Part shown: piece by piece, positions 1 through 57,211 of the stretch | How the letters are laid out: each line of letters starts with the position of its first letter | Position numbering within the stretch: the stretch's first letter is position 1 | Assembly (NCBI GenBank): GCA_024275165.1 | Contig: JAJRZQ010000030.1 | Location: forward strand, 1-57,211 | Source of the DNA: a bacterium | GTDB lineage: Bacteria; SAR324; XYD2-FULL-50-16 | DNA: 57,211 nt | Reading direction: 5' to 3' | The notes under the pieces: model-generated | Told to the model about the DNA's origin: nothing | Database searches by the model: none | Seen by the model: only the letters and a program-made list of their open reading frames with translations | Program-made: the position numbers and the translations under genes

Positions 1-141
1 CATCGGTTCGCATCCCCGTCTCTCCGCCAGTATTTTTGTTTTCCGCCGGGAGCGCCATCGGTTCGCATCCCCGTCTCTCCGCCAGTATTTTTGTTTTCCG
101 CCGGGAGCGCCATCGGTTCGCATCCCCGTCTCTCCGCCAGT
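1..141. repeat. 55-bp tandem array with tRNA-Ser-like 3' end
   Basis: Two identical 55-bp units (1-55, 56-110) are followed by a partial third (111-141). The first 30 bases of each unit resemble a tRNA 3' part: a T-loop GGTTCGCATCC, then CCGTCTCTCCGCCA, which would be a class II (Ser-type) acceptor strand, discriminator G and CCA. The T-stem does not pair well, so the copies look degenerate. The other 25 bases are a T-rich spacer ending CCGCCGGGAGCGC. The array starts at the window edge, so an intact tRNA-Ser may lie further left. I read it as repeated attachment-site tails. A CRISPR is unlikely because the spacers are identical. Confidence 0.7.
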
Positions 142-279
142 TAATTGAAATAATAGATTTGTTGGCTATTTTATGCCGCCAGTTCTGAGGGTGTCATAAA
201 GTATGTTATTTGAATGTCATTTCAGTAAAATGGCTGCTATTCTCAGCGCAACATTTCAATTGTCCCTCCTAATATTGCA

Positions 280-1269
280 ATGGACCAAGAAACAAGACAA
301 AAAAAACAAATTATGCTTGAAAGTTTTGTCCCTACGAACTGGTTTAAAAACCTCGATGAATCAAGCTATTGGCTAAGAGTTTATTCTGTTGTCCCAGTTT
401 CCCATACTGCTTGTCAGCAAGTCTTCAAAGATGGATTTAGCTCCTTTTGCATTGATACAAAGCCGATTCAGGCGGTATACGCAGCTATCGATGAAGGGTT
501 CAAATTACCTTTGATTTCTCAATCATTTCCCTACAGTCAAAAAGAATCAGGAATAATTCAAGTTCGCTCAAAAATAGATGAGTTTGAATTGCCCGCAAGT
601 ACATATGTTTTTTTGGTGATGCCGTACAAGGTTGATGGAGTCCCTGGAGATGAGCAAAGTGCAAAGGCAGATCTAAGCCAAGTCGAAGCCCTATTTTCCT
701 TGCACTTAGGTAACAATACCCTTCGAACAAAAATCTTTGATGGTGAAAGAGCTATAACCAGTAAAGGCACATGGAGTATGTCCGGACCTTCAGTTGCTGT
801 TCCGCAAAAATGTGATGGCCCGTTTACCAGTAAAACAGACTGGAGCAACCTTCGTGAAACAATAAACGCCCTAAACAATACCCAAAGCCTCGATACAAAA
901 AATCGCATTAATCTGGCTTTGCAGTTTTATCAAAGGGGTAAAGAGGTCCAAAATTCTGAGGAGAAATTCTTTTTTTATTGGTCCGCAATTACAGTTGTTA
1001 CTGAAGACTCGGGAACAATGGCTGTAAACCAGAAATTTCAACGAATCTACTCTAAAGACCAAAAATATGTAGAAGATGATTTGCACTGGAAATGGGCGGT
1101 AGACTGCCGAAACGATCTGTTTAAAAGAGGAAAGAAGATAAACTTCCACATGCAAATAGAGCGTTATTTCCAAATGGTTTTCCTGGAACTGCTCAGGGCA
1201 GAACTGGAATTGAGCTCTATTCTCTGCTTAAAACAATATATAGAAGCGAATCCAAACTTTAAAGATTAA
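280..1269 (+). CDS. HEPN-like (Apea-type?) accessory protein
   Basis: This 329-residue soluble protein has no signal peptide or membrane segment. The N-terminal two thirds are not recognised. The C-terminal third is helical: a segment around residue 235 (FFFYWSAITVVTE) and RNDLFKRG at 277-284 resemble Apea/HEPN domains, in which an RNDxxH motif forms the RNase site. Here the expected His is Lys282. The start is the first ATG after an in-frame TAA at 226, and no good ribosome binding site is seen. Base composition is more AT-rich than the core genes, and the gene lies between tRNA-tail repeats and an integrase remnant, which suggests horizontal transfer. The family assignment is an inference from a short motif. 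Confidence 0.55.
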   Translation: MDQETRQKKQIMLESFVPTNWFKNLDESSYWLRVYSVVPVSHTACQQVFKDGFSSFCIDTKPIQAVYAAIDEGFKLPLISQSFPYSQKESGIIQVRSKIDEFELPASTYVFLVMPYKVDGVPGDEQSAKADLSQVEALFSLHLGNNTLRTKIFDGERAITSKGTWSMSGPSVAVPQKCDGPFTSKTDWSNLRETINALNNTQSLDTKNRINLALQFYQRGKEVQNSEEKFFFYWSAITVVTEDSGTMAVNQKFQRIYSKDQKYVEDDLHWKWAVDCRNDLFKRGKKINFHMQIERYFQMVFLELLRAELELSSILCLKQYIEANPNFKD

Positions 1270-1338
1270 GATTATGCTTTCCTTAACCCTTTAAAAATAT
1301 TTGGTATGTTGGTTTCTTGTTTTTTTAACAAGAGGATC

Positions 1339-1431
1339 ATAACTCGCAAAAATCCCACATATTTATACCGCCGAAAGGACGGATTCTACTTTTTTCGCTT
1401 CAACATCCCTGCTGATTTCAGCCCATTCTAA
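1339..1431 (+). pseudogene. Integrase N-terminal remnant (DUF6538-like)
   Basis: The frame starting at ATA 1339 reads TRKNPTYLYRRKDGFYFF and then RFNIPADFSPF before a TAA at 1429. NPTYLYRRxxxFYFFRxxIPAD is the signature of the N-terminal region of a tyrosine-integrase subfamily (DUF6538). There is no proper start codon at the expected place; ATA may be a decayed ATG. After a one-base shift, the next frame (from 1433) continues with KGLQTLSYQLKTHNQ, which also fits the expected SLKTRD-like segment. The catalytic domain is absent. I read this as the decayed start of an integrase. Confidence 0.6.
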
Positions 1432-1435
1432 AGGG

Positions 1436-2059
1436 TTGCAAACTCTTTCGTATCAGCTCAAAACACACAATCAGGTCTCTGCGGAGTCGCAAGCTCAAAC
1501 TTGGGGTAAAGCTGCAACACTCCTATTTGATCAGATGCATTTGCTCTTTAAAACCGCAATGTTTTTTGAAAGGGGGATGAAAAATGACGCTTCCATCTGG
1601 GTCATTGAAGAAAAAAGCGAATTGGGTCTGTGGATTTTAGAAAGTGAGACTTTTAAAAAGGAGAAAAGAAAGATCACTTCGGTCTTGAATTCGGACCAAC
1701 CTAAAAAAGGTTCTATTAATTTTAGCTTCATCCATAAAAATTTTCAGGTAGAATGGAGTAAAATCATGGATATAGGTCAATCGGGTGCTATCGGAAAGAT
1801 GAGTTGGATGGCCACCAAAGGCCCAAAAACGGGAATTTATGACCTAGTTTTAAAAGATGATTTTAATTTTGAAGCCGGTACTCGTTGGCTTCCCTTAGAA
1901 TATTTGACTTCTTTAGGTCGAAAAGCCGATTTCACGCCCTATTCTATCGAGATTCGCTTGAAGCGGACGGCTACCTTTTTGAGGGGCTGGAAACCTCCCA
2001 ACTCATTTGCCCTTGATCACTGCTTAAAAGCAATTGCTCTTCTTGAATGGTGCAGTTGA
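1436..2059 (+). CDS. Hypothetical protein; start resembles integrase continuation
   Basis: An open frame of 207 codons opens at a TTG with no convincing ribosome binding site. Its first 45 residues (LSYQLKTHNQ to FDQMHLLF) look like the out-of-frame continuation of the integrase N-terminal remnant just upstream. The rest, including a GTRWLPLEYLTSLGRK stretch, is not recognised and has no recombinase R/H/Y motifs. The last 89 bases overlap the 3' end of yaeQ on the other strand. It is either an ORFan or a decayed chimeric frame, and expression is uncertain. Confidence 0.35.
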   Translation: MQTLSYQLKTHNQVSAESQAQTWGKAATLLFDQMHLLFKTAMFFERGMKNDASIWVIEEKSELGLWILESETFKKEKRKITSVLNSDQPKKGSINFSFIHKNFQVEWSKIMDIGQSGAIGKMSWMATKGPKTGIYDLVLKDDFNFEAGTRWLPLEYLTSLGRKADFTPYSIEIRLKRTATFLRGWKPPNSFALDHCLKAIALLEWCS

Positions 2060-2513
2060 GGCTCATGGTTTTGGCTACCAAGTCTTGAGGTGGAATCGGC
2101 CCGGTGGGCTCGAAGAAGAGGATTTGGATTTTTTCTGAGTTTTGAGTTTTTTGCTCTAAGTGGTCGATCCATTTTTTGAACTTGACTGCATGATAACCAA
2201 GGATTGTGACCTTTTCCGCCTTGGAGCAGGCTTGGCGAAGGCGTTTTTCTGAGGGTTGGCCGAGTTCGATCCAGTGTTGAATTTCTCGAGTTAGGTTGTG
2301 TGTCCAGAGTTCGGGCTCTTCATCCACGCAGAGCCCCTGAGTAAATTCCGGGTTTTCATGAGCAAAAAGGGCAAAGGCGGCGAGGCGGATGATCATCCGA
2401 TGATTTGTTTCTGAGGGGTGTTGGGCTAGGGTAAAGCGGTAGTCTTGGTAATGGTGGAGGTTTAAGTTGGCTACCGAGAGGTTGACCTTGTAGATTTTTG
2501 CTTTTAATGCCAT
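1971..2513 (-). CDS. yaeQ: YaeQ family protein
   Basis: This 180-residue protein matches the length of YaeQ (about 181). It opens with MALKAKIYKVNLSVAN and shows the family segments RLAAFALFAH, GLCVDEEPELW and WIELGQPSEKRLRQAC. YaeQ has a PD-(D/E)xK nuclease-like fold and is often described as a suppressor linked to RfaH/transcription elongation; its biochemical role is not settled. It is a cytoplasmic, single-gene unit. Its 3' end overlaps an accessory frame on the plus strand, which marks where the accessory edge meets core sequence. Confidence 0.9.
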   Translation of the reverse strand: MALKAKIYKVNLSVANLNLHHYQDYRFTLAQHPSETNHRMIIRLAAFALFAHENPEFTQGLCVDEEPELWTHNLTREIQHWIELGQPSEKRLRQACSKAEKVTILGYHAVKFKKWIDHLEQKTQNSEKIQILFFEPTGPIPPQDLVAKTMSLNCTIQEEQLLLSSDQGQMSWEVSSPSKR

Positions 2514-2809
2514 GTAAATCGTTGTGGATGGAGCGTCAGGCTAAACCATAAGCCCCTTGAAGAAAAAAAGATAGCCGGGGCAGGGGCAAAGAAACCGTTT
2601 TTAATGGCTCTCTTTTTTGGGCGAGCTGGGGATGAGGTTCGGGGTTAGCCGAGGGATTTATCAGGGATAAAAAAGGGATGATTTTGGAGCTATTTTCTGT
2701 CCAAAGCGGGCAAATAACCCTATAAAGTGATTCTAGCTTGAAATAGAGAGCTGTTTCGCAGTAGGATAACTCAATTTCCAGATCAAGCCCCTTTAGCCCC
2801 AAGGTGTGA
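2514..2809. other. Intergenic region between divergent yaeQ and GGDEF/EAL gene
   Basis: These 296 bases lie between two divergent starts, so promoters for both genes should be here. I see no clear -35/-10 pair, no strong hairpin and no convincing small gene. The long minus-strand frame at 2536-2943 enters the GGDEF/EAL gene and has no family resemblance. Confidence 0.4.
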
Positions 2810-4516
2810 TTGAATCCACAAGTAAAACAACAAGCCTCTCTAGCCGTTTCTCCTTTGGATAATGATCTTTTAGTGACTTTGTTGGCTTCGAGCCGAGAAG
2901 CCGTGATCATTACCGATGAAAAAAATCGGATCATTGAGGCCAATCCAGCCTTTGAAAAACTAACCGACTTTAGCCGATCGGATTTATTGGGTAAAGACCC
3001 GCGTTTTTTTGCTTCTGGGGCCTATGGCCGGGGGGTCTATACCGAGGCCTTAAGTCAATTAGAGCAGGGCAACCCTTGGGAAGGAAAGATTACCCTGCGT
3101 AAAAAAGGGGGGGAACTTTTTCCTTTTGTCTTGTCGATACAGCGTTCCGCGCATCAAGGGGCGTTGTTTAACCTCTGCTTTTTTCGCACTCAATCTGATC
3201 TCTCCAGCACCTGGGACGAGGTTTATGAAATGGCCTATTACGATCAGTTAACGGGGTTGTCTAATCGGGCTTTTTTTATTGAACAGTTGAGCCAAGCCTT
3301 GCATTTATGCCAAAGGACGGGAAAAAAATTGGCCCTCTTGCGGCTCGATATCGACCACTTTCAAAAGATTAACGATTCTTTGGATTACCAAGTGGGGGAT
3401 CAGGTTTTAGCGCAGATTAGCCAGATACTCAAACGAGTCTTGCGTAAATCGGATTTGATCGGGCGGGTTGGCAGCGATGAATTTGTGCTGGGGCTCTTTA
3501 ATATTGAAAAACCAAAATATGCCGCTGAGGTAGCCGAAAAGATTTTAGCCGAGTTTCGCCACCCGATTCAGCTTGAAAACCAGACGGTTTATGTGGGGGT
3601 CAGCTTGGGGGTCAGCCTCTACCCTGAGGATGGGGAAAAAGCGGAAGACCTTTTTAAAGCCAGCAGCCAAGCCTTGGCCTATGTAAAAAAAACGGATCGT
3701 GGGCACTTTTATTTCCACGCCCCCGGGCAGACCCAAAAAGCGATGGATCAGATTTTTTTAGAGGGGGATTTGCGCAAAGCTTTAAAAAATGAGGAATTGA
3801 GCTATGTTTATCAACCCCAGGTGGACTCGCAAAGTGGAGAGATTTTAGGTTTTGAGGCCCTAATTCGTTGGCATCATCCCAGCCGGGGGGCGGTTTCCCC
3901 CGTGGAGTTTATTCCCTTAGCAGAAGAATCGGACTTGATTATCGAGATCGGGGCCTATACTCTGTCTCGAGTCGTTACCCAGGTGAAGGCGTGGCAGGTG
4001 GCGGGTTATAAAAAAGTGCCTGTTTCGGTCAATATTTCTTCCAAGCAGTTTTCTCATCCTGAGTTTTTAGATACCATTCAATTTGTCTTAGCGCATTGCG
4101 GGCTTGAACCGCAATATTTAAAATTAGAGATTACCGAGGGCTCCTTAATGGGGCAAATCGATCAAGCGATTGAAACCCTGCACCGCTTAAAGGCCCTGGG
4201 CCTTTCTACCTCGATTGATGATTTCGGGACCGGTTACTCTTCCTTAAGTTACCTGCAACGCTTGCCCATTCAGGAATTAAAAATCGACCGCAGTTTTATT
4301 ATTGATATCTGTAAAAATCACAATATCGCCAATGCCGTGATTAACTTGGCAAAAAGCATGAACCTCAAGGTCGTGGCAGAAGGCGTGGAAGAGAAATGTC
4401 AGTCGGATCGGCTCAAGGCGTTAGACTGCACCTGTATTCAGGGTTTTTTCTTTTCCAGACCTCTCTCTGTTGGCGATATGGCACAATATTTACAGCGCCC
4501 CGTGAACCGGGGTTGA
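2810..4516 (+). CDS. PAS-GGDEF-EAL cyclic-di-GMP enzyme
   Basis: This 568-residue cytoplasmic signalling protein makes and/or degrades c-di-GMP. A PAS sensor domain (about 20-130) is followed by GGDEF (about 160-300) and EAL (about 320-560). The GGDEF signature is GSDEF near residue 221, with an RKSD sequence where the inhibitory I-site is expected. The EAL half keeps the key groups: EALIRW, VNIS, LEITE, DDFGTG, LKIDRSF, VAEGVE and IQGFFFSRP, so phosphodiesterase activity is likely. The start is TTG, directly after an in-frame TGA at 2807, with AAGG at 2801-2804 as ribosome binding site. A PilZ protein at 16386-16739 could be a receptor for the same signal. Confidence 0.93.
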   Translation: MNPQVKQQASLAVSPLDNDLLVTLLASSREAVIITDEKNRIIEANPAFEKLTDFSRSDLLGKDPRFFASGAYGRGVYTEALSQLEQGNPWEGKITLRKKGGELFPFVLSIQRSAHQGALFNLCFFRTQSDLSSTWDEVYEMAYYDQLTGLSNRAFFIEQLSQALHLCQRTGKKLALLRLDIDHFQKINDSLDYQVGDQVLAQISQILKRVLRKSDLIGRVGSDEFVLGLFNIEKPKYAAEVAEKILAEFRHPIQLENQTVYVGVSLGVSLYPEDGEKAEDLFKASSQALAYVKKTDRGHFYFHAPGQTQKAMDQIFLEGDLRKALKNEELSYVYQPQVDSQSGEILGFEALIRWHHPSRGAVSPVEFIPLAEESDLIIEIGAYTLSRVVTQVKAWQVAGYKKVPVSVNISSKQFSHPEFLDTIQFVLAHCGLEPQYLKLEITEGSLMGQIDQAIETLHRLKALGLSTSIDDFGTGYSSLSYLQRLPIQELKIDRSFIIDICKNHNIANAVINLAKSMNLKVVAEGVEEKCQSDRLKALDCTCIQGFFFSRPLSVGDMAQYLQRPVNRG

Positions 4517-4548
4517 GCCAGGGGAACGCTTGCTTGCCTCGCAGAGGG

Positions 4549-5946
4549 TTATACAGGGTAGTGACTTAAAGAATTCGCATAGTAGCTTAAAATTTCTTTT
4601 TCCGCCTCATTGAGTCGATAACCGGCCTCTTCTTCAAAGACGAAGCGGCGTAGGGTCAGCATGCGCAACCCCACCTGAATGGCGTAATCCATATCCCCAC
4701 GAGGGATATAAATCGGGATATCCAAAGCCTGAAAGCGCTCAATAAGGGTTAAAACTCGGCCCTTGAGCTCTAAAAGAGACAAATGATTGCCGGCCTCATT
4801 TAAAAAAACCTTGGCGACCAAGGCGACGGGCAAGACGGGGATGATGTTCCCGATGCGTTCCATTAAGCTTTTGGCCATGGCTTCCACCTCAACAAACCGC
4901 TCTTCTTTGCTCAGTTGGCTCAATTGGATTTGCCGCTTTTTTAAATAAGACTGTAGGGAAAGGGGTTCCCCAAAATTCGCGCAGGCATAGCCAAATCGGT
5001 GCCAACGGCCTAAAAGCCTAAAAAAGAGCACCTTGCCGACAAAGCCGAGGGTGGTTTGAAGCACCTGGGTCATGGAGGCATGGGTTTTTTCTTTCCGCTG
5101 GGCCAGCAGCAGGCTGCGGTCTTCTAAGGTGCGGTCATAATTGATGGCAACGGGAATAAAGAACAGGTCTTTATGTTTTTCCGGCTCATAATCCCTGAGC
5201 ATATAATCGAGCAGGCCCAGCCTAGGGGGGTTGAGTTTTCCGTTTGTGGTCAGTTTGCCTTCTAAAAAAATCGCCTGAGTTACCCCGGCTTGGGTCGCCA
5301 TTTGCACATAGCGCTCTAAAACCTTGCGATACAAAGAGTTGCTGGAGGTCCGACGGACAAAGTAGGCCCCTAAGGTTCGGATCAGGGTATGCAGAGGCCA
5401 GACCCTGGCCCATTCACCGACAGCGTAGCTGATGGCGGTGCGGTTGGCCACAAAGGTGCTGACCAAAATATAGTCGAGGTTGCTGCGATGATTGATGACA
5501 AAGATCATCGCCGCGTCGGGGGGGATTTGTTCAAACCTTTCATTGACCAGGCCTAAACGCACCCGAAAGAGCAGGCTGGAAATTTTTCGCGCCAACCAAT
5601 GACCGATCTTGAAATAAAAATAGGCGTTGAAGGAGGGAACAATCTCTTTAGCGTAGAGCTGGATGAGGGCCTGGGCCTCTGCTAGGCTTTCTCCTTCGGC
5701 TTCGGCCCAGTCTTTAGCCGCTTGCAAGACTTGCGAGTCACAAATTAGGTTGTCGATGAGAGATTGCCTTTGGGTTAATTTAAAGGGAGGCAACTCAATG
5801 TGTAGATTTTGGTTGAGCTGTTCGATGAGCCGACTCACCTTACGGCGAAAGAACCAGCGCACGCTGGGAACCAAAAGGTACAAGAGGAAAAAGAGGGCCG
5901 AACAAAGGACTAAAAGAAAAAAAGACCACAGGGGAATAGAGACCAT
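4549..5946 (-). CDS. PlsB-like glycerol-3-phosphate acyltransferase
   Basis: This 465-residue membrane-associated acyltransferase has an N-terminal hydrophobic segment (residues 5-27). The acyltransferase block starts with NHRSNLDY (His153, Asp158: the H-x4-D catalytic pair) and continues with GAYFVRR, IFLEGKLTTNGKLNPPRLG and FIPVAINYDR, as in PlsB/GPAT. It would acylate sn-glycerol-3-phosphate, the first step of phospholipid synthesis. E. coli PlsB is about 807 residues, so this is a short form lacking the long N-terminal extension. A 1-acyl-G3P acyltransferase role is a weaker alternative. It stands alone, convergent with the GGDEF/EAL gene 32 bases away. Confidence 0.83.
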   Translation of the reverse strand: MVSIPLWSFFLLVLCSALFFLLYLLVPSVRWFFRRKVSRLIEQLNQNLHIELPPFKLTQRQSLIDNLICDSQVLQAAKDWAEAEGESLAEAQALIQLYAKEIVPSFNAYFYFKIGHWLARKISSLLFRVRLGLVNERFEQIPPDAAMIFVINHRSNLDYILVSTFVANRTAISYAVGEWARVWPLHTLIRTLGAYFVRRTSSNSLYRKVLERYVQMATQAGVTQAIFLEGKLTTNGKLNPPRLGLLDYMLRDYEPEKHKDLFFIPVAINYDRTLEDRSLLLAQRKEKTHASMTQVLQTTLGFVGKVLFFRLLGRWHRFGYACANFGEPLSLQSYLKKRQIQLSQLSKEERFVEVEAMAKSLMERIGNIIPVLPVALVAKVFLNEAGNHLSLLELKGRVLTLIERFQALDIPIYIPRGDMDYAIQVGLRMLTLRRFVFEEEAGYRLNEAEKEILSYYANSLSHYPV

Positions 5947-6066
5947 CGTTTTACTCTGAAAGGGGGGCAGAACTTTTTATAGCTCCTTTGGCGCAAGAGA
6001 GCAAATAAGCGAGGTGATCGCTTTTGTACAGAGACCAAAAACGAGGTCTGAGGCGGCGTGCCAGGT

Positions 6067-6104
6067 CCCTTCCTACTGCTTGGAAAGCGGAGGAAGGGTT
6101 TTTT
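6067..6104 (+). terminator. Hairpin with T-run
   Basis: CCCTTCCT (6067-6074) pairs perfectly with AGGAAGGG (6091-6098) across a 16-base loop and is followed by six T on the plus strand. No plus-strand gene precedes it, so it would stop antisense reading into the chemoreceptor gene. On the minus strand there is no T-run after the stem. Confidence 0.4.
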
Positions 6105-6107
6105 GTC

Positions 6108-8084
6108 TTAGGTGCGGTGCGGTAAAAGAGGGTTTTTGTCCGAGGCGGCACTTTGCTGGCGGATGTTGCTGATCCCTAAGAGGCGGCTCGCCCCCTCAAC
6201 GATCTCCCACATCATTTTTGCCTGAGCGGAGAGTTCTTCTGCCGCGCTGGCCGCCTCTTCTGAAGTGGCCGCATTCGACTGGGTGACCTCATCGAGTTTC
6301 ACCAGGGCTTGGAATATCTCAGCGGTGCCACGGGCCTGAAATTGCGAGGAGCGGTAGATCTGTTCGATCATCTTTTGTACGAATTGACTTTTTTCTTGTT
6401 GGCTGTTGCTGCTTTCTAAGGTTATGCCCATGAGGGTCAAGACTTCTCCGGTCTTGAGCTGGATTTTATTAAAGATCATATCTCCATCCGCCGCTTTTTC
6501 GCTGCCTTTATGGGCGTTGGTGATATCTTGATGGATCAGGCGTTCGATATCCTTGGTCGCGGCTTTGGAGTTTTCTGCCAGCTTGGAAATCTCGTCTGCC
6601 ACCACCGCGAATCCTTTGCCGGTCTCACCGGCACGGGCCGCCTCAATCGCGGCGTTGGTGGCGAGCATTTTGGTTTGCTGGGTGATTTCACGAATCAGCG
6701 CTAAGATATCACCGATTCCTTCACTGCTTTTTTGGATTTCTTGCATGGAAGCTGTAATTTGCTTCATTATTTCAACGCCCTGGTTAACTTCGGCATTGGT
6801 GTTTTCCGCTTTTTCATTGACCGAGAGCGCATTGGAATTCGCTTCGTTCAAGCCTTTGGCCAAGGCCTCGACTTCGTCTTGGGCCTGGGCGGCCGACTGT
6901 TCGTTTTGTTGGGCGCCATCGGTTATCTCTTTCATGCTTGCCGAGGCTTCCTCTAAATTTGCCGCTTGAGTCGAGGCCCCATCGGCAAGAATTTGCGAGC
7001 TGCGAGAAATTTCATTTGCCGCGGCAGAGACCTGCTCGGCGGAATGGGCGATGCTCAAGATGAGTTTGTTGAGGGTGGAGCTGATATCCCGGGTATAATA
7101 AATGGCGACTAGCAGCGTGGCAAGTAAGGCTAAGACCGTGACCAGATAAACTTGGGTGATTCCGCTTTGTAATTCCTGAGTTTTATTTAAGAGGCTTTGG
7201 GAAAGAAAATCTTCGACTTCTTTATAAGAGTTGATTTTTTTTGTAATCGTCTGGAACCAATGGGTGGCCTGCGCTTTTTCCGAGGCTTCTCCATGGCTGA
7301 GGGCCAAGGCAATCTGGCGCATGCGCTCCACCTGGGCAAAGACCGGCTTTCGCATCTGTTTTTGTAAAAAGGCGAGTTGCTCCGCGCTGGCGAAGGTCTT
7401 AAATTGTTGGAGGTAAACCTTTTGTTGGGCCATCAAGGAGATGAAGCGTTGGAGGTTCTGGCCGACAAAGGCTTGCTTGGCAAAGACATTGCTCAAGACG
7501 GCGCGCTCAATGCCGGCGCGTTCCTTCGCCTGTAAGAAGGAGCTGTAGGCGGTGATAATTAAAGAAAGCGAGGGGGCGGGGCTCATGGTGGCGCTTTCGC
7601 TGATGCTGGAGAGAAACACGGCGTTGGTGTTTGTATAATAACCCAAGGCCTCTCCAAGCTTGATCTGGAGCTGATCGACCCGTTGGCGAATCGCGGAAAG
7701 CTCCCTTAAGCGATTGACCCCATTTGCTTGCTTTTGCTGAAAGGCTTGGTTGAACCTGGCGACCTCGAAGTTTTTTAAGAAGTTGAGGAGCTCACTCCGC
7801 TTTTGGTCGGTGAGGCTGCGCTGGCCCGGCAATTCACGGGCAAACTCCTTGCCTTGAGAACCCAAAAACCCAGCCGACATGCCTCGCTCTTTTTGGAGTT
7901 CATGCACCAAGGCACTGCTTCGGGTGGAGTATTCTGCCAGGGCTTGAATCTTGAGAATTTCGTTGGAGAGTTTTCGTTTCTCTAAAATCAGCTTGGAGGC
8001 AAAAAACAACACTCCCAATAGGGGGATCAGCACCAAAATGATCAGCTTTTGGCGTAGGGTTTGGTTTTGGAAAATTTTTTTCAT
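6108..8084 (-). CDS. Methyl-accepting chemotaxis protein with NIT-type sensor
   Basis: This 658-residue chemoreceptor has a membrane segment (about 12-30), a periplasmic helical domain and a second membrane segment (about 310-330). The sensor carries [18 protein letters not shown], typical of the NIT nitrate/nitrite-sensing domain. The cytoplasmic hairpin tip is [18 protein letters not shown], which contacts CheA/CheW. No standard HAMP domain is obvious between the second membrane segment and the signalling helices. There is no C-terminal CheR-tethering pentapeptide. The start is ATG with AAGGT six bases upstream. No che genes are in the window. Confidence 0.92.
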
Positions 8085-8263
8085 GAGTACCTTTTTTTTT
8101 CTACCCTAACGGAAAATGAATTATTTTTAAATGCCCTTTTTGAGAGAATTAATAAGGGAGGGGTTTAAGGTTTGTTCTGCTGGAGCTCGGGGATTCTCTT
8201 TACAAGCCTTGGCGGAATGAATCAATCAGGTTAACCTAAGGGGAATTATTTTGATGAGATCGT

Positions 8264-8680
8264 ATGCATGATGTTACCCTAGAGATCACCTTTCCCCTCT
8301 CGCCCCAAGGCCGTTTGAGCCGGGTTTGCCGAAACTGCGAAGGGAAGTTTCAAATTCAAGAGCCTAAAGAGCCCCCGCAGCATCAATATTGCCCCTATTG
8401 CCAACATGAGGCGGGTTTTGATCAGTTCATGACCCCAGATCAAGAAAAGCTGGTGCAATCCTTGATTTTCTCCCAGTTGGAAAATCAAATGAGCGGGGTT
8501 TTCGATGAGAGTTTTGCTAAGCTTGCCGATTTAGAGGTCGCCCCGGGGGGTGGCCCGAAGCGGCATGACTATGACGAGATCGACCAGGGCACGGCGACTC
8601 ATTGTTATCACTGTCATCTCGATTATGCCTTGGCGGGGGATTATAAAATTTGTCCTCATTGCGGTAAGCCCCCTCTTTAG
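8264..8680 (+). CDS. Zinc-ribbon protein, unknown function
   Basis: This 138-residue soluble protein has four CxxC knuckles: C22/C25 with C43/C46, and C114/C117 with C130/C133. They make two probable zinc ribbons separated by an acidic, Gly-containing linker (about 85-105). The start is ATG 8264; other nearby ATGs are out of frame. The frame is unbroken, and the paired knuckles argue for a real gene. No enzyme motif is present. It could be a nucleic-acid or protein-binding adaptor, but function cannot be assigned. Confidence 0.65.
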   Translation: MHDVTLEITFPLSPQGRLSRVCRNCEGKFQIQEPKEPPQHQYCPYCQHEAGFDQFMTPDQEKLVQSLIFSQLENQMSGVFDESFAKLADLEVAPGGGPKRHDYDEIDQGTATHCYHCHLDYALAGDYKICPHCGKPPL

Positions 8681-8780
8681 TCGCGTCTTGCGGCAAAGCC
8701 AAAGCCGTGGCATACTATTGCGCGAGGGGGCGGTGGGTTGGCTGCCTGAACCCCTATGGCACTTGGCGCAAAGGGACGCG

Positions 8781-9329
8781 ATGAAGCTAAAGCAAGTTTG
8801 CCTGTTGGTCGGCCTGTTGACCCTGGTTGTCAACCCCTTAGAGGCGCGAGAACGATATTTTTCCTTAGGGGCCTCTGTTACCGGGCTGTTGCAATTTACC
8901 TCCGAAAATACGGGCAAGCCCACCCAGAGCAATGGGGTGGGGATCTTTGGTGAGTTCGATACCAATTTCGGGCTGGGCTATGAGTGGGTGGAGGCGAAAC
9001 TAGGCGATACAACCCTAACCCTTGACCTGTTTAATCTGTTTTATGAGTTCGAATTCGCTTCCTATAGCCTGCTGCTCGGTTGGGGGGGCTTGGGCTCTGC
9101 CAAAGTGGATTGCGCTACCTGCAGCTCTTTGTATGAAACGGGCAGCGTGAGTGAGTGGAAGATGGCGTTGGGATACAGCTACGGGCAGATGTCGGTTCTT
9201 TATGGCCTACACAAGGTGACGGGGCAAATTCCCGGGCGGGCCCAATCCTTAGATTCTGGGATCACGACAATGCCCGATTTTTATTTTCAAGGTTTTTTTA
9301 ATTCCTTGGGCCTTATCTTTCGCTTTTGA
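8781..9329 (+). CDS. Putative outer-membrane beta-barrel protein
   Basis: I start this gene at ATG 8781, preceded by AAAGGGA eight bases upstream. This gives 182 residues, and the longer frame from 8550 would lack a signal. Residues 1-22 form a signal peptide (KQVCLLVGLLTLVVNPLEA). The mature part alternates polar and aromatic/hydrophobic residues in Gly-rich strands (FGLGYEWVEAKLG, SYSLLLGWGGLGSAK, MALGYSYGQMSVLYG) and ends with F at the C-terminus (GLIFRF), typical of small outer-membrane barrels. Two Cys in CATC may form a loop disulfide. Its stop overlaps the next start region, so the two are probably cotranscribed. Confidence 0.7.
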   Translation: MKLKQVCLLVGLLTLVVNPLEARERYFSLGASVTGLLQFTSENTGKPTQSNGVGIFGEFDTNFGLGYEWVEAKLGDTTLTLDLFNLFYEFEFASYSLLLGWGGLGSAKVDCATCSSLYETGSVSEWKMALGYSYGQMSVLYGLHKVTGQIPGRAQSLDSGITTMPDFYFQGFFNSLGLIFRF

Positions 9330-9331
9330 GC

Positions 9332-9796
9332 ATGCTGGAAAACTGGTCGCAGAGCCTGCAAAGCCTGACCCTTTTTTATAGAGAATTATTGCTGCCTCTA
9401 AAGGATTCTCTGCCCGATCTTCCCGCGGAATCGTACTTAGAGCGAGAAGAAGACCCGCTTTGGCATCTCGGTCATGCTTGTTTTGACTGTGCCAGGGCCT
9501 TGATTTTTGCCTTTGACCCGAAAAATCCTCTTGTTTTTTTGTATGACGAGCTTTTTTTGGGGCTCAACGCGCGCCATCCTTGGGGTCAGGTTCGGCCTGG
9601 CTGGGAGGAGTTGATTTTGTGGTGGGAGCGGGTTTTAGGGGAGGTTGAAGAGCAACTCCCCCGCTATGATCAAGCTCCTTTAAGCGTGATCGTTTTGGAC
9701 CGATATCCGCTGCATACGGCGCGACAGGCTTGGGACTACGCCCTGTTTCATACGGGATTTCATTTGGGTCGGGTGCATCAGCTTTTGGGCTGGTAG
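9332..9796 (+). CDS. DinB-like superfamily protein
   Basis: This gene encodes about 154 residues of four-helix-bundle type. WHLGHACFD near residue 50 and HTGFHLGRVHQLLGW at the C-terminus place His residues as in the DinB/YfiT superfamily, whose members bind a divalent metal and are often thiol-dependent transferases. The substrate is unknown. The start could be ATG 9332 or the in-frame TTG 9326 that overlaps the upstream stop. The tight spacing suggests translational coupling with the barrel gene. Confidence 0.68.
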   Translation: MLENWSQSLQSLTLFYRELLLPLKDSLPDLPAESYLEREEDPLWHLGHACFDCARALIFAFDPKNPLVFLYDELFLGLNARHPWGQVRPGWEELILWWERVLGEVEEQLPRYDQAPLSVIVLDRYPLHTARQAWDYALFHTGFHLGRVHQLLGW

Positions 9797-9913
9797 AGGT
9801 AAAAAATATCTATCCCGTTGTTTATATAAATTTTTATTCTATATTTTTCGCAAGGAAAGAAAAGCGGTTTTCCCTCTAAGAAGCTATCCTTAACTTGATT
9901 CCCAGGTAAAGAG

Positions 9914-10698
9914 ATGAAACCAAAAAAGCCCGGTACCCAGTCCGATTACCGCCGGCGTATCGAAGGCGTATCGAAGGCTTGCTGCGGCAGGTCGAGAACG
10001 CGTTGGATGAGGATTGGAGCCTAAGCAAGCTTGCTCGTCTGGCCGCGTTGAGCGAATGGCATTTTCAACGAATCTTTTCCGCTCATGTGGGGGAGGGGCC
10101 GCATGGCCATATCCGCCGACTTCGCTTGGAACGCGCCGCTTCCGCTTTGCTGTATGGGAAACAAGAAATTACCGAAATCGCCTTAGCGGCGGGGTGCTCA
10201 ACCCCCTCGGCCTTGAACAAGGCCTTTTTGCAACGCTTTGGGATGACTCCAGGCGGATTTCGTAAAAAAGGGAAAAATCCACTGCCGCTGCCTTCTTTTC
10301 AACCTATTGCAAAAAGCCTGGGGCATATTGATGAATTTTGCCTATAAAAACAAATTAATGAACTCAAAAACCAAAATTTTTGGGATAAATTACGATGACC
10401 CTAAGGTAACCCAGGATGAGCATATTCGCTACGAAGTGTGCATAAGCTTTAAGGGAAAAATAGATTTGCCCGAAGAAATCGGCAAGGGAGAATTGGCAGG
10501 AGGTCGATCGCGATGACGGTTCACAAAGGGCCTTATGATAGGTTGGAAGCAACTTATCGAGAACTTTACGGGGTCTGGTTGCCTCAAAGTGGGGAGACGC
10601 TGCGCGAGTCCCCTTGTTTTGAGCGTTATTTGAATCGAGACCCCAGAAGGACGAAGCCGGAAAACCTGCGTACGGAAATTTATTTTCCCTTAAATTGA
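9914..10698 (+). pseudogene. Broken AraC-type regulator with GyrI-like domain
   Basis: ATG 9914 opens an AraC-family N-terminus, MKPKKPGTQSDYRRRIEG. An 11-bp tandem duplication then throws it out of frame. Deleting one copy joins it exactly to LLRQVENALDEDWSLSKLA and a complete AraC DNA-binding domain (two HTH, to about 10260). The C-terminal GyrI/AraC effector domain follows in pieces: LMNSKTKIFGINYDDP in a second frame, then VHKGPYDRLEATYRELYG and PCFERYLN in a third, ending FPLN. The first part of the effector domain is missing. At least three lesions make it a pseudogene. The family normally senses small hydrophobic ligands. Confidence 0.88.
9956..9977. repeat. 11-bp tandem duplication causing a frameshift
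   Basis: CGTATCGAAGG occurs at 9956-9966 and again at 9967-9977. Removing either copy restores the reading frame of the AraC-type gene, so this looks like a replication-slippage event. Confidence 0.9.
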
Positions 10699-10705
10699 GT
10701 TCAGG

Positions 10706-10749
10706 CGCAAAACCCAGGCGAGGGTTTTCAGCCCTCGCCTGGGTTTGCG
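10706..10749 (-). terminator. Strong hairpin terminator after rplL
   Basis: A 15-bp perfect stem (10710-10724 with 10732-10746) has a 7-base loop and extends by three more pairs past a one-base bulge. On the minus strand the right side is followed by TTTTGCG. It closes the rplKAJL transcription unit and also faces the end of the broken AraC gene. Confidence 0.85.
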
Positions 10750-10763
10750 GAAACGAAAAAACT

Positions 10764-11144
10764 TTACTTGACTTCAGCGGTAGCGCCCGCGGCGGTCAAC
10801 TTTTTAACGATTTCTTCGGCTTCGGCTTTGGCAATGCCTTCTTTGACCTTGCAATCCGCGCCGGCAGATTCAACTAAGTCTTTGGCTTCTTTTAAGCCTA
10901 AACCGGTGATGGTGCGAACTTCTTTGATCACATTGATTTTATTCCCACCAAAGCTGCTCATGAGGACATCAAATTCGGTTTGTTCCTCCGTCGCGGCGGT
11001 ACCCCCAGCAGGAGCGGCTACGGCAGCCACGGCAGCGGCAGCGGATACGCCGAACTTCTCTTCTAGTTCTTTGACCAATTTGCTCAGTTCGAGCACGGAC
11101 ATGGATTCAATGAATTCAATAACTTGTTCTTTGGTTACAGCCAT
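10764..11144 (-). CDS. rplL: 50S ribosomal protein L7/L12
   Basis: At 126 residues it has the normal length for L7/L12, the multicopy stalk protein that recruits translation GTPases. The N-terminal dimerisation helix ([26 protein letters not shown]) is followed by an Ala-rich hinge (about 33-50) and the C-terminal domain [33 protein letters not shown]. It is the last gene of the block, 21 bases after rplJ, with the operon terminator downstream. Confidence 0.98.
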
Positions 11145-11165
11145 TTTGATTTTCCTGAAAAGGGA

Positions 11166-11693
11166 TTATTGTTTCGACTCCGCTACCGCCTGGAGGGTGC
11201 GCACAAAGCTGGCGGGAACCTCGTTGAGGGTACGGACGAATTGAGTGATTGGGGCATTGAGTAAAAAGAGCAGCTTGGCCACCAGTTCTTCTCTGCTGGG
11301 CAGATCGCCGAGTTCTTTAATCGCCATGAGATCGAGCTTGTGGCCCTGGCCCTCGGTGACGAGCAATCCGGCGATGATCTTCAACTTCTCGTTGCTCTTG
11401 GCTTGCTCGGTCATGATCTTTGCCGTACCGACCGGGTCGGTTTCGCTGTAGACCAAAGCACGGTTTTGCACAAACTCACCGGCAAGGGATTCAAAGGGGG
11501 TATCCTTGGCGGCAATTTTAGCCAGGCGATTTTTGATCACCCGAAAACTGCCGTTTTTTGCGTAAAGAGATTTACGCAACGAGGTCAGTTGCTCCACGGT
11601 CAAGCCTTGGAAGTCAACCAACACCCCGCTTTGAGCGGAAGAAAAGATTTCGCCGAACTCGGCAACTAGCGCTTCCTTTTGGGAGCGTTCCAT
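11166..11693 (-). CDS. rplJ: 50S ribosomal protein L10
   Basis: At 175 residues it has the usual length for L10, which anchors L7/L12 dimers to the 23S rRNA. Typical segments are GVLVDFQGLTVEQLTSLRKSL, FRVIKNRLAKIA and the helical C-terminus that binds L12. AGGAG precedes the ATG closely. The structured leader upstream fits autoregulation by the L10-L12 complex. Confidence 0.97.
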   Translation of the reverse strand: MERSQKEALVAEFGEIFSSAQSGVLVDFQGLTVEQLTSLRKSLYAKNGSFRVIKNRLAKIAAKDTPFESLAGEFVQNRALVYSETDPVGTAKIMTEQAKSNEKLKIIAGLLVTEGQGHKLDLMAIKELGDLPSREELVAKLLFLLNAPITQFVRTLNEVPASFVRTLQAVAESKQ

Positions 11694-11806
11694 AAAATTC
11701 TCCTCTTAGATTGGTTTGAGGAACTAAAAAAAATCGGATTATCGAGTGGAAGGAGAATTTGGAAAACATCCAGATTTGCCCTTTTCAGGCATCCTTCCCC
11801 GGTTTT

Positions 11807-11890
11807 ACCTAGGCGGGAGATTAAGCGAGGAAGGCCTCGCGCCCACGGTCTACGATAATCTCAGGGTTTGGGGCGTTTTGCCCCACCTAG
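11807..11890 (-). promoter_or_regulatory. L10 leader RNA structure
   Basis: On the minus strand between rplA and rplJ, CTAGGTGGG (11882-11890) pairs with CCCGCCTAG (11809-11817) in a 9-bp outer stem with one G-T pair. It encloses GGGGCaaaacGCCCC, a TCGTAGACCGTGGGC segment like the conserved L10-leader core, and GCGAG/CTCGC. Position and content match the L10(L12) autoregulatory site known from many bacteria. The 240-base gap holds no believable gene; the plus-strand frame at 11746-11934 is a by-product. Confidence 0.75.
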
Positions 11891-11905
11891 CCGCAGCCAG
11901 GTCTA

Positions 11906-11925
11906 AAAGGGGGTTGCCCCCCTTT
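11906..11925 (-). terminator. Attenuator-like hairpin after rplA
   Basis: An 8-bp stem AAAGGGGG/CCCCCTTT with a 4-base loop lies about 18 bases after the rplA stop. On the minus strand it ends in TTTT. It may lower read-through from rplKA into rplJL. Confidence 0.55.
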
Positions 11926-11942
11926 ATAGTTTGACTCCGCTT

Positions 11943-12635
11943 TTAGCGAAAATTTTGCTCATCAATACGAATGCCGGGCCCCATGGTAGTGGAGACGAAA
12001 ACCGACTTGACATAAAGGCCCTTGGCGCTGGCCGGTTTGAGTTTGACCAACTGATCCACCACTGCTTGCAGGTTTTCTTGCAAATGATCGACTTCAAAAT
12101 CGGCCATGCCTAAAGTACAATGCACATTGGCCCCTTTGTCGGTGCGGAACTGAACCTGCCCTTTTTTGATCTCGGTCACCGCATTCCCCACATTTAAGGT
12201 GACGGTTCCGGTTTTCGGGTTGGGCATGAGGCCCTTAGGGCCTAAAATCTTACCTAGCTTGCCGACCAGAGCCATCATGTCGGGGGTGGCCACCAAGCGA
12301 TCAAAGTCAAAGAACCCGCCTGTGATTTTTTCAGCCAAGTCTTCTGCCCCAACAAAGTCGGCACCCGCTTCTTTGGCTTCTTTTTCCTTTTCGCCTTTGG
12401 CGAACACGGCCACCCGTAGGGTTTGACCCGTGCCGTGGGGCAGGATGACGCTGCTGCGAACCATCTGATCCGATTTACGAGGGTCGATTCCCAAGCGAAT
12501 CACTAAGTCCATGCGTTCTTTAAATTTAGAGCCGGCATATTTTTTAGCCAGTTCTAAAGCTTCTTTAACGCTATGTTTTTTTGTGCGATCCAGCTCAGTT
12601 GCCCAGGCCTTTTTGCGTTTGCTGATTGTAGTCAT
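11943..12635 (-). CDS. rplA: 50S ribosomal protein L1
   Basis: This 230-residue protein is of normal length for L1, the mobile 23S rRNA stalk protein that is also a translational repressor of its own operon. Recognisable segments are [64 protein letters not shown] and [12 protein letters not shown]. It follows rplK by 55 bases. Confidence 0.98.
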
Positions 12636-12690
12636 CTCCTACCTTGTTGTAGTGCGAACGATGTTCGAGTTGGTAAAGCCCCTGTGCAAA

Positions 12691-13116
12691 TCAAAGGGGG
12701 GTGTCAATGCCCATGGAACGGGCTGTGCCGACGATTAAACGCTTGGCGGCATCGAGGTCGTAGCAGTTTAGATCCGGCATTTTTGTTTTGGCGATCTCTT
12801 CGATCTGCGCGTCGGTCAGTTTGCCCACCTTTTTTAGGTTCGGGGTGGGGCTGCCTGACTTCAAACCCAAGGCCTTCTTGATCAACACCGGCACGGGAGG
12901 GGTTTTGGTGATGAAGGTGAAGCTGCGATCCGCATAGACGGTGATGATCACCGGAGTGATCATGCCCGCTTGCGCCTGGGTCGCGGAATTGAAACTCTTG
13001 CAGAATTCCATGATGTTGACCCCTTTTTGGCCCAAAGCGGGGCCGATTGGGGGGGAGGGGTTAGCCTGCCCGGCGGGAATCTGCAATTTGATGTAGCCCG
13101 TAATTTTCTTTGCCAT
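12691..13116 (-). CDS. rplK: 50S ribosomal protein L11
   Basis: At 141 residues it is the standard L11, which binds the GTPase-associated 23S rRNA region and is needed for RelA activation in species that have it. It begins [20 protein letters not shown], then [19 protein letters not shown], with the C-terminal RNA-binding domain ending [10 protein letters not shown]. It lies 12 bases after nusG. Confidence 0.98.
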
Positions 13117-13128
13117 CGTTTTTTTTGG

Positions 13129-13674
13129 TTAGTCTTGCAGGCGCACCTTATCAAAGCCGACCTCCAAGGGAGTGGAGCGGCCAAAGATGCTTACCAGCAC
13201 GGTTAGCTTGTTGTGTTCGGGGTCGACTTCGTCGATGACGCCGTTGAAATCGGCAAAGGGCCCCTCAATCACCACCACTTTCTGCCCAACGCTGTAGGTG
13301 GAGTCGATTTCTTGTTGTTTCACGCCTTCTTTGATCTGCCCGCGAATGCCAAGGATCTCTTTTTCAGGAACGGGCTTGGGATTTTTTTGATCCGAGCCGA
13401 TAAAACCGGAAACCCGAGGCACGCTGCGCAGTACATGGGAAAGGGCATCGGTCAGCTTCATGCGGATGAAGATATAACCGGGGTAATAGGTCACCTGTTG
13501 GACACGGGTTTTATCTTTTTTCTTGGTGGTCACTTCTTCAGTGGGGATGAAGATCTCTTCAACAAGATCTTTCATGTTGTTTAACTGAAGTTGCTCCTCA
13601 ATGAGGAGTTTTACCTTTTTTTCGTAGCCCGCATAAGCTTGCAGGGTGTACCATTTGGTTTCGATTTCTGTCAT
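13129..13674 (-). CDS. nusG: Transcription antitermination protein NusG
   Basis: This 181-residue protein has the NGN domain (KWYTLQAYAGYEKKVKLLIEEQ, YYPGYIFIRMKLTDALSHVLRSVPRVSGFIG) and a C-terminal KOW domain (VGQKVVVIEGPFADFNGVIDEVD). NusG binds RNA polymerase to stimulate elongation and couples it to Rho and the ribosome. It is two bases from the secE stop, as in the conserved secE-nusG-rplKA order. Confidence 0.98.
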   Translation of the reverse strand: MTEIETKWYTLQAYAGYEKKVKLLIEEQLQLNNMKDLVEEIFIPTEEVTTKKKDKTRVQQVTYYPGYIFIRMKLTDALSHVLRSVPRVSGFIGSDQKNPKPVPEKEILGIRGQIKEGVKQQEIDSTYSVGQKVVVIEGPFADFNGVIDEVDPEHNKLTVLVSIFGRSTPLEVGFDKVRLQD

Positions 13675-13676
13675 GA

Positions 13677-13862
13677 TTACCCGATGACCAGTTTGACCGC
13701 CTCGCTAAGCCCGTAATCAATGGTGCCTAGAAAGATTGCCGCAATACCCGAGAGGAACAAGACCACAACGGTTTGTTGGGTGGTTTGCTCGCGGGAGGGC
13801 CAAGTTACTTTTTTGAACTCGCCCTTAACTTCTTTAAAGAATTGCCGGATTTGCTTCATCAT
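13677..13862 (-). CDS. secE: Preprotein translocase subunit SecE
   Basis: This is the 61-residue single-spanning form common outside Enterobacteria. The conserved cytoplasmic helix FFKEVKGEFKKVTWPSREQT precedes one membrane segment (about 29-54). SecE stabilises SecY in the translocon. It lies between tRNA-Trp and nusG. Confidence 0.95.
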   Translation of the reverse strand: MMKQIRQFFKEVKGEFKKVTWPSREQTTQQTVVVLFLSGIAAIFLGTIDYGLSEAVKLVIG

Positions 13863-13881
13863 GCCGGGTTATTTGCTATGG

Positions 13882-13958
13882 TGGCAGGCCAGGGGGGACT
13901 CGAACCCACAACACTCGGTTTTGGAGACCGATGCTCTACCAATTGGAGCTACTGGCCT
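13882..13958 (-). tRNA. tRNA-Trp (CCA)
   Basis: The 77-nt cloverleaf is complete: acceptor AGGCCAG/CTGGCCT, discriminator G, encoded CCA, and T-loop GGTTCGAGTCC. The anticodon loop CTCCAAA gives anticodon CCA. It lies between rpmG and secE. Confidence 0.97.
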
Positions 13959-13960
13959 AT

Positions 13961-14110
13961 TTATTTAGTTTCTTTATGTACGGTATGTTGCTTGCAAAAA
14001 CGGCAATATTTTTTTAGCTCCATTTTGGCGGGCTTCGCTTTTTTATTGCGGGTCTTGCTGTAATTTCTGCGTTTGCAGTCGTTGCATTGCAACTGAATGA
14101 TATCTCTCAT
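13961..14110 (-). CDS. rpmG: 50S ribosomal protein L33
   Basis: This 49-residue frame was found between two tRNA genes. It begins MRDIIQLQCNDCKRRNYS and ends KQHTVHKETK. The two CxxC pairs (CNDC and CRFC) are the zinc-binding form of L33, a small protein near the ribosomal E site. Its TAA ends two bases before tRNA-Trp, the usual rpmG-trnW-secE order. No strong ribosome binding site is seen upstream. Confidence 0.95.
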   Translation of the reverse strand: MRDIIQLQCNDCKRRNYSKTRNKKAKPAKMELKKYCRFCKQHTVHKETK

Positions 14111-14135
14111 AGCTTCATCGCTGATAATAGGATAC

Positions 14136-14210
14136 TGGAGCCCAGGAGCAGGATTGAACTGCCGACCTCTTCCTTACCAAGGAAACGCTCTACCACTGAG
14201 CTACCCGGGC
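14136..14210 (-). tRNA. tRNA-Thr (GGT)
   Basis: Acceptor GCCCGGG pairs with CCTGGGC, followed by T and an encoded CCA. The anticodon loop TTGGTAA gives GGT. D-arm and T-arm (AGTTCAATCC) are normal. Confidence 0.95.
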
Positions 14211-14221
14211 AAATCATACTT

Positions 14222-14306
14222 TGGTGGGGAGAGAAGGATTCGAACCTTCGAAGGCGGAGCCGTCAGATTTACAGTCTGATCCCTTTGGCCACTCGGGAAT
14301 CTCCCC
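14222..14306 (-). tRNA. tRNA-Tyr (GTA)
   Basis: This 85-nt class II tRNA has acceptor GGGGAGA/TCTCCCC, discriminator A and encoded CCA. The anticodon loop CTGTAAA gives GTA. The long variable arm and the T-loop GGTTCGAATCC are present. Confidence 0.96.
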
Positions 14307-14330
14307 AGTTCATTAACCTTGATTTCAAGG

Positions 14331-14406
14331 TGGTGCTGGCTGGAGGATTCGAACTCCCGACCCACTGATTACAAATCAGTTGCTCTACCAACTGAGCTAA
14401 GCCAGC
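14331..14406 (-). tRNA. tRNA-Thr (TGT)
   Basis: Acceptor GCTGGCT/AGCCAGC is followed by A and an encoded CCA. The anticodon loop TTTGTAA gives TGT. It is the first gene of the leftward block. Confidence 0.96.
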
Positions 14407-14431
14407 ACTTGTAACTGTGCTTAAATAAGGC

Positions 14432-14460
14432 AATCTAAAGGAGCAGTTGCTGCTTGTCAA
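14432..14460 (-). promoter_or_regulatory. Strong sigma-70-type promoter for tRNA/rpmG/secE block
   Basis: On the minus strand TTGACA (14455-14460), exactly 17 bases, then TAGATT (14432-14437). The first tRNA begins 25 bases further on, a normal distance for a stable-RNA promoter. Confidence 0.85.
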
Positions 14461-14550
14461 TCCCCTTTTGATCCTTTAAAAGAAAAAGGGGAACAGCACA
14501 GAGCTTCAAGCCCACCAGTTCAACTCCAAAGCTATCTGAAGGAGTCTTTT

Positions 14551-15450
14551 TTGTCAGCAGAATTTCGTTGTGGCTTTGTCGCCCTTTTAGGTCGACCCAA
14601 TGTGGGCAAATCAACCCTGCTCAACGCCGTGATCGGGCAAGAGGTTTCGATTACGGCCAATCGCCCCCAAACCACCAGAAACCAAGTGCGGGGAATATTA
14701 AACGGTGAGGGCTTTCAAGCCGTTTTTATCGACATGCCCGGGGTGCATCAACCCCAATCGGAGTTGCACCACCGGATTGTGGGTTACGCTTGGCAAGGGG
14801 CCAAAGAAGCGGATTTGGTCGTTTTTGTGACCGAACCTGTTTTTGGGGAGGAGCCGCACCGTAAAGATCAACCAATCCTAGAGCAACTTGCCTGCCTTTC
14901 GACCCCGGTTTTTTTGGTGGTCAACAAAACCGATCAGGCAGAGGAGGAACGGGTCATGAAGACCTTAGCCCTTTACAATCAAGCGTTTCAATTTGCCGAG
15001 AGCTTCTCTTTAGCCGCGATTCGCAAAAAAGGAGTTTTGAAGTTGGTGCGGGCGATTGCAAGGGCTTTACCTGTGGCCGAGCCCGTTTTTGCCGAGGACT
15101 TATATACAGACCAACCCGAACGAGTGATGGTTGCCGAGTTGGTGCGAGAGCAGATTCATCGCCGTTGCAAGCAAGAGGTGCCCTTTGGGGTCGCCGTGCA
15201 ATTGGATCGCTTTGAAGAAAGCGAAAAGTTGATTAAGATTTTTTGCACCATCTTGGTGGAGCGGGAATCTCATAAAGGCATTCTGATCGGCAAGGGGGGG
15301 CGGATGCTCAAAGATATTGGGCAGTACGCGAGGATTAAGATGGAATATCTATTGGGAACGAGGGTCTACCTGGATTTGCATATCAAGGTGGCGGGGGATT
15401 GGTACAACCACCCCCAGCGCCTCGATGAAATGGGTTACCCCAAACCTTAA
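14551..15450 (+). CDS. era: GTPase Era
   Basis: This 299-residue GTPase checks 16S rRNA 3'-end maturation and 30S assembly. The G1 motif GRPNVGKS is at 14-21; the G3 is DMPG where DTPG is commoner; the G4 is NKTD. The C-terminal KH domain contains GKGGRMLKDIGQYARIKME and YLDLHIKV. The start is TTG 14551 with a good GAAGGAG seven bases upstream. It is convergent with the next gene, only five bases apart. Confidence 0.96.
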   Translation: MSAEFRCGFVALLGRPNVGKSTLLNAVIGQEVSITANRPQTTRNQVRGILNGEGFQAVFIDMPGVHQPQSELHHRIVGYAWQGAKEADLVVFVTEPVFGEEPHRKDQPILEQLACLSTPVFLVVNKTDQAEEERVMKTLALYNQAFQFAESFSLAAIRKKGVLKLVRAIARALPVAEPVFAEDLYTDQPERVMVAELVREQIHRRCKQEVPFGVAVQLDRFEESEKLIKIFCTILVERESHKGILIGKGGRMLKDIGQYARIKMEYLLGTRVYLDLHIKVAGDWYNHPQRLDEMGYPKP

Positions 15451-15455
15451 ACCCG

Positions 15456-15734
15456 CTAACTCGCCCGCCGCGCCGCGGGGGAGGCAAAGACCATTTCTTG
15501 CAGGCGCGCCTTGAGCCGCTCTTCATCGTGAAAGGCGAGCAGCTCGTTGAGCCGCTCTTCGATATTAGCTTCGGTTAGACTTAAAAAACGCCCTTCCTCG
15601 GTTAAAATATTCACCCCTGTTTGCGTAATCTGTACCTGACCGATTTCAAAAATTTCGACCTGATGCTCGCCCTGAGAGACCTGAGAGAGTAGCAAAGCGG
15701 TTTGCAAGGCTTCGCGGACCCGTATCGTTTCCAT
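15456..15734 (-). CDS. Conserved-looking small protein, unknown
   Basis: I place the start at ATG 15734 because AGGAG lies seven bases upstream. This gives 92 residues (METIRVREALQTALLL to SPAARRAS). The longer frame adds a low-quality N-terminus that overlaps the next small gene. The protein is acidic and helical, with no membrane segment, Cys cluster or known motif. It may share a transcript with the 47-residue membrane protein upstream. Confidence 0.6.
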   Translation of the reverse strand: METIRVREALQTALLLSQVSQGEHQVEIFEIGQVQITQTGVNILTEEGRFLSLTEANIEERLNELLAFHDEERLKARLQEMVFASPAARRAS

Positions 15735-15826
15735 GCGTTCTCCTAAAGAAGTATTGGGGGGCAGGCTGCCCGTTATGCCTTCTTTTCGGCAGAAAACGAA
15801 AAAACTTAAAGGGTTTTTGATTTTTT

Positions 15827-15970
15827 TTAAGGGCCGAGGAAAAAATAAAACAGCAAGATTTGCAAGGTGAACAGTCCGATGAGTCCGAGAATGAAATCGG
15901 GATCCAGCAAGTTGTCTTGCCGAGAATGGATGCCTTTCCAAGCGTCTTTTTTTGTCACGCGCGGTTGCAT
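15827..15970 (-). CDS. 47-residue single-span membrane protein
   Basis: This small gene begins ATG 15970 with GGGAGG six bases upstream and ends TAA at 15827. The N-terminal 25 residues are charged (MQPRVTKKDAWKGIHSRQDN). One hydrophobic helix follows (FILGLIGLFTLQILLFYFFLG), ending almost at the C-terminus, so it would be a tail-anchored or small inner-membrane protein. The strong ribosome binding site and clean charge/hydrophobic partition make it credible. Function is unknown. Confidence 0.65.
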   Translation of the reverse strand: MQPRVTKKDAWKGIHSRQDNLLDPDFILGLIGLFTLQILLFYFFLGP

Positions 15971-16092
15971 AAGCCTCCCCCTTTTTATCTCTCTTCTTGC
16001 TTCTTAGTGTAGCACAAGTTGGAGGAAAAAAGAAAGGCCAGGGGGAACAAAACCTTCAGTAGGGGGTTGGGCGCAATCTGATCGGAAAGGGG

Positions 16093-16299
16093 TTATTTAA
16101 AGACTTGCACCCCATTGGCCTCGCGGCGCAGAACCTCATCCTTCATGGCCTTTAAAATGCGACCGTCAATATAGTCTTCGTAGGTTGCGTAACCGAAGTG
16201 GTCGGGTTCGCTTTCCCAGGCGTCTTTGAGTTCCGCCTCAACCAAAAGGTTATCGCGGATCGCCTGCCAGATGCGCTCGTTTGCTTGGGATTCATTCAT
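16093..16299 (-). CDS. Small acidic hypothetical protein
   Basis: A 68-residue soluble frame starts MNESQANERIWQAIRDNL and ends VLRREANGVQVFK. It is helical and charged, with no Cys and no membrane segment. The ATG lies at 16299; a second ATG four bases inside is out of frame. No family is recognised. Confidence 0.5.
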   Translation of the reverse strand: MNESQANERIWQAIRDNLLVEAELKDAWESEPDHFGYATYEDYIDGRILKAMKDEVLRREANGVQVFK

Positions 16300-16385
16300 A
16301 TCGGGGTTGGGTTATGGGAGTATGGAACGCTTTGAGGGTTGAAAAGATTTATGCAAAATAAGGCCCAAATTAATATCAATTCGCC

Positions 16386-16739
16386 CTATTCAGGGATATT
16401 TTCGCTGTTTCCAAAGAAATTAAAGGCAGTGGCCAATTCTTCAAATTGCCGTTGCAGTTCCGCTGTTTGTTCTTCTAATATAAATCCGGATTCAAAACTG
16501 TCTTCCACCGTGCCCGGTTTGACCCAAAGGCAGGTTGCCTGAAAGCTGATCCTACTGGATTGCTCGGGGAGTACCGCCAGCAGGTGATACTGTTCTCCCT
16601 TTTGCGGGCAGAGGTCGCCGACCAGCATCAAACCCGTAGGGGAAAGGTCGCAAAGGTTGCCTAAAACTTGTTGGTTGGCTTGGTTGATGACTTCGATTGC
16701 CGCTCCGATGGAGGTACGATTGTTTTGTCGCTGTTTCAT
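16386..16739 (-). CDS. PilZ domain protein
   Basis: This 117-residue single-domain protein keeps both c-di-GMP-binding elements of PilZ: RQNNR (R-x3-R, residues 4-8) and DLSPTG (D-x-S-x2-G, about 32-37), followed by the beta-barrel and a C-terminal helix. It should act as a cytoplasmic c-di-GMP receptor, a plausible partner for the GGDEF/EAL protein at 2810-4516. It starts seven bases before the end of the lipoprotein gene upstream on the same strand, so the two may be cotranscribed. Confidence 0.82.
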   Translation of the reverse strand: MKQRQNNRTSIGAAIEVINQANQQVLGNLCDLSPTGLMLVGDLCPQKGEQYHLLAVLPEQSSRISFQATCLWVKPGTVEDSFESGFILEEQTAELQRQFEELATAFNFFGNSENIPE

Positions 16740-16746
16740 GGGGGGA

Positions 16747-17421
16747 TTAAATTTTTATGCAGGCAGAGGGGGTGCCGGTATCGTGGGTGCGCGTGTTTGT
16801 GCCTGTAGTGCTTGTGATGCTGGGGGTGAAGGTTAAATAGACGGAATCGGTGAGCAGAGAGGCCTTGGTAAAGGAAAATTCCAGGCTGTTGCCGAGAGCG
16901 CCGATGGGGATATTTTCGGTTCCCGTAACGGTTGCCCCGGTGGCATAGATATTTAGCGTTGAGGTGAGCCCCGTCCCGGCGGCGATGAGATTGACCACTT
17001 CGTTCCCCGTCAACTGGGTCGCGGTGGCGCATTGGCTGAAATAGGGCTGGATGACAACCGTGATGGAGGAGCTATCCGCCGTTGCTTCATGAGGCAAAAC
17101 AAGGTTGCCCTGTACCTGTAAGAGGACAAAAATCCTCGTGGTATCTTGGGCGACAAAAAGCTGGGTCAAGTCTTGGTCGAGGCTGCCCTTTTGATCGTTG
17201 GCGGGGTCGCTATAGAACGCGGCGACATCTTTCCAGTCGGAAGGGTCTCCATCCACGGTGATGCTTGCCGTAGGGAGGGGCAAACTGGTCGCCGCCGCGG
17301 TATTGCCGGTCGAACTCGAGCTTTTGCAACCCTGCAACAGGGTCAAGGCTAACAAAGCGGTAAGCAAAACCAAGAGCGCAGAATTTGTTGCCGAGAGGGC
17401 TTGTTTGGTGGATAAGGGCAA
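16747..17421 (-). CDS. Lipoprotein with possible carbohydrate-binding-like domain
   Basis: This frame of about 224 residues has a lipoprotein signal (ALLVLLTALLALTLLQGC, lipobox LQGC at about residue 32). The mature protein starts Ser/Thr-rich. ITVDGDPSDWKDVAAFYSDP resembles the start of CBM9-like/DOMON-type beta-sandwich domains. A second half rich in Thr forms beta strands. The start would be TTG 17421; there is no ATG before the signal peptide and no clear ribosome binding site. It ends just before the PilZ gene. Ligand unknown. Confidence 0.65.
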   Translation of the reverse strand: MPLSTKQALSATNSALLVLLTALLALTLLQGCKSSSSTGNTAAATSLPLPTASITVDGDPSDWKDVAAFYSDPANDQKGSLDQDLTQLFVAQDTTRIFVLLQVQGNLVLPHEATADSSSITVVIQPYFSQCATATQLTGNEVVNLIAAGTGLTSTLNIYATGATVTGTENIPIGALGNSLEFSFTKASLLTDSVYLTFTPSITSTTGTNTRTHDTGTPSACIKI

Positions 17422-17617
17422 GGTGGCAGCCTGTTTTAAGGGATTAAAAATCTCGCTGTTTTAAGATAGGGTAAGAAAATGCCTTTGCCAAGTCTTTCGC
17501 TCAGGGTTTTTACCCCTTTTGGGTTGCCTCCTCGCGCCTGATGGGATAAATTATCAAAACCTTTTAAATGGGTCTAAAGCTTTTTAAAGCCGATGTAAAC
17601 TGAATTCAAGCGAGAGT

Positions 17618-17803
17618 ATGTTGAATAAAAAACAAGAGTATTCCCCTGCCGAGCAATTGCAGATGGTTGAAGTTTCTCCTTATAACCTTCGCTTTATCGC
17701 GAACCCTACCGAAGCGGCGCAGATGAAAGCGGTTGCTCAGTGTTGGCAGGTGTTTCGGTTTATGGATCGGCCCGGCCCCAAGGTTCGGCTGTTGATTCCT
17801 TAG
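17618..17803 (+). CDS. Small hypothetical protein
   Basis: This 61-residue frame (MLNKKQEYSPAEQLQMVEV to PGPKVRLLIP) is flanked by two minus-strand genes. It has a sensible mixed composition but no family resemblance and no strong ribosome binding site. It could be a real small gene; coding status is uncertain. Confidence 0.4.
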   Translation: MLNKKQEYSPAEQLQMVEVSPYNLRFIANPTEAAQMKAVAQCWQVFRFMDRPGPKVRLLIP

Positions 17804-17834
17804 TCTGTATGCTGGGCGCGGTTCCTTGCCCGGG

Positions 17835-18290
17835 CTAAAGGTTTTCATCCCCCAGTTGGTCAAAGAGTAAATCGCGAAAGGCGACATAGCGTAGTAACTC
17901 CTCCATGGAAAAAACGACATGGGGCGTTTTCAGGTAAGGGGGGGTGTTTTGCCCCTCTTCCCCTTCTTCATGGCTGAGCTCAATGGCGAGGCTTCCGTCG
18001 TTTTCAAAGTGGGCCAAGGCATCGGCGACTTCTTCTTCATTCTCGTCTTCAAAGTATTCATAGGGAAAATAATAAACTAAGTAGCCTTGTTCCGGGTCGT
18101 GATAGAATAAATCCATTTCTACCGGGGCCTGGCAACCGCAGGCGCTGCATTGGTGGGTGTTGATCCGTCGTTCAAAGAGGGCTGTTTTTAATTCGGGGGT
18201 TTCAACCGTGTCAATGCTGTGGTGAAGGGTAACGGTTTGTTCCGCGCCGCATTGGGGGCAGGGGGCGAGTTCTTCAAAGGACTGGCTCAT
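17835..18290 (-). CDS. CpXC-domain protein
   Basis: At 151 residues the N-terminus has CPQCG and a second CSACGC pair, with LFYHDPEQGYLVYYFP, the typical arrangement of the CpXC family (a zinc-ribbon domain of unknown role). The middle is strongly acidic (about 80-115). It is a cytoplasmic protein. The domain sometimes accompanies regulators, but nothing here fixes a function. ATG start at 18290. Confidence 0.75.
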   Translation of the reverse strand: MSQSFEELAPCPQCGAEQTVTLHHSIDTVETPELKTALFERRINTHQCSACGCQAPVEMDLFYHDPEQGYLVYYFPYEYFEDENEEEVADALAHFENDGSLAIELSHEEGEEGQNTPPYLKTPHVVFSMEELLRYVAFRDLLFDQLGDENL

Positions 18291-18415
18291 GGGGTCTCGG
18301 TATGGGGTTGAAACAGGGGTTAGCCCGGTATGAAGCGACTTTAGCAGTCTTATTTCGCTTGAGGCAAGGCGATTCGTTTTTTTTGCCGCAAAAAAGGGAA
18401 GGGTCTGGAAGAGGC

Positions 18416-18808
18416 TTACTTGAACTTAAAAGCGAGGGCAATGACCTTGCGTAAATCCGCCGGTTTGACGGGTTTGGGTAAGAGGTCGATGGGCTTGTGG
18501 TGTTGGGTTCGCTTTTGCAGGCTGTTGATTTCTTCGCTTGAAATAATGATCACCGGTAGGGCTAGGTTCAAGTGCTTTTGCTTGATTTGGTCGAGTAATT
18601 CAAGGCCCGTCATGCCGGGCATGTTGAAATCCGTAACCAGTAATTGATAGGCGTTTTGCTGTAAGGCGGTCAAGGCCGCGCTGCCTGAGGCAACGATATC
18701 GACAGGGTGAAAGCCAAAGGCCTCCAATAATTTTTGGTGCAGGACCCGGCAAGGTGATTCATCGTCAACCACCAAAGCGCGGCCTAAGCTTTTTTTTCCC
18801 AATCTCAT
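18416..18808 (-). CDS. Single-domain response regulator (CheY-like)
   Basis: This 130-residue receiver has the acidic pair VVDDE (about 14-18), the phospho-acceptor in LLVTDFNMPGMTG, Ser/Thr in IIISSEE and Lys in LPKPVKP. With no output domain, it would act by binding a partner protein. The hybrid kinase at 20678 or the LuxR-type regulator could belong to the same circuit, but this is only proximity. Confidence 0.9.
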   Translation of the reverse strand: MRLGKKSLGRALVVDDESPCRVLHQKLLEAFGFHPVDIVASGSAALTALQQNAYQLLVTDFNMPGMTGLELLDQIKQKHLNLALPVIIISSEEINSLQKRTQHHKPIDLLPKPVKPADLRKVIALAFKFK

Positions 18809-18931
18809 ACCCCCCTCGATTGGAATTAAAACATCTTTTAAATTTTTAACTATAAAATACTAAAAAATCAGGATAAAAGCAAGTAAATAAAAATTTTTTT
18901 ATTTTTCTATGGGTTCATGAGGGGGCACTTT

Positions 18932-18945
18932 AAGGATATATCCTT
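18932..18945. promoter_or_regulatory. 14-bp perfect palindrome, operator-like
   Basis: AAGGATATATCCTT lies in the AT-rich region between two divergent regulator genes. Length and symmetry suit a dimeric DNA-binding protein. The binding factor is unknown. Confidence 0.45.
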
Positions 18946-19074
18946 GAAAATATATTAAGCTGGGTGATCAGGGCCCAACTTGCCATGGGTAAAGTGGGCG
19001 GGGAGGCAGGGCGCAACCCTTTGATTTGTGCCTTAAAAAGGGGGTTGGGTTTTTTTTATGCCTATAGTAAGTTC

Positions 19075-19123
19075 AGGGAGCCGCTAAAAAAAATCTATTT
19101 CGCGATTTTTGCGGCGGCTCCCT
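19075..19123 (+). promoter_or_regulatory. 10-bp inverted repeat in the leader of a LuxR-type regulator
   Basis: AGGGAGCCGC (19075-19084) and GCGGCTCCCT (19114-19123) are perfect complements around a 29-base AT-rich loop. The structure sits just before ATG 19124 and 36 bases before ATG 19160, so it is likely in the 5' leader. Confidence 0.45.
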
Positions 19124-19159
19124 ATGCTGTTCAAGACTAGACTATTCTTACCGACCATC

Positions 19160-19816
19160 ATGACATCAAAGAAAAAACAACCGATCCGTTTGCTTTTAGT
19201 CGATGACCAAGCCATGTTTTTAGAAAGTCTGCAAATGCTGTTGGGCAAACTGCCGGGGATGGAGGTCAAGGGGCTGGCGCGTAACGGGGAAGAGGCCTTG
19301 ACCCAGGTTAAAAAAAATAAATTTGATTTGGTTTTGTTGGATATTTTCATGCCCGTGATGGACGGAATTCAAGCAACGCGGTTGATTACGGCCAAGTACC
19401 CCGGGGTAAAGATTTTAGGGCTTTCGATGATTGAAGAAAGCGGGCCTATTATCACCATGTTGAAAGCGGGGGCAGCGGGGTTTGTGGCTAAAACGAGTAC
19501 CTCGAAAGTGCTGGAGGAGGCGATTCATAAGGTAATGTCGGGGGGGTATGCCTTGCCGGTGGAGATTCTCGATTTAATCTTACCCTCTTTATTGGAGGGA
19601 GAAAAGTCGGCAAAACCGGAACTGACTCAAAAAGAACAAGAGGTGTTGAAGCTGATCGCCGCGGGAATCTCGACGAAAGAAGCGGCCTTAAAGCTCAAAA
19701 TTTCTGACCGCACCATTGAGGCGCACCGCAGCCGAATCATCAAGAAGCTCAAGCTGAACAACCTCGCCGACCTCACTCGCTATGCCTTGAAAACGGGACT
19801 GGTTTCTTTGGAATAA
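19160..19816 (+). CDS. NarL/LuxR-type response regulator
   Basis: I prefer ATG 19160 (MTSKKKQPIRLLLVDDQAMF, 218 residues). The longer TTG/ATG starts add residues that overlap an inverted repeat. The receiver domain has VDD, the acceptor Asp in VLLDIFMPVMDG and Lys in FVAKTST. The C-terminal helix-turn-helix is LTQKEQEVLKLIAAGISTKEAALKLKIS, then RTIEAHRSRIIKKL. It is a DNA-binding activator or repressor controlled by an unidentified kinase, since no classical kinase is adjacent. Confidence 0.92.
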   Translation: MTSKKKQPIRLLLVDDQAMFLESLQMLLGKLPGMEVKGLARNGEEALTQVKKNKFDLVLLDIFMPVMDGIQATRLITAKYPGVKILGLSMIEESGPIITMLKAGAAGFVAKTSTSKVLEEAIHKVMSGGYALPVEILDLILPSLLEGEKSAKPELTQKEQEVLKLIAAGISTKEAALKLKISDRTIEAHRSRIIKKLKLNNLADLTRYALKTGLVSLE

Positions 19817-19941
19817 GAAACGAGTACTCTGCAGGGGGCATAAAAACAAGATTTTGATATAAAAAAGAATAAATAGCATTGCCAAGTGGGCCGAGCTGTA
19901 CCAAAATAGGTCAGTTAACCCATTTATTTTTAGGAGTTCCT

Positions 19942-20535
19942 ATGGCTATCACCCTTCCCAGTCTTCCTTTTGCTCAAGATGCGCTTGAGCCCGTAATCAG
20001 CGCGAAAACCTTAGAGTTTCACCACGGCAAGCACCACAACGCTTATGTAACCAATTTGAATAATTTGATTCAAGGTACTGAGTTGGCCGATAAAAACCTA
20101 GAAGAAATTATCCTGGCAGTGGCAAAGGACGCCTCAAAGGCTGGGGTTTTTAATAACGCTGCCCAGGTTTGGAACCATACCTTTTATTGGAACTGCATCA
20201 AGCCCAGTGGCGGGGGAATCCCTACCGGCAAAATCGCCGAGCGGATCAACCAAGATTTCGGTTCTTTTGACAAGTTTGTCGAAGAGTTCAAGGCTGCCGG
20301 GGCGACTCAGTTTGGCAGCGGCTGGGCCTGGTTGATCGAAGAAGGCGGCAAACTCAAAATCGTGAAAACCGCCAACGCCGATACCCCCTTGGCGCACGGT
20401 CAAAAAGCTCTCTTGACGGTAGATGTTTGGGAACACGCCTACTACCTGGACTTCCAAAACCGCCGCCCCGATTACCTAACGGAATTTATTGCCAAGTTGG
20501 TCAACTGGGATTTTGTAAATCAAAACCTGGGTTAA
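19942..20535 (+). CDS. sodB: Superoxide dismutase, Fe type
   Basis: The start is ATG 19942 with TAGGAG five bases upstream, giving 197 residues as usual. Metal ligands are visible: His in LEFHHGKHH, His in QVWNHTFYW, and Asp/His in VDVWEHAYY. The Gln in [10 protein letters not shown] and the NADTPL segment favour the iron enzyme. It converts superoxide to peroxide and oxygen in the cytoplasm. It forms a single-gene unit with a strong hairpin downstream. Confidence 0.95.
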
Positions 20536-20540
20536 GCTGT

Positions 20541-20589
20541 TCTCGGGTTGCGAGTCCTCGCAACCCGAGAGCCTCATTGCTTTTTTTTT
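20541..20589 (+). terminator. Hairpin terminator after sodB
   Basis: A perfect 13-bp stem (20541-20553 with 20558-20570) has the loop GTCC. A run of nine T starts ten bases after the stem. The gap before the T-run is longer than classical. Confidence 0.7.
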
Positions 20590-20677
20590 GAAAAGGTGGA
20601 CGCTTCTACTCGCTTGAGCTTAAACTCAAATTAGCCTTACTCATTTGTGGGATATAGCCAATGGAGGTGTCTTTTTT

Positions 20678-22180
20678 ATGAAAGTCTTGATTTTTGACGA
20701 CAATCCACTGACCAAACAGTTATTAGCAAGCGAGTTTCAACGGGAAGCGGACCAGCTTGTCGAGGCGGCTGACCTTGAAAAAGCGCTCCAGCAATATTAC
20801 GAATTCAAGCCCGATTTGTTTGTGATCAACGCTGATTTGAGCGATGAAGTCGGTTTTGAGGCCTGCGCGCGGGTGCGCGGTTTGTCGGCTTCCAAGGTGA
20901 ACTTCAATGACAATCAAACCCCCATTATCTTTTTAACCAACAACGATACCTACGAAGCGCGGAAAAAAGGTTTCGAGGTCGGGGCGACCGATTTTGTGAC
21001 CCGCCCCTATATTACCAGTGAATTGAAAAGTTTGGCTTTTCGCTTGACGGATAAGCAGCGGCCTAAGAGCTTGCAGGGGGTTACGGTTTTAATTGCTGAA
21101 GACAACGACGCTACCTTAAAGCTTTTGGATCGGATTCTGCGCTCTGAGGGGATTGTGCCTATTTTGGCCCGCAATGGGCAGGAAGCCTGGGATATTTTAA
21201 GGGAGCGACAAAGCGAAATCGATCTTTTATTGGCCGATTACCTCATGCCTGAATTGGATGGCTTGAGCCTTTGCAGAAAGATTCGCCAAGAAATGCCGAA
21301 GCTGGCCCTGCCGATTATCTTTCTCAGTGGGATCAGCGAGATGGATTCGGTCGTCGAGTTATTTAAGGCAGGGGCTTCAGATTATATTCCCAAACCCTTT
21401 ACCAAAGAAGAATTACTCGCTCGTTTCAAGGTCCATTTAGAAGCGAAGGCGCTGAGAAAAAAACTTGAACAGCAGGTTGAGGAGCTGGAAAAACTCAATC
21501 AGGTTAAAAACAAGGTGATTGCCATTACTTCGCATGATTTGCGTAGCCCCCTGAACGGGATTATGGGGTTGACCAGCTTGCTGAAGGACGCGGAAAACCT
21601 CAATGAGACGCAGCAAGAGTGGTTGACGATGATCTATCACTCGGGAGAGATTTTATTGAGTCTCATTCATGATCTTTTGGTTTTAGGGGATATTTATACC
21701 GAAGATTCTCAAGATCAAGTCGAGGTCGAATTGAATCAAAGCCTTTCCATGTTGGTCGAAAATATGCGCACCATGGCGGCGGCGAAGGATATCCGGATGA
21801 TGTACAAAAGCTTTTCGGCAACCCCGGTACTGGCTCGGGTTCATCTCAATTCTTTGGTTCGCCTCTGCAATAATCTACTCTCTAATGCCGTTAAGTTTAC
21901 TCCCGCAGGGGGGATGGTAAAGCTTGAATTGGCCGGGGTGGAAGAAGGGCGGATGAAGATTGTGGTTCAAGATACGGGAATTGGGTTTAAACCGGAGGTC
22001 TTGTCGAAGATTTTTACTGAATTTGGCAGCTACTCGCGCCCCGGCACGGTCGGTGAGCCCAGTACGGGGCTTGGTCTTTCCATTGTGGTCGAACTGGTAG
22101 AGCGCTTGGGAGGGGAAATCTCGGTAAAATCGACTCCCAACGAAGGAAGTCAATTTACGATTCTCTTACCCATGGGGTAA
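20678..22180 (+). CDS. Hybrid histidine kinase with two N-terminal receivers
   Basis: ATG 20678 has GGAGG 15 bases upstream and yields 500 residues. The first receiver keeps the acidic FDDN start but has Asn at the acceptor position (LFVINADLSDEVGFE) and Arg for the conserved Lys (VTRPY), so it cannot be phosphorylated normally. The second receiver is intact (IAEDND, LLLADYLMPELDG, IPKPF). A coiled coil (about 250-285) leads to the H-box SHDLRSPLNG, N-box NNLLSNAVKFTP and G-boxes DTGIGF and GLGLSIV. There is no membrane segment. It is a soluble kinase of unknown input. Confidence 0.92.
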   Translation: MKVLIFDDNPLTKQLLASEFQREADQLVEAADLEKALQQYYEFKPDLFVINADLSDEVGFEACARVRGLSASKVNFNDNQTPIIFLTNNDTYEARKKGFEVGATDFVTRPYITSELKSLAFRLTDKQRPKSLQGVTVLIAEDNDATLKLLDRILRSEGIVPILARNGQEAWDILRERQSEIDLLLADYLMPELDGLSLCRKIRQEMPKLALPIIFLSGISEMDSVVELFKAGASDYIPKPFTKEELLARFKVHLEAKALRKKLEQQVEELEKLNQVKNKVIAITSHDLRSPLNGIMGLTSLLKDAENLNETQQEWLTMIYHSGEILLSLIHDLLVLGDIYTEDSQDQVEVELNQSLSMLVENMRTMAAAKDIRMMYKSFSATPVLARVHLNSLVRLCNNLLSNAVKFTPAGGMVKLELAGVEEGRMKIVVQDTGIGFKPEVLSKIFTEFGSYSRPGTVGEPSTGLGLSIVVELVERLGGEISVKSTPNEGSQFTILLPMG

Positions 22181-22193
22181 GGGAAGGTTTTTT

Positions 22194-23243
22194 ATGATTC
22201 GACTGCACCCCAACAGTTTACGGCGCTTCGAGCGATTTCGACGGATTCGCCGAGGTTATTGGTCTTTGTGGCTGCTGATCTCTTTGCTGCTCGCCTCCCT
22301 CACCTTAGAATTATGGATCAACCAACGGGCCTTGGCGGTTTGGTATCAGGGAGAGCTTTATTTGCCGACCTATGGGGCTATTTTGCCGGGGTCTGTTTTT
22401 GGGCAGGATTACCAGCACGAAACGCAATATCGGGATTTACAAAAGCTTTTTTTAAAGGAGGGGCAAGGGAATTGGGTTTTCATGCCTTGGATCCCCTATG
22501 ATCCCTTTGAAAACGACTTTAGCCTGGAGGGGTCTCCGCCTCATCCCCCCAATTGGGAGCATCGGCATCTTTTGGGTACGGATCGCTCGGGCCGCGATAT
22601 TCTTGCTCGTTTGGCCTACGGTTTTCGGGTCGCCATCTTTTTTTCCTTTGCCCTCTACTTGTTGACCAGTGGTCTGGGTGTTTTTTTAGGGACGGCGATG
22701 GGCTATTTCGGGGGAAAATTCGACCTTTTTTTTCAGCGCGTGGTGGAGATTTGGACCAGTATTCCCACCTTGTATTTGATCATCATCATGGCCGCTTTGT
22801 TTACCCCGGACGCGAAGATGCTGCTGGCCATTTTGGTTTTTGCCGGTTGGACCGAGATGACCTGGCTGATGCGGGCCGAGATTTACCGCGAACGCAATCG
22901 GCAATATGCCGAAGCGGCGCGGAGCATGGGAGCAAGCCATATTCGCATTTTATGGCGTCATCTTTTGCCCAACAGCATGGTGCCGATTGTGAGCCGCTTC
23001 CCCTTTCAAATGGTGGGGGGGATTGGCGCCTTGACCAGTTTGGATTACCTCGGCTACGGGCTGCCCATTCCCACCCCCAGTTGGGGGGAACTCTTGCGGC
23101 AGGGGCAGGAATCCTTTGATTATGCCCCCTGGATTTTGCTCTCCCCCGCGATGGCGACCATTGTGATTTTGTTGCTTTTTACCTTTATCGGGGAAGCGGT
23201 GAGGGAGTCTTTTGACCCCAAACAATTGGTTTTGTATGAATAA
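22194..23243 (+). CDS. yejE: YejE-like peptide ABC transporter permease
   Basis: This 349-residue inner-membrane permease resembles YejE: RRIRRGYWSLW at the N-terminus, HLLGTDRSGRDILARL, the EAA loop (YAEAARSMGASHIRILWRHLLPNS), TSLDYLGYGLPIPTPSWGELL and an end IGEAVRESFDPKQ. YejABEF imports microcin C-type peptides and oligopeptides; YejE pairs with YejB and the ATPase YejF. None of the other subunits is in the window, so it must work with genes elsewhere or be an orphan. It starts 13 bases after the hybrid kinase. Confidence 0.9.
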   Translation: MIRLHPNSLRRFERFRRIRRGYWSLWLLISLLLASLTLELWINQRALAVWYQGELYLPTYGAILPGSVFGQDYQHETQYRDLQKLFLKEGQGNWVFMPWIPYDPFENDFSLEGSPPHPPNWEHRHLLGTDRSGRDILARLAYGFRVAIFFSFALYLLTSGLGVFLGTAMGYFGGKFDLFFQRVVEIWTSIPTLYLIIIMAALFTPDAKMLLAILVFAGWTEMTWLMRAEIYRERNRQYAEAARSMGASHIRILWRHLLPNSMVPIVSRFPFQMVGGIGALTSLDYLGYGLPIPTPSWGELLRQGQESFDYAPWILLSPAMATIVILLLFTFIGEAVRESFDPKQLVLYE

Positions 23244-23268
23244 GGGCCGGGGCATAGGGCCTTGATTT

Positions 23269-23658
23269 TCAGTTTTGCATCTGCGGATGTTTTTTGAGCC
23301 GTTCGTAGGCCTGGTTGTAAATCTGCGCGATCTGTTTGGCGGTCTCCAGCTTTTCTGGTTCTTGCTGAAAGTGGTCGGGGTGGTATTGTTGGAGCGCGGC
23401 CTTGCGCAATTGTTTGACTTTTTCTAAAGTCGCTGGGGGATGGAGCCCGAAAACCGCCAAGTCTTCGACCAGTTCTTGGGGCCAAGGGGTTGGTTTGTTT
23501 TTTTCCGGGGCGGGTTCTTGAGAGCCTTGCTGTTGCTCAAAATCTTCCAAGACCTCTTCCACCCGGTTTCCGGCCTTTAAGGCTTGCTCAATGGCCTCCA
23601 TGCCCTGGGCGCCCCAGGCTTGAACCAAGCGGAAAATGCGCGTGCCTAAATCTGCCAT
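23269..23658 (-). CDS. Protein with C-terminal J domain
   Basis: At 129 residues, the C-terminal half (from about residue 70) forms a J domain with HPD in QYHPDHFQQEPEKLE and the following helix AKQIAQIYNQAYERLKK. J domains stimulate the ATPase of DnaK-type chaperones. The N-terminal half is helical and Gln/Glu-rich with no G/F or zinc region, so it is a type III DnaJ-like protein. It lies between convergent yejE and divergent ftsH. Confidence 0.8.
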   Translation of the reverse strand: MADLGTRIFRLVQAWGAQGMEAIEQALKAGNRVEEVLEDFEQQQGSQEPAPEKNKPTPWPQELVEDLAVFGLHPPATLEKVKQLRKAALQQYHPDHFQQEPEKLETAKQIAQIYNQAYERLKKHPQMQN

Positions 23659-23813
23659 TTTATGATTTGACTCCCTTTTTTATTTTTGCGGCGGGTTCTG
23701 GTTTTGATTCTATGCCAAAGCTCGGTACAAGCCAAGGGGGGAAAGAGCCAAAGAGCTTGTCGAAGAACAGGGAAAGGGGTAACTTAAGAGAAATTGATTT
23801 CCAAGAGAATACT

Positions 23814-25631
23814 ATGCCTCCTCAGGTTCGCAATCTAGTTGTTTTAGCCGCGGTTATTTTCGGCACCATTTTACTTTACGCCTCCTTGGCCCCCAACCCC
23901 AATCAAAAAGACATTCCCTTTTCCAGTTTTTTAAATCTGGTGGAAACAGGTCAGGTCTCCGACGCGGTGATCCAAGGGACAAGGGTGCGGGGGCGCGCCC
24001 ACTCGGGGGAGATTTTCACCACCAATGTTCCGCGCTACTTTTCTAATTTAATCCCCCTCCTTTTTGAAAAGGGGGTCAATTTTCGGGTTGAGCCGCAAGA
24101 ACAGCAGGGGCTCTTTTTCGCGATTTTATCGAGTTGGTTGCCCATTATTTTAATCATCGCGGTTTGGGTCTTTTTCATGCGCCAGATGCAAGGAGGCAAC
24201 AAGATGATGGGTTTTGGGAAGTCCAAGGCGAAGATGTTGGACCCAGACAGCCCGCAGGTAAATTTTTCCGATGTGGCGGGGATTGAAGAAGCGAAAGCGG
24301 AACTGGATGAGATCGTTGAGTTTTTAAAAGACCCAAGTAAGTTTGATAAGCTCGGCGGTAAGATTCCCATGGGGGTTTTATTGGTCGGCGAGCCCGGAAC
24401 GGGGAAGACTTTATTGGCCAAGGCCATTGCCGGAGAGGCGGGGACGAGTTTTCTCTCCATCTCCGGTTCCGATTTTGTGGAAATGTTTGTCGGGGTTGGG
24501 GCGAGCCGGGTGCGCGATCTTTTTGCTCAAGCCCGCGCCAATGCCCCCTGCATTATTTTTATTGACGAGATTGACGCCGTGGGCCGCCATCGGGGGGCGG
24601 GGCTCGGTGGGGGGAACGATGAGCGAGAGCAAACCCTCAATCAGCTTTTGGTGGAGATGGACGGCTTTGACGGCAATCAAGGGGTGATTGTGGTTGCCGC
24701 GACCAACCGCCCCGATGTGCTGGATTCGGCCTTGACCCGTCCGGGTCGGTTTGATCGGCAGGTTCATGTTCCCAAGCCCGATATGGGGGGGCGACTCTCC
24801 ATTTTAAAGGTACATACCAAAAAGCTTCAATTGGCTGCTGATGTTGATTTGTCGGTGATCTCGCGGGCGACCCCCGGCTTTACGGGCGCGGACTTGGCCA
24901 ACCTGTGCAATGAGTCGGCTCTAAACGCGGCGCGACAAAACAAAGAAAAAGTAGAAATGGCCGACTTTGAAGAGGCAAGAGATAAGGTGATGATGGGCAA
25001 AGAGCGGCGCAGCATGATCATCAGCGAGGAAGAAAAGAAAACCACGGCTTACCACGAGGCGGGGCACGCGATGGTGGCCGCCATGATCGACGAGGTGGAC
25101 CCGGTACACAAGGTGACCATCATCCCCCGGGGTCGCGCTTTGGGCCTAACCATGTTGTTGCCCGTTGAGGATCGCAACAGTTACAGTGAAAAAGATCTCA
25201 CCGGCATGCTTACCATGATGATGGGAGGTCGTGCCGCTGAAGAACTGATTTTTAATCACTTCACCACAGGGGCCAGCAATGACTTGGAACGGGCAACCCA
25301 AATCGCCCATAAAATGGTTTGCAATTGGGGGATGAGCCCTGCGGTCGGGCCGATTTACCTCTCTGCCGGTTCGGGCGAACCCTTTTTGGGGCGCGATGTG
25401 ATGCGCCGCCGTCGGGTAGGGCAAAAGGCTCATCGGGAGATGGACCGCGAGGTAAGCCGAATCGTCAATGAGGCCTATGGTCGGGCCATGCAGATGTTGA
25501 AAGACAATATTGAGATTTTGCACCGAGTGACCCAGGTGTTGATTGAAAAAGAAACCATCGAAGGGGCAATGATCTTAGAGATTTTAGGAAAGCCGACCTC
25601 TACAAAAGAAATGCCTGCCAATGCGGAATGA
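23814..25631 (+). CDS. ftsH: ATP-dependent zinc metalloprotease FtsH
   Basis: I start at ATG 23814 ([17 protein letters not shown]), giving 605 residues. Earlier in-frame starts would put about 108 unrelated residues before the first membrane segment. Two membrane segments (about 6-24 and 103-122) flank a periplasmic domain. The AAA module has [23 protein letters not shown] and the Arg-finger region RPGRFDRQV. The protease site is HEAGH (about 414-418) with the later ligand in SNDLERAT. A basic stretch [17 protein letters not shown] replaces the usual acidic segment near the C-terminus. FtsH degrades membrane and short-lived cytosolic proteins. Confidence 0.97.
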
Positions 25632-26820
25632 GCCTTTGTCGCTCGATCAGTTTTTGTTGCAAAAGGTGCCGCCTCTCTGGGCGGTAAACTATGCCAATAC
25701 TTATTTCAAAGGGGTAAAGGGGCGGGTTTCTCCAGGCCAACGGGGGGCCTTATCCCTTTGGTTGTTTACGGGGCAGGGGGAGGATTGGGCAAGTTTGCGG
25801 GAGTTGGCCCAGGCCTTTCCCGATTTAAGCGGATGGGGGCAATGTCAATGGGGAGGAAAACCCGCCCAGACCTTTGCCTGCCTTTTTGATTCCCTCCAGG
25901 GGGCCGAGATTGACCGCTTTATCTACCGCCAGGAGAAGCCTTTTTTGCGGCAAGCGCTGGAGCAGGCCCTTACCGAAGTGAGTACCCGGGGCACCGCTCC
26001 CTTGAAGGCTCGAGGGGTCGAGTTATCCAGCCAAAACCCCTTGGTGATGGGGGTTTTAAACCTCACCCCGGACTCCTTTTATGACGGGGGTCGCTACCAA
26101 AGCCTTGAGGCCTGGCAGGGCCAGGCACGCAAAATGGTGGAGGAAGGGGCCGACCTGCTCGATTTAGGCGCCGAATCGACTCGCCCCGGCGCGGACCCGG
26201 TGGAGGCAAAAGAACAGCTCCAACGACTGTTGCCCCCTTTAGAGTGGATAAAAGCGAATTATTCGATTCCTCTTTCGATTGATACCGGGTCGGTGGAGGT
26301 CGCGGCTACCTGTTTGCAGAAAGGAGCCCATTTGATCAACGATGTAACGGGGTTGAGCGGGGGGACGGCCATGCTGGACTTGCTGGTTCAATACCGAGCC
26401 GGCTATCTTTTGATGCATTGCCAAAAGCAGCCTAAAACAATGCAGGATAACCCCCAGTACCAAAACCCCTTACTTGAGGTGCGCGGGTTTTTACAACAAG
26501 GGCTGGGTCGCTTGATCCGGCATGGAGTCAAACCTGAGCAGGTTCTGGTTGACCCAGGGATCGGTTTTGGTAAAACCTTCAAGGACAACCAAACCCTGTT
26601 GGCGGGTTTGCAGGCTTTTGCGGGGTTCGGTGCGGCCTTGGCCTTGGGAACCAGCAATAAATCGTTTATCGGGCAGTGGTTGGGCCTCCCGGCAGAAAAT
26701 CGGCTTTTTGGCAGCCTGACCACGCAAGTGCTGGGTCGGTTGGCGGGGGCCTTGGTCTTTCGCGTGCATGAGGTTGGGCCAACCCGTCATGCTTTGGATA
26801 TGTGCTCTTTTTATCAATAA
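25621..26820 (+). CDS. folP: Dihydropteroate synthase with long N-terminal extension
   Basis: At 399 residues it exceeds the usual 270-290. DHPS motifs begin near residue 141: MGVLNLTPDSFYDGG, LLDLGAESTRPGA, SIDTG, INDVTG, DPGIGFGKT and the closing RVHEV. It joins p-aminobenzoate to dihydropterin pyrophosphate in folate synthesis. The first about 135 residues (Trp/Gln-rich, no known motif) are an added domain seen in some deltaproteobacterial FolP proteins. The ATG overlaps the ftsH end by 11 bases, indicating coupling. Confidence 0.95.
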   Translation: MRNEPLSLDQFLLQKVPPLWAVNYANTYFKGVKGRVSPGQRGALSLWLFTGQGEDWASLRELAQAFPDLSGWGQCQWGGKPAQTFACLFDSLQGAEIDRFIYRQEKPFLRQALEQALTEVSTRGTAPLKARGVELSSQNPLVMGVLNLTPDSFYDGGRYQSLEAWQGQARKMVEEGADLLDLGAESTRPGADPVEAKEQLQRLLPPLEWIKANYSIPLSIDTGSVEVAATCLQKGAHLINDVTGLSGGTAMLDLLVQYRAGYLLMHCQKQPKTMQDNPQYQNPLLEVRGFLQQGLGRLIRHGVKPEQVLVDPGIGFGKTFKDNQTLLAGLQAFAGFGAALALGTSNKSFIGQWLGLPAENRLFGSLTTQVLGRLAGALVFRVHEVGPTRHALDMCSFYQ

Positions 26821-26823
26821 ATC

Positions 26824-27630
26824 ATGATTGATTTTTTTTACGACCTTCGTTGGCAAGACCTGGTAGACATCACCCTCCTGGCCTTGATTTGTTATCGCTT
26901 AATCTTAATGGTGCAGGGTTCGCGTACCGTGCAAATCGCCATGGGGTTTTTGATTGTCGGGGTGGGGTTTTATATTTCCGGGCTTTTTGGCTTAGCGGGC
27001 TTGAACTGGGTGTTGAATAATCTTTTCTCCAGTATTATTGTTGTTATTATTGTACTTTTTCAAAAAGATTTTCGCAATGCCTTGGCTCAGGTGGGAACCC
27101 GCAGCCTGTTTCGAACGATTCAGTTTTCCGGTAGTTTAGGGATGTTGGAGCGGGTTTACGGGGTTTGTGAGCATCTTTCGCGCACCCGAACCGGGGCCTT
27201 GATCATTCTCGAACGCAAAATGGGCTTAGGTGAATTTTACACCAGCGCGGTGGAGCTGGACGCTCTTTTTTCCGAACAACTCATGGTGGCGATTTTTAAT
27301 CCCCATGCCCCTTTGCATGACGGGGCAGTGATTATCAGCCCTGGGTTTACCATTACCCATGCCGGTTGCATTCTCCCCTTAACGGGGAAGATTGATTTTT
27401 CCAAGGACTTAGGGACGAGGCATCGGGCGGCCTTGGGCTTGAGTGAAGAATCCGACGCGGTGATTTTAGTGGTGAGTGAAGAAACGGGAACCATCAGCTT
27501 AGCCCATATGGGCAAACTGTACCGTGCCCCCTTTGTGGATATTCGAGACAAACTTCAAGACTTGTTTACCAAGACAGAGCGGCAATTAAAGCGTGAGCAG
27601 CAGGGGCTTGAGGTGGATTTAGAAGGTTAA
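26824..27630 (+). CDS. cdaA: Diadenylate cyclase CdaA
   Basis: This 268-residue protein has three N-terminal membrane helices (about 12-80) and a DisA_N cyclase domain. Catalytic motifs are HDGAVI (about 160) and GTRHRAALG (about 199-207). It makes c-di-AMP from two ATP at the inner membrane. It starts three bases after folP and five before cdaR, so the module is one operon. In Firmicutes this gene sets potassium and wall homeostasis; here it is in a Gram-negative setting. Confidence 0.95.
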   Translation: MIDFFYDLRWQDLVDITLLALICYRLILMVQGSRTVQIAMGFLIVGVGFYISGLFGLAGLNWVLNNLFSSIIVVIIVLFQKDFRNALAQVGTRSLFRTIQFSGSLGMLERVYGVCEHLSRTRTGALIILERKMGLGEFYTSAVELDALFSEQLMVAIFNPHAPLHDGAVIISPGFTITHAGCILPLTGKIDFSKDLGTRHRAALGLSEESDAVILVVSEETGTISLAHMGKLYRAPFVDIRDKLQDLFTKTERQLKREQQGLEVDLEG

Positions 27631-27634
27631 GGAC

Positions 27635-28582
27635 ATGAAAATAAATATTTTTAACCTTTTGATGAATAATTTATGGCAAAAATTGCTGGCCCTTTGCATG
27701 GCCTTGGTGATCTGGATTATGGCGCCGACTCCAAACCGAGAAGGCTTAACCGAGATTCAGCTTTTTGCCCCCGTAAGCTATATCAACCTGCCGAAGAATT
27801 TAGAGATTGTCAGCCAGCCGATCGCGTCGGTGAGTTTGTTTGTCAGTATCCCTCATAACGAGGTGGGGAAAATCAATCCTAGTCAATTTCAATTGCAGGT
27901 GGATTTATCCGGTGCCGAGCCGGGGGAAAATAATTTTGCCTTGAGGCGAAGCGATGTCTTAGCCCCTAAGCAGGTGACGATCAGCAAGATTCAGCCAAGT
28001 AGTTTGGACCTCACCTTAGAAGAACGGGTCGAGAAGCTCTTGCCGATTAAACCGGTGTTTAAAGGGGAGCTGGGTGACGGGTATGTGATTGAAAAAGCGG
28101 AGGTGACCCCCGCGGAAATCATCGTGCATGGGCCGCAATCCATTTTGGACGGACTGGATCAAATCGAGACTAAAGCCTTAGATATTCAAGGGTTGAATAG
28201 CCAGGTCGATATGGTGGTTTTTCCGATTTTCCCGCAAGGGGTGGGGGTTTCGGACCCCAAACCGGAATTGTACACGATTCGGATTGAAATCGGCAGCGAG
28301 CCCATGAGCATTAATTTTGAGAAAATCCCCATCGGTTTGGTCAATCAGCTTTATGTGACGAAAATCAATCCAAAATGGTTCAATGTGCAACTCCGTGGGC
28401 CGAGAAAGGTGGTGGAGCGGCTGAATAAGGATGATATTCAAGCCTTTATCAATTTGCAGCCTTTGGCGCCGGGAACCCATAAGATCAAGGCTCCTACCCT
28501 GCGGGTTCCGGCAGGGGTGCAGGTTTTAAAGACTTGGCCTCCCATTGATGTTTGGATTTTAAATCAAAAACTCTATGAATAA
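27635..28582 (+). CDS. cdaR: CdaR/YbbR-domain protein
   Basis: This 315-residue protein has one N-terminal membrane anchor (about 10-30) and a periplasmic part made of YbbR repeats: [46 protein letters not shown] and [13 protein letters not shown]. In Firmicutes CdaR binds and modulates CdaA. It lies immediately downstream of cdaA. No glmM follows, unlike the Firmicute operon; pdxJ overlaps its end by eight bases. Confidence 0.92.
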
Positions 28583-29306
28583 TATGCCCCCTATTTTACA
28601 GGTTAATGTAGACCATGTCGCCACCTTGCGCCAAGCGCGGCAGACCATCGAACCAGACCCGGTTGATGCGGCCTTGCAGGCAGAGCAGGCAGGCGCGCAA
28701 GGGATTACGATTCATCTGCGCGAAGACCGGCGGCATATTCAAGATCGAGATTTAGCGGTCATGCGGCAGATGGCGCAAACGAGATTGAACCTAGAGATGG
28801 GGGCCACCGACGAGATGATCGAAATCGCCTGCAAGGTCAAGCCGGACATGGTGACTTTGGTGCCTGAAAAGCGCGAAGAGGTGACCACCGAGGGGGGGTT
28901 GGAGGTGGTGTCTCAAGTCGAGTTCCTCAAAAAACAGGTTTCTCGGTTGCAGGCTGGGGGGATGGAGGTGAGTTTATTTATTGACCCAGAGGCAGACCAA
29001 ATTAAAATGAGCGCTCAGGTGGGTGCCCAGGCAGTGGAGCTGCACACGGGGGAGTATGCCAATGCGATTTCTGAAGAGGCGCGACAAACGGAGTTGTCAC
29101 GGCTCATCCAAGGGTCGGAAGAGGCGTATGCTTTGGGTTTGCAGGTGAACGCCGGGCATGGGCTGACCTATTTCAATATCCAACCCATTGCCGGCTTGCC
29201 CTATCTCAATGAGTTGAATATTGGTCATTCCATTGTTTCTCGCAGTATCTATGTGGGGATGACGCAAGCGGTGCGGGAGATGTTAGAGCTCATTCGCAAT
29301 GCTTGA
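28575..29306 (+). CDS. pdxJ: Pyridoxine 5'-phosphate synthase
   Basis: At 243 residues it has the usual PdxJ length. Typical motifs are [56 protein letters not shown] and GHGLTYFNI. It condenses aminoacetone phosphate with deoxyxylulose phosphate in the last ring-forming step of vitamin B6 synthesis. The start overlaps the cdaR stop, so B6 synthesis is coupled to the c-di-AMP operon. Confidence 0.97.
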
Positions 29307-29329
29307 TTTGCTCGCCTTGAGCAGAGTGC

Positions 29330-29363
29330 AAAAAAAAAAGCCCCTTCAGGGGCTTTTTTTTTG
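29330..29363. terminator. Bidirectional terminator between pdxJ and yidC
   Basis: AGCCCC/GGGGCT with a short loop is flanked by nine A on the left and nine T on the right, so it can end transcripts from both convergent operons. Confidence 0.92.
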
Positions 29364-29376
29364 CTTTAAGAAGAAA

Positions 29377-31089
29377 CTAATGCTGTACCTCTTGAATCCT
29401 TACCTTGTTGAAGATCAATTGTTGTAAAATGGAAAAGGTATTGCTCGCGACCCAATAAAGTACCAGCCCCATCGGCATATCCAAGAAAAAGAAAACCATG
29501 ACGACCGGCATCCACTTCATCATTTTTGCCTGCATGGGCTCTACATTCGGCTGAGGGGTCAGGTGTTGTTGAATGAACATGGTTACCCCCATTAAGGCAG
29601 GGAGAATCAAGGTGTGATCTGCCGCGGAAAGGTTGTCCATCCAAAAGAAAAAGCGCTGGTGCCGCAGCTCAATGGCAGGCAGCAAGGATTGGTACAGGGC
29701 GATAAAGATCGGGACTTGCAGCAAAAGAGGCAGACAACCGCCCATGGGGTTGATTTTGTTTTTCGCGTACAAGGCCATGATCTCTTTATTGAGGCGGTCT
29801 TTATCCTTTTTGTACTTTTCTCGTAAGTGCTTCATTCGTGGGCTCAAGTGAGCCATTCGCTTCATGGATTTCATCCCTTTTAAGGCAAGAGGGAACATGG
29901 CGGTGCGCACGGTAATGGTCAATAAAATAATCGCAATTCCCCAATTGTCTACATAACTCTGCCACCAGCGCAATAAGGCTAAAATGGGGTGGGCCAGAAA
30001 ATCAAGCCAACCTAAATCTAAGGCAGCGGGGAAATGAGTGTCGAATTTCTCCATTTCCGCCATTTCCTTTGGCCCCATATAGAACTGAAACCCGCGGGCC
30101 AAACTCGACCCGGCGGCCAAGGTTTGCGCCGTCTCTTGATGAGAAAAGCTGGGGATTAAAATATCCTGGTCGCGAAACTGCCCGGGCAAGGCAGCGACAA
30201 TCAAATTAAAGGGTTGCCCTCCTAAGGGCTTAAACCCTTGGATAAAGTAGGTGCTGTAAATGGCGGCCCATTGTGGTGGAGTCGGCACGGTGATGGGGTC
30301 TTCTAAGTCCCCAGAGTCGATGGATTCAAAGTCTCCCTCTTTGGCCACGAACCACCCCCCCTCTTTGGGCTGGGGGTGAGACTCGGTTTCCACCATTTCG
30401 TTTCCCGTGCCCAAATAAACCTTGGGGGCAATCGCGATGGTTTCGCCCTTGGTGTTGGTTAGGGTGATTTCCATGTCAATGACATAGGAGTCGGGGTGAA
30501 AGGTGAGGGTTTTTTGCACCTGCAATCCATCGGCGCTGCGGGCTGTTAGGGTTAAGCTTTGGGGTTTTGAGCCCACCTTGACCTGGTCTTGATCCGCGGA
30601 AAAAACCAAATCCTGTTTCTGGTCACTCCAGGTAATGCGCCAAGGCTCATGCCCCGGGGCGACTTCGCCGATCATGTTTACTAGGCGGTTGAGGTCAAAG
30701 TGTTTGGGTTGGGGGTCGTCTCCTGTAAAGAGCGACTTTACCCAACGGGTGAACTTCATGTGCTCGGGCCCGGCGTAGGAGAACTTTTTTAAATAGAGAT
30801 TTTTAAGTACCCCTTTGTTGGTGTTGATATCCGCCTTGTATAAAGGGGTTTCAATCGAAATGAGTTTTTCCTGCGCAGGGGGGGGTGGCGCGAGTTGCGG
30901 CAGAATCGAGGCCTCTGCTGGAGGGGGGGGGGGCCAGTTGGCGGGTTTTGGCTTGGGGGTAACCACGGGGTCTAGCTTTGCCGTGGCTACCGGCTCGGGT
31001 TGATTGACCACTTCGGGGGGGAAAAAAGCATAATAACCAAAAACCGCTAAACTGGAGAGCAAAAAAGCTAAGAGAAAATTTTTATCCAT
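29377..31089 (-). CDS. yidC: Membrane protein insertase YidC
   Basis: This 570-residue Gram-negative form has an N-terminal membrane segment (about 5-22), a Pro-rich linker (about 28-70), a large periplasmic P1 domain (to about 340), then the five-helix insertase core. The groove Arg is in TVRTAMFPL and the cytoplasmic loop is KHLREKYKKDKDRLNKEIM; GGCLPLLLQVPIFIALYQ is typical. It inserts inner-membrane proteins with or without SecYEG. Its ATG overlaps the yidD stop. Confidence 0.97.
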   Translation of the reverse strand: MDKNFLLAFLLSSLAVFGYYAFFPPEVVNQPEPVATAKLDPVVTPKPKPANWPPPPPAEASILPQLAPPPPAQEKLISIETPLYKADINTNKGVLKNLYLKKFSYAGPEHMKFTRWVKSLFTGDDPQPKHFDLNRLVNMIGEVAPGHEPWRITWSDQKQDLVFSADQDQVKVGSKPQSLTLTARSADGLQVQKTLTFHPDSYVIDMEITLTNTKGETIAIAPKVYLGTGNEMVETESHPQPKEGGWFVAKEGDFESIDSGDLEDPITVPTPPQWAAIYSTYFIQGFKPLGGQPFNLIVAALPGQFRDQDILIPSFSHQETAQTLAAGSSLARGFQFYMGPKEMAEMEKFDTHFPAALDLGWLDFLAHPILALLRWWQSYVDNWGIAIILLTITVRTAMFPLALKGMKSMKRMAHLSPRMKHLREKYKKDKDRLNKEIMALYAKNKINPMGGCLPLLLQVPIFIALYQSLLPAIELRHQRFFFWMDNLSAADHTLILPALMGVTMFIQQHLTPQPNVEPMQAKMMKWMPVVMVFFFLDMPMGLVLYWVASNTFSILQQLIFNKVRIQEVQH

Positions 31090-31357
31090 TGTGTTTCAAC
31101 AAACTGGAAAAATTCACCTCATCGGGTACAGGGTCTAGGCCGCCGAGGTGAAAGGGATGGCAGGAAGAGACTCGTTTGATGCTCAATAAAAGCCCCCAAA
31201 ACACGCCGTGGCGGCGAAAGGCCAATATAGAGTAATGTGAACAGGTCGGATGATAGGCGCAAGTCGCGGGCAAGAAAGGGCTAACCAACTTTTGATATAG
31301 CCACACGAAACCGATGAAGGGCCAGGCGAGGAATTGGCTAAGGCGGGGTCGGTTCAT
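31082..31357 (-). CDS. yidD: Membrane insertion efficiency factor YidD
   Basis: The likely start is ATG 31357, within the 3' end of rnpA, giving 91 residues; a longer frame adds a basic tail without support. CAYHPTCSHYS, SIKRVSSCHPFH and GGLDPVP are the YidD signatures. It is a small amphipathic inner-membrane protein that assists YidC. It is embedded between rnpA and yidC with overlaps on both sides. Confidence 0.93.
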   Translation of the reverse strand: MNRPRLSQFLAWPFIGFVWLYQKLVSPFLPATCAYHPTCSHYSILAFRRHGVFWGLLLSIKRVSSCHPFHLGGLDPVPDEVNFSSLLKHNG

Positions 31358-31691
31358 TCGTTTGATCTTTTTGCTCTTGCAGGTGCTGAAAGTATTGGGC
31401 AATAAGGCCCTGAATCTCGATTAAGGTTGGCTCTTCGTTTAAGGCATGGGTGAGAAAAACGGCCATATGGATGGCCGGTAGGGGTCGGCTTTGGAGCCGA
31501 ACCGCTTCTCGAAAGAGCCGCTTGAGGCGGTTTCTTTGCGGCGAATTACCCACCCGCTTTGAAAGCGAAATCACCATGCCGAAGGTGTCATGGGTCAGGG
31601 CCTTGAATTTAAAGGGGCCTTGTCGCCAAAAAGCTCCTTCTTGAAAGATGCGGGAGATCTCCCTCCGCTGTTGAATGCGGTAGGCCCGCAA
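31338..31691 (-). CDS. rnpA: Ribonuclease P protein component
   Basis: At 117 residues the conserved basic signature is SKRVGNSPQRNRLKRLFREAVR. It is the protein cofactor of RNase P, which trims tRNA 5' ends. The apparent start is TTG 31691; an upstream in-frame extension (RISSRF) has no ATG. It follows rpmH by 32 bases, as is nearly universal. Confidence 0.95.
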   Translation of the reverse strand: MRAYRIQQRREISRIFQEGAFWRQGPFKFKALTHDTFGMVISLSKRVGNSPQRNRLKRLFREAVRLQSRPLPAIHMAVFLTHALNEEPTLIEIQGLIAQYFQHLQEQKDQTNEPTPP

Positions 31692-31723
31692 AAACCGAGA
31701 ACTGATACGCAGGGCCTGGAAAT

Positions 31724-31858
31724 CTATGCGGAAAGCTTAGCGCGGCCCTTGCGGCGGCGCGCGGTAATGACCTTGCGACCACCAACGGTAGACATCCTTT
31801 TGCGGAAGCCGTGCTTCATTTTTCGCTTGCGGTTGTTGGGTTGAAAAGTTCGTTTCAT
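31724..31858 (-). CDS. rpmH: 50S ribosomal protein L34
   Basis: This 44-residue basic protein begins [18 protein letters not shown] and ends KGRAKLSA. It is the smallest standard large-subunit protein and the first gene of the rpmH-rnpA-yidD-yidC operon. No dnaA lies upstream; the neighbour is a divergent TraB-type gene, and no DnaA boxes are visible, so this is not an obvious replication origin. Confidence 0.97.
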
Positions 31859-31893
31859 AAGGCATCCTTCGCTACTTAAAGTTGAATCTTTAT

Positions 31894-31922
31894 TTTTTAC
31901 GGGGGCAAGTTTGCTTTGTCAA
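31894..31922 (-). promoter_or_regulatory. Sigma-70-type promoter for rpmH
   Basis: On the minus strand TTGACA (31917-31922), 17 bases, then TAAAAA (31894-31899). It lies about 36 bases before the rpmH ATG. Confidence 0.7.
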
Positions 31923-32010
31923 CCCTGATCAAGGTGGCGCTTTCTTTTTTCAGCTTGTGCTTCCCCCAAGCATTCCCTATGATAAGAAATCTATTTGAAG
32001 CCCCCCCATT

Positions 32011-33156
32011 ATGATTGAAGAATTACAACGAAATGGCCGTCGCTTTGTCTTAGTCGGCACGGCCCATATCAGCCAAAAAAGCATTGAAGAAGTAGAGCGA
32101 ACCATTGAAGAGGTTCGCCCCGACACCGTGGCGGTTGAACTCTGCGCCTCTCGTTTTGAAGCGATTCAAAACCAGGATCATTGGCGGCAGATGGATATTG
32201 TGAAGGTGGTGAAAGAAGGCAAAGCCCCTTTATTGATGGCGAACCTACTGCTTTCGGCCTACCAGCGGCGCATGGGTGAAAAGCTCGGAGTGCGCCCGGG
32301 GGCGGAGATGCTGCATGCCGTCCAAAAAAGTAAAGAGGTCGGCGCCGAGACAAGCCTAGCCGATCGCGAAGTCTCCATCACCTTAAAACGAACCTGGGGC
32401 CGGCTCTCGATGTGGAAAAAGGTAAAACTCATTTCCGGCATGATCTTCGGCGGGTTTAACCAAGAAGAGATCACCCAAGAAGAGGTTGAAAACCTGAAGG
32501 AAATGGATGTGCTGACCGAGGCTATTGCCTCACTGGCAAAGGAAATGCCGGAGATCAAAGAGGTCTTGATTGATGAACGAGACCGCTACCTGGCCCAGAA
32601 AATCAAAGACTCTCCAGGCCAAACGGTGGTCGCGGTCGTGGGAGCCGGTCACTTGGCGGGGATTTGCAAGCATTTTGATGAAGACATTGATTTAGACGCT
32701 TTAAACAGCCTTCCCCCTCCCTCGCCTTGGGTGAAGTTGTTGAAATGGGGGATTCCCCTAGGTATTTTAGGGGTGATTCTCTACGGCTTTACCTTTATGA
32801 GCGGCGAGGTCAGCCTGGAGATGATCAAACGCTGGGTCTTGGCCAACGGTATTTTAGCCGCCTTGGGCGCCGCTCTCGCGGGGGGGCACATTTTAACCGT
32901 GATCACCGCCTTTGTGGCAGCCCCCATTACCAGCTTAAACCCCACTATCGCGGCGGGCTGGGTTTCGGGCCTCACCGAGGCTTGGGTGAGAAAGCCAAAA
33001 GTGGAAGACTTTGAAAAGCTCGGTCAAGACATCACCAGTTTTGCCGGAATTCGCAAAAACGAAATCACTAAAATTCTTTTGGTGGTGGTCTTTTCCAACC
33101 TTGGAAGCAGTCTCGGCACCTTTGTGGGGATTCCTTTAATTACCTCTTTGCTCTAA
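32011..33156 (+). CDS. TraB/PrgY-type membrane protein
   Basis: At 381 residues the soluble N-terminal part has the TraB signature: VLVGTAHISQKSIEEVERTI, VAVELCASRF, DERDRYLAQKI and VAVVGAGHLAGI. Three or four membrane helices follow (about 245-380). TraB-family proteins inactivate or bind peptide pheromones in enterococci and occur widely with unknown roles; the GTAH/GAGH His and acidic residues suggest a metal-dependent hydrolase. It is divergent from rpmH. Confidence 0.87.
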   Translation: MIEELQRNGRRFVLVGTAHISQKSIEEVERTIEEVRPDTVAVELCASRFEAIQNQDHWRQMDIVKVVKEGKAPLLMANLLLSAYQRRMGEKLGVRPGAEMLHAVQKSKEVGAETSLADREVSITLKRTWGRLSMWKKVKLISGMIFGGFNQEEITQEEVENLKEMDVLTEAIASLAKEMPEIKEVLIDERDRYLAQKIKDSPGQTVVAVVGAGHLAGICKHFDEDIDLDALNSLPPPSPWVKLLKWGIPLGILGVILYGFTFMSGEVSLEMIKRWVLANGILAALGAALAGGHILTVITAFVAAPITSLNPTIAAGWVSGLTEAWVRKPKVEDFEKLGQDITSFAGIRKNEITKILLVVVFSNLGSSLGTFVGIPLITSLL

Positions 33157-33216
33157 GCTGGAGGGGAGAAAAACTCTTCCCCAAAAACCCGAAACAGGCT
33201 ATATTTCATTGAAAAA

Positions 33217-33588
33217 ATGGTAGCAGCTATGGATAATCAGGAACAATCAGGCAGGTTCGCGGACTTCATCCCGCAGCTTAAAGAGTTCATCAAGGCAGAG
33301 ACGGTCTTTGGTGAGCCCTATCAAGTGGGAGAGGTCACCTTGATTCCCGTGAACTCGGTCAAGGTGGGATTTGGCTTTGGCGGCGGCAAGCAGGACAAGC
33401 ACAACGGGCAAGGCGGTGGCGGCGGAGTTTTACTCACCCCCGTTGCCTTTGTGGTGATCAAGGCGGGGGATGTCAGCATTCACAATCTCTCTTCTGGAAC
33501 CGTGGAAAATGTTTTATCCCGTGTGCCCGATGTGCTGGATCGGTTGATGAAAATCCTCCACCCTAAAGAGCCCGCAGAAAACCCATGA
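33217..33588 (+). CDS. GerW/YtfJ-like protein
   Basis: At 123 residues, VFGEPYQVGEVTLIPVNSVKVGFGFGGG, a Gly-rich loop and VAFVVIKAGDVSIHNL match the GerW (YtfJ) family. In Bacillus this is a sporulation/germination protein, but relatives are common in non-sporulating bacteria and archaea. The start may be ATG 33217 or 33229. Its stop overlaps the next ATG by four bases, the same pairing as ytfJ-ytfI in Firmicutes. Confidence 0.85.
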   Translation: MVAAMDNQEQSGRFADFIPQLKEFIKAETVFGEPYQVGEVTLIPVNSVKVGFGFGGGKQDKHNGQGGGGGVLLTPVAFVVIKAGDVSIHNLSSGTVENVLSRVPDVLDRLMKILHPKEPAENP

Positions 33589-34220
33589 TTTGGGTTTGGG
33601 CAGGGCTTATTTTTTGGGTCTCGGTAGGGTTGCTTTTTCTTCGCCCCTTGCAAATCTCTTTTTGCAGCAACCCCTGGTCGGTGGGTCTCACTTGGTGGGG
33701 GCTGGCTTATGATTGGAGCGTGAAGGGGAAAAATCAACTCAAAGTCTGTTTTATTCCCTTTGATCTCAATAAATTCAAAGCAGCCCCGCAAAAAGTAAGC
33801 AAGAAAAAAAAATCGCCTCCAGGGCAGGCGAAATCACAGCAAGCCAAAACTCCGCGTTTTTTAAAGCCTAGTTTTGCCTTGGTGAAAGCAACTTGGCAGA
33901 GCCCGGGCTTTAAAAAAATCCTCACTCGATTGCGGCGGTTTTTGCAGGGGTGTTTCCGCTCGATTCGCTTGTATGGGGTGCAGGGCCGCGTAGGCCGTTT
34001 GGATTATTTTCAAACCGGGGTGCTGAAGGGTTTGCTTTATAACCTTTCTGCGGGTCGGCGGTTTGATTTCGATGCGAATTTCACGGGGGAGGACTGGGTT
34101 CAAGTCAAGCTGCGGCTTTATTTATGGCGAATTTTTGTGGCCTTGATCTGGCTTTTGTGCAGCTTTCCTTATCTCTCTTTTTGGCGAATTTATAAATTTT
34201 GGCTCAACCCAGCAAGGTAA
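33585..34220 (+). CDS. DUF2953-like (YtfI-type) membrane protein
   Basis: At 211 residues it has an N-terminal membrane segment (about 3-22), a Lys-rich linker (about 70-90) and a C-terminal membrane segment (about 180-200). RLYGVQGRVGRLDYFQTGVLKGLLY and the preceding beta-rich part recall DUF2953 (YtfI). The coupling to the GerW/YtfJ-like gene supports this. It probably acts with that protein at the membrane. Sequence similarity is weak, so the name is tentative. Confidence 0.6.
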   Translation: MIWVWAGLIFWVSVGLLFLRPLQISFCSNPWSVGLTWWGLAYDWSVKGKNQLKVCFIPFDLNKFKAAPQKVSKKKKSPPGQAKSQQAKTPRFLKPSFALVKATWQSPGFKKILTRLRRFLQGCFRSIRLYGVQGRVGRLDYFQTGVLKGLLYNLSAGRRFDFDANFTGEDWVQVKLRLYLWRIFVALIWLLCSFPYLSFWRIYKFWLNPAR

Positions 34221-37200
34221 TGATGACCCCAGTGCAAGAAAAACAGCAAGATGGCCTTCGGGTAGTGCAAATGGTGGGGCCTTTTTTAGAGGTGTTTTTT
34301 GATTACGCGACTCTCCCCCCCCTAAAGGGGGAAGAGGAACGCTTTGTATTGGAGATTCGGCCCCAAGGGGCCAGGCAGGCGGCCCAATGGTTGACCCCCA
34401 ACGGGGCCGGGCCCCACTTTGTGGTTTTAGAAGAAGGAGAGAGCTACCGCTTTATTCTACACCATTGCCCTCATCCCGCGCATTGGGTCGATTCACGGCT
34501 GGAGCCCTTTCCCGCGGTGGATTGCTTTTTCGAGCATCCTCAATTTTTGCGTCTCACTTGGCGGGGGATGGATGTCGCTCAACTCAAAGCGGAAAACCGC
34601 CATTACGCAGAACTCATTGTAGACGGTGAAAAACAGCGAGAGCTATGGCTTGACGCGGAATTTGAAAGCTTTGTGCCTGGAAGACCGCAACAGATTGAAC
34701 TGCGCGGGAAAAACGAAAGTTTTTTTGTGGTGCGCACCAATTTAGGGGAATTGCGACCCGCGGCAGAGTTCGATTTCACCTTAGCCGACTCTGCCCCCCG
34801 GCTGGATTTGTATCCCTGTATCTCTTCAGAGCGCGATTTTAAAGTCAGAGCCGAGTTGACCCGTCATTGGAATATGGATCGGCTTTTGCGGCAACAAGCC
34901 GCTCAACTGGGCCTGACGGAACCGACAAAACTGGTGGGCGGGGTACGCTTTCAGACTCCAGGCCAAGCAGCGGTTCTCCTTCGTCTTTTTGGTTATGGGT
35001 TCGTGGTGGATGAGAGTCTGATTTCCCATATTCAAACCCAGGAGTTGGGTTTAAAGGCCCCCCAGACCCCTCGAGAATACCGCCTGGAGTTGCAACTCAC
35101 CTCAGCTCACCGAGAGCTGTTTAAATCCTCCTTAGCCAGCAAGACCCTTCCGGGGAGTTCTAGCTGCTTAAGCTTTACCGAGCAAGAGGTCGAGGCCGCT
35201 AAAGCGCGACTTTTTATCCAGTCCCCTTTAGTCGCTTGGGATACTTCTTTGATTGAACTTGTCGCCTTTTTTAAAAAGCCCCAAGAGGGCTGGCAAGAGT
35301 TTACCCGGGAAAAGGTTTGGCTCGCCAAAACCGAGTTTACCCCTCTGGGCGATCCTGCGTTTGTCGAGGCGCAATGGTGTTTTTGGGAGTTAGGGAAAGA
35401 GGGCCAAGCAAAGACCTGGCTCAAAAGCGGGAAAGCTTATCAGGATCAGTTTCCGCCCCAAGTGACCTTAAAACCCTTTTCAGATCGTCAGCTTTTGGTT
35501 TGGTGGGATTTAAAGCTCAGCGCGGTAGAAAAACTCCTAAAAGAGCGCTTCGATTGCGGGCTGGACTCCGTCGGCTTTTATTTGAAATTCCATGAAGAAT
35601 ATTTAGGCTCGCGCAAACCTCGGCCCGATTTAGAAGTGCGTATCCTAGACCTTTTTACTCCCTGGCAAAACTTCTATGTTTCGGTGCAGCCGAATCGTTG
35701 TTTTTCTGCTGAGATCGTGGCGCGTCATTATGACCAAGAAATTGCCCTAACCCCGGTATGCGCCCCCATCATCACCCCTCGCAGTGAGGATGACTTTCCG
35801 GGTCAAGCAGCCCCCCTGCGCCATTTGGGGGCGGCCTGGCCGCACCCTTCGCAACGAGAGGTGCATCATGTTCAGGGCCAGGACAGCGCCAATCACGCCA
35901 AGGTGATGCTGCACCTGCACCTGCATTCTCCCAGTTTGTTTCGGGCAGAGCAGTTTCGTGAAGCCTATTTAAAACCTCAGCCCTGGCCGATTCGGACCTC
36001 GAGCGGAGAAGAGGTGCATAACACCCCGGGGGAATGGGCCTTAAAAAATTGTTTTGATTCTTGGCTGCCCCTGCTCCAAAGCTTGCGCCGCCTCGCCTTT
36101 CAGGGGGTGGATTTTCAAGTCAGTTTAGATATTTCCCCCCCCGTGGCCTACATGATCAGTCACCCCCGCTTTAAAGACTATTTCGCGCGCTACCTTTTAC
36201 GGGTCGAGACCCATGCCAAAGCGGTTTTAGCGCAGATGAAAGCGCGCCTTGAGGCCCCGGAATGGATCTGGGCAGCGCAAAAACACCTGGATCGTATTTT
36301 AGATATTTCTCATTTTTGGCAGGTGGAGATCAAAAAAGACTTAATCGCGGGCTTTCGCATTTTAGAAGAGGCCGGGTTCGTGGAGCTTTCCACCTGCACC
36401 GCCACCCACGGGATGCCGGCTAATTTAGAATCGACCCCCGATGCTTTAGACGCCCAAGTCGCCCTGGCGGTGAGCAGTCATGAGCGTATCTTTGGGCGCC
36501 GACCGGCCGGGATTTGGCTGGCGGAAAATTCTTGTTTCCCCGGGGTGGAGCAGGTTTTGGCGCGTTATGGTTTGAAGTATTATTTTGTCGAGGCCGAGGC
36601 GATTCTTTTGGCCAGTCATGCCACCCCCAATGAGGAGTTTCACCCTCTTTTGAGCGAGCAAGCCGAAGTGGTCGCCTTTGGGCGCAGCCGCATGGGTCGG
36701 GTGCAGGTTTGGGACGCGGAGATCGGTTACGCCGGCCACCCCGATTTTCGTGAATACCATCACCGCCATTGGGGTTTGCCCTTAAAGCGGATTACGGACA
36801 AAAAAAGCTGGAACAAGGCCGCCTACAATGAGGACTGGGCCAAGGCAAGAGCCCAGGAGTTGGCCCAGGATTTTCATCGAAAACTGAGCGGGAAGGGGCA
36901 GGCCGTATCCCAGGGCGAGGCCCCTCACATCCCCTTGATTACCTGTACCTATGACGCGGAGCTCTTTGGGCATCACTGGCATGAAGGGGTGTGGTTTTTT
37001 GAAGAATTGCTGCGCGAGTTCCACCGCCAAGGCGACCGGATTGGACTCACCACCCCCAGTCATTACTTGGCCGGCAGGCCCCGCCTGCCCGTGGGGCACC
37101 CCAACCCCAGCACTTGGGGCCATGAGGCGCAGCACAGCAGGTGGAACGATCCTCAAGTCGCCTGGGTACAACGAGAGGTACAACGGGCCGACGGAATTTT

Positions 37201-37492
37201 ACGCCATTACCTCGATGTATGCAAAAAGGGAGAACTCAATCCCTTTTTTCAAAGCGTTGTCGCTCAAATGGGGAAGGAGCTTTTGCGCGCCGAGTCCAGC
37301 GACCTCACTTTTGTCATTATCTCCGGTGATTTTATTGAGGATATGCGCAGAGAGATTTTGAAATACTTAGATTACTTTTATCGGCTAAAAACTTTAGTCG
37401 ACAATCGCATCGAAGAGGTTGAGTTTTTAAGGTTTCGCCAATTTGAAAATGATATGTTCCCTGAGATAGCGCGGTATTATGGGGTATTTTGA
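34220..37492 (+). CDS. GH57 alpha-glucan branching-type enzyme with DUF4912 region
   Basis: I start at ATG 34220, which overlaps the upstream stop (TAATG), with AAGG just before it; a TTG 21 bases earlier is possible. The 1,090 residues carry beta-rich N-terminal modules, including a DUF4912-like segment (RQLLVWWDL, FYVSVQPNRCFSAEI, about 425-520). The GH57 domain starts with LHLHLHSPS (about 560). The likely nucleophile Glu lies in GIWLAENSCFPG and the acid Asp in TCTYDAELFGHHW. A helical C-terminal domain closes the protein. GH57 branching enzymes create alpha-1,6 links in glycogen; hydrolase or transferase activity is possible too. Confidence 0.87.
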   Translation: MMTPVQEKQQDGLRVVQMVGPFLEVFFDYATLPPLKGEEERFVLEIRPQGARQAAQWLTPNGAGPHFVVLEEGESYRFILHHCPHPAHWVDSRLEPFPAVDCFFEHPQFLRLTWRGMDVAQLKAENRHYAELIVDGEKQRELWLDAEFESFVPGRPQQIELRGKNESFFVVRTNLGELRPAAEFDFTLADSAPRLDLYPCISSERDFKVRAELTRHWNMDRLLRQQAAQLGLTEPTKLVGGVRFQTPGQAAVLLRLFGYGFVVDESLISHIQTQELGLKAPQTPREYRLELQLTSAHRELFKSSLASKTLPGSSSCLSFTEQEVEAAKARLFIQSPLVAWDTSLIELVAFFKKPQEGWQEFTREKVWLAKTEFTPLGDPAFVEAQWCFWELGKEGQAKTWLKSGKAYQDQFPPQVTLKPFSDRQLLVWWDLKLSAVEKLLKERFDCGLDSVGFYLKFHEEYLGSRKPRPDLEVRILDLFTPWQNFYVSVQPNRCFSAEIVARHYDQEIALTPVCAPIITPRSEDDFPGQAAPLRHLGAAWPHPSQREVHHVQGQDSANHAKVMLHLHLHSPSLFRAEQFREAYLKPQPWPIRTSSGEEVHNTPGEWALKNCFDSWLPLLQSLRRLAFQGVDFQVSLDISPPVAYMISHPRFKDYFARYLLRVETHAKAVLAQMKARLEAPEWIWAAQKHLDRILDISHFWQVEIKKDLIAGFRILEEAGFVELSTCTATHGMPANLESTPDALDAQVALAVSSHERIFGRRPAGIWLAENSCFPGVEQVLARYGLKYYFVEAEAILLASHATPNEEFHPLLSEQAEVVAFGRSRMGRVQVWDAEIGYAGHPDFREYHHRHWGLPLKRITDKKSWNKAAYNEDWAKARAQELAQDFHRKLSGKGQAVSQGEAPHIPLITCTYDAELFGHHWHEGVWFFEELLREFHRQGDRIGLTTPSHYLAGRPRLPVGHPNPSTWGHEAQHSRWNDPQVAWVQREVQRADGILRHYLDVCKKGELNPFFQSVVAQMGKELLRAESSDLTFVIISGDFIEDMRREILKYLDYFYRLKTLVDNRIEEVEFLRFRQFENDMFPEIARYYGVF

Positions 37493-37532
37493 TGGGATGG
37501 ACTCTGTGGATCAGCGGATGAAAATTTATCCC

Positions 37533-37562
37533 TTGACTGATAAGGAATATATATATTCTAAT
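37533..37562 (+). promoter_or_regulatory. Promoter and palindromic operator of arsR-type gene
   Basis: TTGACT (37533-37538) is followed 18 bases later by TCTAAT (37557-37562). Between them lies the perfect 14-bp palindrome GAATATATATATTC (37545-37558), overlapping the -10 element. This is a typical position for self-repression by the ArsR-type protein downstream. Confidence 0.65.
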
Positions 37563-37605
37563 AAGCAAGAAGATAGGACTGCTCTTTTTTGCTGCATAAG
37601 GGACC

Positions 37606-37950
37606 ATGAATAAAAAAAGCATAGACAACAACTTGATCAGTACGCTGACCGATATTTTCGACCATCAAGAAGAAAACATCGAAAAAGCGGTTCGTTGCTT
37701 GAAAGTGCTTGCTCATCCAGCCCGCTTAAAAATCATCTGCGTGTTAAAAACGGGAGAGCATTCCGTTCAGCAGTTGGAAGAATATGTTGGGGTGGCTCAG
37801 GCAACCTTATCCCAGCATCTTTCTCTACTGAAAGATCGGGGTATTTTGACCAGTCGTCGGCAAGGAAATTTTAGTTTGTATCGGATCGCCAATGAAGAGA
37901 TGGTCAACCTCTTTGACATGATCGAAAGGCTTTTTTGCCAAAATCAGTGA
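37606..37950 (+). CDS. ArsR-type regulator, BigR/SqrR-like thiol sensor
   Basis: This 114-residue winged-helix repressor has LKVLAHPARLKIICVL, the recognition helix region QATLSQHLSLLKDRGIL and the wing RRQGNFSLYRI. Cys45 (in IICVL) and Cys111 (in LFCQNQ) are 66 residues apart, the same spacing as the sulfane-sulfur-sensing pair of BigR/SqrR (for example Cys41/Cys107). A third Cys is at 31. I infer derepression by reactive sulfur or disulfide stress. Neighbouring genes encode a small membrane protein and a glutaredoxin-DUF302 fusion, which fits. Confidence 0.85.
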   Translation: MNKKSIDNNLISTLTDIFDHQEENIEKAVRCLKVLAHPARLKIICVLKTGEHSVQQLEEYVGVAQATLSQHLSLLKDRGILTSRRQGNFSLYRIANEEMVNLFDMIERLFCQNQ

Positions 37951-38195
37951 CCCCTTCCGGGTTCCTAAAAATAAACCTACGAGCTCCCGCAAAGCATTTG
38001 GTAGAGCCCAAGCCGCTTGCCGGGGCAGAATTGGTTTTGGACGCAGGCATACAAAGATAAATCCCCCTCCTTGTTTTTTCGCGCGGCCTACCTCAACTTG
38101 CAAAGCGGTTTGGTTTGCGGAGCGCAAAGGACTTGCCCTGAGCCGCTTCTACTGACCTGACCTGAGTTGGGTATTTAAAAACAGGAACGGTAGGG
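37951..38195. other. Intergenic region without recognised features
   Basis: These 245 bases separate the convergent ArsR-type gene and the small membrane-protein gene. I see no strong terminator hairpin, small gene or tRNA. Confidence 0.4.
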
Positions 38196-38408
38196 TTAAT
38201 AAATCACAAAGTCTTTAAAAAGCTTGTACCCGATGAGCAATAAGGGCCAGGTGTGCCAGAAGAGGTCGAAGATATCCAGGGGGCGTTTTAGTTCCCCTTG
38301 GCTCAACATGCGGAGCTTTTCTACCAAGTGGGGCTCGGGCATGACAGGCAAGATGGCCAAAATCAAGGCCAAGGGAATTAAAAAACTATAACTTAAGAGT
38401 TGAGACAT
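38196..38408 (-). CDS. Small two-helix membrane protein (PEPHLVEKLRML type)
   Basis: At 70 residues it has a hydrophobic helix (about 7-23), the motif PEPHLVEKLRMLSQGELKRPLDIFDLFWH, and a second hydrophobic segment (about 52-66). Proteins with this motif are sometimes labelled RND transporter by automatic pipelines, but 70 residues cannot form an RND pump. The role is unknown. It is divergent from the glutaredoxin-DUF302 gene and shares its regulatory region. Confidence 0.75.
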   Translation of the reverse strand: MSQLLSYSFLIPLALILAILPVMPEPHLVEKLRMLSQGELKRPLDIFDLFWHTWPLLLIGYKLFKDFVIY

Positions 38409-38423
38409 TTAAAAGCCTTTGTT

Positions 38424-38471
38424 ATATTCATAAATACAGATATTCCTAAATTTAAATATTCATCAATGGAG
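38424..38471. promoter_or_regulatory. Three 16-bp phased direct repeats
   Basis: ATATTC begins at 38424, 38440 and 38456, exactly 16 bases apart, in units of the form ATATTC-[AC]T-[AC]-AAT. The units fill the gap between the divergent starts at 38408 and 38477. ATATTC is also the half-site of the palindrome upstream of the ArsR-type gene, so this may be a second binding region of that regulator. Confidence 0.55.
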
Positions 38472-38476
38472 TCTTC

Positions 38477-39142
38477 ATGTCAAAGGAAAACTTAACCCTC
38501 TTTCAAACCGAAGATTGCCCCTATTGCGCTTTGGTTCGCCGCAAGCTCGATCTTTTGGGTCTGGCTTGCAAGCTCCAGCCCGTTTCTCACGAGGGGGCCG
38601 AGCGTAGTGAAGTCCAGGCTTTGAGCGGGCAGAATCAGGTTCCCCTGCTCCAAGACGAGGATCAAGTCATCTTGGGCAGCAGCGCCATTTTGGCTTACCT
38701 GGATCAAACCTACGGGTCAGGCAGTCCGACCCCCTTGCCGAGTCGCAGTTATGGAATCTCTTGCGTTGTGGAGGGGGATTTTGCCGGTGCGCGCGCCAAA
38801 ACCCTGGAGGTTTTTAAAGAGCAGGGTTTTGGTCTGTTGACCGAGATCAATGTGCAAAAGACCATGAAAGAAAAACTAGGCATCGAGATGGAACCCAACA
38901 GCATTTTAGGTTTTTGCAACCCCAAGTTTGCCCACCAGGGAATGACCGCAGAGCCTGATTTAGGCCTACTTCTCCCCTGCAATGTGGTGGTTCGTGAAGT
39001 CGCCCCTCAGCAGGTGCAGGTCGCGGCGGTTCACCCCATGAAGATGTTTGCCGTGGTGGGCCGCGATGAAGTGGTGGAATTGGCCGAAACCGTTGAGGGA
39101 TTGTTGCGGGCGGGGATTGATAAACTCGCTAAGGGAGAGTGA
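38477..39142 (+). CDS. Glutaredoxin-DUF302 fusion protein
   Basis: In this 221-residue protein the N-terminal glutaredoxin/GST-type thioredoxin fold (1-80) has the redox motif CPYC at 14-17 and cis-Pro in NQVPLL. After a Gly/Pro linker, residues 90-215 form a DUF302 domain (VVEGDFAGARAKTLEVFKEQGFG, LLLPCNVVVREV). DUF302 is a small alpha-beta domain found near redox and heavy-metal genes. No signal peptide, so it is cytoplasmic. GGAG lies before the ATG. The fusion suggests thiol transfer onto a DUF302 ligand. Confidence 0.87.
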   Translation: MSKENLTLFQTEDCPYCALVRRKLDLLGLACKLQPVSHEGAERSEVQALSGQNQVPLLQDEDQVILGSSAILAYLDQTYGSGSPTPLPSRSYGISCVVEGDFAGARAKTLEVFKEQGFGLLTEINVQKTMKEKLGIEMEPNSILGFCNPKFAHQGMTAEPDLGLLLPCNVVVREVAPQQVQVAAVHPMKMFAVVGRDEVVELAETVEGLLRAGIDKLAKGE

Positions 39143-39149
39143 GCTTCAC

Positions 39150-39866
39150 CTAGAGGCCTAAACTTTTGATTAAGCTTTCCGCCTCGTCCTTGCGCCCTGC
39201 CTTTTGGTAGAAATCGAGTAAATCCTGGCTTGTTTCTCGGGCCGCGTTTGTTTCCCCTAAGTGGAGGTAGCCCTCAATCGCGTTGAGGTAGGCCTCTTCC
39301 GCTCGAGGGAAGAGAAACAAGGCGCGATAGGTCAAGGCGAGTTTTTCTAAAACCCAATAGCGTTCGCCGGTTTCGGGGGCAAAGGCTTGAAGTGCCGCTT
39401 GCAGCTTTTGTGCCGCTTGGGCATAATCCTGAAGTAAAAGTAATTGAACCGCGAGACGCGCCTGGATGGTCGGCAGCAGATGGGTACAGCCTTCGGCAAG
39501 GGCGACGAGTTCCGCCTCCCGCAAACGACATAAGGCCTCCGCGTCTTCTTGAGCCTCTTGGCATTGGTGGGCGAGAAACAAGAGCAATAAACAAAGGCCT
39601 TGGAAGTCTTCTTGTTCTCGGTACCCCTCCTTTGCCAACTCCGCTGCGCGTTGCCATGCTTTGTCCCGGCCCAGGGCCTTGAGCGGGCCGAGTCGCTCGT
39701 GTTGGATAAAGGTGAGCCAGCGGGTGTGGCCTAAGGGGAGAAAAATCTCTTCTGCCTGTTGGAAAACCTCTAAAGCTTCTGGGTAACGCCCATGATGGGC
39801 ATGCTCCAAAGCGAGGTCGCAAAGGCTTTCGCCTTGTGCCAATTGTTCTTCGTAGTTTGTCTTCAT
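39150..39866 (-). CDS. TPR-repeat protein
   Basis: This 238-residue all-helical protein has tetratricopeptide repeats, for example LALEHAHHGRYPEALEVFQQAEEI, LLLQDYAQAAQKLQAAL and FLFPRAEEAYLNAIEGYLHLG. It is soluble with no signal peptide. TPRs bind partner proteins; none is identifiable. Its start codon is only two bases from that of mogA on the other strand, so each promoter must lie inside the other gene. Confidence 0.82.
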   Translation of the reverse strand: MKTNYEEQLAQGESLCDLALEHAHHGRYPEALEVFQQAEEIFLPLGHTRWLTFIQHERLGPLKALGRDKAWQRAAELAKEGYREQEDFQGLCLLLLFLAHQCQEAQEDAEALCRLREAELVALAEGCTHLLPTIQARLAVQLLLLQDYAQAAQKLQAALQAFAPETGERYWVLEKLALTYRALFLFPRAEEAYLNAIEGYLHLGETNAARETSQDLLDFYQKAGRKDEAESLIKSLGL

Positions 39867-39868
39867 GG

Positions 39869-40450
39869 ATGGATGATATGACGAGACCTAAAAAATTGAA
39901 AGTCGGTATTCTCACGGTTTCAGACCGCGCCTTTCGAGGGGAGTACCCAGACCGAGGTGGCCCGGCGATTGCGGATTGGTTGGCCCAAGCCCTGATGAGT
40001 CCCTTCGAGACGCTCCGCCAAGTGGCCCCCGATGAGCAAAGTAAGATTGAGCAGGCCCTCATTGAGTTTGTTGAGCAAGGCTGTCGTTTGATCCTCACCA
40101 CGGGCGGCACCGGTCCCAGCAAAAGGGATGTGACCCCTGAAGCCACCTTGGCGGTGATGGATAAAGAGCTCCCTGGTTTTGGCGAGCGCATGCGGCAAAT
40201 CAGCCTGCAATATGTTCCCACCGCTATTTTATCCCGCCAGGTAGCGGTGATTCGCCAAGATAGCTTGATCATCAATTTGCCGGGGCAACCGAAATCCATT
40301 GGGGAGACCCTAGGCGAACTCTTCGCCGCGGTGCCCTATTGCTTGGAATTGATGGATGGCCCGTTGGTGCGCACCGAGGGCAAAATCGTGTCCGCTTTTC
40401 GCCCCAAATCGGCACCGACTCTAGAAGAACTGGAAAAAGAATCGCGGTAA
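39869..40450 (+). CDS. mogA: Molybdopterin adenylyltransferase MogA-like
   Basis: Using ATG 39869 (39878 also possible) the protein has about 193 residues. It shows KVGILTVSDRAFRGEYPDRGG, the nucleotide loop LTTGGTGPSKRDVTPEA and INLPGQPKSIGETL, as in MogA/MoaB. It adenylates molybdopterin before molybdenum insertion. No other moa/moe genes are nearby. Confidence 0.9.
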   Translation: MDDMTRPKKLKVGILTVSDRAFRGEYPDRGGPAIADWLAQALMSPFETLRQVAPDEQSKIEQALIEFVEQGCRLILTTGGTGPSKRDVTPEATLAVMDKELPGFGERMRQISLQYVPTAILSRQVAVIRQDSLIINLPGQPKSIGETLGELFAAVPYCLELMDGPLVRTEGKIVSAFRPKSAPTLEELEKESR

Positions 40451-40520
40451 GCGGCCTGCTTGACCAATCCGGGCCAAGCGGTTAGAAATCAAGGCAAACC
40501 CCCTAAAAGAAAGAGACCCT

Positions 40521-41690
40521 ATGGACCCGTTGGAACAACAACTACGAGAAGCCTTTTCCCAAATCCCCTTTGGTGAGGGCAGCGTGATGGATCAGGATGT
40601 AATCTACTCCCTAGCCATTGAAGGCAATCGGGCAGAAGCCATGCTCATTGTTGAGCAAGAGCATGAAAGCTTAATCGAACAAACGGCCAAAGCGGTGCAT
40701 GAGGTTTTAATGCAGGTCGAGGGCATCGCAGAGGTGGGGATTCAGGTTGTCGATAGCTTGGAAGAGGCCCAGGCAGCAGAGAAAGAAGCCAAGTCGGCAG
40801 AGGCTTGTGGATGCGGCTCCCCGGCTGGGAGTTGCGAGTCCGCCGCGCCCAAGCAGGCCCAGGGGGCTAGTCAAAATCCCCATCCGAGCCGAACCGCCAA
40901 CCCCGCCCCGCCCCAAGCGGTCAATTATTTAGGGGAATATGAATTCATTATTTTAGTGGCCAGCGGTAAGGGCGGAGTGGGAAAATCAACCACGGCGGTC
41001 AATCTTGCCTTAGCCTTAAAGAGCTTGGGGAAAAGCGTCAGCCTATTGGACGCGGATATTTACGGCCCCAGCCTGCCCACCATGATGGGGGCCAGGGGGG
41101 AGTTTCCAGAGATCATCGGTCAGGCCATTCAGCCCATGAGCCGTCACGGTATTGAGTTTATGAGCATGGGCAGCTTGGTGGACGAAGAAGAAGCGATGAT
41201 TTGGCGCGGCCCCATGGCCCACCAGGCCGTGGAGCAGATGCTCCGGGATACCACTTGGCCCGGTGGGGATTACATGATTATCGACCTGCCCCCCGGCACG
41301 GGCGATGTGCAAATCACCTTGGCGCAAAAAACCCGGGCCACCGGCGCGGTGGTGGTCTGTACCCCGCAGGATGTCGCCTTGATGGATGCTCGAAAAGCCA
41401 TCAACATGTTTGACAAGGTTTCCATCCCTACTTTGGGGATAGTTGAAAATATGAGCTTTTTTAAATGCCCGGGCTGCGGGGAAGAGACCCCTATTTTTTC
41501 TACCGGGGGCGCGGAAAAAGAAGCGGGGGCGCAAGAGGTCCCCTTCTTGGGGAAAATTCCCATTGAGTTGAATATTCGCCGGTGCGGAGATGAGGGAACC
41601 CCCATTGTCGCCGCTTACCCGGAAGCGGAATCTTCTAAGTCCTTCATCACCATGGCAAAAAAACTCGATGAAATCTTAAAAGGGGCCTAG
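40521..41690 (+). CDS. mrp: Iron-sulfur cluster carrier ATPase Mrp/ApbC
   Basis: In this 389-residue protein an N-terminal DUF59/MIP18-like domain (1-85) is followed by a Cys-containing linker (about 92-135: ACGCGSPAGSC), then the P-loop ATPase: ASGKGGVGKSTTAVNLALAL, LLDADIYGPSLP, IDLPPGTGDVQ. The cluster-bridging CxxC is FKCPGCGE. It delivers Fe-S clusters to apo-proteins as a dimer. The extra Cys linker is unusual. The DUF971 gene follows with no gap, and the stop TAG abuts its GTG start. Confidence 0.95.
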   Translation: MDPLEQQLREAFSQIPFGEGSVMDQDVIYSLAIEGNRAEAMLIVEQEHESLIEQTAKAVHEVLMQVEGIAEVGIQVVDSLEEAQAAEKEAKSAEACGCGSPAGSCESAAPKQAQGASQNPHPSRTANPAPPQAVNYLGEYEFIILVASGKGGVGKSTTAVNLALALKSLGKSVSLLDADIYGPSLPTMMGARGEFPEIIGQAIQPMSRHGIEFMSMGSLVDEEEAMIWRGPMAHQAVEQMLRDTTWPGGDYMIIDLPPGTGDVQITLAQKTRATGAVVVCTPQDVALMDARKAINMFDKVSIPTLGIVENMSFFKCPGCGEETPIFSTGGAEKEAGAQEVPFLGKIPIELNIRRCGDEGTPIVAAYPEAESSKSFITMAKKLDEILKGA

Positions 41691-42020
41691 GTGGCGTTAA
41701 AGTTCAGCAATAAAACCAGGCCTAAGGAGGTGTTTGTTGATGATAAGCTCAACATCCTCTGGGCCGATGGAACGCACAGCCGCTACGACTTTTATCCATT
41801 GCGCTGCCTGTGCGTCTGCGCCGCTTGCGTGCATGAGGTGACGGGAGAAAAGCTATTGGATGAAGCAAAAATCCCCAAAGACATTCGCCCCCTTGCCAGT
41901 GAGTATGTGGGCAATTACGCCTTGGGAATCACCTGGAGCGATCAGCATTCCACAGGCCTTTATACCTTCAAGCGCTTGAGGGAAGATATCCCGTTTGAAG
42001 AAGGCACCAGGGTCAACTGA
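41691..42020 (+). CDS. DUF971 (GBBH-like) protein
   Basis: At 109 residues, LNILWADGTHSRYDFYPLRCLCVCAACVHE and YALGITWSDQHSTGLYTF are hallmarks of DUF971, the N-terminal fold of gamma-butyrobetaine hydroxylase. The CLCVCAAC segment has four Cys that could bind zinc or a cluster. Stand-alone DUF971 proteins are often next to mrp, as here, suggesting an Fe-S role. The start is GTG, directly after the mrp stop; its TGA overlaps the tgt ATG. Confidence 0.88.
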   Translation: MALKFSNKTRPKEVFVDDKLNILWADGTHSRYDFYPLRCLCVCAACVHEVTGEKLLDEAKIPKDIRPLASEYVGNYALGITWSDQHSTGLYTFKRLREDIPFEEGTRVN

Positions 42021-43120
42021 TGCCCCTGCAATACAGCCTTCAGGCTCAAGAGGGCGGGGCGCGAGCGGGGGTGATGACGATTCGAGGGATCAAGGCGCAA
42101 ACCCCGGCCTTTATGCCCGTGGGCACCAATGCCACGGTGAAGGCTGTTCGGGTTGAGAGCCTGCATGCCTTAGAGTACCCCCTTATTTTAGGCAATACCT
42201 ATCATTTACACCTGCGCCCGGGCGATGAATTGATCGCTAAGCTAGGCGGCCTGCATCGGTTTATGAACTGGGATCAACTGATCTTGACCGACTCAGGGGG
42301 GTTTCAGGTTTTTAGTCTTGCTAAGTTGAACAAGGTGACCCCAGAGGGGGTCTTTTTTCAAAATCACCTAGACGGCAGTCCGATGTTTTTATCCCCTGCC
42401 AAGGCCATTGCGATTCAAGAAAATCTGGGCTCGGACATCATGATGGTCTTGGATGAATGCTTGCCCATTCCCAGTGAGAAAGGGGCGGTGGCGCGTTCGA
42501 TCCAATTGACGACCCACTGGGCAGAGCAGTGTTTGGCCGCGAGGCGGAGTAGGGGAAATTTATTTGCCATTGTGCAGGGGGCCGACTTTGAAGACCTGCG
42601 TATAGAGAGCCTACAAAGCCTGATGGAATATGATTTTGACGGGTTCGCTATCGGGGGGTTGAGTGTAGGGGAGGCCAAGGAAGCGATGTATGGCATCACC
42701 GAGGTTTGCGCTCCCAGGCTGCCCCCTGACAAGCCTCGTTATTTGATGGGGGTGGGCGATCCGGTGGACCTGCTGGAGGCCATTGAGCGAGGGGTGGACC
42801 TTTTTGATTGCGTGCTGCCCACGAGGAATGCCCGCAACGGCAGCCTTTTGACGAAAAACGGGAAGCTCTCGATCAAGCAGGCAAGGTACAAAGAAGACGC
42901 CAGGCCTGTAGAAGAGGGGTGCCCCTGCCCGGCTTGCCAGGGGTATAGTCGGGCTTATTTGAGGCATATTTTTTTAGCGGGGGAAATGCTTTCTGGGATG
43001 TTGAATTCCTTGCACAACCTTACCTTTATCAAATGGTTGATGACCGAGGCCCGACAAGCGATTGTAGAGGGCAGGTTTACCGCTTTTAAACGGGATTTTT
43101 TAAGAGAATACACCAGTTAA
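42020..43120 (+). CDS. tgt: Queuine tRNA-ribosyltransferase
   Basis: This 366-residue protein is of normal Tgt length. Active-site motifs include LTDSGGFQVFSL, GGLSVGEAKEAMYG and DCVLPTRNARNG; the zinc site is CPCPACQGYSRAYLRH with the later His. It exchanges guanine 34 for preQ1 in tRNAs with GUN anticodons, which include the Tyr tRNA in this window. Coupled to DUF971 by a TGATG overlap. Confidence 0.97.
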   Translation: MPLQYSLQAQEGGARAGVMTIRGIKAQTPAFMPVGTNATVKAVRVESLHALEYPLILGNTYHLHLRPGDELIAKLGGLHRFMNWDQLILTDSGGFQVFSLAKLNKVTPEGVFFQNHLDGSPMFLSPAKAIAIQENLGSDIMMVLDECLPIPSEKGAVARSIQLTTHWAEQCLAARRSRGNLFAIVQGADFEDLRIESLQSLMEYDFDGFAIGGLSVGEAKEAMYGITEVCAPRLPPDKPRYLMGVGDPVDLLEAIERGVDLFDCVLPTRNARNGSLLTKNGKLSIKQARYKEDARPVEEGCPCPACQGYSRAYLRHIFLAGEMLSGMLNSLHNLTFIKWLMTEARQAIVEGRFTAFKRDFLREYTS

Positions 43121-43122
43121 GG

Positions 43123-43150
43123 CCCCTCTCCCTTGAGGAGGGAGGGGTTT
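43123..43150 (+). terminator. Terminator after tgt
   Basis: CCCCTCTCC pairs with the GGAGGGAGGGG arm (about eight pairs, one G-T) and is followed by TTTGATTT. It sits two bases after the tgt stop. Confidence 0.65.
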
Positions 43151-43208
43151 GATTTGTTGGCTTCAGGCAATTTTTTTTATCCTTTTTGTCAAAGGAATGG
43201 GCTTCTCC

Positions 43209-43247
43209 TTGACTTTAATCCATTATTCAAGTATTCAATTGAATAAT
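43209..43247 (+). promoter_or_regulatory. Promoter with ArsR-type inverted repeat
   Basis: TTGACT (43209-43214) is followed 17 bases on by TATTCA. ATTATTCAA (43222-43230) and TTGAATAAT (43239-43247) are perfect inverted repeats with eight bases between them; nested inside is the 14-bp palindrome TATTCAATTGAATA (43232-43245). Such sites suit ArsR/SmtB dimers, and an ArsR-type gene ends the operon downstream. The first gene begins about 290 bases later. Confidence 0.6.
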
Positions 43248-43311
43248 ATATTAACAAGGGGTGAATGAAATTGGAAGGCAGGCAAGCCCGCCTTAGAGCC
43301 CCTGAAGGACC

Positions 43312-43510
43312 CTCTGAAAAACTCCTTGCCTACTGCTTGCTAGCGGTAGGTTCGTGCCCTTCGGGCTGATTATGACCCCTGAGGCGCATCGAGTTTTTCG
43401 GTTTTTTCGGTTGTGAATAAAACCCACAACTTCAACGCGAATCAATAAGTACCACTTTTTGATTTGGCAAGGCGTCCCTGCCTTGCTGGGAAACTCCGCG
43501 TTTTTCAGAG
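43312..43510. repeat. 199-bp segment with 11-bp inverted ends
   Basis: CTCTGAAAAAC (43312-43322) is the exact complement of GTTTTTCAGAG (43500-43510). The segment fills most of the leader between the operator and the hydroxylase gene and holds no gene. The right end also forms a short hairpin GGAAACTC/GAGTTTCC. It resembles a small non-autonomous mobile element; no flanking direct repeat was identified. Confidence 0.4.
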
Positions 43511-43537
43511 TTTCCTTAAGTCAACCAAGGAGATCAA

Positions 43538-44383
43538 ATGAGTGATTGGATTTTGTTGCGGGAGCTCCCCCTACGACTCGGCTTTTTTTTCGGTGTTTTG
43601 TTGCTCGTCGCTTTGTTGGAGGCGGTTTTTCCCCGTAGAAAACGCCGATACAGTCGTTGGCTGAGGTGGTACGCCAATTTAGGAATCGTTTTCTTAAACA
43701 GTGGGATTGCCCGCCTAATCATGCCCATCCTCCCCATGGCCTTGGCCGCAAGGGCGATGGAAAAAGGCTGGGGGCTCTTTAACTGGATGGATCTCCCCTC
43801 GCCTTTAGCTCTGATTTTATCGGTGCTGTTGTTGGACTTCTTTATTTACCTGCAACATGTTATGGTTCATGCAATTCCCCTTTTATGGAGATTGCACCGC
43901 ATGCACCATTCCGACTTGGAATATGATGTCACTACCGGGGCTCGTTTTCATCCCCTGGAGATTCTTTTGTCTCTTTTCATCAAATTGGCCTTGATTTTGG
44001 TTTTAGGGCCCCCTGTGGCGGCTGTTTTGATCTTTGAGGTCTTGCTCAATGCCATGGCCATGTTCAATCATGGTAATCTGCGGCTCCCCTTGGGGTTGGA
44101 TGGCTGGTTGCGCTTAGGGATCGTGACGCCGGATATGCACCGCGTGCATCACTCCTCCTTGCCGGCCGAGGCCAACCGTAATTTTGGTTTTAACCTCTCT
44201 TTTTGGGATCGGATTTTCGGTACCTATAAGGCCCAACCAAAGCTAGGGCATGAAGCCATGGAAATCGGGATTGATCGCTTTAGGGAGGCCAAAGACCTAC
44301 ATCTTCATCAAATGCTGTTGCAGCCCTTTTTGCCCGAAAGGCGGCGCTATGCCTTTAATGACAAACCAAAGGAATCAGAATGA
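43538..44383 (+). CDS. Fatty acid hydroxylase/sterol desaturase family protein
   Basis: This 281-residue membrane protein has about four hydrophobic helices in its first 110 residues. The di-iron His motifs are HRMHHSD, FNHGN and DMHRVHHSS, with the closing WDRIFGTY, as in the sterol-desaturase superfamily. These enzymes hydroxylate or desaturate lipids using oxygen. The substrate is unknown. It is the first gene of a four-gene run and overlaps the next gene by four bases. Confidence 0.9.
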   Translation: MSDWILLRELPLRLGFFFGVLLLVALLEAVFPRRKRRYSRWLRWYANLGIVFLNSGIARLIMPILPMALAARAMEKGWGLFNWMDLPSPLALILSVLLLDFFIYLQHVMVHAIPLLWRLHRMHHSDLEYDVTTGARFHPLEILLSLFIKLALILVLGPPVAAVLIFEVLLNAMAMFNHGNLRLPLGLDGWLRLGIVTPDMHRVHHSSLPAEANRNFGFNLSFWDRIFGTYKAQPKLGHEAMEIGIDRFREAKDLHLHQMLLQPFLPERRRYAFNDKPKESE

Positions 44384-45375
44384 AAAGCTTACCTAAACTG
44401 CTTGGGGGACTTGTATTGCTCGGTGCCGTGGTCTGGGTGACCTTGAACAGGCAGCAGTTTGCAGCCTTAGACTTAGCCGCTGTAATTCAAGGGTTGGGCT
44501 GGCTTGGCCCCTTTTTGTTTATGGGGATCTATGCCTTATCGACCCTGCTTTTTTTACCCGGTTCCCTGATCACCTTGGCGGGGGGAGCGGTTTTCGGGCT
44601 GGGGCTCGGCACCTTCTATAATCTGACTGGGGCGACCTTGGGAGCGGGGGTATCCTTCTTGGCGGCGCGGGGGCTTTTTGGCGCTTGGGTGGAAAGCAAA
44701 ACCCAAGGCCGACTCGCCCAATTAAAGCAAGGGGTGGAAAAGGAAGGTTGGCGTTTTATCGCCTTTGTTCGCTTAGTGCCCCTGTTCCCTTTCAACCTGC
44801 TCAATTATGCCTTAGGCTTAACCCGAATCAGTTTTTGGAGCTATCTCCTGGTGAGTTATGTGACCATGCTGCCTGGAACCTTGGTTTATACCTATATCGG
44901 GGTGGTGGGCAAAAACGCCCTAGCGGAGCAAGACAAGTTGGCGAAAATAGGGCCTCAAGCCTTGCTGGCCTTAGGACTGTTGGCTTTAATGATTTACTTG
45001 CCCAAGCTCTATCTGGCTAAAAAAGCGAATCGCGCTTCCTTCATCACGGTAGAAGAGTTGGAACAACAGTTGTTGGAAGAAGAAGTATGTTTGCTGGATT
45101 TGCGCGATGAGGCGGATTATCGCGCTCAGGGCGCTATATCTCAAGCGCGAAACCTTCCCCTGGCAAAACTATCGGAGCAGGTAACAGAGCTGACTTCTTG
45201 GAAAGATAAACCCCTGGTTTTGATCTGTACCACTTCGATTCGCTCGCAAAAGGCGTTTGCCTTGCTGCGAAAGCTTGGTTTTTCGCAAGTCAAGGTGGTG
45301 GATGGCGGGATGAAAGCATGGAAGGCAAAGGGACTCCCCCTGCGCGAGGGGCAAGAAGAACCGGCAAAAGCCTAA
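44380..45375 (+). CDS. TVP38/TMEM64 membrane protein fused to rhodanese
   Basis: This 331-residue protein has an N-terminal membrane domain (1-215) with FIAFVRLVPLFPFNLLNYALGLTRISFW and LPGTLVYTYIG, the TVP38/DedA-like signature. Residues 222-320 are a rhodanese domain (CLLDLRDEADYRAQGAI) with the active-site Cys in ICTTSIRSQKA and DGGMKAWKAKGLPL. Rhodaneses carry persulfide sulfur. The fusion suggests sulfur handling at the membrane, in line with the ArsR-rhodanese gene later in the operon. Confidence 0.9.
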   Translation: MKSLPKLLGGLVLLGAVVWVTLNRQQFAALDLAAVIQGLGWLGPFLFMGIYALSTLLFLPGSLITLAGGAVFGLGLGTFYNLTGATLGAGVSFLAARGLFGAWVESKTQGRLAQLKQGVEKEGWRFIAFVRLVPLFPFNLLNYALGLTRISFWSYLLVSYVTMLPGTLVYTYIGVVGKNALAEQDKLAKIGPQALLALGLLALMIYLPKLYLAKKANRASFITVEELEQQLLEEEVCLLDLRDEADYRAQGAISQARNLPLAKLSEQVTELTSWKDKPLVLICTTSIRSQKAFALLRKLGFSQVKVVDGGMKAWKAKGLPLREGQEEPAKA

Positions 45376-45434
45376 ACTAGGGGTAGATTCGGAAGAATCC
45401 AATCTCCTTTTTTAACCCAAGAGCTTGAACTCAA

Positions 45435-46592
45435 ATGAAAAAGTTGCTTTACTTTGCCCTGGCTTTGGCCCTGGTCCTTTTTTTTGGCTGGCGCTTTCTA
45501 CGGCCTTTAAATATTTTTGTGGTCGAAGACCGCTTTGCTTTGCCTGTGAAGGTGACCCTACCAGAGGGGATTGAGTCCTTCAGCGCCGATTATTGCGGCT
45601 CCTGCCATCAGGCCGTTTATCAAGAATGGTCGCAAAGCATGCATTCAAAGGCTTGGACGGATCCCTACTACCAAGTGGATTTAAAGTTCGATCACGATCA
45701 GCAGATTTGCCGCAATTGCCATATTCCTTTGGAGAACCAACAAAAAAACTTGGTGTTGGGTTTTCGGGACGCGGAGCGCTTTGACCCGATCTTAAAACCC
45801 AACCCTAATTTTGATGCCCGCTTGCAACAAGAGGGGGTAACCTGTGTGGTTTGCCATATCCGGGAGGGGAAAATCATCGGGCCGAGGGGCTCTAAACTGG
45901 CTCCTCATCAGGTGCAAGCGATGCCTGAGATGGCCAGCGGTATATCTGTTTGCCGGCAATGCCATTTGGTTTCCAATGACCGCTGGGATGTTTTTTATCA
46001 GATTCCCCCCTGTGGCACGGTTGCGGAGATCCATCAAGGGGGGCAAGAAATTGATTGCGTGGGTTGTCATCTGCCGAAAGTAGATCGCCCCTTAGTGGAG
46101 GGGTTCCCATCGGTGCGGGGGGGGAAACATCTCTTTCAAGGGGGGCATCATCCCCCCGCCGTCAAACAGTCTTTGAAGGTGGCGCTCTCTCAGCAGAAAA
46201 AGGGAGCGGATTGGCTCATCACCGCCACCTTGACCAATGTCAAGGCGGCTCATGCGCTACCCACCGGTACCCCAGACCGTTATTTGCAGCTGCGCATGAG
46301 GTTGCTGGACGCGCAAGGTCGCCCGGGCCCGGAGGAAACCTGGAAGTTGAAACGCTGGATCATGTGGAGGCCCTTTATTATAGAGCTTCGAGATACCCGT
46401 TTGCTCTACAATCAGCCCCAGAGTTTTGAGTTTCCGGTTGATCAAGCCCAAGGGGCGCACTATGATCGCTTGGAGGTTCAAGTCACCTATCATCTTTTGG
46501 ATGAATCCCGGCGCAAGCGCATTGGCTATCAGAACCAAGAGCCGATTTTATATCCGGTTTACCAAAAAACGGTTTCCCTACAAAAGCCCTAA
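45435..46592 (+). CDS. Pentahaem c-type cytochrome
   Basis: This 385-residue exported protein has an N-terminal anchor or uncleaved signal (about 3-20). Five CxxCH haem sites lie at residues 54-58, 92-96, 137-141, 173-177 and 208-212, in the pattern of the cytochrome c554/multihaem family. The C-terminal 160 residues (KVALSQQKKGADWLITATLTNVKAAHALPTG) have no haem site and look beta-rich. It would transfer electrons in the periplasm. It lies 59 bases after the rhodanese fusion gene. Confidence 0.92.
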   Translation: MKKLLYFALALALVLFFGWRFLRPLNIFVVEDRFALPVKVTLPEGIESFSADYCGSCHQAVYQEWSQSMHSKAWTDPYYQVDLKFDHDQQICRNCHIPLENQQKNLVLGFRDAERFDPILKPNPNFDARLQQEGVTCVVCHIREGKIIGPRGSKLAPHQVQAMPEMASGISVCRQCHLVSNDRWDVFYQIPPCGTVAEIHQGGQEIDCVGCHLPKVDRPLVEGFPSVRGGKHLFQGGHHPPAVKQSLKVALSQQKKGADWLITATLTNVKAAHALPTGTPDRYLQLRMRLLDAQGRPGPEETWKLKRWIMWRPFIIELRDTRLLYNQPQSFEFPVDQAQGAHYDRLEVQVTYHLLDESRRKRIGYQNQEPILYPVYQKTVSLQKP

Positions 46593-46593
46593 G

Positions 46594-47259
46594 ATGTCTA
46601 ATTTTAAGCATTTGTTGTATTCTCAATTTGCGAAGATCGCCAAAGCCTTAAGCAACCCTCATCGGTTGGAAATTTTAGAATACCTCTCTCAGAGGGAGCA
46701 CAATGTCGAGTCCCTAGCGTAAATATCCGGCCTGTCTTATGCCAACTGCTCTCAACACCTTCAGCAACTCAAGGCGGTGGGGTTGGTATCTCATCGTAAA
46801 GAGGCCCAGCATGTTTATTATAAAATCGCCAACGCGTTGGCTCACGAATGTATGGAATCCCTAGGCAAGGTCGCCCATTCCAACCTCGCGGAGGTCGACC
46901 GCTTGATCAACCAGCACTTGATGGCAAAAGACAGCCTGGAACCGATTTCCAGCGAAGAATTGAGGCAACGCCTCAAGGCTGACCAGGTGACTTTGATTGA
47001 TGTACGGCCTAACGGAGAATATGAGGCGGGGCATATTCGGGGGGCGATCAATGTCACTTTAGAGGAGTTGGAAGACTTCATCGCGACCCACCCCGTGCAA
47101 AATGAGGTCATTGCCTATTGCCGTGGCCCTTATTGCATGATGTCGTTTGAGGCTGTGCAGCGACTGCGCGCTCAAGGGATCAAAAGCCATCGGTTGGAAG
47201 AGGGATACCCCGAGTGGAGTTTGGCAGGGATGCCGATTGAGGGGCTCGCCTCGGGCTGA
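46594..47259 (+). pseudogene. ArsR-rhodanese regulator interrupted by in-frame TAA
   Basis: From ATG 46594 the frame reads MSNFKHLLYSQFAKIAKAL, then VESLA followed by TAA at 46720, then ISGLSYANCSQHLQQLKAVGLV without any shift, and on to a complete rhodanese domain (LIDVRPNGEYEAGHIRGA, active Cys in AYCRGPYC). The full length would be 221 residues, typical for ArsR-rhodanese fusions. The stop sits in the DNA-recognition region and is a single-base change from GAA, CAA or AAA. All the rest is intact, so this is a recent nonsense mutation, a sequence error or a read-through site. A GTG-started C-terminal piece (46777-47259) could still be made. Confidence 0.85.
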
Positions 47260-47552
47260 ATGCTATTGGCTTCGATATCCGACAAGGTTGACTCTTTAAG
47301 CTCATTGCGCTGCTGAAGGAGTCCGTCAATTCCCCTCTTGATCCATCCTTTTCCTCATATCAATCCGGCGTATTATAGTTCCTGACGCTAGAAAACCACT
47401 GGGGTCTGGGGCTTTCGGCCCCAGCCCGCGGAGCATATTTCAATAGCGGGGCGCTTACGCCCAGCGAGCGCTCGCGCGAGCCGCCCCGTCGGCTGCGGCT
47501 TTGGGCAGAGGTTCCTTAATTTGAATTTTTGTTGGCAGCTCGCCTTTAGCGC
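47260..47552. other. Structured intergenic region
   Basis: No gene is seen. There are two GC-rich elements: hairpin CTGGGGC-TTTCG-GCCCCAG (47406-47424) and the 12-bp palindrome GCGAGCGCTCGC (47464-47475). The motif CAGAGGTTCCTTAA follows at 47506-47519; it recurs at 55058-55071 and, with one change, at 43506-43519. The region separates the cytochrome operon from the cupredoxin/FTR1 operon. Confidence 0.5.
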
Positions 47553-47582
47553 TTGACTATTTCGCATATACAAATTTATACT
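47553..47582 (+). promoter_or_regulatory. Sigma-70-type promoter for cupredoxin/FTR1 genes
   Basis: TTGACT (47553-47558), 18 bases, then TATACT (47577-47582). It lies 47 bases before the cupredoxin ATG at 47630, which has AGAGG as ribosome binding site. Confidence 0.7.
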
Positions 47583-47629
47583 TTTTTTAGCTACTAAATT
47601 TTAAGTTTCTTAGATTAAAAAGAGGATCA

Positions 47630-47971
47630 ATGACCCCTGTCTTTCGCTTACTACCCTTCCTACTCGCGAGCTTTTTGCTTTTTCTTCCCCCCTCCTTATG
47701 GGCTCAAGACGGTGAGTTTCGTTTGCTCATTCGAAATCACCGCTTTGAGCCGGTAAAGCTTAAGCTTCCTGCGCACAAAAAAGTAAAGCTTTTGGTGATC
47801 AATGAGGATGAAACCCCCGAAGAGTTTGAAAGTCATGATTTAAATCGGGAAAAGGTGGTGATGGGCAAAAGCCAAATCGTGGTCTACATTGGCCCCCTCA
47901 AGCCGGGAAACTATAAGTTTTTTGGAGACTTCAACCTTAAAACGGCTCAAGGCGAAATCATCGTCCAATAG
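47630..47971 (+). CDS. Periplasmic cupredoxin-like protein
   Basis: This 113-residue protein has a signal peptide (to about residue 25, LWAQ) and a single cupredoxin-1 domain: FRLLIRNHRFEPVKLKLPAHKKVKLLVINEDETPEEFESHDL and LKPGNYKFFGDFN. Such domains precede FTR1 permeases in many bacteria and are thought to present iron. The classic Cys of copper type-1 sites is missing, and His and Asp/Glu near ESHDL could be ligands. It is 62 bases upstream of the FTR1 gene. Confidence 0.85.
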   Translation: MTPVFRLLPFLLASFLLFLPPSLWAQDGEFRLLIRNHRFEPVKLKLPAHKKVKLLVINEDETPEEFESHDLNREKVVMGKSQIVVYIGPLKPGNYKFFGDFNLKTAQGEIIVQ

Positions 47972-48033
47972 GCACGCGTTGAGCTGGTTAGCGGAAGGAA
48001 AGATTTTCAATAAAATAAAATGAGGAGAATGCC

Positions 48034-48873
48034 ATGTTGAGTACGGCAATCGTGGTTTTTCGCGAGGTCTTGGAAGCGGCCTTGGTGATTGGTATTGTTC
48101 TGGCGGCAACTCAAGAGATGCCCTACCGCAGGTTTTGGGTTTCTCTGGGTTTTATGGGGGGGCTGGCCGGTGCCGGTTTGGTGGCCCTTTTTGCCGGAAC
48201 GATCGCCCAGGCGGCCTTTGGCATGGGGCAAGAGTTGTTCAATGCCCTAGTTCTCTCTTTAGCGGTCTGTATGCTCGGTTGGCATACGGTCTGGATGAGT
48301 CATCATGTTCAACAACTCTCCGTGCAGGTCAGGGCATTGCGGCAAGCCATTGTTGAAGAGGCCGGAGCCGCGAAGATGCTCGCTTTATTTATCGCGCTGG
48401 CTATTTTAAGGGAGGGGTCTGAAGTCGTTTTATTTCTTTATGGCTTATCCGTAGAGAGCGGAGGAGCCTTGAACCTGTTGTTGGGTGGCCTGATCGGGCT
48501 GGCTTTAGGGGTGCTGGTGGGCCTTTTTTTATATTTGGGGATTTTGCGTTTTTCCACAAAACATCTTTTTACCGTGACCTCTTGGATGATCCTCCTTCTC
48601 GCGGCGGGAATGGCTTCTCAGGCGGCAAATTACCTTGTGCAGGCAGATTGGCTTAACCCGCTATACACCAATGTATGGGATAGCTCGGCAATTTTGCCGG
48701 AGGGTTCCTTGCTTGGGGGAGTTCTGCATACCCTGATCGGCTATGAAGATCGACCTTCGGCCCTGCAAATTTTGGTTTATTTCACTACTTTGGGAACCCT
48801 TATTTTGCTCATGAAAGGGGTGCAAAAAAAGGACGCTAAAAAAAGCAAAGCCGCTTTGGGCGCGTCGCTTTGA
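48034..48873 (+). CDS. FTR1-family iron permease
   Basis: This 279-residue inner-membrane protein has seven hydrophobic helices. The two iron-binding RExxE motifs are REVLEAALV (about 9-14) and REGSEVVLF (about 126-131). Together with the cupredoxin it resembles the EfeUO-type ferrous/ferric uptake systems; no EfeB peroxidase is adjacent. Lead uptake is known for a sister branch. GAGGAG precedes the ATG. Confidence 0.92.
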   Translation: MLSTAIVVFREVLEAALVIGIVLAATQEMPYRRFWVSLGFMGGLAGAGLVALFAGTIAQAAFGMGQELFNALVLSLAVCMLGWHTVWMSHHVQQLSVQVRALRQAIVEEAGAAKMLALFIALAILREGSEVVLFLYGLSVESGGALNLLLGGLIGLALGVLVGLFLYLGILRFSTKHLFTVTSWMILLLAAGMASQAANYLVQADWLNPLYTNVWDSSAILPEGSLLGGVLHTLIGYEDRPSALQILVYFTTLGTLILLMKGVQKKDAKKSKAALGASL

Positions 48874-48891
48874 TTTTTTTACTTGGTGATA

Positions 48892-48915
48892 CTTTTGCGA
48901 AATTAGCCGCAAAAG
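48892..48915 (+). terminator. Terminator-like hairpin after FTR1 gene
   Basis: CTTTTGCG (48892-48899) and CGCAAAAG (48908-48915) form an 8-bp stem with an 8-base loop. The following sequence has only a weak T-run, so termination would be partial. Confidence 0.45.
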
Positions 48916-49060
48916 CTTGGGTTTTGCCTTGCTTGGTTGGGGGTTTTCTTGTGATTTCAAAGGGATTTGCAAAGCGTTAGGATTGGGGGTTGGCGCGAGT
49001 TCTTTCGGTTTGACATCCCTGATCAAGAGCGCTAATTTAACGCAAAACCGCGCAAACGAC

Positions 49061-49477
49061 ATGCAAGCATTCAAACAAAAATTCCGTTTTTTACTGCTGA
49101 TGATCAGCTTGTTGGCTTACCTGCCTTTGGTGAGCTACGCGAGCCAGGGCGAGTTGGTCTATTGCACGGAAGCCAATGGTCAAATTCAGTTGGAATGGGG
49201 CATTGAGGAAGTCGAGCACTTGCGTGCCGAGGCGGTCAGGGCAGAGTGGGCGCAGTATTTTAGCAATAAGGGCCCATGGCATTCAGATCAAATTCTTTCC
49301 CTCACCGCCTTTACCCCCTCTATCCCTGCGTTGAATTTCCCTCTTTTAGGTCTTGTTCAGCCCTTTGCTCATCCCCTTTCAGAGAAGTCTCAAGGCGATA
49401 GCCAACGCTTTTTTACTCAGTATTTAATCTATTCGCCTTTTCTCCAAGCCAATCGCACCATTGTTCTGCTGAATTAG
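49061..49477 (+). CDS. Secreted hypothetical protein in metal region
   Basis: I use ATG 49061, which puts a clear signal peptide at the start (FRFLLLMISLLAYLPLVSYAS); the longer frame lacks one. The mature about 110 residues start GELVYCTEANGQIQLEW and have no known domain. Position just before a czc-type operon resembles small CzcI-like periplasmic proteins of metal-resistance loci, but no sequence match is visible. Confidence 0.6.
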   Translation: MQAFKQKFRFLLLMISLLAYLPLVSYASQGELVYCTEANGQIQLEWGIEEVEHLRAEAVRAEWAQYFSNKGPWHSDQILSLTAFTPSIPALNFPLLGLVQPFAHPLSEKSQGDSQRFFTQYLIYSPFLQANRTIVLLN

Positions 49478-49482
49478 CCTTT

Positions 49483-49520
49483 AATTTTTAAGTTTATTTT
49501 TTCTCTATAACTTAAAAATT
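49483..49520. promoter_or_regulatory. 12-bp perfect AT-rich inverted repeat
   Basis: AATTTTTAAGTT (49483-49494) and AACTTAAAAATT (49509-49520) are perfectly complementary, with 14 bases between them. It lies six bases after a stop codon and just upstream of the leader of the efflux operon. It may be an operator or a weak terminator. Confidence 0.5.
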
Positions 49521-49531
49521 TTGGAGCATTC

Positions 49532-49843
49532 ATGCGCCTTATCTATTATTGCGCCTTGATTCTATTGAATCGGGCCACGCCTTTATTTATCCCAACTGAA
49601 ATTTTTAGGGTTCGGCCCCGGCCTGGGCTCAGGCCGTCGCCAGCCCCCAAACCGACTATCGCAGGGGGGGCGCAAGCTCGAACCCCGTCCTTTGACAGGC
49701 TCAAGGAGCAAATTCCACCTCGGCAAACCCGGGAAGGGGTTTTTAGCTTAGGTGGAGCTCAAAGTGCCTTTTTTGGCAAAATCATCTCCCACCTAAGCTG
49801 TCATGGGCCAATCCAACACACCGTTAAACTTGAAACGCAATGA
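49532..49843 (+). CDS. Doubtful leader ORF before czcC-like gene
   Basis: A 103-codon frame starts at ATG 49532 with GGAG six bases upstream, so translation could begin. The first 20 residues are hydrophobic, but the rest is Pro/Arg-rich with no domain, and the frame contains strong inverted repeats that look like RNA structure. It overlaps the czcC-like start by four bases. It may be a leader peptide whose translation affects the structures, or not a gene. Confidence 0.25.
   Translation: MRLIYYCALILLNRATPLFIPTEIFRVRPRPGLRPSPAPKPTIAGGAQARTPSFDRLKEQIPPRQTREGVFSLGGAQSAFFGKIISHLSCHGPIQHTVKLETQ
49619..49636 (+). promoter_or_regulatory. GC-rich leader hairpin
   Basis: CGGCCTG-GGCT-CAGGCCG is a perfect 7-bp stem in the about 300-base leader of the efflux operon. 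Confidence 0.45.
49745..49799 (+). promoter_or_regulatory. 11-bp leader stem before czcC-like gene
   Basis: AGCTTAGGTGG (49745-49755) pairs perfectly with CCACCTAAGCT (49789-49799). An inner TGCC/GGCA stem flanks six T. The structure ends 40 bases before the czcC-like ATG, so it could control read-through or ribosome access. Confidence 0.5.
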
Positions 49844-51063
49844 AATATTTATCATTATTTTTGGGCTTGCTGCTACTCTTGAGTTGGAGGCAGTCTGCTT
49901 TGGCGCTTGATTGCCACAACATGACGGGGCCCCAAACCCTATTGGAATGTACCCTGGCCAAGCACCCCTTGATGGTGAACGCTTTGGGGCTGCAACAGTC
50001 CGCGCTAGCGGGTCTGGTCCGAGCTGATCAATCCCCTAACCCTCGGTTTGAGCTCTATGCCGAAGATATCGGTGGTGACGCCTTGCGTCAAGAAGCGGCT
50101 TTTGTTCATCCCCTTGAACTGGGCGGGGCGAAATCGGCACGGAGGCACAAAGCCCAAGCAGAGCAAGAGCTAGCCAAAGCCAATACGCAATTGCAACGGA
50201 CTCAGGTGGTATTGCAAATCACGCAAGACCTCTACCGTTTGAGTCAGTTGCAAATTGAAGTTGCGCAGTTGAAAGAAAATATAACTACCTTTTCCAATTT
50301 GTTGCAGCGTTTTTCCAAAACCCGGGGGCTCAATCCAGAGCAAAGGGTTTCCCTTAGCGCCTACCAATTTGCCCTGCAAGAGAGCCAGTTGATGGCCTAT
50401 GATTTAAAGCAGGAGCGAAAAGTCATTTTGAGTCGTTTCCAGGCCATTCATGGCCTTGATTTTCGACTGGGGGATGATCTTTTGCCCGCTGCGACGATTG
50501 TTTGGCCACGGATTAAGCATGCCCCGTTGCAAAGCCCTGAATTAAAGCAAGCGCAAGCGGAGGTTTCTTACGCTCAAGGTCTTTTGCAAGTCGAAGAGGC
50601 AAAAGCCTGGGGGACTTTGGAACTGGCTCCGCGCATCATTCAAGAAACCCGCAACAACCTGCGCAAAAATAGCATTGCCTTTGGCTTGAATATTCCCCTC
50701 CCTCTTTACCAGTCAAATGCTGGCGGTAAGCAGCAGGCCCAAGCCAAGCTGGATACCAACCAGCAATTGGCCCAGCAAAAAGCTCAGGAATTGGCCGCTC
50801 GTTTTAAGCAAAAAAAAGAGAGTTATCAGCAAGTGTTGCGACAATTAAAGGATTTGCTGACCCCAGAGGAATTCCGGAAAAAGCACAAAGAAATTCACCA
50901 AGCCATGCGGCGGGGATCCCTCCCCGCTCCTCTGGTTATTGAGGTTCACCGTCAATTTTTAACCTTACTCAAACAACGCCACCAACTTGAATTATATGGC
51001 CTAGCCCAACTGATTCAAATCAAAAGCCTACAGGGTAATTTAAAGGAGTTTCAACTGCCATGA
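49840..51063 (+). CDS. CzcC-like outer-membrane efflux channel
   Basis: This 407-residue TolC-superfamily protein has a signal peptide (to about residue 22, SALA) and long coiled-coil helices (about 100-150, 290-380), with the repeat-like half motifs PNPRFELYAEDIGGDALRQEAAFVHPLELGGAK and IAFGLNIPLPLYQSNAGGKQQAQAKL. It should form the outer-membrane tunnel of a heavy-metal RND pump. It overlaps the adaptor gene by four bases. Confidence 0.9.
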   Translation: MKYLSLFLGLLLLLSWRQSALALDCHNMTGPQTLLECTLAKHPLMVNALGLQQSALAGLVRADQSPNPRFELYAEDIGGDALRQEAAFVHPLELGGAKSARRHKAQAEQELAKANTQLQRTQVVLQITQDLYRLSQLQIEVAQLKENITTFSNLLQRFSKTRGLNPEQRVSLSAYQFALQESQLMAYDLKQERKVILSRFQAIHGLDFRLGDDLLPAATIVWPRIKHAPLQSPELKQAQAEVSYAQGLLQVEEAKAWGTLELAPRIIQETRNNLRKNSIAFGLNIPLPLYQSNAGGKQQAQAKLDTNQQLAQQKAQELAARFKQKKESYQQVLRQLKDLLTPEEFRKKHKEIHQAMRRGSLPAPLVIEVHRQFLTLLKQRHQLELYGLAQLIQIKSLQGNLKEFQLP

Positions 51064-51719
51064 AAGCAACTCAAATGATTCTTTTTATCCTGATCTTCTG
51101 GGGCGCTATGGGTGTTGCCTACGCGCGGGTTCCCACAACGGATTCAACTCAAACCGAGGGCGATCACGCCTCTCATGAAGGGGAAGAGCCCACCCGGCAC
51201 CAAGCAGGGGATCACGCCTCTCATGAAGGGGAAGAGCCCACCCGGCACCAAGCAGGGGATCACGCCTCTCATGAAGGGGAAGAGCCCACCCGGCACCAAG
51301 CAGGGGATCACGCCTCTCATGAAGGGGAAGATTCGCATGAGGAGCATGGGGTAGAAGCTTTTGGTCAAGGCATGGCCATTGAGGCCATAGCCGGAGAAGG
51401 GGCGCGTTTCCGCCTCTCTCAAAAGGCCGTGGATCTTTTAAAAATCAAAGTCCGAACTTTAGGGGTGAGGTCGGCAAAGGGGTTTCAACTGCCTTTTAGC
51501 GCCTTAGTGCAATTTCAACAGAATCAAGCGGTCTACCTTTGGCAAGATCGCTGGGCTACCCTGGTGTTGGTCCAAACCCAACGGGATGAAGAGGGCGATT
51601 GGTGGGTTCAGGCTCCCCAATTGCAAAAGGATTCTCAAGTCGTCATTTTCGGCAACGCCTTATTGCGTATTGCTCAGTTGCAGGCACTTGGCCAAGGTGG
51701 TCAAGGCCATGCCCATTAA
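51060..51719 (+). CDS. Reduced, His-rich CzcB-like periplasmic adaptor
   Basis: This 219-residue protein has a signal peptide (to about residue 22) and then a metal-binding-like tract: the 16-residue unit GDHASHEGEEPTRHQA repeated three times plus a partial fourth, and ending GHAH at the C-terminus. The rest has FRLSQKAVDLLKIKVRTLGVRS, like the start of CzcB adaptors, joined straight to LPFSALVQFQQNQAVYLWQDRW and LQKDSQVVIFGNALLRIAQLQAL, like their membrane-proximal end. The lipoyl, alpha-hairpin and beta-barrel parts of a normal 380-500-residue adaptor are missing. It lies between czcC- and czcA-like genes, so it probably replaces CzcB. Confidence 0.75.
   Translation: MKATQMILFILIFWGAMGVAYARVPTTDSTQTEGDHASHEGEEPTRHQAGDHASHEGEEPTRHQAGDHASHEGEEPTRHQAGDHASHEGEDSHEEHGVEAFGQGMAIEAIAGEGARFRLSQKAVDLLKIKVRTLGVRSAKGFQLPFSALVQFQQNQAVYLWQDRWATLVLVQTQRDEEGDWWVQAPQLQKDSQVVIFGNALLRIAQLQALGQGGQGHAH
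51162..51331 (+). repeat. 48-bp coding tandem repeat
   Basis: Identical 48-bp units start at 51162, 51210 and 51258, with a 26-bp partial unit at 51306. They encode the His/Glu-rich repeat of the adaptor. The copies are identical in DNA, which indicates recent expansion or homogenisation. Confidence 0.97.
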
Positions 51720-51740
51720 TCCCACTTTTAAGATTCTATC

Positions 51741-54700
51741 ATGATCAATCAAATCATCGTAGCCGCTATCAAGCGAAAGGGATTTGTCTTTTTGCTTACC
51801 CTGATGGCTTGTTTTCTTGGCTGGTTTTCCTTTCAATCGTTACCCATTGACGCGGTTCCCGATATTACCAACAATCAGGTGCAAATCAATACCTCGGTCA
51901 AGGGGCTCATCCCCGAAGAGATTGAAAGCTATGTCACCTTCCCCATTGAAACCGGAATGGGGGGGATCCCCGGGGTGCAAGCGGTGCGCTCCATCAGTCG
52001 CTTTGGGCTATCTCAAGTGACTTTGATTTTTGAAGACGAGATCAGTGTGTACTTGGCCCGTCAATTGGTGAGTGAAAAACTTCAGGCCGTACTCCCTCAA
52101 CTTCCCCAAGGGGTACAGCCTCAATTGGGCCCTTTATCGACCGGGTTGGGGGAAATCTTTTTTTACTCTTTGCAGGCAACCCACCCCCTGGTAGACCCTC
52201 AGCAACGCCTAGCGGAGTTGATGCAGTTGCGTGCCTTAAACGAATTTAGCATTAAACCCCGTTTGCTCACGGTGAAGGGGGTCGCGGAAGTCAATGTGAT
52301 CGGGGGGTATAAAAAGACCTTTTATGTGCAGCCGAATCTAAAAAAACTATCGAGCTACGGGATTCATCTCGATGAATTGGTGGTGGCCTTAGAAAAAAAC
52401 AACCGCAACACCGGGGGCGGTTACATCCAACAAACCGCCGAACAGTTGTTGATTCAAGCCGAGGGCTTGATTGAACGCCCTGAGGATATCCGCTCGATTG
52501 TCATCAAGCGGCTGAGCAACTTGGAAACCATCACCATTGGGCAGGTCGCCCGCGTGGGGATTGATAAAAATCTGCGCACCGGCGCGGCCTTGGTCAATGG
52601 GCAAGAGAGCATTGTGGGTACGGTTTTGATGCAGTTGGGCGAAAACAGCCGGACCGTATCGCTGGAGGTTGCCACAAAGGTCAAAGAGATTCAGCAAAGC
52701 TTGCCAGAAGGGGTTGAAATCAAGGTTCTTTATAACCGCTCGAGTTTAGTGGATCAAACCTTAAACACGGTAGAAAAAAACCTCGCTTTTGGGGCTTTTT
52801 TGGTCATGGTGATTTTGTTGCTTTTAATCGGGCAGGTTCGGGTGGCGCTCATTACCGCGGTTACCATTCCCTTGGCTTTGTTGGTTACCTTTATTATGAT
52901 GCGCCTTTTTAATATTTCTGGAAACCTGATGAGCCTTGGGGCCTTGGATTTTGGGATTATCATTGATGGGGCGGTGATTGTGATGGATAATTGCATTCGC
53001 CGAGTGAACGATAAAATAACCGAGTTGGGTCGGCCCTTATCCCGGGAGGAAGTCCGCGATACGGTAACGAAGGCGACCATTGAAATTCGCTCTGCTGCGG
53101 GTTTTGGGCAGTTGATCATCCTCATTGTCTTTTTGCCGATCTTCGCTTTGACCGGGGTGGAAGCCAAGATGTTTATTCCCATGGCCTCGACCTTTTGTTT
53201 TGCCTTGGGGGCCGCCTTCTTGATTTCTTTTACCACAATTCCGGCTTTGGCAGGGCAGTTTTTAAGTGGAAAAGCGGCCAAAAAGGTCAACCCCTTGGTC
53301 GCCTTTTTGGAAAAGGTCTATGCTTGGGTCATCCATCGGGCCTTGCTTTATAAAAAAGCGGTGGTGGGCATGGGAATTCTTTCGATTGTCGTGGGCGCCG
53401 GTCTGTTTTCCACCCTGGGGGCCGACTTCCTGCCCCAATTGGATGAGGGTTCCATCGCCATTCAATTTGTGCGCCCCACCAATATCAATATCAATCAAGC
53501 TGTGGTAATGCAGGAGCTTTCTGAAAAATTGATTATTGAGTTTGCCGAGGTCAGCCTGGTTTTTTCCCGGCTCGGTACCGCGGAAGTGGCGACCGATCCC
53601 ATGGGAGTCAATTCATCGGATACCTATGTGCTTTTAAAACCCAAAGATCAATGGCCCCAACATGAGGGGAAACAGTGGAACAAATTAGACCTCTTAAACG
53701 CGATTCAAGCCAAGCTGCTGGAGTCCATTCCCGGTCAAACCCTGATTTTTTCTCAGCCGATTCAATTGCGCTTTAATGAACTCTTAGAGGGAGTGCGGAG
53801 TGATGTGGCCCTAAAAATCTTTGGCGACAACATCGACCAACTCAGCGAGTTTGCCGGCCAGGCGGAAAAAATCATCAGCCAGGTCCCCGGTGCGGGCGAT
53901 GTGGAAAAGGAGGTCAGGGGGAAGTCTCCGGTTTTGCGGATTCAACCAAAAACAGTTGAATTGCAGAACTTTGGTATTCCTAAAGACAATATACTCAATA
54001 CCGTTGAAGCCGCCATTGGGGGGGTCGAGGCCGGGAACCTCTATGAAGGGGTCATGCGCTTTCCTATTGTGGTTCGGTTGCAAGAGCAGGACCGGAGCGA
54101 TTTAGAGCAAATTCGCAACCTCCCTGTGGGGATTTCTGAAAACTTAACCGTGCCCTTAAAGGAGCTTGCCAAGATCAGTATTCAAGAAACCTATGGCGAT
54201 ATTCGCCGGGAATCCTTCCAAAAACGCACCGCGCTTTTAATCAATGTTCGAGGGAGAGACACCCAAAGTTTTGTGCAAGAGGCCAAAGCTCGGGTCGAGG
54301 AAAAAGTTACGCTTCCCGCCGGTGTTTTTATGGAGTGGGGAGGGAGTTTTAAAAACCTGGCCAAGGCAAAGCAGCGGCTGACGGTCGTGGTGCCGGTCGC
54401 CTTGATCTTAGTTTTTGCGATGATTTATTTGGCGTTTCGCAGCCTGCTGCAAACGGTGATGATTTTTACCTGCATTCCGATGAGTTTGGTCGGTGGGGTT
54501 TTAGGGCTGAAATTGAATCATTTGGAATTTAGTATTTCCGCCGCGATTGGTTTTATTGCGCTATCTGGGATTGCGGTTTTAAATGGAATCGTATTGGTCA
54601 GTTTTTTTAATCGACTTAAATTAAGTGGAGTAACGGGCGATGAACTGATTAAAGAAGGGACGAGGTTGAGGTTGAGGCCTGTTTTGATGACGGCCTCGGC

Positions 54701-54884
54701 AGCGGCGTTTGGCTTTTTGCCCATGATGCTTTCTACCGGAGCGGGGGCGGATGTGCAGCGGCCTTTGGCTTCTGTGGTGGTGGGGGGGATTCTCTCGGCT
54801 ACCTTGCTGACTTTGGTTGTTTTGCCGGTCGTTTATCGGATGCTGGAAGATAAAATGCAAATTCAAGATACGGGTTTGCATTGA
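51741..54884 (+). CDS. CzcA-type heavy-metal RND efflux pump
   Basis: This 1,047-residue inner-membrane protein has twelve membrane helices in two halves and two large periplasmic domains. The fourth-helix motif LDFGIIIDGAVIVMDNCIRR is that of the heavy-metal (HME) RND group, with Asp residues for proton transfer. Other typical parts are DITNNQVQINTSVKGLIPEEIE, VRSISRFGLSQVT and the C-terminal LRLRPVLMTASAAAFGFLPMM. It exports divalent (Zn/Co/Cd) or monovalent (Cu/Ag) metals by proton antiport; the DFG-DGA motif leans to the divalent type. It starts 21 bases after the adaptor. Confidence 0.95.
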   Translation: MINQIIVAAIKRKGFVFLLTLMACFLGWFSFQSLPIDAVPDITNNQVQINTSVKGLIPEEIESYVTFPIETGMGGIPGVQAVRSISRFGLSQVTLIFEDEISVYLARQLVSEKLQAVLPQLPQGVQPQLGPLSTGLGEIFFYSLQATHPLVDPQQRLAELMQLRALNEFSIKPRLLTVKGVAEVNVIGGYKKTFYVQPNLKKLSSYGIHLDELVVALEKNNRNTGGGYIQQTAEQLLIQAEGLIERPEDIRSIVIKRLSNLETITIGQVARVGIDKNLRTGAALVNGQESIVGTVLMQLGENSRTVSLEVATKVKEIQQSLPEGVEIKVLYNRSSLVDQTLNTVEKNLAFGAFLVMVILLLLIGQVRVALITAVTIPLALLVTFIMMRLFNISGNLMSLGALDFGIIIDGAVIVMDNCIRRVNDKITELGRPLSREEVRDTVTKATIEIRSAAGFGQLIILIVFLPIFALTGVEAKMFIPMASTFCFALGAAFLISFTTIPALAGQFLSGKAAKKVNPLVAFLEKVYAWVIHRALLYKKAVVGMGILSIVVGAGLFSTLGADFLPQLDEGSIAIQFVRPTNININQAVVMQELSEKLIIEFAEVSLVFSRLGTAEVATDPMGVNSSDTYVLLKPKDQWPQHEGKQWNKLDLLNAIQAKLLESIPGQTLIFSQPIQLRFNELLEGVRSDVALKIFGDNIDQLSEFAGQAEKIISQVPGAGDVEKEVRGKSPVLRIQPKTVELQNFGIPKDNILNTVEAAIGGVEAGNLYEGVMRFPIVVRLQEQDRSDLEQIRNLPVGISENLTVPLKELAKISIQETYGDIRRESFQKRTALLINVRGRDTQSFVQEAKARVEEKVTLPAGVFMEWGGSFKNLAKAKQRLTVVVPVALILVFAMIYLAFRSLLQTVMIFTCIPMSLVGGVLGLKLNHLEFSISAAIGFIALSGIAVLNGIVLVSFFNRLKLSGVTGDELIKEGTRLRLRPVLMTASAAAFGFLPMMLSTGAGADVQRPLASVVVGGILSATLLTLVVLPVVYRMLEDKMQIQDTGLH

Positions 54885-54975
54885 TTTTCTGGTCTTGCGT
54901 ACCTGATGCCTGAAGGGGTTTTAAGCAATTAAAATGCTTTGGGGGTCATGATTGCGGCAATCTTGTTGTTGATCG

Positions 54976-55028
54976 CCTCAGGCCGGCTCAAAGGCCCTAT
55001 GTGGGCAAGAGCCGGCTCTAGCCTGAGG
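54976..55028 (+). promoter_or_regulatory. Compound hairpin downstream of czcA-like gene
   Basis: CCTCAGG (54976-54982) pairs with CCTGAGG (55022-55028), and CCGGCTC (54983-54989) with GAGCCGG (55009-55015); a six-base bulge (55016-55021) lies on the right arm. An inner GCCC/GGGC pair can form in the loop. It could be a processed 3' end structure or small RNA. There is no T-run. Confidence 0.55.
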
Positions 55029-55038
55029 AAGTTGATTT

Positions 55039-55069
55039 AAGGAACCTTTGAAAAATTCAGAGGTTCCTT
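55039..55069. promoter_or_regulatory. Second hairpin with dispersed 3' motif
   Basis: AAGGAACCT (55039-55047) pairs with AGGTTCCTT (55061-55069) across a 13-base loop. Its right arm contains the CAGAGGTTCCTTAA motif that recurs at 47506-47519. It may be a terminator or a fragment of a dispersed repeat. Confidence 0.45.
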
Positions 55070-55103
55070 AAAATATGTGCTGGAGTAATATATAATTAGT
55101 TGA

Positions 55104-55628
55104 CTACGATTTATTTATTGGTGAGGCTAATATCCATTTTTCGATTGTGTCGTGATGTTGCGTCCAGCTAGCCCATGCGCTTTGCGCCCATTGTCTTACT
55201 GAGGTTTTATGAGCCTCCAGGCCGCTAGCATGGCCTACTTCAGCTACATTATGTGGGCCAAATGTTTGGGGTGGTTCAAGCCAGAAAAAAGTGTTTTTTA
55301 TGCTTGCCGCTTTCAGCATCGCGTCATTGGCGTTCTTCGGCGAAAGCCCGTGTTCTAAAAAAAGACAGAGGCGGATAAGATGTACTCCCACCGAGTGAAT
55401 GCTTTGGCGCGAGGGTCTTCCAGGGTGTTGTACCGCATATGCGTCAACCGATAATCGATGAACTTCAAAAAGATCGGGATTGCTGTATTCATGGGCCATG
55501 ACTTCTCCAAAAGCGGCCCAACAGCCGGGGCTTGAATCCATGTATCGATGAACAGGCCCGTCGAGCTTGGCGAACAAGCCACCACAACCCATGCACTCAA
55601 CCATATTCATTTGTTTTATCTGTTTCAT
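55104..55628 (-). CDS. DUF5946 family protein
   Basis: Using ATG 55628 the protein has 174 residues; other ATGs at 55613 and 55607 are possible. CMGCGGLFAKLDGPVHRYMDSSPGCWAAFGEVMAHEY and VHRLSVDAYAVQHPGRPSRQSIHSVGVHLIRL are hallmarks of DUF5946. The His and Cys residues suggest a metal site, but no activity is known. It is a single gene on the accessory edge beside a tRNA and a recombinase. Confidence 0.85.
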   Translation of the reverse strand: MKQIKQMNMVECMGCGGLFAKLDGPVHRYMDSSPGCWAAFGEVMAHEYSNPDLFEVHRLSVDAYAVQHPGRPSRQSIHSVGVHLIRLCLFLEHGLSPKNANDAMLKAASIKNTFFWLEPPQTFGPHNVAEVGHASGLEAHKTSVRQWAQSAWASWTQHHDTIEKWILASPINKS

Positions 55629-55903
55629 CAAGGGGACATAAAAATGGTTTGAGCATTCTCCTTTGAGCAATTATATAGCTTAGTGAAGCGGGATTTTATT
55701 TCCTTTTACAAGCTTGTTTCGTTTTTTCTCGTCATGTCCGAACAGTCGCAACTGGATCTATCCAAGTCAAGGATCAAAAAGTATAGAGACGAAAAGGAAG
55801 TAAAAATAAGGAAATTAGTCAGTGAGCTAAACTAAACCCGAATCAATGTAGGGCTTTAGAAAATGCGCGTCTGCCCTAGCGGGTAAAGTCAACGCCTGAA
55901 AAG
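55629..55903. other. Intergenic region before tRNA-Gly
   Basis: These 275 AT-rich bases contain a 33-codon plus-strand frame (55734-55835, MSEQSQLDLSKSRIKKY) without a ribosome binding site, which I do not accept as a gene. No strong hairpin is seen. Confidence 0.4.
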
Positions 55904-55979
55904 TGGAGCGAGAAACGAGGTTCGAACTCGCGACCTCCACCTTGGCAAGGTGGCGCTCTACCAACTGAGCTATTCTCGC
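55904..55979 (-). tRNA. tRNA-Gly (GCC)
   Basis: Acceptor GCGAGAA/TTCTCGC is followed by T and an encoded CCA. The anticodon loop TTGCCAA gives GCC. D-arm and T-arm (AGTTCGAACC) are normal. It lies between DUF5946 and the recombinase, with its 5' end facing the recombinase. Confidence 0.96.
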
Positions 55980-56105
55980 TTTTTTTTGTAAGGCAAGTGG
56001 TACGAGAGGAGAGACTTGAATTCTTAACAGGTGGTTAATTTATTTAAATTAAATCAGTAAGATATAATTTTTTTTTAAAAATGGCTAATCATTAAATAAT
56101 TAGCG

Positions 56106-57211
56106 CTAATCTTTCTCCATCAGATCAATCGAATCGACCAGGTTTTCCAGATTTGCTTTACTCCCGTTGTAGTACGATCGAGTAGTATGTATGTCTGAAT
56201 GCCTTGCCAGAGCCTGTACATGGACGATTGGCGACCCTTGTTCCAACAGTTCGGTAATAACCGTAGAACGAAATCCATGTAATGGTTTTATTTCTTTTAT
56301 GTCAAGGACTTTTAAGATTTTCGAGATCGGTGCGCTAATTGCCGACCCCGACCCAAAACCTTGATTTCCTAGCCCGTCATCCAAATACCATCGCTCTTTT
56401 TCATTTCGGGATTGTAGATCTTGAGACAAAAAAGAAAAAAGCCTTTGAGCTATTGGAATAGAGGCTTCTTTTTTGGCTTTCGGTTCCCATTCAACTTTTT
56501 GGTTGTGAGACCAACCTGTAATTTTTTTAATAAATATCAGTTTGTTAGATAAATCAATGTTTTCAATTAACAAGTTTTTGACTTCACCACCACGCATAGC
56601 AGTATATACAAGCATGTTAAACAATCTGATATGATTCAGTCGGGATCTTTTTTCTCTATCATTACTTGCTGAGCGCAAGCGGGACATCAAAAGAGTATAA
56701 ATTTGCTCTAATTGTTTTTTGGTATATACTCCTGGCTCTTTTTTCAGCTTTTGCGGTTTTTTTATTTTGTACCTCGGCATTAGGTCGGCGTCAGCCGCCC
56801 AATAAAGAAAGGTTTGAAGATGACCAGCATATTTAACTTGAGAGTTTCTGCCCAAACCTTGTTTTATTAGACCAATCTTAAAAGCATTTTCGACCTCACG
56901 CTTAAAAAGCCTTAGTTCGTGATCACCTATAATATTGATATATTTTGACTTTAAAATGGAGTATTCTTTTAAAGTGGCTTTAGACCTGAATTGCGCAACC
57001 TCATCAAGCCAATAGTTCATCGCTGTTAAAATGGAGAGCTTTTCATGCGTAATTGGTTCTCTCAAATTCTTTTCAGCTAGTTTTTGCTTCAGAGTGTTGG
57101 CATAGAGTTCATCTAAGAAATCATTCACTTCTTGTTTGGACCTTTGTCGAGTTCCATCCCAATGAGCTTCATCAATTGAGCAAAGGTCGATTAAGGGAGG
57201 GTTTTTTTTAA
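56106..57211 (-). CDS. Tyrosine recombinase/integrase, 5' end outside window
   Basis: The frame is open to the right edge: codons before the GTG at 57126-57128 read KKNPPLIDLCSIDEAHWDGT and on to SKQEV without a stop, so the true start lies outside. The catalytic residues are visible: Arg in YTAMRGGEV, Lys in the AKKEASIPI strand region, His and Arg in LHGFRSTVITELLE, His in ALARHSDIHTT and Tyr in RSYYN. An SAM-like core-binding domain occupies the N-terminal half (SKATLKEYSILKSKY). It would integrate or excise a mobile element. Its AT-rich composition differs from the core genes. Confidence 0.92.
   Translation of the reverse strand, partial: KKNPPLIDLCSIDEAHWDGTRQRSKQEVNDFLDELYANTLKQKLAEKNLREPITHEKLSILTAMNYWLDEVAQFRSKATLKEYSILKSKYINIIGDHELRLFKREVENAFKIGLIKQGLGRNSQVKYAGHLQTFLYWAADADLMPRYKIKKPQKLKKEPGVYTKKQLEQIYTLLMSRLRSASNDREKRSRLNHIRLFNMLVYTAMRGGEVKNLLIENIDLSNKLIFIKKITGWSHNQKVEWEPKAKKEASIPIAQRLFSFLSQDLQSRNEKERWYLDDGLGNQGFGSGSAISAPISKILKVLDIKEIKPLHGFRSTVITELLEQGSPIVHVQALARHSDIHTTRSYYNGSKANLENLVDSIDLMEKD

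Follow-up and report, generated by a model that had tools for sequence, protein, structure and literature searches.

Whether an RND pump and its OMF touch each other directly or solely via the hairpins of an adaptor has long been argued. The locus described here raises this question anew: can a CzcCBA-type metal exporter operate when the protein encoded between its OMF and its pump has lost the parts of an adaptor that normally bridge the two? The window, i.e., the whole stretch of DNA that was analysed (57,211 nucleotides, contig JAJRZQ010000030.1, from a bacterium of the SAR324 lineage), contains such an operon. A previous sequence-only reading had noticed that its middle protein keeps only the two ends of a CzcB adaptor along with a His-rich tract. 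The present analysis examines the domain content of this protein, its distribution in other genomes, the surfaces of the OMF and the pump, and the possible ways in which the system could work.

The operon and its components

The efflux genes, and two genes upstream of them, are as follows.

47630..47971, forward strand: cupredoxin-like protein (Pfam Cupredoxin_1, E 4.1e-27)
48034..48873, forward strand: FTR1-type iron permease (Pfam FTR1, E 9.8e-35)
49840..51063, forward strand: OMF of the CzcC/TolC type, 407 aa (Pfam OEP, E 6.9e-7; aligned with OMFs of the clade and of full-adaptor systems)
51060..51719, forward strand: short adaptor, 219 aa, exported, MP domain only
51741..54884, forward strand: CzcA-type HME-RND pump, 1047 aa (TIGR00914, 1174.3 bits)

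The ATG of the short-adaptor ORF (51060-51719) overlaps the stop codon of the OMF gene (ATGA), and a spacing of 21 nt separates it from the CzcA gene. The pump scores well above the cut-off of the CusA/CzcA family model TIGR00914 (1174.3 bits vs 701.45), and its nearest solved structure is ZneA (4k0e). TM4 of the pump carries the DFGxxxDGA proton/metal motif (GALDFGIIIDGAVIVMDN), which matches CzcA of CH34 and not the CusA type. Since TM4 is of the CzcA rather than the CusA type, the substrate is presumably divalent cations. The OMF is encoded next to the pump as in CzcCBA, and its 407 aa lie within the length range of CzcC (418 aa). Where the tripartite CzcCBA has a full-length adaptor, the operon has a 219-aa MP-only protein in its place. 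The proposed assignment as a CzcCBA-type operon, with a metal-ligand-like leader on the middle protein, held up. A TIGR01730 search revealed no further adaptors on the window's contig. The alignments were also inspected for a longer OMF or a large extension of the CzcA crown that might compensate, and showed neither.

The cupredoxin-like and FTR1 genes (47630-48873) precede the efflux genes in the same orientation, and together with them constitute a possible joint metal import/export locus. Upstream of these, a gene for an ArsR-type regulator-rhodanese fusion (46592-47259) has an in-frame TAA at 46720-46722 within its ArsR part, with the frame open on either side. This regulator gene may be broken, or a base may have been miscalled.

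The middle protein is reduced to the membrane-proximal domain

The following features were assigned within the short gene.

51060..51125, forward strand: putative signal peptide, aa 1-22, ending in GVAYA, read from the sequence
51126..51407, forward strand: His/Glu-rich leader, aa 23-116, with 13 His and 23 Asp+Glu (AF2 and composition)
51157..51331, forward strand: 48-bp tandem array, 3.6 copies, 99% match, absent from homologues
51408..51464, forward strand: N-terminal piece of the MP domain, aa 117-135, FRLSQKAVDLLKIKVRTLG (CzcB CH34 168-203)
51483..51674, forward strand: C-terminal piece of the MP domain, aa 142-205 (CzcB CH34 450-507; TIGR01730 245-314)

When nine short proteins were set against ten full-length CzcB-type adaptors in a profile-profile comparison, the C-terminal piece aligned with residues 450-507 of CzcB CH34 (P 7.9e-6). 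The N-terminal piece aligned with residues 168-203 (P 0.017, weak alone) and forms a strand-helix-strand in the AF2 model. The aligned pieces are the two ends of the CzcB chain that build the membrane-proximal (MP) domain. Relative to CzcB CH34, ~245 residues are absent between both pieces, comprising the beta-barrel, lipoyl and hairpin parts. Similarly, TIGR01730 matches the window protein at model positions 245-314 of 322 only, with a score below the cut-off (15.3 bits vs 94.9). Within the short family, this model was matched by five of six members and TIGR00999 (CzcB/NccB) by three of six, the best E-value among the matches to the two models being 1.9e-9. AF2 yielded a confident domain at about residues 107-212. 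The best 11 Foldseek matches of the window protein were RND adaptor chains without exception, with CusB in 3ne5 at the top and BesA, TriABC and the SilB construct 5a4g among them; their probabilities of 1.00 and E-values of 0.007-0.1 are supportive, not decisive alone. A phmmer search of the PDB with the MP part returned nothing relevant, and neither a search of the genome contigs with the short protein nor a plasmid tblastn gave any match. Taken together, profile-profile comparison, AF2 and Foldseek bear out the earlier observation that two CzcB ends survive while lipoyl, hairpin and barrel are gone, and the window protein is confirmed as a CzcB adaptor reduced to its MP domain.

The leader (aa 23-116) is mostly of low confidence in AF2 and looks disordered. 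Judging from the composition of its His/Glu tract, it may bind metal. A Pfam ZIP match to the His tract was rejected, as it reflected composition only. The tract had been thought to stand in place of the lost domains; instead, it precedes the MP domain. Furthermore, it is no stand-in for them, because a full-length adaptor (L040) also has a His-rich leader, and homologues of 125 and 145 aa have no tract at all. The 48-bp array at 51157-51331, inside the coding sequence, is likely a recent expansion, and its copy number possibly varies between strains.

Short and absent adaptors characterize a whole CzcA branch

A survey of operons with similarly short middle genes had been suggested as a check. 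Nine genomes (n=9) carry a gene for such a protein, of 125-219 aa, in the interval from OMF to CzcA, and adaptor-less relatives were found besides. The homologues in the eight other genomes measure 125-209 aa, with the gene order of the window. Their carriers are G002 (same family as the window genome), the Bdellovibrionota MAG UBA6776 (L018), three genomes of one small phylum (G084, G385 and G384, whose contig stops short of CzcA) and three of another phylum (G429, G403, G415). Most genomes in the set look like drafts or MAGs. Gene order is conserved across several phyla, and identity to the window copy is 25-43% over the whole alignment; for the nearest genus, the MP part alone gives 51%. 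The His-rich short proteins have 191-219 aa; those of G403 (145 aa) and G415 (125 aa, a probable lipoprotein) are without the His tract. Judging from these two homologues, the MP domain is the conserved unit and the His tract a variable, dispensable N-terminal leader.

A CDF exporter gene lies downstream in several operons. Just upstream of the OMF, some loci encode small Cys/His-rich exported proteins (L061:4462-4740, L026:8022-8381, L065:10440-10901, L018:5468-6055). These recall CzcI, and the two tested had no Pfam match.

In other genomes, CzcA comes immediately after the OMF gene, with no adaptor gene in between (G319, G421, G404, G395, G400 and, twice, G425), and the same arrangement occurs in G339 and, twice, in G080. 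An adaptor profile search found none within 12-16 kb around the operons of G319, G339 and one of G080. For the remaining adaptor-less operons, a genome-wide TIGR01730 search found none on the same contig, barring one G425 contig with an adaptor ~14 kb away. Within 12-20 kb around the operons of G002, UBA6776, G084, G385, G319, G339 and G080, the only full-length adaptors were CusBs, each adjoining its own CusA.

In the CzcA trees, all 17 rows with a short (8) or no (9) adaptor fell on one branch, supported at 98 in a quick tree, at 99/96 in a careful tree and by 98% of bootstrap trees. No CzcA with a full-length adaptor was placed inside this branch among the tree rows. The short-adaptor group had a support of 71/95 in the careful tree. 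The CzcA rows of L041 and L042 were omitted from the later tree on account of their very long branches and an apparent extraction error. A look at the other G080 copy after the trees had been built showed no adaptor beside its CzcA either. About half of the sampled branch members are without any adaptor gene; the TM4 transport motif is largely kept in the branch, and CzcA and OMF are intact throughout. Thus, the unusual system is not a single operon but a whole CzcA branch.

The CzcA frames of L046, L051 and L057 are ~1450 aa long, far above the usual length, and are possibly CzcA-OMF domain fusions.

OMF tips and the CzcA crown differ in the clade

The periplasmic tips of an OMF are the usual docking site of the adaptor. 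The tips and the crown turn of the pump lie at these positions in the window.

50317..50355, forward strand: OMF periplasmic tip 1 (H3/H4 turn), aa 160-172, by alignment
50908..50955, forward strand: OMF periplasmic tip 2 (H7/H8 turn), aa 357-372, by alignment
52500..52526, forward strand: CzcA crown beta1 turn, aa 254-262, VIKRLSNLE, with the xG-xP turn lost

We take these OMF segments to be the tips by homology to TolC, and the crown turn to be the equivalent of the AcrB D256 (beta1) hairpin from the alignment and the structure of AcrB. At tip 1, the core clade has xLxPEQ where full-adaptor OMFs have AGKxSP, the clade-specific positions being 164, 166-168 and 171; at tip 2, it has G(L/V)V..LVIExHRQ against GKF..LDVLDAQR. 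The two tips make up 32 of 386 OMF columns and contain 11 of the 35 that are clade-specific (P 2.4e-5, a value that treats columns as independent although the rows are related). The tip motifs are common to short-adaptor and no-adaptor members. On the side of the pump, the xG-xP crown turn is present in none of the 15 core-clade CzcAs, in both basal adaptor-less members (G339 and G080 keep the ordinary turn) and in 24 of 24 full-adaptor CzcAs. The contrast between core and full-adaptor CzcAs gives a Fisher P of 4e-11, to be read, given shared ancestry, as really one or few events. In a docking model consistent with cross-linking, the AcrB D256 hairpin lies against TolC helices H3/H4 (PMC2292822). 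Because both facing surfaces changed whether or not a member has the short protein, the tip and crown changes would fit a common partner, most simply the OMF and CzcA themselves. They could also be lineage drift or tuning to another partner.

Proposed direct docking and its rivals

We lean slightly towards the reading that the adaptor lost its bridging role and left an MP-only, metal-presenting subunit, with direct docking between OMF and CzcA. Here, the OMF would dock tip to crown on the CzcA trimer. The 219-aa protein would sit at the periplasmic entrance of CzcA and present metal gathered by its disordered His/Asp/Glu arm, and sister lineages would do without this subunit entirely. Correlated motifs are what suggest the direct docking. 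MP domains have been proposed to serve in substrate presentation (PMC4446572). The wider proposal has a little less than an even chance in our estimation: that a multi-phylum branch of RND metal exporters is a two-component, tip-to-crown OMF-CzcA system, in which the adaptor became an optional MP metal-loading subunit and was lost in several lineages.

The sequence-only reading had left two alternatives, a minimal metal-delivering adaptor or another adaptor supplied in trans, and the former is better supported, the latter finding no support in the window's genome. An adaptor in trans (CusB-like, AcrA-like or orphan) would complete the channel, with the short protein as an accessory or mixed-ring partner; we regard this as unlikely, though it is the most probable of the rivals. 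Sharing has precedents, as AcrA works with both AcrB and AcrD in E. coli, and TriA and TriB share one pump. The window's genome (G000, 98% complete) does encode three full-length adaptors by TIGR01730, but each adjoins its own RND pump, and the same search found no orphan.

Orphan lipoprotein RND-type adaptors without an adjacent pump occur in the phylum of G319 (L082, L083, L080, L085-L088, L093), in several genomes beside rplU or a phosphodiester-glycosidase-like gene. Their existence would be in keeping with supply in trans. However, relatives of the orphan are present in 44 of 46 genomes of this phylum and the clade CzcA in only 10. The distribution is that of a protein general to the phylum, probably with a different role. 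The orphan was rejected as the pump partner, being confined to one phylum and showing no linkage to the pump. Moreover, none of the adaptors found is shared by every clade genome, even though the OMF tip motif is clade-wide.

Less probable still is an uncoupled two-stage export, where CzcA would move metal no further than the periplasm, a metallochaperone role would fall to the short protein and the OMF would work separately with no trans-envelope channel. The missing bridging module and the CDF exporter downstream in several operons, which suggests stepwise export, agree with it. In contrast, the OMF gene always adjoins the short gene or CzcA, and the clade-specific OMF tips together with the changed CzcA crown suggest contact.

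A decaying adaptor in an operon on its way to losing function seems very improbable to us. The coexistence of short and absent forms, the recent repeat expansion in the window gene and the in-frame stop in the upstream regulator gene could be cited in its favour. Against these stand a short protein still recognisable across distant lineages at the identities given above, intact CzcA and OMF, a gene order kept across several phyla and a largely kept TM4 motif. That the short gene is really a full-length czcB distorted by misassembly or by a frameshift (the latter named earlier as a refutation) has a negligible probability. Nothing but the repeat array speaks for it, and it is excluded by the 125-209-aa homologues in eight other genomes, by the 12-20 kb around seven related operons, which are free of full-length adaptors bar CusBs beside their own CusA, and by the lack of a second adaptor on the window's contig in the TIGR01730 search.

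One real difficulty for direct docking of the OMF on CzcA is distance: with an OMF no longer than CzcC, both membranes would need to be drawn closer together. Besides, cryo-EM of canonical pumps has favoured adaptor-bridged over direct contact.

Comparison with known systems

A CzcA branch whose adaptors are MP-only or missing offers natural systems for testing direct docking. The clade also separates the proposed role of the MP domain (metal presentation) from bridging, and the three-part pump of the textbooks may also function with two parts. No earlier description of adaptor-less or MP-only CzcCA systems was found in the open-licence papers searched, and their novelty is therefore provisional.

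CzcCBA of Cupriavidus metallidurans CH34 (pMOL30) shares with the clade the OMF-adaptor-CzcA order, an HME-RND pump with DFGxxxDGA in TM4 and, often, a CDF gene downstream. In contrast, its CzcB has 520 aa with barrel, lipoyl and hairpin parts, where the clade has an adaptor of 125-219 aa or none, and OMF tips and CzcA crown differ as well. CusB and CusF of the E. coli CusCFBA system resemble the window protein in periplasmic metal delivery to an HME-RND pump, as far as this role can be presumed for the latter. However, CusB is a full adaptor, and CusF has a metallochaperone fold of its own. The SilB construct 5a4g likewise combines a metal-ligand-rich N-terminus with an MP domain (Foldseek, 74 columns, probability 1.00), and, as judged from the predicted model, the window protein resembles a natural version of this laboratory construct. 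Natural SilB is full-length and handles Cu/Ag with Met ligands, whereas the window protein has His/Asp/Glu ligands.

BesA, encoded in the RND operon of the Borrelia burgdorferi BesCAB system, is likewise a reduced adaptor. Only the hairpin is missing from it, and the exit duct and the transporter were argued to have to touch directly in this system (PMC3807786). Of the challenges to tip-to-tip models, BesA has been described as perhaps the biggest (PMC4446572). It belongs to a drug pump and still has its lipoyl, beta-barrel and MP domains; the window protein has lost the lipoyl and beta-barrel parts too, and the clade retains the MP domain only or nothing. BesA is the nearest precedent, and the clade proteins go further in domain loss.
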